From an uncultured Bacilli bacterium (GTDB lineage Bacteria; Bacillota_I; Bacilli_A; RF39; UBA660), in contig CALVOU010000013.1 of the NCBI GenBank assembly GCA_944350365.1, positions 1 through 32,920 of the forward strand: a stretch of 32,920 nucleotides of DNA. The letters are read 5' to 3'. Positions 1 to 32,920 of this stretch are shown here, piece by piece. Position 1 is the first letter of the stretch; every line of letters starts with the position of its first letter. The notes under the pieces are model-generated. The model was given only the letters and a program-made list of their open reading frames with translations, was not told the origin of the DNA and ran no database searches. A program made the position numbers and the translations under genes.

Positions 1-30
1 ACGCAACTATATGAATTTCCTTAGTTAAAT

Positions 31-60
31 GCAACTTTTTATAGAAAAGGGGTTGCGTTT
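31..60 (+). terminator. possible weak hairpin terminator of an upstream gene
   Basis: Bases 31-40 can pair with 47-56 (GCAAC with GTTGC, then three G-U and two A-U pairs) around a 6-nt loop, followed by GTTT. The T-tract is poor and the upstream gene lies outside the window, so the call is weak. The same GTTGCGT also matches ACGCAAC at 1-7. Confidence 0.25.
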
Positions 61-136
61 AGAAAAAAATCTCAGATGTAATTAATTGTCAATCATTTTT
101 CCTATTTTTTCTCTTTTCTTCTTATTTTTTTTATAG

Positions 137-142
137 TATAAT
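137..142 (+). promoter_or_regulatory. putative promoter -10 for ftsAZ
   Basis: A perfect TATAAT lies 66 bases before the ftsA start. The matching -35 position (about 114-119) reads TTTTCT, which is weak. A TTGTCA at 86-91 is too far upstream to pair with this -10. Confidence 0.45.
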
Positions 143-208
143 GAATGGTATAGAATAGTAGGAAAAAGGAATATAGAAAGCTAAAGTAAGGGAGCAGGAC
201 AGACGCGT

Positions 209-1453
209 ATGAGAAAAATATACACAGGTATCGATTTGGGAAGTTATGGGATTAAGATTATTGTCTTAGAATACGTACATGGGAAATTTCATGTCCTTGC
301 CGCGACTAATGTTCGGAGTAAGGGCATAAAAAACAGTTTAATTGTCGACATGGATGAAGCTTGCCTTTCTTTACTGAGAGCGAAGAAGAATATTGAAGAA
401 ATGTTGGGAGTAACGCTTGATCAAGCTATTGTTACCGTACCATCTGATGGCATTCATTTTGATATTGTATCAGGAGAAGTTTCTCTTGATGCGGAAAAGA
501 TGATCGATGCGAAAGAAATTAATGCGGTTCTTCATGAAGCGGCATTAGGAAATATTGCGGACGATAATGATTTAATTACTATTGTTCCTATTTCTTTTCA
601 TATCGATGATGGGGAGGGACTTCGTGATCCTAAAGGGTTAATGGGAAACAAATTGACTACAAAAGCCGTAATTACGACGATTCCAAAATATTTCTTAAAG
701 CAGACGATTTCTTTATTAAAAATGTGTAATATAGAAGCAATCGATGTATCTTTTTCTGCTTTAGGAGATTATTATAGTGCGCGAAATAAAGATATGGATA
801 AAGAAGTAACAGCACTAATTAATATTGGTTATGATACTACTTCCGTGTCCATTTTTAATAAGGGAATTATGATTAAAGCAGAGAAGATCGAAGAGGGGTC
901 TAAAGTTATTGATCAAGATATTATGAAGACATATCAAGTAAAAAAAGGCGTTGCTAGATTTTTAAAAGAGAATTTTGCTGTAAGTAACACGCGTTATGCC
1001 GATGCGAATGATCGAATGGAAGTAGAAACCAAAGATCAGATGAAAATTTCAATCGGTCAACTAGAAATTTCTGAGATGGTAGAAAGACGGATAGTTGAGC
1101 TTTTAAAACTCGCGAAAAAGCAAATAAACGTCTTAACAAACCGTGAAATAAGTTATATAATAATAACTGGGGGAATTAGCGAATTAGCTGGTTTTCAGTA
1201 CGTTGTCGAAAATATCTTCGACCGAAGAGCGACAACGATGAATATAGATACCATGGGGGCGCGTAGTAACATATACTCTAGTGCACTCGGAATTATAAAA
1301 TATTTTTATGCTAAATTAGAATTACGAGGAAAAAGTTATTCTATGATGAGCGATAAACAAGCAGATGATTTAGTTTCAACGCAAAAGAGAATGACCGGTA
1401 GTACGAATGAAAGTATTATCAGTAAAGTATTCGGTTATTTTTCTGGAGATTAA
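209..1453 (+). CDS. ftsA: cell division protein FtsA
   Basis: Actin-like ATPase that anchors FtsZ filaments to the cytoplasmic membrane and recruits later divisome proteins. The 414-residue length is normal. The phosphate-1 motif [10 protein letters not shown] is at residues 7-16, a phosphate-2 motif ([10 protein letters not shown]) is near 204-213, and an adenosine-type motif ([10 protein letters not shown]) is near 320. The region around 85-165 corresponds to the SHS2/1C domain that replaces actin subdomain 1B. The extreme C-terminus (IISKVFGYF) has the pattern of the membrane-targeting amphipathic helix. A purine-rich site (AAGGGAGC) precedes the ATG at a rather long spacing. ftsZ follows after 11 bases, so the pair is very likely co-transcribed. 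Confidence 0.95.
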
Positions 1454-1464
1454 GGAGGATTTGT

Positions 1465-2556
1465 ATGGTGAATGGATTAGAGATGGATCAACTAGCGAAA
1501 ATAAAAGTGATTGGGATTGGTGGCGGTGGATGTAACGCTGTTAACCGAATGATAGAGTCAGGTGTAAAGGGAGTAGAGTTTATTGTAGCCAATACAGATC
1601 TACAAGTGTTAAATAACTCAAAAGCTGACGTTAAGATTCAAATTGGTGCCAATTTGACCGATGGATTAGGCGCAGGAGCTAATCCTGAAGTAGGACGAGA
1701 AGCGGCAGTTGAATCGAAGAAAGAAATAGAAGATGCATTAAGTGGCGCTGACATGGTGTTTGTTACTTGTGGTATGGGCGGTGGAACTGGTACTGGTGCT
1801 TCTCCTGTTATTGCCGAGATTGCGCAGACAATTGGTGCGCTTACGGTAGCTATTGTTACTAAACCATTTGGTTTTGAGGGAAAAAGAAGAATGGATAACG
1901 CCATGAAAGGCTTAGACGAGTTAAAAAAACATGTCGATACTTTGATTGTAATTCCTAACGATCGATTACGCGAAATCATTGATAAGACAACGCCAATGTT
2001 AGAAGCCTTTAAGGAAGTAGATAATGTTTTACGTCGTGGTGTTCAATCCATTTCTGATTTGATTGCCGTTGTCGGACTTGTCAACTTGGATTTTGCCGAT
2101 GTGAAAGCAGTTATGCAAAATTCTGGCAATGCTATCATCGGTATCGGTATCGGTATGGGTGAAGATCGGGCGATCGAAGCCGCGAAACAAGCCGTATCGT
2201 CTCCTCTTCTTGAAACAAGTATTTCTGGAGCCACGAATGCAATTATCAATGTAACTGGTGGTGTAAATTTAACTTTGTTTGAAGCAGAACAAGCTGCTGA
2301 AGTAGTACGTGCTGCTGCAAATACCGATATTAATACAATATTCGGTTCGGTTATTAATGAAAATTTGACGGACGAAGTAATCGTCACAGTCATTGCGACT
2401 GGCTTTGATAAAAATTCCGTACCAAAAGAGCCGGTTTATAATAACGTTCAAAATACGGCTAGGCGTAGTCAGGCTCGCGATATTGAAGTGATCGAGGATT
2501 TTGATGACGACGACGATGATGATATTCCTATCTTTTTACAGAATCGTAATTTTTAG
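1465..2556 (+). CDS. ftsZ: cell division protein FtsZ
   Basis: Tubulin-like GTPase that polymerises into the Z-ring. The N-terminal nucleotide-binding [11 protein letters not shown] motif lies near residues 18-28. The tubulin signature GGGTGTG is at 105-111, and the T7 loop ([11 protein letters not shown]) supplies the catalytic acidic residues. After the core (about residue 317) there is a short, acidic linker with a run of seven Asp, then the conserved C-terminal peptide DIPIFLQNR that binds FtsA and other partners. The length of 363 residues is slightly short because the linker is short. AAGGAGG at 1452-1458 overlaps the ftsA stop codon and fixes the start. A hairpin terminator follows. 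Confidence 0.97.
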
Positions 2557-2562
2557 TGAAGA

Positions 2563-2594
2563 GGCAATAAAAGATTTTTCTTTCATTGCTTTTC
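2563..2594 (+). terminator. rho-independent terminator after ftsZ
   Basis: GCAATaAAAG (2564-2573) pairs with CTTTcATTGC (2580-2589), a 9-bp stem with one mismatch and a 6-base loop, followed by TTTTCT. It separates the ftsAZ transcript from topA. Confidence 0.65.
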
Positions 2595-2627
2595 TATTGG
2601 AAAAAAGGAAATGTTTTTTCTTTTGCT

Positions 2628-2636
2628 TGGTATAAT
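2628..2636 (+). promoter_or_regulatory. upstream promoter of topA (extended -10)
   Basis: TGG followed by TATAAT forms an extended -10 element (TGnTATAAT). The -35 region is not recognisable. It would start transcription about 70 bases before the topA coding region. Confidence 0.5.
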
Positions 2637-2662
2637 ATATTACGGGAGATGAAAAATAGGAA

Positions 2663-2691
2663 TTGACAAAAATAAAAATACTTAGTATAAA
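2663..2691 (+). promoter_or_regulatory. consensus promoter of topA
   Basis: TTGACA (2663-2668), a 17-base spacer, then TATAAA (2686-2691). The predicted start site is only about 17 bases before the topA ATG, giving a very short leader. Two promoters in series suggest independent control of topoisomerase I. Confidence 0.8.
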
Positions 2692-2714
2692 TGAATGGAT
2701 AAGGATGTGAAGAA

Positions 2715-4748
2715 ATGGCAGAAAATTTAGTCATCGTAGAATCCCCTAGTAAGAGTAAAACAATAGAAAAATACTTGGGTAAGGATTATAAGGTAGTATC
2801 TTCTAAAGGACATATTCGTGATTTGGCCACGACGGGTAAATATGGATTAGGTGTCGATGTTGAACATGATTTTGAACCGAATTATACTTGGATTAAAGGA
2901 AAGAAGAAATTAGTAAGTGATTTAAAAAAAGAAGCTAAGAATGCTAATAAAATATATCTAGCGACCGATCCTGATCGTGAAGGAGAAGCGATTTCTTGGC
3001 ATTTAAAAGATTCTCTTGGGATTAAGGACAAAGATTATGAACGAGTATTGTTTCATGAAATTACCAAAGATAAAGTCTTAGATGCGTTTAAACATCCACG
3101 AAAGATCGATGAGGATTTGGTACATAGTCAAGAGACAAGACGAATTCTAGACCGTATTATCGGCTTTCGTTTGAGTAAATTGATGCAGTCGAAGACTGGT
3201 GGCACAAGTGCTGGTAGAGTACAAAGTGTTGCCCTAAAATTAATTGTTGATCGGGAACGTGAAATTGCTTCTTTTATTCCTGAAGAGTATTGGACAATTA
3301 CGGCTAAGTTTTCTAACTTCGATGCGGAACTTTTCCAACATCAACATAAGAAAATTGAAGTAAAGAGTGAAGAAGAAGCAGATCAAGTACTAGCATCTTT
3401 AAGCGATACTTATACATTGGAAAATATAGAATCTAAAGTAAAGAATAAAAAGGGTAAAGTACCATTTATTACTAGTACTCTACAACAAGAAGCTTCGACT
3501 AAACTTGGGTTTACTGCCAAAAAGACGATGTCAGTTGCCCAAAAACTATATGAAGGTATCGATATTGGTAAAGAAACAGTCGGTTTAATTACTTATATGA
3601 GAACGGATTCTATTCGTTTATCGGATGAGTATGTAAATAGTGCCAAAGAGTATATTACGAAAGAATATGGTAAAGATTATGTCGGCAGTATTAAAGTAAG
3701 TAAAAAGAAGGAAAATGTGCAGGATGCTCATGAAGCAATTCGTCCGACAAGTGTACTTAGAACACCAAAAGAGGTAAAAGCGCATTTGACTCCTGATGAA
3801 TATAAATTGTATCGATTAATTTATTTTAGAGCTTTAGCTTCTCTTATGGCAGATGCCAAAGTAAATCAGACAACTGCTATCTTTAATAACAATGATTATC
3901 AATTTAAAACGACGGGGCAAGTACTTGTTTTTGATGGTTACTTAAAAGTATATGCCGACTATGAAAGTAGTGAAGATAAAGTTTTACCTGATTTCAAAGA
4001 AAATATTTATGTAACAACAGATGTTGAAAAGAAACAACATTTTACTTCACCACCAAGTCGTTATACGGAAGCAAAGCTCATTAAAGAAATGGAAGAGTTA
4101 GGTATTGGTCGTCCTTCTACTTACGCAACCATTATCAGTAATATTAAAGATCGTGGGTATGTAGAAATGGAAGATAAAAAATTCGTACCTACGAAGACTG
4201 GTTTTGAAGTAACCGATAAGTTACAAGAGTTTTTTAGTGGTATTATCAATGTTGAATATACTCGTGATATGGAAAATGACCTCGATGAGATCGCTTCTCA
4301 TCATAAAGATTCTTTGACGATTCTTCGTGATTTTTATCAGAAGTTTGAACCAATTGTACAGAAAGCCTTTGGTGAAATGGTCAAGAATGCTCCAGAAGAA
4401 ACTGGAGAAGTTTGTCCAGAATGTGGAAGTCCTTTAGTAAAGAGAACAGGGCGTTATGGAGAATTTGTTGCTTGTAGTAATTATCCAGAGTGTAAATATA
4501 TTAAAAAAGAAGCTAAAGAGCTAAAAGAAATTATGGAATGTCCAGAATGTCATGAGGGAAAAGTTGTCGAGAGGAAAACCAAAAAAGGGAAAGTTTTCTA
4601 TGGATGTAGTCGTTATCCTAAGTGCAAGTTTGCTTTATGGGATAAACCAATTCCTGAATTTTGCCCAGTCTGTAATCATGTGTTCGTCGAAAAAAATGGA
4701 GTGAAAACGTGTAGTAATCCTGATTGTCCAACACAAAAAGACACCTAG
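2715..4748 (+). CDS. topA: DNA topoisomerase I
   Basis: Type IA topoisomerase that relaxes negative supercoils through a covalent 5'-phosphotyrosine intermediate. The N-terminal Toprim domain begins LVIVESPSKSKTIEKYLG and has the metal-binding acidic motif DPDREGE at residues 85-91. The catalytic tyrosine is in GLITYMRTDS (Tyr294). From about residue 565 three tetracysteine zinc-ribbon repeats follow, each a CPxC pair and a later Cys pair. The 677-residue length is normal for Bacillota TopA. The gene is monocistronic by its flanking signals: two promoters upstream, and a terminator whose stem begins inside the last codons. Confidence 0.97.
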   Translation: MAENLVIVESPSKSKTIEKYLGKDYKVVSSKGHIRDLATTGKYGLGVDVEHDFEPNYTWIKGKKKLVSDLKKEAKNANKIYLATDPDREGEAISWHLKDSLGIKDKDYERVLFHEITKDKVLDAFKHPRKIDEDLVHSQETRRILDRIIGFRLSKLMQSKTGGTSAGRVQSVALKLIVDREREIASFIPEEYWTITAKFSNFDAELFQHQHKKIEVKSEEEADQVLASLSDTYTLENIESKVKNKKGKVPFITSTLQQEASTKLGFTAKKTMSVAQKLYEGIDIGKETVGLITYMRTDSIRLSDEYVNSAKEYITKEYGKDYVGSIKVSKKKENVQDAHEAIRPTSVLRTPKEVKAHLTPDEYKLYRLIYFRALASLMADAKVNQTTAIFNNNDYQFKTTGQVLVFDGYLKVYADYESSEDKVLPDFKENIYVTTDVEKKQHFTSPPSRYTEAKLIKEMEELGIGRPSTYATIISNIKDRGYVEMEDKKFVPTKTGFEVTDKLQEFFSGIINVEYTRDMENDLDEIASHHKDSLTILRDFYQKFEPIVQKAFGEMVKNAPEETGEVCPECGSPLVKRTGRYGEFVACSNYPECKYIKKEAKELKEIMECPECHEGKVVERKTKKGKVFYGCSRYPKCKFALWDKPIPEFCPVCNHVFVEKNGVKTCSNPDCPTQKDT

Positions 4749-4765
4749 TAAGTGTCTTTTTGTTT
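4735..4765 (+). terminator. terminator overlapping the topA stop codon
   Basis: AAAAAGACAC (4735-4744) pairs with GTGTCTTTTT (4752-4761) around a loop that contains the TAG stop codon, followed by a T-rich run. The final codons of topA are thus part of the terminator stem. The A-run on the 5' side could allow it to work on the opposite strand too. Confidence 0.85.
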
Positions 4766-4782
4766 TCTTTTTTTCTTCTTTG

Positions 4783-4791
4783 TGATATGCT
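4783..4791 (+). promoter_or_regulatory. possible extended -10 promoter for the gene at 4830
   Basis: TGA followed by TATGCT fits TGnTATnnT. The -35 region (about 4763-4768, TTTTCT) is weak. It lies just after the topA terminator, where a new promoter is expected. Confidence 0.35.
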
Positions 4792-4829
4792 AAACATAAG
4801 AAGCAGAAGCTATGGAGGGAGAGATATTG

Positions 4830-5600
4830 ATGAATCGTTATCAATTACAGGCAGTATTAGCAGATGGAAGTAAAGAGAATATTACGTTACCGGAATGTTC
4901 TCGTTTAATTGATATTGATCGCTTTACGAACTCCTTTAACCGATTTGATTTTGAAGAATGGTTAAGAACTAATCATTATCTACCTACTAATAGTAATGTT
5001 CAATCATTTCAAATTGCGATTAAGGGGAAAGATTATCCTTATTCAGTAATGTTTAAGAATCCGTATTTGGAAAAAATTTTAAAACATATGAGTACAAGTG
5101 ATCGAGTGGATTCTACTTGTGAAGATTTTCAAGAGATGAAGCGTTTTTTGTTTCGACAGTTAGAAGAAGAAAAATTTCAATTTTTAGAGAAGTATCCTTA
5201 TCAAAATCATCTTTCACGGAAAGTATATAATTACTTACAGTCTGATGTCGAATCTACTGAAGATTTGTTACAGATGAAAAGTATCGAGGCAGAAATTATT
5301 CGAGAAATTGCTCGCTATAAAACTTATCGTTCTCTTAGTCTTTATCGTCATAATCGAGTGGATCAGTATTATACCCAGTTTGGCCATAGAGGAAGAAATC
5401 AAGTGGTTCAACAACAGTCAAAAGTAAAAAATGTAAAGATTAAAGCTACTTTTGAAGATTTTGAAAAAGCTTATCTGTTGTGTAAACCAGTTTCTAATGT
5501 TCAAGTATATGATGGAGCTCAAGTATTTATTAATGCTTTAGGAGAAGAGAAAGAAGAATATTTAACAGATGAAGAATTAGAAAAGGGTATGATCAAGTAG
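4830..5600 (+). CDS. hypothetical protein between topA and xerC
   Basis: I do not recognise this 256-residue protein. It has no signal peptide, membrane segment, Cys cluster or nucleotide-binding motif. It is charged, rich in aromatic residues and probably mostly helical in its middle part (about 80-170). A basic, Gln-rich stretch (GRNQVVQQQSKVKNVKIK) is near 190-210, and the C-terminus is acidic. An earlier in-frame ATG exists at 4812, but GGAGGGAG lies between it and 4830, so 4830 is the better start. Its TAG stop shares one base with the GTG of the recombinase gene, so the two are translationally coupled. Position between topA and xerC, a conserved neighbourhood in Bacilli, hints at a housekeeping role, but none is shown. 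Confidence 0.8.
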   Translation: MNRYQLQAVLADGSKENITLPECSRLIDIDRFTNSFNRFDFEEWLRTNHYLPTNSNVQSFQIAIKGKDYPYSVMFKNPYLEKILKHMSTSDRVDSTCEDFQEMKRFLFRQLEEEKFQFLEKYPYQNHLSRKVYNYLQSDVESTEDLLQMKSIEAEIIREIARYKTYRSLSLYRHNRVDQYYTQFGHRGRNQVVQQQSKVKNVKIKATFEDFEKAYLLCKPVSNVQVYDGAQVFINALGEEKEEYLTDEELEKGMIK

Positions 5601-6526
5601 TGAAAGAACGGTTAAGTGATAGTAAGGAATTAATGGATTTTCTTACTTACTTGGAAGTACAGAAAAATTATTCAGTTTATACTAGGAATAATTACCGGAA
5701 AGATATCGAAGATTTTTTATCTTTTTGTTGTGAGAGGAAGATTTTTTATTCCATGATTACTTATTCTGAAGCGCAATCTTATCTTTTTTATTTATATGAG
5801 GATAAGAAGAATCAGGCGAGTAGTGTTTCTAGAAAAATTAGCGCTATTCGCAGATTTTATCAGTATTTAAGTAATCAGAATCTAGTTCAAAATAGTTCTT
5901 TTTCTCTCTTGAAACTTCCTAAGAAAGAAAAAAAACTTCCTAAATTCTTTGCTTATAATGAATTAGAAGAATTGTTTTGTATTCCTGATCAGTCTACTCC
6001 TCTTGGACAAAGAGATGCGGTTATTTTAGAAATGCTTTATGCAACGGGAATACGAGTTAGTGAATTGGTCGGTATTGAACTAGATGATATTCATCTTACA
6101 GATAGAACGATTCATATTTTAGGAAAAGGGAACAAAGAAAGAATAGTCTATTTTAATCAAGTGACTTTCAATCGTTTGAAAAAATATCTAGGGGATGGTA
6201 GAACAGTATTAAACCAAAAGCAATTACCTTATTTGTTTCTCAATCAACGTGGTGGGCAATTAACTACTCGTGGAGTAGAAGATATCTTAGAACGTATTAT
6301 CCAAAAGACATCTTTAAATAAGCATATTTCTCCCCATATGATTCGTCATAGTTTTGCGACTCACTTGTTAAATGAAGGTTGTGATTTATTATCCGTTCAA
6401 CAGTTATTAGGTCACGAAAGTTTAAGTGCCACTTCGATTTATACTCATGTTACGACGGATCGATTGAAAGAAGTCTATTTACATGCTCATCCTAGGGCGA
6501 GAAAAAATAATGGAAAATGTGAATAA
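5600..6526 (+). CDS. xerC: tyrosine recombinase XerC/XerD type
   Basis: Site-specific tyrosine recombinase, probably one of the pair that resolves chromosome dimers at dif. The 308 residues comprise an N-terminal SAM-like core-binding domain (about 1-90) and a C-terminal catalytic domain. All catalytic positions are visible: Arg152 (ATGIRVSEL), Lys176 (GKGNKER), His246 and Arg249 (HMIRHSFATH), His272 (LLGHES) and the nucleophile Tyr281 (SIYTHV). It starts with GTG inside the stop codon of the upstream gene (TAGTG). Location near topA matches the xerC (codV) context of Bacillus. XerD or a related recombinase cannot be excluded without a tree. No integrase-like attachment structure was seen beside it. 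Confidence 0.88.
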   Translation: MKERLSDSKELMDFLTYLEVQKNYSVYTRNNYRKDIEDFLSFCCERKIFYSMITYSEAQSYLFYLYEDKKNQASSVSRKISAIRRFYQYLSNQNLVQNSSFSLLKLPKKEKKLPKFFAYNELEELFCIPDQSTPLGQRDAVILEMLYATGIRVSELVGIELDDIHLTDRTIHILGKGNKERIVYFNQVTFNRLKKYLGDGRTVLNQKQLPYLFLNQRGGQLTTRGVEDILERIIQKTSLNKHISPHMIRHSFATHLLNEGCDLLSVQQLLGHESLSATSIYTHVTTDRLKEVYLHAHPRARKNNGKCE

Positions 6527-6554
6527 AAATCTTGATGATTAAGGAGGAATAAGA

Positions 6555-7526
6555 ATGTTATCAGAAAAAGCAATAAAAAAAGAGTATCCGACGAATAAAA
6601 AAATACGATTTATTATCAGAAAAAGAATGGTAAGCATGGAATAATTGATCCATCTAGTTTTGTTTATCCTTTAAAAAAGTATACTATTTTTCGTCGTAAT
6701 GGATATGTAAGGAAGCGAGAAATCGATTATTTATATTTTTGTGAATGGGAAAAGCTAGCTGAACTACCTGAAATTAAAAAGAATATTAGTTTTGGCATTA
6801 CTGCGAATACGATTTATATTGATATACAGTTGAATCAGATTCCTGAGAAATTGAGATTAAATGTTTTTCAAAAACTAAAGTTACGAGTTTTTGATGGAGA
6901 AAATCTTCTCTATAAAGTGGAAATTGATAATCAAGATAGTAAAGAGGCAACCAATCTTTATTTAAGTAATTATTTGAACAGACCGCTTGAACTTGAATTA
7001 CATAATAGTAACAAGGATAGAGTTCATATTACAGGTGATTTGAGCAGTTTAGGCTTAGTAAGACTTAGGGATGCTGATTCCGTGTTGTTTGAAGAGGTTA
7101 CTGCAACTCATGGATGCTGGATTGTTTCTGCCAATCAATTTTCTATGCATAATGTAAAAACAACTGGTAAGATGAGTGAAATTACATTAAATGCAGATCA
7201 TTTAAACATAGTAAATAGCACACTTCAGAGTAAAAGTACAAACATCAATAGTGAGAATCCGCCTATTATCAAAAATAGTCTTTGGTATAGCGTTTGGCCA
7301 CTTTGTTATAATGATAAAAATAGAATAGGAAGCAAAAAAAATGGTGTTTTGATCACAGAAGATTCTTTTACTGAAATGGATAAAAATTTAAGCTCAGGCA
7401 TGTTTTACCACTTATTTAAGTGATCTATATTTTGAGTGTTTAACAAGTAATACGATAGCCAAAGAAAAAGATCCTGTTGTTCGTTATAAAATGGCCGAGA
7501 AAGTAAAAGTGAAATCTTTGTTGTAA
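6555..7526 (+). pseudogene. frameshifted gene of unknown function
   Basis: A strong AAGGAGG site (6541-6547) precedes ATG 6555. That frame runs 29 codons (MLSEKAIKKEYPTNKK...) before stopping. A second frame with no stop runs from the A7 tract at 6597-6603 to TGA 7421-7423, beginning NTIYYQKKNGKHG. A third segment, back in the first frame, continues past the T4 tract at 7403-7406 as TTYLSDLYFECLTSN and ends at TAA 7524-7526. Joining the three gives about 323 residues without internal stops. The simplest reading is one missing A at A7 and one extra T at T4: a recent pseudogene or two homopolymer errors. The middle part is rich in beta-type, Asn-containing repeats (LNADHLNIVNSTL) that could form a beta-helix; function is unknown. 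It lies 28 bases after xerC and may be in its operon. Confidence 0.6.
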
Positions 7527-7784
7527 AGAAAAAGCTTTAACTGATAGGTAGTAATTATGAGGATAATTAATCTGAGAAGAGAAAAATAAGTTCTATATTC
7601 TTATTTGTGATTAGTAATAAATATGTTTATGATTATTTATCCGTATTATTATTAGACATATTTGAAGCACTTATATTTTGAAAACTTAACAGTCTAAACG
7701 AAGAAAACGTATAAATAGTTATTGTTTTCTTTTTCTTTTTTCTGTTATACTATAATTGTCGGTTGATAAGAAAGGAATGATAGA
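7527..7784. other. AT-rich spacer between the broken gene and ppdK
   Basis: There is no convincing open frame. Around 7661-7700 a short piece (reading YLKHLYFENLTV in one frame) resembles the end of the broken gene upstream (YLSDLYFECLT), sharing TATATTTTGA and TTAACA at the DNA level. It may be a decayed duplicate, but the match is short. A candidate ppdK -10 lies at 7751-7756. Confidence 0.4.
7751..7756 (+). promoter_or_regulatory. putative promoter -10 for ppdK
   Basis: A TATAAT lies 28 bases before the ppdK ATG within TTATACTATAATTG. The -35 region is only T-rich. AAAGGA in the short leader is the likely ribosome binding site. Confidence 0.5.
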
Positions 7785-10412
7785 ATGAAATACGTTTATT
7801 TGTTTAGTGAAGGAAACAAAGATATGCGTAACTTACTCGGTGGAAAAGGTGCTAACCTTGCTGAGATGACTAGTATTGGGTTACCAGTACCACGTGGTTT
7901 TACTGTAACGACGGAAGCTTGTACTAGATATTACGACGATGGGAAAACAATTGCCGACGAAATTGTTAAAGAAATCGACGAGAAGGTAGAGGAGCTTCAA
8001 AAGTTAACAGGTAAAAAGTTAGGAGATAGTAAAAATCCGTTACTGGTATCGGTAAGAAGTGGTGCTCGTGCTAGTATGCCTGGTATGATGGATACCGTGC
8101 TAAATCTTGGTTTAAATGATAAAGTTGCGAAGGGATTTGCCAAGACAACAAACAATCCGCGATTTGTTTATGATTCTTATCGTAGATTTATTCAAATGTT
8201 TGCTGATGTGGTTATGGGCTTTCCAAAGAGTTCATTTGAGCGTCTTTTTGACAGGATTAAAGAAGAGAAAAATGTCGAATTCGATACTGAACTTACTGCA
8301 GAAGATTTGATGGAAGTTGTTGATATTTACAAGAAGGAATATAAAAAGCATGCAGGAGTAGAATTTCCACAAGAACCTCGGGTTCAATTATTAGAGGCAA
8401 TCAAAGCGGTATTTAGAAGCTGGAATAATGATCGTGCTATCACTTACCGTAGATTGAATGATATTCCATCTTCGTGGGGAACAGCAGTTAATGTTCAAGA
8501 GATGGTTTACGGAAATCGTGGAGATACGTCTGGTACAGGTGTAGCATTCACTAGAAACCCAGCAACTGGTGAGAAAAAGTTGTTTGGTGAGTATTTAATG
8601 AATGCTCAAGGGGAAGACGTTGTAGCTGGTATTCGTACGCCACAATCCATTGATACTTTGAAAGAAACGATGCCAGAATGTTATGAAGAGTTTGTTCGTA
8701 TTTGCCATATTTTGGAAGAGCATTATCGTGATATGCAGGATATGGAATTTACGATTGAAGATGGTAAACTTTTCATGTTGCAGACGAGAAATGGAAAAAG
8801 AACTGCTGCTGCTGCTTTAAAGATTGCGGTTGATTTAGTGAACGAAGGAATGTTAACGAAAGAAGAAGCATTACTTAAAGTAGAACCTAAACAACTTGAT
8901 CAACTTTTACATCCAAATTTCGATGCAGATAGTTTAAAAGCTGCTGAAGTAATCGCTAAAGGATTGGCTGCATCACCTGGTGCCGCAACTGGAAAAATTT
9001 ATTTTACTGCTGAAGATGTAATTAAAGCTCATGAAGCAGGCGAAAAAGATATGTTGTTAGTTCGTCTTGAAACCTCCCCAGAAGATATCGAAGGAATGAA
9101 TCTTGCTCATGGTATTTTGACGATTCGTGGTGGAATGACCTCTCATGCTGCTGTAGTCGCACGTGGTATGGGTACTTGCTGTGTATCCGGTTGTGGTGAA
9201 CTTCGTATCGATGAAGAAAAGAAAACCGTAACGACTAAAGATGGTAAAGTCTTTACAGAAGGCGATTGGATGAGCTTGGATGGTTCAACGGGAAATGTGT
9301 ACGGTGAAAGAATTAAGACAGTAGATCCAGAAATTGTTGGAGATTTTGAAACCTTTATGGGATGGGCAGATAGTGTTCGTACCCTTAAAGTAAGAACCAA
9401 TGCCGATAATCCAAAGGATGCTAGTGTTGCTCGTAAATTTGGTGCGGAAGGAATTGGCCTTTGCCGTACGGAACATATGTTCTTTGAAGCAGATAGAATT
9501 TTTAACTTCCGTCGTATGATTACTGCGGATACAAAAGAAAAACGAGAAGAAGCACTCGAAAAAATACTTCCTTATCAACGAGATGACTTTGAACAATTAT
9601 TTAGAGTGATGGAAGGGTATGGTGTAACAATTCGTTTCCTTGATCCACCACTACATGAATTTTTACCTCACACTGACGAGGAGATTAAACCACTTGCGGA
9701 AAGTTTAGGTATGACTTTTGAAGCGTTAAAGGCTAGAGTAGAGTCATTAAAAGAATTTAATCCAATGATGGGACATCGTGGTTGTCGTTTGGCTGTTACT
9801 TATCCAGAAATTGCAGAGATGCAAACTCGTGCGGTAATTGAAGCGGCAATTAAAGTAAACAAAGATGGTATTCAAGTGAGCCCTGAAATTATGATTCCGT
9901 TAGTTGGCGATGTTAAAGAATTAACTTTCGTAAAAAATATCGTTACTTCTACTGCTGATCGTATCATTAAAGAGGCGGGTGTTGAACTCGATTATCATGT
10001 CGGAACAATGATTGAAATTCCAAGAGCAGCGATTACTGCAGATAAGATTGCTGAAGAAGCTGAATTCTTCTCTTTTGGTACAAATGATTTAACACAAATG
10101 ACTTACGGATTTAGTCGAGACGATGCTGGTAAATTCTTAGAAGACTATTATAAGAAAGGTATTTTTGAAAGTGATCCATTTGCTCATGTCGATCAAGAAG
10201 GCGTTGGAGCATTGATGAAGATTGCTGTAGAAAAAGGTAAAGTTACTCGTCCTGATATCAAACTTGGTATCTGTGGTGAACATGGTGGAGATCCTGCTAG
10301 CGTAGAATTCTGTCATCGATTAGGCTTAACTTATGTTTCTTGTAGTCCATATCGTGTACCTTTAGCTAGACTTGCTGCAGCACAAGCGGTGGTACAGGAA
10401 AAGCTAAACTAA
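7785..10412 (+). CDS. ppdK: pyruvate, phosphate dikinase
   Basis: Interconverts pyruvate + ATP + Pi with PEP + AMP + PPi. In fermentative bacteria it often works in the glycolytic direction to gain ATP from PPi, and otherwise makes PEP. The 875-residue length is standard. The N-terminal ATP-grasp domain starts with LLGGKGANLAEM. The swivelling phosphohistidine domain has GGMTSHAAVVARGMG with His454. The C-terminal TIM barrel has GTNDLTQMTYGFSRDD and the catalytic Cys830 in GICGEHGGDP. These residue numbers match the classical clostridial enzyme almost exactly (His455, Cys831). No PPDK regulatory-protein gene is adjacent. A terminator about 115 bases downstream makes the gene monocistronic. 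Confidence 0.97.
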   Translation: MKYVYLFSEGNKDMRNLLGGKGANLAEMTSIGLPVPRGFTVTTEACTRYYDDGKTIADEIVKEIDEKVEELQKLTGKKLGDSKNPLLVSVRSGARASMPGMMDTVLNLGLNDKVAKGFAKTTNNPRFVYDSYRRFIQMFADVVMGFPKSSFERLFDRIKEEKNVEFDTELTAEDLMEVVDIYKKEYKKHAGVEFPQEPRVQLLEAIKAVFRSWNNDRAITYRRLNDIPSSWGTAVNVQEMVYGNRGDTSGTGVAFTRNPATGEKKLFGEYLMNAQGEDVVAGIRTPQSIDTLKETMPECYEEFVRICHILEEHYRDMQDMEFTIEDGKLFMLQTRNGKRTAAAALKIAVDLVNEGMLTKEEALLKVEPKQLDQLLHPNFDADSLKAAEVIAKGLAASPGAATGKIYFTAEDVIKAHEAGEKDMLLVRLETSPEDIEGMNLAHGILTIRGGMTSHAAVVARGMGTCCVSGCGELRIDEEKKTVTTKDGKVFTEGDWMSLDGSTGNVYGERIKTVDPEIVGDFETFMGWADSVRTLKVRTNADNPKDASVARKFGAEGIGLCRTEHMFFEADRIFNFRRMITADTKEKREEALEKILPYQRDDFEQLFRVMEGYGVTIRFLDPPLHEFLPHTDEEIKPLAESLGMTFEALKARVESLKEFNPMMGHRGCRLAVTYPEIAEMQTRAVIEAAIKVNKDGIQVSPEIMIPLVGDVKELTFVKNIVTSTADRIIKEAGVELDYHVGTMIEIPRAAITADKIAEEAEFFSFGTNDLTQMTYGFSRDDAGKFLEDYYKKGIFESDPFAHVDQEGVGALMKIAVEKGKVTRPDIKLGICGEHGGDPASVEFCHRLGLTYVSCSPYRVPLARLAAAQAVVQEKLN

Positions 10413-10435
10413 TAGAAGGCGATTACGAAATTTTT

Positions 10436-10500
10436 TTAACCTGTATAATTATTACAATACGATATTTTCAAAATAGCTGAATGTAATAATACGAGGTTAA
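10436..10500. repeat. imperfect inverted repeat after ppdK
   Basis: TTAACCTgTATAATTATTACA (10436-10456, one gap) is complementary to TGTAATAATAcgAGGTTAA (10482-10500). The 25-base centre contains a smaller palindrome, ATTTTcAAAAT. The whole could fold as a long cruciform or RNA hairpin. The sequence beginning TTAAGCCTGTATAAT at 10621 resembles the left arm. It could be a remnant of a small mobile element or a processing structure; no transposase is present. Confidence 0.6.
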
Positions 10501-10527
10501 AGGAACCAGCTATAAATGATCTTATAT

Positions 10528-10566
10528 AAAAAGACTAAGATATAATCATCTTGGTCTTTTTGTGTC
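10528..10566 (+). terminator. terminator downstream of ppdK
   Basis: AAAAAGACtAAGAT (10528-10541) pairs with ATCTTgGTCTTTTT (10548-10561), a long stem with one internal mismatch and a 6-base loop. The stem ends in a T-tract. Confidence 0.85.
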
Positions 10567-10656
10567 AAAAAATAAGATTTTTTCAACAGAAAAAAGGTAA
10601 AAATGTGATATTTAAAACAATTAAGCCTGTATAATCAGTTATTAAGAGAGGTATAA

Positions 10657-10917
10657 TATAATTCATATGCAGGAAATATAGGTTATAATAGTCAAATTTG
10701 TATCGATAAAGGTTTGTTACCCTAGTTTGACTGTAGTACAAGCACTCATAAAGGCGAACTAATCAAAACGAAGGATGATTATGATGTCTTTCATAATCTT
10801 GTGAAAATATATAAAAAGTATAAAAATGTATCAACCTATCTCATAAAATCATTTATGTTTTATATCGAGTGGTATTCAGGAAACTTTAGAAGCCCTGAGT
10901 CATTTTTTATACACTAG
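10657..10917 (+). pseudogene. remnant of an unidentified gene
   Basis: One reading frame looks coding but has no start codon and contains one in-frame TAG (10723-10725). Before it reads SYAGNIGYNSQICIDKGLLP; after it come FDCSTSTHKGELIKTKDDYD, then VKIYKKYKNVSTYLIKSF and YIEWYSGNFRSPESFFIH, ending at TAG 10915. The amino-acid composition is protein-like (Trp, Tyr, charged residues) rather than random AT-rich translation. An upstream in-frame TAA at 10654 bounds it. I cannot name the family. It may be a decayed accessory gene between ppdK and the envelope genes. Confidence 0.4.
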
Positions 10918-10978
10918 AAATTTGCTTAGTATAGAAGAATAAAATAGAAAATAGAAAATTTTGTAATTTATTTAGATT

Positions 10979-11029
10979 CTTTTAAACAATTCTCTTAAAA
11001 AACACTTTTAAACAATTCTCTTAAAAAAC
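10979..11029. repeat. tandem 25-bp direct repeat upstream of a promoter
   Basis: Two identical 25-base copies (10979-11003 and 11005-11029) of a sequence starting CTTTTAAACAATTCTCTTAA are separated by one base. Each copy has TTTTAA and TTAAAA arms, giving weak dyad symmetry. The second copy ends 4 bases before the -35 box of the next promoter, a position suited to two operator or activator sites about 2.5 helical turns apart. Confidence 0.8.
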
Positions 11030-11033
11030 CTAA

Positions 11034-11062
11034 TTGACATTTCATACCCTTCATCTTATAAT
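11034..11062 (+). promoter_or_regulatory. consensus promoter of the TasA-like operon
   Basis: TTGACA (11034-11039), exactly 17 bases, TATAAT (11057-11062). This is a full sigma-A consensus. The leader of about 60 bases contains a small TTGAG/CTCAA hairpin (11084-11102) and then GAAGGGAAG before the ATG. Confidence 0.9.
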
Positions 11063-11130
11063 GAATATATAATATGGTGGTAGGTTGAGGAGTAATTTCT
11101 CAAATCATATGAAAAGAAGGGAAGAAAATT

Positions 11131-11700
11131 ATGGAAGAAAAGAAACAAACAAATTCAAGTACAATTGTATTAACAGTAGTTGGAATTATTGCTTTAGTTG
11201 TCATATGTGTTGGTGGAAGTTTTGCATATTTTACAGCGGTAGCTACTTCGAATGAACAAACCATCACAACTGGTACATTAACAACTAAGTATATTTCAGG
11301 ACAAGATATTAGTGCAACCAATATTATTCCTACAGAAGAAACTGGTGCTCAACTTCATAAGTTTAGTGTACAAAATACAGGAAATAATCCTGCTACATTG
11401 AAGTTATCTTTAGTAGAAACTACTTTAAAGAAAGAAGAAGCAGATACCACGAGTGCTAATTTAAAGTGGGCTTTATATGAAGCTAACGAGTCTTATGTAG
11501 AACAAGGCGTTGCAATTGCAACTGGTGATTTTGCAACAGTAAATCCCACAACATTATTAAAGGATAGTATTAGCATTGATGGTGGTACAACGAAATATTA
11601 TATTTTGAAAATTTGGCTTGATGAGATCGATGCTCCTCAGAACGAGGATCAAGGTATGTCTTTCTCTACGAAAGTTCAAGTTGATATGCAGAAAGGATAG
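11131..11700 (+). CDS. TasA/CalY-like exported protein, copy 1
   Basis: A 189-residue protein with a short charged N-terminus, a hydrophobic segment at about 11-34 ending in GGSFAYFTA, and a beta-rich exported domain. The N-terminal pattern (GG-x-x-A-Y/F-x, followed by a TGTL strand) is typical of TasA/camelysin-type proteins processed by the SipW signal peptidase in Bacilli; TasA itself forms biofilm fibres. Hallmarks shared with the next two genes are SGQDI, NLKWALY, and YYILKIWLDEI with QNEDQG near the C-terminus. There is no LPxTG sorting motif. No SipW gene is in the window, so whether the hydrophobic segment is cleaved or serves as an anchor is open. It is first of four genes and ends 2 bases before copy 2. 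Confidence 0.8.
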   Translation: MEEKKQTNSSTIVLTVVGIIALVVICVGGSFAYFTAVATSNEQTITTGTLTTKYISGQDISATNIIPTEETGAQLHKFSVQNTGNNPATLKLSLVETTLKKEEADTTSANLKWALYEANESYVEQGVAIATGDFATVNPTTLLKDSISIDGGTTKYYILKIWLDEIDAPQNEDQGMSFSTKVQVDMQKG

Positions 11701-11702
11701 AA

Positions 11703-12269
11703 ATGAAAGTGGAAGAAAAAAATAATAGAAATAAAAATGTGATTATTATTGCACTTGCTATTTTAGGGTTGATTGCTGTATGTATCGGAGGGACTTATGC
11801 ATACTTTACAGCTATAGCTACCTCTAATCCACAGACGATAACGACTGGAACGTTAACAGCAACTTATAATACGGGACAAGATATTAATGCGTCTAATATT
11901 ATTCCAACTGCTGAAGCGGAGGCTACAGAGCATCATTTTAGCATTACCAATAATAGTTCATCTACCTCTGAATTAAGCTTATCGTTTACGGAACTATCTT
12001 TAACTAAAGGTGGTATTCCTACTCAATCTGGTAACTTAAAGTGGGCTCTATATAATGCGAATGAATCTTATGCAGAATCAGGTTCATCAATAGCTGGTGG
12101 CGAATTCTCTGATACTTCATCCCCTAAGACCATCATAGATGGTGTCTCTTTTAACTCCAAGGAAACGAAATATTTTGTTTTAAAAATTTGGTTAAATGAA
12201 ATAGGAAGTCCTCAAAACGAAGATCAGGGTTTGTCGTTTAGTACTAAGATCAGTGCTGAAATGGATTGA
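11703..12269 (+). CDS. TasA/CalY-like exported protein, copy 2
   Basis: A 188-residue close paralogue of copy 1. It has the same hydrophobic segment ending GGTYAYFTAIATSN, the TITTGTL strand, TGQDI, NLKWALYNANESY and LKIWLNEIGSPQNEDQG. Similarity runs from end to end, so copies 1 and 2 come from a tandem duplication. The mature part is Ser/Thr-rich (NNSSSTSELS, TSSP), which would offer O-glycosylation sites. It lies 2 bases after copy 1 with the Shine-Dalgarno sequence (AAAGGA) inside that gene's end, so the two are translated together. Confidence 0.8.
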   Translation: MKVEEKNNRNKNVIIIALAILGLIAVCIGGTYAYFTAIATSNPQTITTGTLTATYNTGQDINASNIIPTAEAEATEHHFSITNNSSSTSELSLSFTELSLTKGGIPTQSGNLKWALYNANESYAESGSSIAGGEFSDTSSPKTIIDGVSFNSKETKYFVLKIWLNEIGSPQNEDQGLSFSTKISAEMD

Positions 12270-12273
12270 TTAT

Positions 12274-12867
12274 ATGGAAGATAATCGAGAACAGACAGTA
12301 GAAAAAAAAGAACAGAAGAGGGCTAGGAAGATTATTTTTATTATCATCTTTCTTTTGCTTTTAATAGGATTTACTGTTGGTATTTCTTATTACTTTTTTT
12401 CAAAAACAATTACTGGTAACGGTGATCAAGACGTGATTACTACTGAGGAGGTTAGTGTATTTTATTTGACCGGTCAGGATATCAATGTAGAAAATATGAT
12501 GCCTGGATATGAAAATGATGCTCCTAGACATACATTCTTATTAGAAAATAACGGTAAGAGTAGTCAAAAATATACAATGTCTTTTTCCAATGTTAATCTA
12601 CAACAGGCTGGAAAGAATGTTGAAGTCGTAAACTTAAAGTGGATTCTATACGGTGCTAGTCAGAATTATTCTGAGCAAAAAAAACTTGCTTCAGGTGATT
12701 TTGCTGTTGTGGATTCAACATTGCCGATTTTAGAAAACATTACTATTGAAGCTGGCGAAAGACAGTATTATGTTTTAAAAATTTGGTTAGAGGAAATTGA
12801 GGAAGTACAAAACGAGGATCAAGGATTGAATTTTAGTGCTCAGATTGGCATTAGTTTAGAAAAATAG
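12274..12867 (+). CDS. divergent TasA/CalY-like protein, copy 3
   Basis: A 197-residue paralogue with the C-terminal hallmarks intact (TGQDI, NLKWILYGASQNY, YYVLKIWLEEIEEVQNEDQG). Its N-terminus differs: a longer, highly charged head (about 20 residues rich in Glu, Lys and Arg) precedes a very hydrophobic segment (about 21-43), and the AYFTA-type processing motif is replaced by YYFFSKTITG. This copy may stay membrane-anchored and serve as a base or minor subunit, by analogy with minor fibre subunits; this is inference. ATG 12274 is preferred over a GTG at 12253, which would overlap copy 2 by 17 bases. The ribosome binding site is weak. Confidence 0.72.
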   Translation: MEDNREQTVEKKEQKRARKIIFIIIFLLLLIGFTVGISYYFFSKTITGNGDQDVITTEEVSVFYLTGQDINVENMMPGYENDAPRHTFLLENNGKSSQKYTMSFSNVNLQQAGKNVEVVNLKWILYGASQNYSEQKKLASGDFAVVDSTLPILENITIEAGERQYYVLKIWLEEIEEVQNEDQGLNFSAQIGISLEK

Positions 12868-12885
12868 AAAGAAGGGATCGTTATT

Positions 12886-13407
12886 ATGAAAATGAAGAAG
12901 ATTTTCATCTTGAGCTTAGCGGTTCTTCTTTCTTTACTTATTATTGGAATTAGTTATGCCCATTTTAGTGCTTCGGCTCAGTCCACTACTCAATATTTTT
13001 CGACAGGAGATTTTTCTTTTACATTAACGGAAGATGGCGGTAAATTGAATTTGGCCAGTAGTTATCCGCTCAGTGATAGTGAGGGGATAGCTACTAATCC
13101 CTATACTTTTAGTGTTACGAATACTGGTGATATTGATGCCAATTATCAGATAATATTAAAAGAAGATCAAGAAGCGATCGATAACTGTGGCTGTACTAAG
13201 ATTCTAGATATGAATAATATTAAATATCAGCTGGATGGTGGAGAAATTGGCTTGTTATCTTCTAGTGGAAATCAAGTTATTGCGCAAGGAAGTATAAATG
13301 CAGATGAAAATAAGAATTTTTCTTTACGAATATGGTTAAAAGAAGATAGTGGCAATGAAGTATTGGGAACTCACTTTCATGGAAAAATACAAGTAGTTTT
13401 CTATTGA
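12886..13407 (+). CDS. distant TasA/CalY-like exported protein, copy 4
   Basis: A 173-residue exported protein with an N-terminal signal segment (about 4-24) ending GISYAHFSASAQ. A STGDFSF strand takes the place of TTGTL, and the C-terminal core (NFSLRIWLKE) parallels LKIWL of the other copies. It lacks the QNEDQG motif and has a close cysteine pair (NCGCTK) absent from copies 1-3. It is best seen as the most diverged member of the tandem set, perhaps a cap or adaptor subunit (inference). GAAGGGA precedes the ATG by about 10 bases. A terminator follows, closing the four-gene operon. Confidence 0.7.
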   Translation: MKMKKIFILSLAVLLSLLIIGISYAHFSASAQSTTQYFSTGDFSFTLTEDGGKLNLASSYPLSDSEGIATNPYTFSVTNTGDIDANYQIILKEDQEAIDNCGCTKILDMNNIKYQLDGGEIGLLSSSGNQVIAQGSINADENKNFSLRIWLKEDSGNEVLGTHFHGKIQVVFY

Positions 13408-13411
13408 TAAT

Positions 13412-13448
13412 AAAAAGGGTGCTAGAAAAAATCCTAGTGTCCTTTTCT
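13412..13448 (+). terminator. terminator of the TasA-like operon
   Basis: AAAAAGG, a 3-base internal mismatch and CTAG pair with CTAG and CCTTTT (13412-13446). The poly-T comes from the stem's own CCTTTTCT end. Confidence 0.65.
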
Positions 13449-13486
13449 GTATTAGTAAAGTTTAATGAAAAATACATAAAATCATC

Positions 13487-13515
13487 TTTAAAAAAATAGA
13501 AAACTTTGATATGAT
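13487..13515 (+). promoter_or_regulatory. putative promoter of the PMT-like gene
   Basis: TTTAAA (13487-13492), 17 bases, TATGAT (13510-13515). The matches to consensus are moderate. The start would give a leader of about 20 bases with GGGGAGG before the ATG. Confidence 0.45.
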
Positions 13516-13541
13516 TATAGAGTAAGTAGGGGAGGCTTAAA

Positions 13542-15257
13542 ATGAAAAAAAGTGCAAAATCTAAGTTTAAAACGATAAAAAGTTTACTTAGAGATAACTC
13601 TAGAAAATTAGGTAAAATCGATTGGATAATTATCGGGGTTATGGTAGTGGTTTATTCCATTATATCTTTCATTAATCTTGGTAGTTTTACCAATCCACAG
13701 ACCTTTTTAGAGTTCCAATACAGTGGCGAAGAAGCTAGTTTTACTCTAGCTGAAGCTAAAGAAGTTTCGCATATTAGAATGTATGCAGGACCTGAAATCG
13801 GTTCGTATGATATTTTTATCTCTTCGGATGGAAATAATTATGAGCAGGCAACAACAGTAACACAAAATTCAGTTTTTGCTTGGGATGATTTTCAAATCGA
13901 TAAGAATTTTCAATATTTGAAAATTATTTCTAAAAACGAAGGCAGTTACATTGGAGAAATTCAACTATATGATAATTATGGTAACAAAATAGAATTAACG
14001 GCTGAATCGGAGACAGCTAAGTTATTGATCGATGAAAAAGATACAGTACCAGCTACGATCAGTTATCTAAATAGTACTTATTTCGATGAAATTTATTTTG
14101 CGAGAAGTGCTTATGAATACATTCATGGTATTCCGACTGTTGAATGGGTGCATCCACCACTTGGTAAGTTAATTATGGCAATTCCAGTATTATTATTTGG
14201 TATGTCGACATTTGCTTATCGTTTGATGGGAAATATTGCAGGTATTTTGATGATTCCTGTTATCTATGCATTAGCGAAAAATATCTTTAAGAATCGTAAA
14301 TGGGCTATTTTAGCTGGAATTCTTATGATGTTTGATTGTTTCCATTTTGCGCAGACAAGAATGGGAACTGTGGATAGTTTCTTAGTACTGTTCATTATGT
14401 TATCGGCATTGTTCATGTATAAGTATATTGTCCTAGAAAATAATGCTAAGTTGAAGACGAAGTTAATTAATCTTTTCTTATCTGGACTATTTATCGGTTG
14501 TGCGATAGCGACTAAGTGGACGGGATTCTATGTGGGACTTGCTCTTGCGATTGTGTTCTTTGCGAATATCATTTATCGTAATGTTGGTAAAGGTAAAGAA
14601 AAGGATAAAGATTTAGGAAAAATTATCTTATCTTGTTTCGTCTTCTTTGTTGGTATACCACTTTTGATTTACGTATTATCTTATCTTTTATTCCCAATTG
14701 TCTATCCAGGTAAGGTAGAAGGAATAAGTGGATTGATCAAACAGACTCAAGATATGTATACTTATCACTCTACACTAGAAGCAACACATCCATTTACTTC
14801 GGAATGGTATACTTGGCCAGCTATGATTAAACCTGTTTGGTATTATGTTGGTTACTTCGGTGGCGGTATGAAGGGAACAATTGTTGGTATTGGTAATCCA
14901 GCTATTTGGTGGTTTGGAATTATCGCTAGTATCTTTGTTCTTATCATGGCACTTCTTAGAAGAAAACGAGAAGATTGGTTTATCTTAGTATTTATTTTAG
15001 CTACTTGGTTACCATATGTTTTTATCGGTAGAATTATGTTTATGTATCACTATTTCCCAACATTACCATTTATTATGCTAGCAATTGTTGCATTAATTAA
15101 ATTTATTACTGAGAAAATTAGAAATAATAGTGTATACTTATTTTATGTTGGAGTAGTTATTCTACTATTTACCTATTTTTATCCAGTAATCTCTGGTATG
15201 ATTACTTCTGAAAAATATATCGAGACAATACGTTGGCTATCTAGCTGGTATTTCTAG
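13542..15257 (+). CDS. PMT-type (GT39) protein O-mannosyltransferase with discoidin-like insert
   Basis: A multi-pass membrane glycosyltransferase that would move mannose from a polyprenyl-phosphate carrier to Ser/Thr of exported proteins. Residues 27-48 form the first membrane helix. Residues about 55-155 form an outside domain resembling F5/8 type C (discoidin) folds (IRMYAGPEIGSYDIFISSDG ... IGEIQLYDNYGN). The PMT core then follows: the acidic pair Asp182-Glu183 in DEIYFARSAYEY, the HPPLGK motif at 204-209, and AQTRMGTVDSF resembling the QSRxxxxD motif of Pmt proteins. Eight or more further membrane helices run to the C-terminus. The 571-residue length is explained by the insert. Acceptor and sugar are inferred from the family. 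It is monocistronic, with a strong terminator after it. Confidence 0.82.
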   Translation: MKKSAKSKFKTIKSLLRDNSRKLGKIDWIIIGVMVVVYSIISFINLGSFTNPQTFLEFQYSGEEASFTLAEAKEVSHIRMYAGPEIGSYDIFISSDGNNYEQATTVTQNSVFAWDDFQIDKNFQYLKIISKNEGSYIGEIQLYDNYGNKIELTAESETAKLLIDEKDTVPATISYLNSTYFDEIYFARSAYEYIHGIPTVEWVHPPLGKLIMAIPVLLFGMSTFAYRLMGNIAGILMIPVIYALAKNIFKNRKWAILAGILMMFDCFHFAQTRMGTVDSFLVLFIMLSALFMYKYIVLENNAKLKTKLINLFLSGLFIGCAIATKWTGFYVGLALAIVFFANIIYRNVGKGKEKDKDLGKIILSCFVFFVGIPLLIYVLSYLLFPIVYPGKVEGISGLIKQTQDMYTYHSTLEATHPFTSEWYTWPAMIKPVWYYVGYFGGGMKGTIVGIGNPAIWWFGIIASIFVLIMALLRRKREDWFILVFILATWLPYVFIGRIMFMYHYFPTLPFIMLAIVALIKFITEKIRNNSVYLFYVGVVILLFTYFYPVISGMITSEKYIETIRWLSSWYF

Positions 15258-15279
15258 ATGTAAAAACGGATAAAATTTC

Positions 15280-15310
15280 AAGAATTATCTTTCAAGATAA
15301 TTCTTTTTTT
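15280..15310 (+). terminator. terminator of the PMT-like gene
   Basis: A perfect 11-bp stem AAGAATTATCT / AGATAATTCTT with a TTCA tetraloop, ending in T7. Confidence 0.92.
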
Positions 15311-15318
15311 GTTATAAT
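15290..15318 (+). promoter_or_regulatory. putative promoter of pfkB-smr, overlapping a terminator
   Basis: TATAAT at 15313-15318 with TTTCAA at 15290-15295 (17-base spacing). The -35 box would lie in the loop and 3' arm of the preceding terminator. Confidence 0.5.
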
Positions 15319-15337
15319 ACTATTAGGTGATCAATAT

Positions 15338-16246
15338 ATGCAAATATATATGTGCATAGGACATGCTGCCTATGACATTACTTTGCCTGTTGAGTCGTAT
15401 CCAATAGAAAATACGAAGGTCAGAATTGCTCATGGTGTAGAGTGTGGTGGTGGAGCTGCTGCCAATGCGGCTTATCTGTTATCCAAGTGGGGAATGAAAA
15501 CTTATTTTGTTGGTGCCGTTGGAAATGATTTATATGGGGAAAGAATTAAAGAAGAGTTTAGAAAAATTAAAACGAATATCGATTATTTAGAAACAACTGA
15601 TGCTTTTCGAACAACAACAAGTTACATTTTGGCTAATTCTGGTAATGGTAGTCGAACGATTATCGTTAGCCGTGATAAGACAACAGGAGTCACGAATTTA
15701 GAATATGGTGTCAAACCAGACGTTATCTTAGTTGATGGGGAAGAGTTAGAAGCCTCTAAGAAAGTATTGTTGGAAAATCCAGATAGTATAAGTGTAATTG
15801 ATGCGGGTAACTTAAAACCTAATATTGTAGAACTTTGCAAGTATGTGAAGTATTTGGTTTGTTCAAAGGATTTTGCTGAAGAATATACAAAGGAGAAAAT
15901 CGATGTTGATGATGAGACCTCTCTCATTAGAGTGTACAAAAAGATTAAAGAAGATTATCAAAATACTTTGATTATTACTCTTGGAAAAGATGGTTCATTT
16001 GCGGAGATTAATGGTAAATATGAACTTATTCCATCTTTAAAAATCGAAAAGCCAGTAGATTCTACTGCTGCTGGTGATATTTATCATGGGGCATTCACTT
16101 ATTTTATTGGAAATGGTTACGATCTATATAATAGTATTCGTCTAGCCAATATCGCAGGAGCTTTATCTGTTAAATGTTTAGGCGGTAAGAATTCAATGCC
16201 AGACTTGGATAAAGTACTAGAGATAGGCGAAGAACTTGTTATATAA
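15338..16246 (+). CDS. PfkB-family carbohydrate kinase
   Basis: A cytoplasmic ribokinase-like ATP-dependent kinase of a sugar or nucleoside. The 302-residue length is typical. The N-terminal substrate-binding pattern (GHAAYDITLPVESYP) leads to the GG-rich motif ECGGGAAANAAYLLSKWG, with VGAVGNDLYG near residue 65. The C-terminal signature DSTAAGDIYHGAFTYF carries the catalytic base Asp247 and the anion-hole glycine region. Substrate cannot be read from sequence; ribose, fructose-6-phosphate, tagatose-6-phosphate or a nucleoside are all possible. AGGTGA precedes the ATG by 7 bases. It overlaps the Smr gene by 11 bases. Confidence 0.88.
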   Translation: MQIYMCIGHAAYDITLPVESYPIENTKVRIAHGVECGGGAAANAAYLLSKWGMKTYFVGAVGNDLYGERIKEEFRKIKTNIDYLETTDAFRTTTSYILANSGNGSRTIIVSRDKTTGVTNLEYGVKPDVILVDGEELEASKKVLLENPDSISVIDAGNLKPNIVELCKYVKYLVCSKDFAEEYTKEKIDVDDETSLIRVYKKIKEDYQNTLIITLGKDGSFAEINGKYELIPSLKIEKPVDSTAAGDIYHGAFTYFIGNGYDLYNSIRLANIAGALSVKCLGGKNSMPDLDKVLEIGEELVI

Positions 16247-16490
16247 TCATTTACCATCTTTAGATTTACACGGGATGGACCGAGAAATTACTAGAATATT
16301 AGTCAATGAGTTTATTCGTGATCATTATAAAATGAAAACAGAAAGAGTAGTGATTATCCATGGAATAGGGACAGGAGTATTAAAAAAAACAGTACATGAA
16401 GAGCTACGGAAAAATAAATTAGTAGAAAACTTCTATTTAGACTTTTTTAATATTGGTAGTACGATCGTTTCTATCAAGCAAAATATTTGA
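16236..16490 (+). CDS. stand-alone Smr-domain protein
   Basis: An 84-residue Smr (MutS2 C-terminal-like) domain with both signature motifs: LDLHGMDRE near residue 9 and HGIGTGVLKKTVHEEL near 48. Smr domains are DNA or RNA endonucleases/binders, and stand-alone small versions are of unknown role. The start is a TTG at 16236, because the first ATG (16275) would remove part of the LDLHG strand; AGGCGAAG lies upstream. It overlaps the kinase gene in another frame, which indicates translational coupling. The last codons also contain the -35 box of the next promoter. Confidence 0.85.
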   Translation: MLYNHLPSLDLHGMDREITRILVNEFIRDHYKMKTERVVIIHGIGTGVLKKTVHEELRKNKLVENFYLDFFNIGSTIVSIKQNI

Positions 16491-16515
16491 CATTTCTTTA
16501 GGTTTGTGTTATAAT
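16487..16515 (+). promoter_or_regulatory. consensus promoter of the surface-protein genes
   Basis: TTGACA (16487-16492), 17 bases, TATAAT (16510-16515): full consensus. TTGACA overlaps the TGA stop of the Smr gene. Confidence 0.92.
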
Positions 16516-16548
16516 ACGACGCATAAAACCAAAGAGGGGGAGATTTAT

Positions 16549-18057
16549 ATGTATACGGAAGAAAGAAAAGGGAACTTGTTAAAAGAGTTCTTAATGAAAT
16601 TAATTTTAGTTATCATCTTTGTATTATTATTGATCTGGCTAGTGCCTTGGCCAAATATGGATAGCTATATCGAAGCTTTGAATCCATTAAAGAGTCAGAT
16701 TTTTAATGCGAATATTCAAGAAATGAAAGATGCAGCTATTCTCTATTACACGGAAGAGAGATTACCACAAGAAGTAGGGGATACCAAAACACTTACTTTA
16801 CAACAAATGTTAGATTTAAAATTATTGGTTCCATTTGTGGATAAAGATGGTAATTCTTGTGATGTTACAGAGTCTTATGTAACAATTGAAAAACAAGAAA
16901 CTGAGTACTTATTGAAAGTTAACTTGAAATGTGGAGAAGAAGAAGATTATATCTTAGTTCACATTGGATGTTATGCTTACTGTACGTCATATGTGTGTGA
17001 GAAGGAAGAAAATGAACCTGTTAAACCGGGTGATATTATTAAACCTACGGCTACTCCAACATCGACACCTACAACAACACCAACAACAACACCAACGACA
17101 ATTCCAACACCTACTGATTGTCCTACTTGTACACCTTGTCCAACGTGTCCAACATCAACTCCGACTACGACACCTCCAGATGAACCGAAGGCTTGTGAAG
17201 TAAAGGATGGTAAATATTATGGTAAGGATGGTAATGAAGTAGATCAAGAAACTTGGGTAAAAGAATGTACAACATCACCAACTCCAACGACAACACCTAC
17301 TACGACGCCAACACCTCCACCAACCGATGAACCAGATAAGGAATGGGAGTATCGTTATAAGAAATATACACCAGCTTATTGTGCTAATTGGTCAAGTTGG
17401 TCAACACAAATGTTGAAAAATGGAGAAACTTTAAAAACAGAAAATACGATTTATAAAGTAGTAGAAGATTTAGGTATTAAACGTGTTCAAGTTGGAACAA
17501 TTAGCCCAGTATATCAAAAGGTAATAGTTACACATGATGAACAGTATCAAGTTGGTACCCATGATTACAAAGTGTGCGTCGAATACAATTATGTGGTAAG
17601 TGGTGGAACTTTATATCAAATTACTGGTGATTGGACTTATACCGATAATTACTATCGTGGTTATAATCCACCTGCTGATACTGCTACTTCTCGTTGGATT
17701 TTCCAAGGCATTGACTTTGATGTCTGTGGTAGCGATTGTACAAATCACCCATATGTGATTTATAGACAACAAGTAAGAGGCGGTACTGTTCAAAGTGGTG
17801 AGCCAACAATTAGCGCTACTTGTACTAAAGTAGAAACTAGATCAATACCAACTTATATTACCAGAACAATTACAGAAACAAAGACAATACTAAAAGAGCC
17901 TGAAAAACCTTTATATGGTGATATACATTTCTATCGTGAGAAAACTTGTACTGATGTAAGACAGGCTTCTTACAATTATGTATGGAGTCATTACAACGAT
18001 ACTAGCTTGCTAGGACAGGGTTATGTTTATACTGGTGAGTATCGTGAGAAAAATTAA
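16549..18057 (+). CDS. membrane-anchored surface protein with mucin-like Thr/Pro stalks
   Basis: A 502-residue protein of unknown family. A short basic cytoplasmic head is followed by a membrane helix (about 14-36). A Cys-containing domain of about 115 residues comes next (NANIQEMKDAAILYYTEERL ... HIGCYAYC), whose opening resembles pseudopilin-like helices but is not assigned. Thr/Pro stalks follow at 166-210 and 241-259 (repeats of PTTTPTTTPT), the first interrupted by DCPTCTPCPTC. Between them is a small loop bounded by cysteines (ACEVKDGKYYGKDGNEVDQ ... KEC). The C-terminal half, rich in Tyr, Trp and Thr, starts with ANWSSWSTQ. Such stalks are classic O-mannosylation targets, and a PMT-type enzyme lies 1.3 kb upstream. 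GAGGGGGAG fixes the ATG at 16549; an upstream in-frame start would lie before the promoter. Confidence 0.8.
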   Translation: MYTEERKGNLLKEFLMKLILVIIFVLLLIWLVPWPNMDSYIEALNPLKSQIFNANIQEMKDAAILYYTEERLPQEVGDTKTLTLQQMLDLKLLVPFVDKDGNSCDVTESYVTIEKQETEYLLKVNLKCGEEEDYILVHIGCYAYCTSYVCEKEENEPVKPGDIIKPTATPTSTPTTTPTTTPTTIPTPTDCPTCTPCPTCPTSTPTTTPPDEPKACEVKDGKYYGKDGNEVDQETWVKECTTSPTPTTTPTTTPTPPPTDEPDKEWEYRYKKYTPAYCANWSSWSTQMLKNGETLKTENTIYKVVEDLGIKRVQVGTISPVYQKVIVTHDEQYQVGTHDYKVCVEYNYVVSGGTLYQITGDWTYTDNYYRGYNPPADTATSRWIFQGIDFDVCGSDCTNHPYVIYRQQVRGGTVQSGEPTISATCTKVETRSIPTYITRTITETKTILKEPEKPLYGDIHFYREKTCTDVRQASYNYVWSHYNDTSLLGQGYVYTGEYREKN

Positions 18058-18070
18058 GGGGTGAAACATT

Positions 18071-20839
18071 ATGGAGATTAAACGTTTTAGTGATATAGAT
18101 AATGAGGTTTATAGATCACAAGTTCAAAGAGTGTATGCCGTTACTAACGATAAAAATTTGGTGCCAGGTACTACAGAAGACAATTGTTTAAACGAAATGT
18201 TCGTTTTCCTTAAAGACGGTAGTGTAGATTATTTTATAGCTGATTCTGATATCGATGTTAGAACACAGGAAACTGAAGACTTTAACAGTTTCATTACTAA
18301 TTGGTGCGATCAAACAGGGGTCAATTGGCAAGATTCTAGATATTTTAAACAACTGCGTTTAGGATCTAAAAATAAAGAAGAACAAAAGTTGATAAGGAAC
18401 CTTGAATCAAATTATCAAGATTATGAAGAGGGTTACGAAGAAGGAAACACAAAGAAGCCTCTATCTCTTGGTAAAAAAGCAGCTATAGCCGCAGGAACAG
18501 TAGCAACTGCAGGTGCTCTTGCGGCAGGTGGCTTTGCCTTACATAATGCATTAGCTAATGGCAATCAGCTTCAGACTACAACAGAAGATGAAAATACACT
18601 TACGAAACCAGATATGGAAGGACAAACATGGGATTATTATGTGGAGAATGCTGTTAACAGTACTCAAAAACAATTTTATACAACTCTCGGTGATTGGTTA
18701 ACGAACTTTAATAATTCTGCTTCATGGATGTCTAGAACAAACAATGCTGGTCAAAGTTCTACTTTTGGTTTAACTGCCAAAGAAGGCGCAAGCTTGATGC
18801 TTAGATTTAATGAGTATACCGATGAAGAAATCATTACTATCTGTAATGGTATGAATATCAATGCCGACGAAATCATGGAAGAAAGTAATCATGCAATTGA
18901 AAAGTTGATTACTTATTATACAATTAGCGGAACGCCAACTGGTATCGATTCCTTATTTAATGATGCTCATGATAAAGAAGTTATTCAAGCATTTGAACAA
19001 CATCATCAACAAGTCATGAACGCTACTAATGAAGATGAAAAAGAATCATTAATGCAAGTAGAAAAGCAAATGTTCTACGATTACTTTAACAGTGATGTCG
19101 AAGGAAAAGAGACTAAAGCAGAAGCTGCATCTACTTCTTACTTATTAAGAACGATTTTACCAGCTGATACGATTATTTCTCAACTTAATCGTTATCATGA
19201 TACAGAAGCAATTTATAAAATCGGTTCTAGTGAGCCAATTAATGTAACAACTTCATTATTTGGTGAACAAATGATGTGTCAATTTGTAACTGGTTGGGAG
19301 AACTTCGATCAAGACTCTTATCTTGGAGAACTTGGATATAGTAGCAGTAAGTATTATGTTAAAACGGATGGTGTGCAAAGAAGTATCGCAGATATATCTT
19401 GTGGCGAACAAGAAAAGAAATTAAGGGATGGCGATAGTTATCGTTTAGAATTAACTGAAACTAATGCTGCTGTAGATACGGCTATTCAAACGATGAAATT
19501 AACTTTACAAGCAGACAACAAGTATTCAGAAGAAGAAATTAATCAGATCATTAATCAAATGGAAAATAATCTTAACGATGGAAAAGGTTATAATTCTATT
19601 GATGAACTTACAGAGTATACATATGATCGTGATTTGATTGAAGCAATGCTTGATCAAAAATTAAAAGATTTGAATAAATATCCATCTTATGCCGATACTT
19701 TCGATGAAGTAATCGAGGAAATGTTCTTAAATCAGGCTACTGTTAAAGGAAGTTCTAAAGGTTATTCATCAAGCAGTGGAAGTAGTTCAAGTTCGACTGG
19801 TGGACAAAAAGTAGAAACCACAAATCCACAAGAAGCAGAAGCTGCATTACAATCAATGGGTGTTTCTCCAGAGATATCTGAACAAATGAGAATTGAAGCC
19901 GAAGAAAAAGCTGCTGCCGCTGTCGGAGCAGAAAGAGATACTGAAGAAGTAAAACAGAAACATGAGCAGCAAAATGAATTAGAAGAAGTTGAATATCAAA
20001 ATATTTATAATGCTACTTTTAATTATTTTGCCGGTGAGAATGTTAAGTCTACTTCTAAATCATTTGATAGTAGTTGGGCTTATTCATCTGATGCAAGAAC
20101 CCGTTCGTCTTATGAAGCTGGTAAAGCAGATGGATTATCTTATAAACAACAAAAAGAGGCAATTAAGAATGAGCCAACTACTGGTGGAGAAATTAAGGAT
20201 GACACATTAGACGATCTAAAAGATCAAGATATTGATGTGGATAATATCGGTACTGATAAAGGCGACTCAAATGGTCAGACAATTGATGACATTATTAATG
20301 CAGGTAACAGTGAGGATCCAAATAAAGGTAATACGATACCTGGTGGAGGATCTGATTCTGGAATAATTCCTCCTCCTCCTGAAGATTTGAATGGTGGAAA
20401 TAACAGCGGTAATGATAATAGTAGTAGTGGAAACACTGATTCTAACGAGGGAATTACGAATGATCCAGGTGATTTTTCACCTGTAGTACCAGATGACACT
20501 ACAGACGGCATGACACAAAAACCAGATGGAACATATGGTGGGGAAACCCAGATTGATGATGCTATACAGGAAAGTATGGGTACACAACCTGCTCCTGAAG
20601 CACCTGCAGAAGCTCCTTCTAATGATACTGCACAATCAACGCCTGAAACTTCAGCAAGCAGTACCGTTGATCAAGCAATTGATGCGGTAATAGAAGAAAC
20701 TGCTCAACAAATTTATGAAGAACAAACTATGGGTGGCGATGCAGTTATTTATGATGGCTTAGAAGATTATATTTCTAATCTTGGCGAAGAAGAGGTAGTT
20801 ATGCCTGAAGAAACAGAAGCTGTTAAAACAATGAAATAA
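18071..20839 (+). CDS. large single-pass surface protein with disordered C-terminus
   Basis: A 922-residue protein I do not recognise. Residues 1-134 form an acidic, cytoplasmic-type domain (FKDGSVDYF-like strands; a repetitive YQDYEEGYEEG near 117-127). An Ala/Gly-rich hydrophobic helix lies at about 136-157 (AAIAAGTVATAGALAAGG). A large outside domain of about 390 residues follows (160-555), then a Ser-rich hinge (GYSSSSGSSSSSTGG, about 562-578), a helical module at 587-619 also found in the protein at 28051, and a Gly/Asn/Asp/Pro-rich tail (about 740-860). The C-terminus is acidic, without LPxTG. It starts 14 bases after the stalk protein with AAGGGGTG as ribosome binding site and no promoter between, so the two are one operon and possibly a complex. 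Confidence 0.82.
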   Translation: MEIKRFSDIDNEVYRSQVQRVYAVTNDKNLVPGTTEDNCLNEMFVFLKDGSVDYFIADSDIDVRTQETEDFNSFITNWCDQTGVNWQDSRYFKQLRLGSKNKEEQKLIRNLESNYQDYEEGYEEGNTKKPLSLGKKAAIAAGTVATAGALAAGGFALHNALANGNQLQTTTEDENTLTKPDMEGQTWDYYVENAVNSTQKQFYTTLGDWLTNFNNSASWMSRTNNAGQSSTFGLTAKEGASLMLRFNEYTDEEIITICNGMNINADEIMEESNHAIEKLITYYTISGTPTGIDSLFNDAHDKEVIQAFEQHHQQVMNATNEDEKESLMQVEKQMFYDYFNSDVEGKETKAEAASTSYLLRTILPADTIISQLNRYHDTEAIYKIGSSEPINVTTSLFGEQMMCQFVTGWENFDQDSYLGELGYSSSKYYVKTDGVQRSIADISCGEQEKKLRDGDSYRLELTETNAAVDTAIQTMKLTLQADNKYSEEEINQIINQMENNLNDGKGYNSIDELTEYTYDRDLIEAMLDQKLKDLNKYPSYADTFDEVIEEMFLNQATVKGSSKGYSSSSGSSSSSTGGQKVETTNPQEAEAALQSMGVSPEISEQMRIEAEEKAAAAVGAERDTEEVKQKHEQQNELEEVEYQNIYNATFNYFAGENVKSTSKSFDSSWAYSSDARTRSSYEAGKADGLSYKQQKEAIKNEPTTGGEIKDDTLDDLKDQDIDVDNIGTDKGDSNGQTIDDIINAGNSEDPNKGNTIPGGGSDSGIIPPPPEDLNGGNNSGNDNSSSGNTDSNEGITNDPGDFSPVVPDDTTDGMTQKPDGTYGGETQIDDAIQESMGTQPAPEAPAEAPSNDTAQSTPETSASSTVDQAIDAVIEETAQQIYEEQTMGGDAVIYDGLEDYISNLGEEEVVMPEETEAVKTMK

Positions 20840-20864
20840 TTATTAAGTATATATATAAATCGAG

Positions 20865-20897
20865 AAAGGGAACTCAGTTTATTGGGTTCTTTTTTTG
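20865..20897 (+). terminator. terminator of the surface-protein operon
   Basis: AAAGGGAACTCA (20865-20876) pairs with TTGGGTTCTTT (20882 onward), including three G-U pairs, followed by a T7 tract. Confidence 0.8.
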
Positions 20898-20956
20898 GTG
20901 GCTGTTGCCAACTAATTATATATTCGTAGTGAAAAAATTTTGTATGGGCAAAAAGT

Positions 20957-20966
20957 ATGTTATAAT
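20957..20966 (+). promoter_or_regulatory. extended -10 promoter of adhE
   Basis: TGT followed by TATAAT (20961-20966) is an extended -10. The -35 position (about 20938-20943, TTTTGT) is weak. The ATG lies 24 bases downstream. No clear Rex-type operator was found by eye. Confidence 0.6.
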
Positions 20967-20990
20967 GTTTTTAGAATAGGGGTTTGAGCT

Positions 20991-23579
20991 ATGGAAAATG
21001 AAATACAGATTATGATTGAAGAATTAGTGAAAAGGGCAAAAGTTGCTCGTCAAGAATACAGTAAGTTGACACAGGAAGATGTGGATAGAATTGTTAAACA
21101 AATGGCAATGGCTGTCCTTGAAAATCATATGATACTTGCCAAGTTAGCTGTTGATGAAACGAAACGTGGTATTTATGAAGATAAAATGACGAAGAATATT
21201 TTTGCTTCAGAATATATCTATCACAGTATAAAAGACAGTAAAACAGTGGGAATTATTCAAGATAATGAAGAAGAAGGTTATGCTGAAATTGCCGAACCAA
21301 TTGGAATTATTGCGGGGATTACGCCAGTTACTAACCCTACTTCAACTACCTGTTTTAAGTCTTTGATTGCAGCTAAGACTAGAAATGTGATTATTTTTGG
21401 ATTTCATCCTTCGGCCCAAGAGTGTAGTGTCGCAACTGCTAAAATTTTATTAGAAGCAGCGGTTAAAGCAGGTGCGCCTAAGGATTGTATTTTATGGATT
21501 GATAAACCTTCTATCGAAGCAACGAAAATGCTTATGAATCATCCTGATGTAGATCTGATTCTTGCGACTGGTGGGAAAGGCATGGTGAAGAGTGCTTATT
21601 CTTGCGGGAAGCCTGCTTTAGGTGTAGGACCTGGTAATGTTCCTTGTTATATTCATAAAGATGCTAAGTTAAGAACGAGTGTCAATGATTTAGTGATGTC
21701 AAAATCCTTTGATAATGGCATGATCTGTGCTAGTGAACAAGCCGTGATTGTTGACGAAGAGATTCATCAAGAGTTTGAAGAGTTAATGACAGAAGCTGGA
21801 TGTTATTTTGTTAATGATGAAGAGAAAGAGTTACTTAGTCATTATATGTTTACCCTTATTGGAGATGAATATGATTTAAATTCAGAAGTTGTCGGTAAAG
21901 ATCCTTGTGATATCGCAGAGAAAGCCGGGTTTTTAATTCCCTTAGATACTAAAATAATTGTAGTTAGAGAACACGGTATAGGTAAAGAGTTTCCTTTTTC
22001 GAAAGAAAAGCTTAGTCCGATATTAACCTATTATACGGTTTCGGATGAGGATGAGGGTATCTTTTTGAGCGAAAAGTTAATCGAGTTTGGTGGTTTAGGT
22101 CATTCAGCGGTTATTCATACAGAGAATCAGGAGGCCATTGACCATTTTTCAGCAGTTGTGAAAGTGGGAAGAATTATTGTTAATTCTCCATCAACGCATG
22201 GGGCGATTGGTGATATTTATAATACAAATATGCCATCGTTAACTTTGGGGTGTGGAACTTTTGGTGGAAATAGTACTACTGATAATGTTTCTAGTGTCAA
22301 CTTAATTAACTTGAAAAGGGTTGCTAAACGTCAAGTGAATATGCAGTGGTTTAAAGTACCTCCTAAGATTTATTTTGAAGCAGGATCAATTAAATACTTA
22401 TCCAAGATGCCTGGCATAACGAATGCTTTTATTGTCACTGATCAATCGATGTTGAAATTGGGATATGTTGATAAGGTCATTTATCAGTTGGAAAAACATG
22501 CTGAACATATTCATTTTGAGATTTTTAGTGATGTAGAACCTGATCCATCGTTTGATACAATCGATCGCGGGGTAGAAGCGATGGGACACTTTACTCCGGA
22601 TGTGATTATTGCGCTTGGCGGAGGAAGTGTTATTGATGCGGCTAAGGGAATGTGGCTATTTTATGAACATCCAGATGTCGATAAAGAAGGGTTGAAGTTA
22701 AAGTTTTTGGATATTCGAAAACGAACTTATAAGTATCCAAAATTGGGATTAAAAGCGAAATTTGTAGCGATTCCTACTACTTCTGGAACGGGTAGTGAAG
22801 TTACTTCTTTTGCTGTTATTACCGATAAAAACAATAATGTAAAATATCCATTTGCGGATTATGAACTTACTCCTGATGTTGCCATTATTGATCCTGATTT
22901 TGTTTTAACTTTACCGAAAGTATTAACGGCTGATACTGGAATGGATGTATTAACTCATGCGATTGAAGCTTATGTTTCGAATATGGCTAGTGATTATACA
23001 GATGGACTTGCTGAAAAAGCTGGTGAATTGATTTATCAATATTTAATTCGTTCTTATGAAGATGGTAGCGATAAAGAAGCTAGAGAGAAAGTTCATAACG
23101 CTAGTTGTATAGCTGGTATGGCTTTCACTAATGCCTTTTTGGGAATCAATCATTCTCTAGCACATAAATTAGGTGGAGAATTTCATATCTCTCATGGTAG
23201 GTGTAATGCGATTCTGCTTCCTTATGTTATTCGTTATAATGCTAGCAAGCCAACAAAGTTCGTATCTTTTCCTAAGTATGAGTATTATATAGCGGATCAA
23301 AAATACGCTAATTTTGCGAAAAAGATTGGCTTATCTATCTCAGATGAAGAATCAGGAGTAGATGTCTTAATCGATATGGTTAATCATTTAAATGAGAAAC
23401 TAGGTATTCCTAAATCTTTTCAAGAGTATGGAATCGATGAAGAAACTTATATGAATAAGTTAGACATTTTAGCAAATAATGCTTTTGAAGATCAGTGTAC
23501 AACCTCTAATCCTAGGTTGCCTTTAGTTAGTGAGTTAAAGAAGATCTTAATCGATGCTTACTATGGAATTGATGTTTAA
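20991..23579 (+). CDS. adhE: bifunctional acetaldehyde-CoA / alcohol dehydrogenase
   Basis: Reduces acetyl-CoA to acetaldehyde and then ethanol with two NADH, the main redox sink of many fermenters. The 862-residue length is standard. The N-terminal aldehyde dehydrogenase half (about 1-440) has the catalytic Cys246 in DNGMICASEQAV, the same number as in E. coli AdhE, and the cofactor-binding LATGGKGMVKSAY. The C-terminal iron-dependent alcohol dehydrogenase half has ALGGGSVIDAAKGMW, the metal ligands Asp652 and His656 in GMDVLTHAIEAYVS, and further histidines in NHSLAHKLGGEFHISHGR. Its own promoter and a probable terminator isolate it. AdhE commonly assembles into spirosome filaments; nothing here argues against that. 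Confidence 0.97.
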   Translation: MENEIQIMIEELVKRAKVARQEYSKLTQEDVDRIVKQMAMAVLENHMILAKLAVDETKRGIYEDKMTKNIFASEYIYHSIKDSKTVGIIQDNEEEGYAEIAEPIGIIAGITPVTNPTSTTCFKSLIAAKTRNVIIFGFHPSAQECSVATAKILLEAAVKAGAPKDCILWIDKPSIEATKMLMNHPDVDLILATGGKGMVKSAYSCGKPALGVGPGNVPCYIHKDAKLRTSVNDLVMSKSFDNGMICASEQAVIVDEEIHQEFEELMTEAGCYFVNDEEKELLSHYMFTLIGDEYDLNSEVVGKDPCDIAEKAGFLIPLDTKIIVVREHGIGKEFPFSKEKLSPILTYYTVSDEDEGIFLSEKLIEFGGLGHSAVIHTENQEAIDHFSAVVKVGRIIVNSPSTHGAIGDIYNTNMPSLTLGCGTFGGNSTTDNVSSVNLINLKRVAKRQVNMQWFKVPPKIYFEAGSIKYLSKMPGITNAFIVTDQSMLKLGYVDKVIYQLEKHAEHIHFEIFSDVEPDPSFDTIDRGVEAMGHFTPDVIIALGGGSVIDAAKGMWLFYEHPDVDKEGLKLKFLDIRKRTYKYPKLGLKAKFVAIPTTSGTGSEVTSFAVITDKNNNVKYPFADYELTPDVAIIDPDFVLTLPKVLTADTGMDVLTHAIEAYVSNMASDYTDGLAEKAGELIYQYLIRSYEDGSDKEAREKVHNASCIAGMAFTNAFLGINHSLAHKLGGEFHISHGRCNAILLPYVIRYNASKPTKFVSFPKYEYYIADQKYANFAKKIGLSISDEESGVDVLIDMVNHLNEKLGIPKSFQEYGIDEETYMNKLDILANNAFEDQCTTSNPRLPLVSELKKILIDAYYGIDV

Positions 23580-23601
23580 AGAAGATTTATTTCTTCAATT
23601 T

Positions 23602-23633
23602 ATGAGATTTCTTGATAAACTCATTACTTTTTT
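23602..23633 (+). terminator. weak terminator after adhE
   Basis: ATGAG (23602-23606) and CTCAT (23620-23624) form a short stem followed by TACTTTTTT. A second tiny hairpin, GAAGA/TCTTC, precedes it. The stem is short, so read-through is plausible. Confidence 0.4.
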
Positions 23634-23643
23634 CAATTTTTGA

Positions 23644-23672
23644 TTGACAAAATGCTTAAAAATTAGTAAGAT
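23644..23672 (+). promoter_or_regulatory. promoter of the infC-rpmI-rplT operon
   Basis: TTGACA (23644-23649), 17 bases, TAAGAT (23667-23672). Transcription would start near 23680, giving a leader of about 150 bases. Confidence 0.85.
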
Positions 23673-23679
23673 AGTAGAG

Positions 23680-23815
23680 AATTAAAAAGGAAAGCGATTA
23701 TTTAATCCACCTGACTAGCGAATAAGCAAGTAGGTAAAAGGCCGAGAAGAAAAGTACAATTCTTGTAATTTTTTCGTAGCTTTTGGGTGGATACTTCGTA
23801 TCTACCTTTTTAAAT
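23680..23815 (+). promoter_or_regulatory. L20-type attenuator leader of infC-rpmI-rplT
   Basis: Two RNA pairings compete. ATCCACC (23705-23711) is perfectly complementary to GGTGGAT (23786-23792), an antiterminator-like long-range helix. The same GGTGGATAC (23786-23794) forms a terminator hairpin with GTATCTACC (23798-23806) followed by T5. This matches the established logic of the Bacillus L20 leader, where ribosomal protein L20 binds the leader and promotes termination when in excess. The element is assigned from position, gene order and this pairing, not from a profile match. Confidence 0.78.
23786..23811 (+). terminator. leader terminator (attenuator) before infC
   Basis: A 9-bp stem (one G-U pair) with a 3-base TTC loop and a T5 tract, ending 22 bases before the proposed infC start. 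See the leader entry for the competing pairing. Confidence 0.8.
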
Positions 23816-23832
23816 TATTGGAGGTGTTTTAT

Positions 23833-24363
23833 ATCGCAAGTAACAAAAACGGTTTGCCCATCAATGAGCAAATTAAGGCGTCGAACGTATTAGTAATCGG
23901 TCCAAATGGCGAACAAGTTGGTGTTAAACCTTTAAAAGATGCTTTAACATTAGCTAGTTATGCTGGCCTTGATTTGGTTTTGATGAATGCAAATAGTAAT
24001 CCACCGGTTTGTAAGGTGATGGATTATAATAAGTATCGTTATGAGAAACAGAAAAAAGAAAAAGAAGCAAGTAAGAGACAAAAAGCCAACAGTGCACAAT
24101 TAAAAGAGTTTAGATTATCACCGGTAATCGATGTTGGAGACTTTGAAACTAAACTTAGAAATGTTAGAAAATACTTAGAAAAAGGGGACAAGATCAAATT
24201 ATCTATTCGCTTTAAAGGTAGACAACTAGCACATACAGATCTTGGTAAAGAAGTACTCGAAAAATTTGCAGCTAAACTTGAAGATGTTTCGATTATCGAT
24301 CAACCTGCTAAATTAGATGGCAGAAGCATGACGATGTTATTGGCACCGAAAAAAGAAAAATAG
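23833..24363 (+). CDS. infC: translation initiation factor IF-3
   Basis: Binds the 30S subunit, prevents premature 50S joining and checks the start codon and initiator tRNA. At 176 residues the protein has the usual two-domain layout: N-domain NEQIKASNVLVIGPNGEQVG, a Lys-rich linker helix (KQKKEKEASKRQK), and C-domain EFRLSPVIDVGDFETKLRNV with IKLSIRFKGRQLAHTDLG. No ATG, GTG or TTG fits: the TTG at 23818 and GTG at 23824 lie in the ribosome binding site itself (TTGGAGGTG). The in-frame ATC at 23833 sits 8 bases after GGAGG and just before the conserved N-terminus, so I take AUC as the start. Non-AUG starts (AUU, AUC, AUA) are known for infC and give autoregulation by IF-3. Confidence 0.93.
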   Translation: MASNKNGLPINEQIKASNVLVIGPNGEQVGVKPLKDALTLASYAGLDLVLMNANSNPPVCKVMDYNKYRYEKQKKEKEASKRQKANSAQLKEFRLSPVIDVGDFETKLRNVRKYLEKGDKIKLSIRFKGRQLAHTDLGKEVLEKFAAKLEDVSIIDQPAKLDGRSMTMLLAPKKEK

Positions 24364-24373
24364 GAGGACATGT

Positions 24374-24562
24374 ATGGGAAAATTAAAAACACATAAAGGA
24401 ACAAAGAAAGTACTTAATATTAGAAAAAGTGGAACAATTACTATGGGACACCCAGGTAGTAGACATAATACAGGAAGTAAATCAGCAGCATATAATAGAA
24501 AAGTAAGAAAGAGTGCTCAATTGAGTACTGGGGATAAGAAAAGATTAAAGAACATAATCTAG
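24374..24562 (+). CDS. rpmI: 50S ribosomal protein L35
   Basis: A 62-residue, very basic ribosomal protein. It begins MGKLKTHKGTKKV and carries the family core (RHNTGSKSAAYNRKVRKS, RLKNII). Its position between infC and rplT is the conserved order. GGAGG lies 5 bases after the infC stop and directs translation. Expression should follow the L20-responsive leader upstream. Confidence 0.94.
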   Translation: MGKLKTHKGTKKVLNIRKSGTITMGHPGSRHNTGSKSAAYNRKVRKSAQLSTGDKKRLKNII

Positions 24563-24584
24563 TAGACAATAAGGAGGAAAAAGT

Positions 24585-25172
24585 ATGGCAAGAGTAAAAA
24601 ATGGAGCAGTTACAAAAGCTCGTCATAAAAAAGTATTAAAACAAGCTAAAGGTTATTTTGGTAGCAAACATAGATTATATAAGACAGCAAAAGAACAATT
24701 GATGCATTCAGGACAATATGCATTTAGAGATCGTAAACAAAAGAAAAGAGATTTCAGAAAACTTTGGATTACTCGTATTAATGCAGCTTGTCGCATGAAC
24801 AACATTAGCTATTCAAGATTTATCGAAGGACTTACTAAAGCTGGTGTAGAAATCAATAGAAAGATGTTAGCAGAAATCGCTATTAATGATCCTAAAGCAT
24901 TTGCTGAATTAGTACAAGTTGCTTTAGATGGCAAAGCTGGTAAAATCACAAAAAAAGAGATGGTAAAAGAAGAAGTTACTATCGTTAAAGAAGAAGCAAA
25001 AGAGAAAAAGACAGAAAAGAAAGACAAGAAAGAAACAACTTCAGCTAAAGAAGAAAAACAAGATTACAGCAAGATGACAGTAGCTGAATTAAAAGAGATT
25101 GCTAAAGAAAAAGGTATCGAAGGATACACTTCAATGAAAAAAGCAGAATTAGTTGCTGCTTTAGAAAAATAA
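24585..25172 (+). CDS. rplT: 50S ribosomal protein L20 with Rho_N/SAP-like C-terminal tail
   Basis: Early-assembly 23S rRNA-binding protein and, in Bacillota, translational and transcriptional autoregulator of this operon. Residues 1 to about 118 are an ordinary L20 ([15 protein letters not shown], then [20 protein letters not shown]). The protein then runs on to 195 residues. A Lys/Glu-rich linker (about 118-164) leads to a compact module at 165-195 starting [16 protein letters not shown] and ending [11 protein letters not shown]. This module has the helix pattern of Rho N-terminal/SAP-like nucleic-acid-binding domains. L20 proteins are normally about 118 residues, so the tail is an addition. 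An almost identical module ends S2, 1 kb downstream. Confidence 0.93.
25076..25172 (+). repeat. 97-bp direct repeat, copy 1 (3' end of rplT)
   Basis: Starts GACAGTAGCTGAATTAAAAG and ends at the rplT stop codon. It matches 26106-26202 at 96 of 97 bases (one A/T difference, changing Glu to Asp). It encodes the shared C-terminal module. Confidence 0.95.
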
Positions 25173-25188
25173 ACATATTAATGAATTG

Positions 25189-25220
25189 ATTTATCTAGTG
25201 CCGTTACGGTGATAAATTTT
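25189..25220 (+). terminator. hairpin between rplT and rpsB
   Basis: ATTTATC (25189-25195) pairs with GATAAAT (25211-25217) around an inner CCG/CGG helix, followed by TTTT partly shared with the stem. It may be a partial terminator or an rpsB leader structure; no convincing promoter for rpsB was seen, so rpsB-tsf may be partly read through from rplT. Confidence 0.45.
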
Positions 25221-25257
25221 AGAAATTAATAGAAGAAAAACGAAAGGATGAAAAATT

Positions 25258-26202
25258 ATGACAGTAGTTTCAATGAATTATTTATTAGAGGCAGGAGTTC
25301 ACTTTGGACATCAAAAGAGAAGATGGAATCCAAAGATGAAAGAATATATCTTTACGACGAGAGATGATATTTACATCATCGATTTACAAAAGACAGTAAA
25401 GAAGATTGAAGAAGCTTATAAAGCACTAAAAGAAATCGTAGAAAACGGTGGTAAAGTATTATTTGTTGGTACAAAGAAACAAGCTCAAGAAGCAGCAGAA
25501 GAAAATGCAGTAAGAACAAATATGTACTTTGTTAATGAAAGATGGTTAGGTGGTACATTAACTAACTTTAAGACAATCCGTAGTCGCGTAAAACGTTTAG
25601 AAGATATCGAAAAGATGGAAAAAGATGGTATTTTCGAAGTATTACCTAAAAAAGAAGTTATCCAAATTAAAAAAGAATACGAGAAGTTAAATAAGAACTT
25701 ACGTGGTATTCGTGAGATGAAGAAATTACCAGATGCTTTAATTATCGTTGACCCTAAGAAGGAAGAAATTGCGATCAAAGAAGCTAGAATTTTAGGTATT
25801 CCTGTATTTGGTGTAGTAGATACAAATTGTGATCCAGATATGACAGATTATCCAATTCCTGGTAATGATGATGCAGTAAGAAGTGTTAAAGTAATGATCG
25901 GTGCTTTAGCTAATGCTATTGCTGAAGTAAATGGTTGTGAAATGATCGATTACTTAACAGAAGAAGATAAAAACAAAGCTAGTAAAAAAGAAAAGAAAGA
26001 AAATAAGGATAATAAAGAAGAAACTCCAGTAAAAGAAGAAAAACAAGTAGAAGAAACAGTAGTTGAAGAAGTAGCTAAAGAAGAGACAGTAGATTATAGT
26101 AAAAAGACAGTAGCTGAATTAAAAGAGATTGCTAAAGATAAAGGTATCGAAGGATACACTTCAATGAAAAAAGCAGAATTAGTTGCTGCTTTAGAAAAAT
26201 AA
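25258..26202 (+). CDS. rpsB: 30S ribosomal protein S2 with Rho_N/SAP-like C-terminal tail
   Basis: Small-subunit protein that joins late and helps hold S1 or the mRNA platform. The core (1 to about 230) is typical: [39 protein letters not shown], and [20 protein letters not shown] charged Lys/Glu linker (about 238-283) and the module at 284-314 ([16 protein letters not shown] ... ELVAALEK) follow, giving 314 residues against the usual 230-260. The module differs from that of L20 by a single residue. S2 and the L20 5'-domain are far apart on the ribosome, so a common external partner is more plausible than contact between the tails. tsf follows after 21 bases in the conserved order. Confidence 0.94.
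26106..26202 (+). repeat. 97-bp direct repeat, copy 2 (3' end of rpsB)
   Basis: Second copy of the segment at 25076-25172. Both copies end exactly at the stop codon of their gene; the sequences diverge immediately before and after. Confidence 0.95.
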
Positions 26203-26223
26203 TTTACGAGGAGGATATATTAT

Positions 26224-27099
26224 ATGTTTAGCGCAAGCGATGTAAAAGAATTAAGAGAAAAAACTGGTGCTGGAATGATGGATTGTAAAAAAGCTTTACA
26301 AGCATCAAACGGCGATATGGAAAAAGCTAGCGAATGGTTAAGAGAAAATGGAATTGCTAAAGCAGAAAAGAAATCATCTAGAATTGCTGCTGAGGGTACA
26401 ACAAGTATCGCAGTGGATGGAAATAAAGCAGTTATTTTAGAAGTTAATTCTGAAACTGATTTCGTGGCTAAAAATCCAGAATTTCAAGCCTTTGTTGATA
26501 AATTAACGAATATTATTTTAACCCATGATGTAACGACTATGGACGAAGCATTAGCTTTATCTGTAGATGGTGAAACTGTTCAAGAAATGGTTGCTAGTAT
26601 CATTGCTAAGATTGGCGAAAAGATCAGTTTTAGAAGATTTGAAAAACTTACTAAGAGTGATAGCCAAGTATTTGGTACTTACTCTCATATGGGTGGTAGA
26701 ATTGGTACTTTAGTATTACTTGAAGGAGCAAATAGTCAAGTGGCTAAAGATGTAGCTATGCATGTTGCAGCTATGAATCCAACTTATCTAAATGCTAGCG
26801 AAGTACCAGCTGATGTATTAGAACATGAAAAACAAATCATGAGAGAAGAGTTACTTAACGAAGGAAAACCTGCTGATAAGATTGATAATATTTTAGTTGG
26901 TAAAGTGAATAAGTATTATTCAGAAATCTGTTTAGAAGATCAAATCTTTATCAAAGCCGAGAATAAAGAAAGCGTTGGTAAGTACGTTAAAGTGAATGGT
27001 GGTACTGTTTTAAAAATGGTTCGCTATGAAGTAGGAGAAGGAATCGAAAAGAAACAAGAAAACTTTGCTGAAGAAGTAATGAATCAAATTAAAGGATAG
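26224..27099 (+). CDS. tsf: elongation factor Ts
   Basis: Guanine-nucleotide exchange factor for EF-Tu. It starts with the UBA-like N-domain (VKELREKTGAGMMDCKKAL, about 6-45) and has the TDFVAKN motif near residue 78-84 that inserts by the EF-Tu Mg site. Two core subdomains follow (ending with KVNGGTVLKMVRYEVGEG). The length of 291 residues is normal. GAGGAG precedes the ATG. It is followed by a strong terminator, so pyrH, which often comes next in Bacillota, is not part of this operon. Confidence 0.96.
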   Translation: MFSASDVKELREKTGAGMMDCKKALQASNGDMEKASEWLRENGIAKAEKKSSRIAAEGTTSIAVDGNKAVILEVNSETDFVAKNPEFQAFVDKLTNIILTHDVTTMDEALALSVDGETVQEMVASIIAKIGEKISFRRFEKLTKSDSQVFGTYSHMGGRIGTLVLLEGANSQVAKDVAMHVAAMNPTYLNASEVPADVLEHEKQIMREELLNEGKPADKIDNILVGKVNKYYSEICLEDQIFIKAENKESVGKYVKVNGGTVLKMVRYEVGEGIEKKQENFAEEVMNQIKG

Positions 27100-27117
27100 T
27101 CTTCCGAATAAGTTGTC

Positions 27118-27146
27118 AAAATACGAGAGATTTCTCGTATTTTTTC
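27118..27146 (+). terminator. terminator after tsf
   Basis: AAATACGAGA (27119-27128), loop GATT, TCTCGTATTT (27133-27142), then further T residues: a perfect 10-bp stem. Confidence 0.92.
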
Positions 27147-27166
27147 GTGTTTTTTGGAAGAACATA

Positions 27167-27195
27167 TTTTCAATTTTTAAAATGTAGCTTATAAT
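27167..27195 (+). promoter_or_regulatory. promoter of frr
   Basis: TTTTCA (27167-27172), 17 bases, TATAAT (27190-27195). The -10 lies almost on an in-frame ATG at 27197, which therefore cannot be the start of frr. Confidence 0.65.
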
Positions 27196-27220
27196 AATGA
27201 TTGAGGAGAGAAAAGTAAAT

Positions 27221-27766
27221 ATGGATAATTTAGTTATATTAGAAGCAGAAGAAAAATTTCAGAAAGCAATTGAAAACTTAGAAAAGCGGTTTACGACCGT
27301 TAGAGCGGGACGAGCTAATCCCAGCAGTTTGGACGGAGTACATGTTGAGTACTATGGGACGCCAACGCCATTAAAACAATTAGCTACTATTTCAGTGCCT
27401 GAAGCTAGACAATTGTTGATTAAACCATTTGATCGTAGTTGTTTGGGGGCAATTGAGAAGGCAATTTTTGAATCTAATTTAGGGTATACGCCAAATAATG
27501 ATGGAGAGACGATTCGTATTATTATTCCAGCATTAACCGAAGAAAGACGTAAAGAATTGGTTAAACAAGTAAAAGCGATGGGTGAAGAAGCAAAGATTGC
27601 GATTCGTAATATTCGTCATGATGCCAATGAAGATATTGAGAAAGAAGAAATTTCTGAAGATGAACAGAAAGCGTTAATGAATGATGTTCAAGAACTAGTA
27701 AACAAGTATAATAAGTTGGTAGAAGAAAAGACAAAAGAAAAAGAAGAAGAACTAATGACTGTTTAG
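27221..27766 (+). CDS. frr: ribosome recycling factor
   Basis: Splits post-termination ribosomes together with EF-G and IF-3. The 181 residues cover the whole family: RFTTVRAGRANPSSLDGVHV, the YYGTPTPLKQLATISVPEAR core, and the C-terminal helix IRNIRHDANEDIEKEEISED. ATG 27197 is in frame but lies within the promoter region, and GAGGAGAG lies between it and 27221, so 27221 is chosen. The gene stands apart from tsf with its own promoter and without the pyrH that usually precedes frr. Two small genes follow closely. Confidence 0.95.
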   Translation: MDNLVILEAEEKFQKAIENLEKRFTTVRAGRANPSSLDGVHVEYYGTPTPLKQLATISVPEARQLLIKPFDRSCLGAIEKAIFESNLGYTPNNDGETIRIIIPALTEERRKELVKQVKAMGEEAKIAIRNIRHDANEDIEKEEISEDEQKALMNDVQELVNKYNKLVEEKTKEKEEELMTV

Positions 27767-27793
27767 AAATAAAGAATAAAAAGGAGTGAAACT

Positions 27794-28039
27794 ATGATAG
27801 ATAAAGTAGATAAAATTATGACTTTAGATGATGGTAGTAAATATATGGTAATGGATCAAGGCTATTATGATCATGTTAGTTATTTATATGTTTCTAAATT
27901 AGACCAAGAAGGGAATTTAACAGATACCTTTTCTATTTTTGAAGAGAAAGATAATTCAGTAACTATAGTGAAAGATAACGAGTTACTCAAAAAATTAGCA
28001 GAGTTTTTTAAAAAGCGTGCGGAAAAAGAAGTTGAGTAG
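27794..28039 (+). CDS. small hypothetical protein, DUF1292-like
   Basis: An 81-residue cytoplasmic protein. The first half is beta-rich (KIMTLDDGSKYMVMDQGYYD), a middle strand reads FSIFEEKDNSVTIVKD, and the C-terminal helix (LLKKLAEFFKKRAEKEV) is charged. The layout resembles short DUF1292 (YrzB-type) proteins of Bacillota, but the match is by eye only. AAAAGGAG lies 8 bases before the ATG. It sits 27 bases after frr and 11 bases before the next gene, so the three are probably one operon. Confidence 0.72.
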   Translation: MIDKVDKIMTLDDGSKYMVMDQGYYDHVSYLYVSKLDQEGNLTDTFSIFEEKDNSVTIVKDNELLKKLAEFFKKRAEKEVE

Positions 28040-28050
28040 GAGGAATTGAC

Positions 28051-28458
28051 ATGGAAGAAAAAAATGGTAGAATAGTTGAATTTGTAGAATCTACAGAAGT
28101 TCAAAAGCAACAAAAGAAAGCAAAAAGACAATTACGAATCATGGTTGCCTCTTTAATTTTGACAGGAGCTATTGGTTATGGAGTAATGAATCAGTCTCAA
28201 GCCGTTGAACCTCGACAAGAGGCAATATCTACTTTAACCGATATGGGAATGTCTGAGGTGGAAGCAGTAGAAAAAATTCGTGCTGCGGAAGAAAAGGCAG
28301 CTCAAGAACGTGGTGTAGTTGCACCGGAACAAGCATATATTGCTAATGAACATCAACAATTTTTAGATAAAATCAATCAAAAGATAGTAGAGATGAATCA
28401 AATGCTTGATAACATTGATGCGAATGAACAGACGGTTAGTGAAGGCAAAACTCGTTAA
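28051..28458 (+). CDS. small single-pass membrane protein sharing a module with the 922-residue surface protein
   Basis: A 135-residue protein of unknown function. Residues 1-30 are charged and basic before a membrane helix (about 31-48, MVASLILTGAIGYGVM). The outside part is helical and rich in Glu, Ala and Gln. Residues 56-88 (QEAISTLTDMGMSEVEAVEK then IRAAEEKAAQERG) align without gaps to residues 587-619 of the protein at 18071, with 14 of 33 identities, including the MG-x-S turn and AEEKAA. TAGGAGG lies before the ATG. It ends the frr operon, just before the T-box promoter. Confidence 0.78.
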   Translation: MEEKNGRIVEFVESTEVQKQQKKAKRQLRIMVASLILTGAIGYGVMNQSQAVEPRQEAISTLTDMGMSEVEAVEKIRAAEEKAAQERGVVAPEQAYIANEHQQFLDKINQKIVEMNQMLDNIDANEQTVSEGKTR

Positions 28459-28464
28459 AAAAAC

Positions 28465-28493
28465 TTTACACTTTCTATAAATTGCGTTATAAT
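28465..28493 (+). promoter_or_regulatory. promoter of the T-box leader
   Basis: TTTACA (28465-28470), 17 bases, TATAAT (28488-28493). It starts right after the stop of the preceding gene. Confidence 0.85.
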
Positions 28494-28499
28494 CTACTC

Positions 28500-28718
28500 A
28501 TATTGAGTTTGACAGTGATTAGGAAGTAGTAATAAGGATCTTTATTACTAGAGACCTTGTGGGTGGTGGAAACAAGGAATAAATACTTATGAATTCATCC
28601 TAGGAGTCCTTAGTAAAAGCTAAGCGTTGCTTCGCGTTAAGAAGAAGAGATATAGTTTTACTATAATTAAGGTGGTACCGCGGTCATTCGCCCTTAGGGA
28701 TGAATGACCGTTTTTTTT
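28500..28718 (+). promoter_or_regulatory. T-box leader, phenylalanine type
   Basis: Senses uncharged tRNA and permits read-through of a leader terminator. The canonical T-box AAGGTGGTACCGCG is at 28669-28682; its TGGT can pair with the ACCA end of tRNA-Phe (discriminator A). Stem I is represented by the 28530-28610 region, where TTC (28594-28596) in GAATTCATCC is a suitable Phe specifier codon. The terminator is at 28681-28718. Specificity agrees with the pheST genes downstream, although a hydrolase gene comes first. Confidence 0.93.
28681..28718 (+). terminator. T-box leader terminator
   Basis: CGGTCATTC (28681-28689) pairs with GAATGACCG (28702-28710), followed by T8. The 5' arm overlaps the antiterminator formed with the T-box sequence. 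Confidence 0.93.
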
Positions 28719-28729
28719 GGAGGAAAAAT

Positions 28730-29449
28730 ATGAAGTGGTTTAAAAAAGCAGTTTTAGTTATTCATGGATTTACAGCAGGATTATCAGATAATGAATTTTT
28801 AGTGAATGAATTAGAAACTGATTGGCGCTATGATGTCTACGCTTGGACACTGCCTGCTCATGAAAAACATATTATGACGAGAGTGAAATATACTGATTGG
28901 ATTAAAGCAGTAGAAGAGCAAATAGAATTCTTACTGGCTAATGGCTATAAAAAAATTTATGTGATTGGTCATAGTATGGGTGGTTTGTTGGCTGGGTATT
29001 TAGCGACTAAATATAAAGAAATTAAAAAGATAGTTTTACTTGCTCCAGCTTATGATTATTTTAGTAAGGATCAATATCGGAAAGATTTTTCTAATTTTGG
29101 ATTACTGAATAAAGATGCCGGATATCGTCATCTCTTGTTTAAAGCGTTTAAAGCCCCATTACCCACTTTATTAGAGTTTAGAAAGTTAGTCGCAAAATAT
29201 AAAGATACAGTTACTCAAATTCAACAAGAGTGTTTAGTTTTACAAGGGGATGCTGATGAAGTAGTTCCTTATACGGTAATGCAGCATGTGAAAGAGAATA
29301 TTGGTAGTAAGAATGCTTATTTTACTACCGTTAAAGGCGGTAGGCATGTATTAGTTAGAGGAAGTTATAAGAATAAGGTTATTCCTTATATTCATTCATA
29401 TTTACGAGGAGGAAGAAAATGGAAACAAATGAGAAAATCAGAAATATAA
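28730..29449 (+). CDS. alpha/beta hydrolase (carboxylesterase / monoacylglycerol lipase-like)
   Basis: A 239-residue cytoplasmic serine hydrolase. The oxyanion region is VIHGFTAG, the nucleophile elbow GHSMGG contains Ser82, the acid is probably Asp176 in GDADEVVP, and the base is His206 in GGRHVL. The size and the GDADEVVP layout fit Est30-like carboxylesterases and monoacylglycerol lipases. The natural substrate is unknown. An in-frame ATG at 28700 lies inside the T-box terminator; GGAGG at 28719-28723 supports 28730. It is the first gene under T-box control and overlaps pheS by 31 bases, so its amount should rise when Phe-tRNA runs low. A role in aminoacyl-ester or peptide hydrolysis is conceivable but not shown. 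Confidence 0.88.
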
Positions 29450-30477
29450 AAGAAGAATTAAAAAAAGAATTGGTGAGTGTTGAAAAACAACAAGAATTAA
29501 TAGAAATTAAAGCAAAATATTTGGGTAAAAAAGGGGTAGTTACGGAACTTACTGCCAATATGAAAGAGCTTTCTAGCGAAGAAAAAAAAGAGTTAGGGCA
29601 GTTAGTGAATTTACTGAAAAATGAAGTAACAGAAATGATTAGTGAAAAACAGCAGGAACTTCAAAATAAAGAACTAGAAAGAAGGTTAAAAGAAGAGGAA
29701 ATTGATATTTCTCTTCCTAGTCGTAAAATAAAACGAGGTTCTCGTCATCCTTTTCAACGAATTATCGAAGATGTCGAAGACTTCTTTGTATCGATGGGTT
29801 ATGATGTAGTAGATGGTCCAGAACTAGAAACGGATGAGAATTGCTTTCAACGTTTAAATGTTCCACTTGGACATCCCGCAAGGGATAGTCAAGATACCTT
29901 CTATATTGATGAAGAATATTTACTTCGTACTCAAACTTCTAGTGTTCAAGCGAGAACGATGCAGGCAAATGCGGAAAAAACACCAATTCGGATGATTTGT
30001 CCTGGTAAAGTGTATCGTCGTGATGATGATGCGACTCACTCTCATCAATTTGGACAAGTAGAAGGTTTAGTCGTCGATAAAGATATTTCTCTTGCCGATT
30101 TAAAAGGTACATTAGAGATGTTTGCTAAGAAAATATTAGGAGAAAATACTAAGGTTCGTTTTCGCCCAAGCTTTTTCCCATTTACAGAACCTAGTGTTGA
30201 AGTAGATGTTACTTGTTTTAAATGTGGCGGAAAAGGATGCCCTTTATGCAAACAGACTGGTTGGATCGAATTACTAGGTGCAGGTATGGTTCATCCTAAT
30301 GTTCTTCGTATGGGTGGTTATGACCCTGAAAAATGGACAGGATTTGCATTTGGTACTGGTTTAGATCGCTTGGCTATGTTTAGATATGCGATTCCAGATA
30401 TTCGTTATTTATATACGAACGATGTTAGATTTTTAGAACAATTCGATAGAAAGGATGAGGAAAATGAAGTTAAGTAG
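29419..30477 (+). CDS. pheS: phenylalanyl-tRNA synthetase alpha subunit
   Basis: Catalytic subunit of the (alpha-beta)2 class IIc synthetase that charges tRNA-Phe. The N-terminal coiled-coil arm (about 1-90) is rich in Lys and Glu. Class II motif 2 ([18 protein letters not shown]) is near 199 and motif 3 ([14 protein letters not shown]) at about 308-321. A Cys-containing insertion ([17 protein letters not shown]) is as in other Bacilli. The length of 352 residues is normal. GAGGAGGAAG before the ATG lies within the hydrolase gene, and the reading frames overlap by 31 bases. Confidence 0.97.
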
Positions 30478-32830
30478 AAACTTTGTAAGCGATTATGTAG
30501 ATATTGATGTGGATAGTAAAACTTTTGCCAAAGATATGACTTCTATCGGTAATGAGTATGATTCTTGTAGTCCGTTGTTACCAGTCTCTAATTTGGTTAT
30601 TGGAGAAGTAGTCGACTGTGTTAATCATCCGGATAGTGATCACTTACATGTCTGTCAAGTAAATATTGGGAAAGAAGTACTACAAATCGTTTGTGGTGCA
30701 CCTAATGTACGTAAAGGCTTAAAAGTAATTGTTGCCTTGGATGGCGCTAAATTACCTGGTGGTGTGATTAAGAAGAGTACGATTCGTGGACAAGAATCTA
30801 ATGGAATGATTTGTTCTATATCTGAACTTGGTTTAGAACATAAGTTTCTAAGTGCTAAGGATATTGAAGGAATTCATGAGTTACCACAAGAGGCTCCAGT
30901 TGGAGAAGATCCTATTCATTTCTTGGAACTAGATGATGAGGTAATTGATTTTGAACTTACTTCTAATCGTGGAGATTTACTTAGTATTTTAGGTATGGCT
31001 TATGAAATTGGTGCTTTATATGAGAAAAAGGTTAAAGATATCGATTTATCTTATCAAGAAAATAAAGAAGATGTAAATAAGCAATTTCGTTTAGATATTA
31101 GGACGGAAAATTGTCCATTATTTCTAGCGAAAAAAGTAAAAAATGTAACTATTAAAGAGAGTCCTACTTTTATTAAGAATCGTTTAATCGCATCAGGAAT
31201 TAGACCAATTAATAATATTGTTGATATTTCTAATTATGTTATGTTGGAGACTGGACAACCACTTCATTATTATGATGCTGATCGTTTAGGTGAAAAATTA
31301 ATTGTACGTATGGCAGAAAATGGGGAAGAATTAACTACTCTTGATCATCAAAAACGTATTTTATCTGATCAAGATATTGTGATTGCGACTGATCAAGAAG
31401 CTGTAGGTCTAGCTGGCGTTATGGGCGGACTTACGACAGAAATTGAAGAAGATACGAAAAATATTATTATCGAATCTGCTATTTTCCATGCTAGTACGAT
31501 TCGTAAAACGGCGAAGAAAGTTTTACGTAGTGAAGCAAGTAGTCGGTTTGAAAAGGGACTTGATCCTAAGCGTACTTTCATGGCTATAGAAAGAAGTTGT
31601 CATCTATTAGAAAAGTATGCTGATGCCGAGATTGTTGGCGGAATAGTAGAATATAACCATATGGATATGAATGATCGTGAAATTGCTATTACAATCGATA
31701 AGATTAATCGTGTATTAGGAATTGAATTAACTCAGGATGAAGTTGTTTCTATTCTTGAAAGACTTTTCTTTACTGTTAAAGTAGAAAAGGATGGTACTCT
31801 TGTTGTTACTGTACCAACTAGACGTACAGATATCTATATTCCTGAGGATTTAATTGAAGAAGTAGGTAGAATTTATGGAATCGATAGAATTCAAGGTAAG
31901 AAAATGATTTTACCGGTGGTAAGTGGAAATGTTGATCGAAAGAAACGTTATATTCGTAATAAATTAGCCGATCTTGGGTTAAATGAGACATTAAGTTATG
32001 CTTTAATTCCAGAGGCAAATGCTAAATTATTTACGAATGATGCCTTTGATATTATCAAAGTATTGGATCCGATGAGTGAAGAAAGAACAACTTTACGATA
32101 TAGTTTATTACCTTCTCTTATGGATGTTTATCAGTATAATAAAGCTAGAGGTCAGAAAGATATTAGTATATTTGAAATTGGAAAAGGATTTGCTAAAGTA
32201 AATGGTGAATATACCGAAGAAAATAAATTAGCTATATTAATGACTGGAGAATATTATTTAGGACTTCATCCTGAAAAAGTAGATTTTTATATTCTTAAAG
32301 GGATTTTAGAAGAAGTGTTAGAAAGTTTAGGATATAAGAACCGTTATTCTTTAATTAAAAACGTGAAAATTAAAGAATTACATCCAGGACAGAGTGCCAC
32401 TATTGTAATGAATAATATAGAAATTGGTGTGATTGGTAAGATTCATCCATCTTTAGTCAAAGAAGACATTTATGTAATGGAAATCAATTTGGATAAATTG
32501 TTTAATTTCCGAGTAAAAACGATGCAATATAAAGAAATTTCTAAATATCCAGCAGTAAATAAAGATGTTGCGTTTGTGATTAAGAAGGATCAACAAGCAG
32601 AAGAACTAGTTACAGTGATTCGTAAAGCTGGTGGAAAGTTATTAACCAATATCAGTATTTTTGATGTTTACGAAGGAGAAAATATTGGTAATGACGAACG
32701 CTCTATCGCCTTTAATTTAAATTTCCAAGATCAAAATCGTACGTTAAGTGATGAAGAAGTAATGACTTTGTTTGAAAAGATTATTATTGAAACAGAGAAA
32801 AAATGCAATGCTAAGTTACGTGATAAGTAA
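30464..32830 (+). CDS. pheT: phenylalanyl-tRNA synthetase beta subunit
   Basis: Non-catalytic partner of PheS carrying tRNA-binding and editing functions; 788 residues. It begins [14 protein letters not shown] as usual. The tRNA-binding OB domain lies at about 38-150 ([28 protein letters not shown]), then the B3/B4 editing region ([30 protein letters not shown]), B5, and a class II-like core. The C-terminal anticodon-binding FDX-ACB domain ([12 protein letters not shown] ... LSDEEV) ends it. ATG 30455 is in frame but only leaves AAAGG directly abutting it; GGATGAGG before 30464 and the family N-terminus favour 30464. It overlaps pheS by 14 bases. Confidence 0.97.
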
Positions 32831-32874
32831 AAAAAACTACCCCAACTCCCATTGACTTGGGGGGGGGGGTAGTT
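32829..32874 (-). terminator. probable minus-strand terminator with a G11 tract
   Basis: AACTACCCC (32835-32843) pairs with GGGGTAGTT (32866-32874). On the + strand the hairpin is preceded by A8 and not followed by T, so it reads as a terminator for the minus strand. The 3' arm contains 11 consecutive G (32859-32869), so several pairing registers are possible. A convergent gene beyond the window is implied. Confidence 0.55.
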
Positions 32875-32884
32875 ATGATACAAT

Positions 32885-32920
32885 GAGATAGTAAAAATAG
32901 AGGAAAACTATCTCTTTTTT
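32885..32920 (+). terminator. terminator of the hydrolase-pheS-pheT operon
   Basis: GAGATAGT (32885-32892) pairs with ACTATCTC (32907-32914) and is followed by T6 at the window edge. The loop is 14 bases. Confidence 0.8.

Follow-up and report, generated by a model that had tools for sequence, protein, structure and literature searches.

Does the run of genes for TasA-like exported proteins, a PMT-type glycosyltransferase and two single-pass surface proteins in this DNA encode one cell-surface apparatus, or two that happen to lie next to each other? The genes occupy positions 11131..20839, all on the forward strand, of the 32,920-nucleotide stretch that was analysed (the window). It comes from an uncultured lineage of bacteria, widespread in guts, about whose surface, to our knowledge, almost nothing is known. 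A first-pass annotation had listed four Tas genes, the PMT gene and two genes for single-pass surface proteins, all of which are indeed present there, and had joined their products into a combined apparatus of fibres and glycosylated stalks. The reading that we favor, with a probability of roughly 0.6, is instead that two separate surface units stand side by side, and that the PMT-linked spacer of the stalk is mucin-like and probably glycosylated.

The Tas block consists of four consecutive genes, Tas1 (11131..11700), Tas2 (11703..12269), Tas3 (12274..12867) and Tas4 (12886..13407). Tas1, Tas2 and the divergent Tas4 score 27.3, 29.3 and 21.7 bits, respectively, with the NCBIfam model of the SipW-type signal (TIGR04088, cut-off 19 bits), and are therefore predicted to be SipW-type exported proteins; the CalY/M73-like Tas2 alone also passes Pfam Peptidase_M73 (PF12389, 27.7 bits; cut-off 22.5). 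Tas3 passes neither of these two models, and the alignment identifies it as a clear paralogue with 35–43% identity to Tas1/Tas2-type proteins, in which the signal-peptidase −1 alanine is replaced in all four species that carry it (SYY/SYH versus SYA/TYA). Tas3 is thus possibly left uncleaved and membrane-anchored, judging from these residues. An AlphaFold monomer of Tas1 (pLDDT 81) has ten strands in a predicted beta-sandwich, and its best TasA-related structural match in Foldseek is a weak one to the archaeal bundling pilin of Pyrobaculum calidifontis (7ueg, E = 2.4e-3, TM about 0.33); a profile search of the Tas proteins against solved structures returned nothing. We considered and rejected assignment as TasA orthologues, as the TasA equivalog model NF046066 gave Tas2 17.2 bits against a cut-off of 450 and did not match the others.

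The claim that assembly must proceed by a route other than SipW started from the lack of sipW in the window. This premise proved wrong, since the genome encodes a single SipW homologue at 30873-31391 of contig C1 of this assembly (G000; TIGR02228, 92.5 bits, cut-off 51.85), near KsgA-like and MetG-like genes and outside the Tas operon. No LPxTG motif is visible in the proteins of this locus. The SipW-type signal, the beta-sandwich prediction and the SipW homologue resemble the TasA/CalY system of Bacillus and BsaA of Clostridium perfringens, which polymerises in a SipW-dependent manner (PMC7395162). By contrast, SipW here lies outside the cluster, the scores are far below the TasA cut-off, and the genes form a tandem array of four, one without the cleavage residue, within a family of which this genome of 1.47 Mb contains at least 17 dispersed matches.

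The Tas block also appears to be transcribed on its own. A perfect sigma-A-type promoter (TTGACA-N17-TATAAT, 12/12 consensus positions, 11034..11062) precedes Tas1 and is retained, close to consensus, in the other three species that have the block, and a terminator-like hairpin with a T-rich tail (13413..13446, z = −5.4; −4.5 and −4.2 in two relatives) lies between Tas4 and the PMT gene. Conservation of neighbours in related genomes, chosen beforehand as the check on which the combined apparatus would stand or fall, divides the locus: PMT and stalk stay linked throughout the genus and in eight other genera, whereas Tas1–4 adjoin PMT in only 4 of the 16 PMT-bearing genomes of the genus by synteny. 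In other PMT-bearing genomes of the genus, a PPDK gene directly adjoins PMT, and the genus-wide order is PMT-(PfkB)-Smr-stalk-large protein, with Tas genes in four species only. Distribution across the order gives the same answer. Of 146 genomes, 104 have TasA-like proteins, as do 8 of the 11 that bear PMT, which is what chance would give, and the distribution of the family is independent of PMT. With so many dispersed TasA-like genes, it would not be rare for one cluster to lie some 10 kb or less from PMT. Joint assembly of TasA-like fibres and a PMT-glycosylated stalk on the surface could draw on the retained Tas-PMT adjacency in the four closest species and on a 797-aa ORF directly upstream of PMT in another genome (G002, locus L064), which looks SipW-type by eye. 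Because adjacency is this limited, co-occurrence is at chance level and the Tas unit has its own promoter and terminator hairpin, we consider that model very improbable; the synteny, the distribution and the transcription units all count against it. The Tas block is better described as a recent, clade-specific neighbour, separate from the PMT-stalk unit and tied to it by position only.

The second unit is centered on the stalk protein, whose gene starts at 16549. It has a short cytoplasmic tail, a single transmembrane segment (residues 14–32) and a conserved Cys-rich domain (together 16549..17001), followed by a Thr/Pro-rich, mucin-like spacer (17005..17344; 85% T/S/P in the best 40-aa window) that differs in length and sequence between species, and by a C-terminal extracellular beta-rich domain of no known family (17345..18057). 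Of the 146 order genomes, 129 have the N-terminal domain (A6 profile), with conserved cysteines at positions 104, 128, 141, 145 and 150 and usually as a single copy, compared with 11 that have PMT. The prepilin peptidase motif GFxxxE was not seen in this domain, nor does it have a PDB homologue; the model of the stalk (pLDDT 54.6) comprises a long helix and three strands at low confidence and found no Foldseek match, and we therefore do not claim a pilin fold. A thrombospondin-like assignment of the C-terminal domain from WSxW motifs was dropped for want of Pfam support, and whole-stalk profile matches to PDB entries were set aside as low-complexity Pro/Thr. The order-wide partner of the stalk is a 922-aa single-pass (N-in) protein (18071..20839) with one weak transmembrane segment (139–157) and a fast-evolving extracellular part; its identity is 20–35% in most members of the genus, versus 72–99% for flanking housekeeping genes, and no family was found for it. 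A perfect extended −10 promoter (TTGACA-N17-TATAAT, 12/12, 16487..16515), recognisable at 18 of 18 aligned loci, precedes this pair. Between PMT and stalk lie two genes missing from the first-pass annotation, for a PfkB-family sugar kinase (15338..16246; PF00294, 1.2e-42) and an Smr-domain protein (16236..16490; PF01713, 8.1e-16), both order-wide conserved neighbours, the usual arrangement in the order being PfkB-Smr-stalk-large single-pass protein.

The PMT gene (13542..15257) encodes a multi-pass glycosyltransferase of the GT39/PMT family. PF02366 (E = 1.7e-23, 83.9 bits versus 22.7) and PF16192 (1e-22, 81.1 bits versus 32.4) are matched by all 17 homologues, in which the catalytic DE pair of loop 1 (D182, E183) and H204 P205 are invariant, aligning with FDEVHF and HPPLGK of solved PMTs. 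In these fold regions and motifs the enzyme resembles actinobacterial and fungal PMTs; unlike them, it has no MIR domain, its donor may not be mannose, and its first extracellular loop carries a CBM32/F5-8 (discoidin)-like insert (13689..13976, approximate limits), which matches the CBM32 structure 4a42 by profile (E = 3.6e-5); in two of the 17 members PF00754 also gives a weak match. Similarity to PMT_2/ArnT-like enzymes (PF13231; PRK13279, 1.4e-8), among which relatives use lipid acceptors, raises the thought that the enzyme modifies a lipid or cell-wall polymer and that the Thr/Pro stalk is merely extended and unmodified. This seems very improbable, since the best solved-structure matches are true protein O-mannosyltransferases (9i5k, E = 7.6e-23, including the PMT_4TMC half, and also 6p25) and the presence of GT39 co-varies with the spacer.

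About 16 of 150 genera have a GT39, nine of them with its gene directly linked to that of the stalk; a further match, in G263, was dropped as spurious (E = 3.7e-4 over 50 residues). Mucin-like spacers are found mostly in lineages with GT39, also in those that have it on another contig. Thr/Pro spacers likewise occur in the genera g3 and g76, whose PMT is unlinked to the stalk. Since the T/S/P fraction is confounded by poly-Ser spacers (g152), we adopted a joint T/S-and-P (mucin) index, defined post hoc after the data had been seen; the PMT-negative genomes for the comparison were chosen by their best-scoring stalk matches. On this index, genomes with PMT have the higher values (p = 5e-5 by permutation of genera; PGLS t = 7.96, p = 1e-3 to 1e-12, with p = 0.0013 under the Brownian model), and 6 of 6 independent pairs differ in the expected direction (p = 0.03). 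Plain T/S/P content gave four of six pairs as expected, one tie and one reverse. Exceptions occur both with PMT and no strong mucin spacer (G093 and G338 of g61, and genus g124) and without PMT (a Thr/Pro spacer in G371, and the poly-Ser spacer of g152). GC content was discarded as a cause of the difference, since among the PMT-free genomes it does not correlate with the spacer index (rho = 0.03).

The stalk need not be the only target of the enzyme. PMT is unlinked to the stalk in g3, g61, g76, g131 and g160, the association with the spacer weakens under a Brownian model (p = 0.0013–0.007), and the GT39 of Caldicellulosiruptor bescii acts on many proteins (PMC6151902). PMT might accordingly modify many or other exported proteins, with the stalk adjacency a matter of vertical inheritance and the Thr/Pro spacer a habit of the lineage. 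We regard this as unlikely, although it is the most serious of the competing explanations; spacer composition tracks PMT even in unlinked lineages, and the stalk is therefore at least one likely substrate. Thus the proposal that the stalk is a PMT acceptor gains comparative support, because the two genes are conserved together and the spacer follows PMT across lineages.

A close parallel is in C. bescii, where enzymes with Thr/Pro linkers are no longer glycosylated, and CelA is cleaved more, once a GT39 gene (Cbes_1864) has been deleted (PMC6151902). Both are Bacillota GT39 genes of similar length (1701 bp versus 1716 bp here) with Thr/Pro linkers as likely targets. While the C. bescii enzyme protects a linker cellulase, the predicted target here is a surface stalk anchored in the membrane, whose gene is linked to that of the enzyme in many genera, and the CBM32-like loop-1 insert is seen here.

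Under the two-unit reading, the stalk would cross the membrane via Sec and, with the large partner co-transcribed from its own promoter, form an order-wide anchor whose spacer keeps the outer domain at a distance from the membrane. The spacer appears to have been swapped repeatedly in evolution, among Ig-like arrays, Pro/charged rods, Ser runs and Thr/Pro mucin. GT39 may move a hexose from an undecaprenyl-phosphate sugar to spacer Ser/Thr, with the CBM32-like loop possibly holding the acceptor or nascent glycan, and glycosylation would stiffen the spacer and shield it against gut proteases. The Tas proteins, a putatively recent cassette, would probably be processed by the one SipW, encoded elsewhere in the genome, and might polymerise like TasA or BsaA, with Tas3 as a possible anchor. 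More tentatively, at somewhat less than an even bet, we suggest that this is an undescribed order-wide surface-anchor system with interchangeable spacers, in which mucin-like rods, in at least 12 genera, are glycosylated by a CBM-bearing GT39 using a sugar other than mannose. An anchored stalk whose spacer type changes with the glycosyltransferase offers a natural experiment in enzyme-acceptor sequence co-evolution and a concrete target for glycoproteomics of enriched fractions from the gut. The CBM-like loop of this GT39 may in turn reveal a new mode of holding the acceptor.

As for the sugar, the mannosyl in the name O-mannosyltransferase is doubtful here. The ManC beta-helix domain (PF22640) had no match in 14 genomes, other GMP types being outside the scope of that profile, and the donor is therefore perhaps not mannose. 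The undecaprenyl-phosphate sugar could be made by a GT2 such as the DPM1-like enzyme encoded at 8205-9116 of contig C10, which shares 37% identity with the PMT-linked GT2 of another locus (L041) and also occurs in PMT-free genomes.

Between the PPDK and AdhE genes, the window encodes, all on the + strand, four SipW-type (TasA/CalY-like) proteins (Tas1-4, 11131-13407), a GT39-family glycosyltransferase (PMT, 13542-15257), PfkB, Smr, a membrane-anchored stalk protein (from 16549) and a 922-aa partner (18071-20839), confirming the side-by-side arrangement of surface genes described in the first-pass annotation. The window is contig C13 of a genome, putatively of the RF39 group, that is 1.47 Mb in size and 96% complete, with relatives including 'Candidatus Scybalousia' and other uncultured Bacilli. 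As judged from sequence, the core of the system is the stalk together with its large partner. The first 150 residues of the stalk protein, with five conserved cysteines, were found in 129 of the 146 order genomes (71 of 75 genera), mostly in single copy, and the commonest gene order is PfkB-Smr-stalk-large protein, often after PPDK and with PMT either present or absent. A fixed leader joins the stalk gene to a perfect extended -10 promoter (together 16487-16548), and this arrangement is recognisable in consensus form in 18/18 aligned loci; such promoter strength is unusual for a surface protein gene. The large partner, which matched no known family, shares 20-35% identity in most genus members, compared with 72-99% for its flanks. 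Downstream of the large protein, outside the window's genus, many genera carry a conserved 139-142-aa ORF (MKxxYIFEYxNENEFxKxERS; loci L102, L104, L113, L114, L126 and others). Within the window, a 135-aa protein with a UBA/TS-N-like motif (28051-28458) shows similarity to part of the large surface protein (29% across 73 aa against the L056 homologue).

PMT is less widespread, being present in 41 genomes from 16 genera among 386 family genomes after removal of one spurious match. In nine genera the gene sits 1-3 kb upstream of the stalk gene; at least five genera carry it on a separate contig. Stalk proteins were compared between 44 genomes with PMT and 90 without it, the latter sampled with a bias to well-matching stalks; the median T/S/P fraction in the best 40-residue window was 0.72 with PMT versus 0.47 without. 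The difference held by genus (14 vs 55 genera; rank test p=3e-6, permutation p=5e-5). PGLS on the N-domain tree, using a joint Thr/Ser-and-Pro index chosen after the sequences had been inspected, returned t=7.96 with the best lambda and, under Brownian motion, p=0.0013; 6/6 phylogenetically independent pairs agreed in direction (p=0.03). Thr/Pro spacers also occur in lineages with unlinked PMT (genera g3 and g76, and G271 of g61), a pattern that speaks against mere hitch-hiking. The rule has exceptions in both directions: g124, G093 and G338 have PMT and a weak mucin spacer, and G371 and g152 have a Thr/Pro or poly-Ser spacer without PMT. Overall, the association between PMT and the Thr/Pro spacer is strong, though not preregistered. 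The earlier proposal stands in half: the idea of the stalk as PMT acceptor gains comparative support because the spacer tracks PMT, whereas the combined fibre-stalk apparatus loses it, as discussed later. In g152, where no PMT was detected, stalks L211 (G304), L172 (G361) and L180 (G235) have poly-Ser or Ser-rich spacers reaching 100% T/S over 40 residues, and another Ser glycosylation enzyme may operate there. In PMT-free genera, L107 (G083), L112 (G052) and L131 (G095) appear by eye to have Ig-like repeat arrays in place of the spacer.

Both halves of the PMT profile, the DE and HPP motifs among them, align with protein mannosyltransferases of solved structure; the enzyme lacks a MIR domain. 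Its first extracellular loop contains ~100 extra residues matching the CBM32 structure 4a42 (E=3.6e-5); Pfam F5/8 type C matched weakly in two PMT homologues. In half the genus (L059-L065), PMT has an extra ~60-residue hydrophobic insert after residue 345. The genome also encodes a DPM1-like GT2 (C10:8205-9116), on the same contig as a gene that looks GalE-like by eye. A search of 14 genomes detected no ManC beta-helix, so the donor sugar may be other than mannose. Most likely, the stalk would be exported via Sec and anchored in the membrane by its N-terminal helix, GT39 would transfer hexoses from a lipid-linked donor to the Thr/Pro spacer, and the glycosylated spacer would form a stiff, protease-resistant rod presenting the outer beta domain. 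Of this, the genes themselves are observed, and we infer the glycosylation, the sugar and the mechanical role. A Bacillota precedent for GT39 acting on Thr/Pro-linker proteins is C. bescii, in which deletion of the GT39 gene abolished glycosylation of secreted Thr/Pro-linker enzymes and exposed CelA to cleavage (PMC6151902). Glycosylation of such linkers by GT39 is already known; the literature searched held no description of GT39 linked to an order-wide anchored stalk with exchangeable spacers, or of a CBM-bearing GT39 enzyme.

By contrast with the stalk, the Tas block appears from sequence to be a neighbour of the PMT-stalk locus and not a component. Tas1-4 adjoin PMT in 4 of 16 PMT-bearing genus genomes, the four closest only; elsewhere in the genus, PPDK lies directly against PMT in several genomes, or the gap is filled by other genes, including in G002 a 797-aa ORF of SipW-type appearance (by eye). 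The block has a perfect promoter of its own at its start and is closed by a hairpin followed by a T-rich tail (three species examined). TasA-like proteins are scattered through the window's genome (17 matches) and occur in 104 of the 146 order genomes; PMT occurs in 11, eight of them with TasA-like genes, as expected by chance. A layout similar to the window's was seen in an Erysipelotrichaceae MAG, where a 760-aa protein, SipW-type by eye, lies between PMT and IF3 (L041:5097-7379).

Three of the four Tas proteins passed the SipW-type signal model, and Tas2 additionally passed the camelysin/M73 model. In the alignment, Tas3 retains the hydrophobic segment and has lost the -1 Ala in 4/4 species carrying it, and may therefore remain in the membrane. 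Tas1 is predicted to be a beta-sandwich (pLDDT 81) with weak structural matches to jelly-rolls and an archaeal TasA-related bundling pilin (E=2.4e-3), which places the modelled kinship with TasA at the superfamily level. Together the four proteins probably constitute a small filament system dependent on SipW, analogous to BsaA (PMC7395162) and TasA (PMC9674648), that was acquired or expanded in one clade. The previous suggestion that assembly must bypass SipW is needless, as the genome encodes exactly one SipW-type peptidase, on a different contig, and peptidases of this type are present in 141 of the 146 order genomes. Elsewhere in the window, a T-box leader (RF00230, 113 bits) lies at 28506-28698, upstream of the esterase-PheS-PheT genes.
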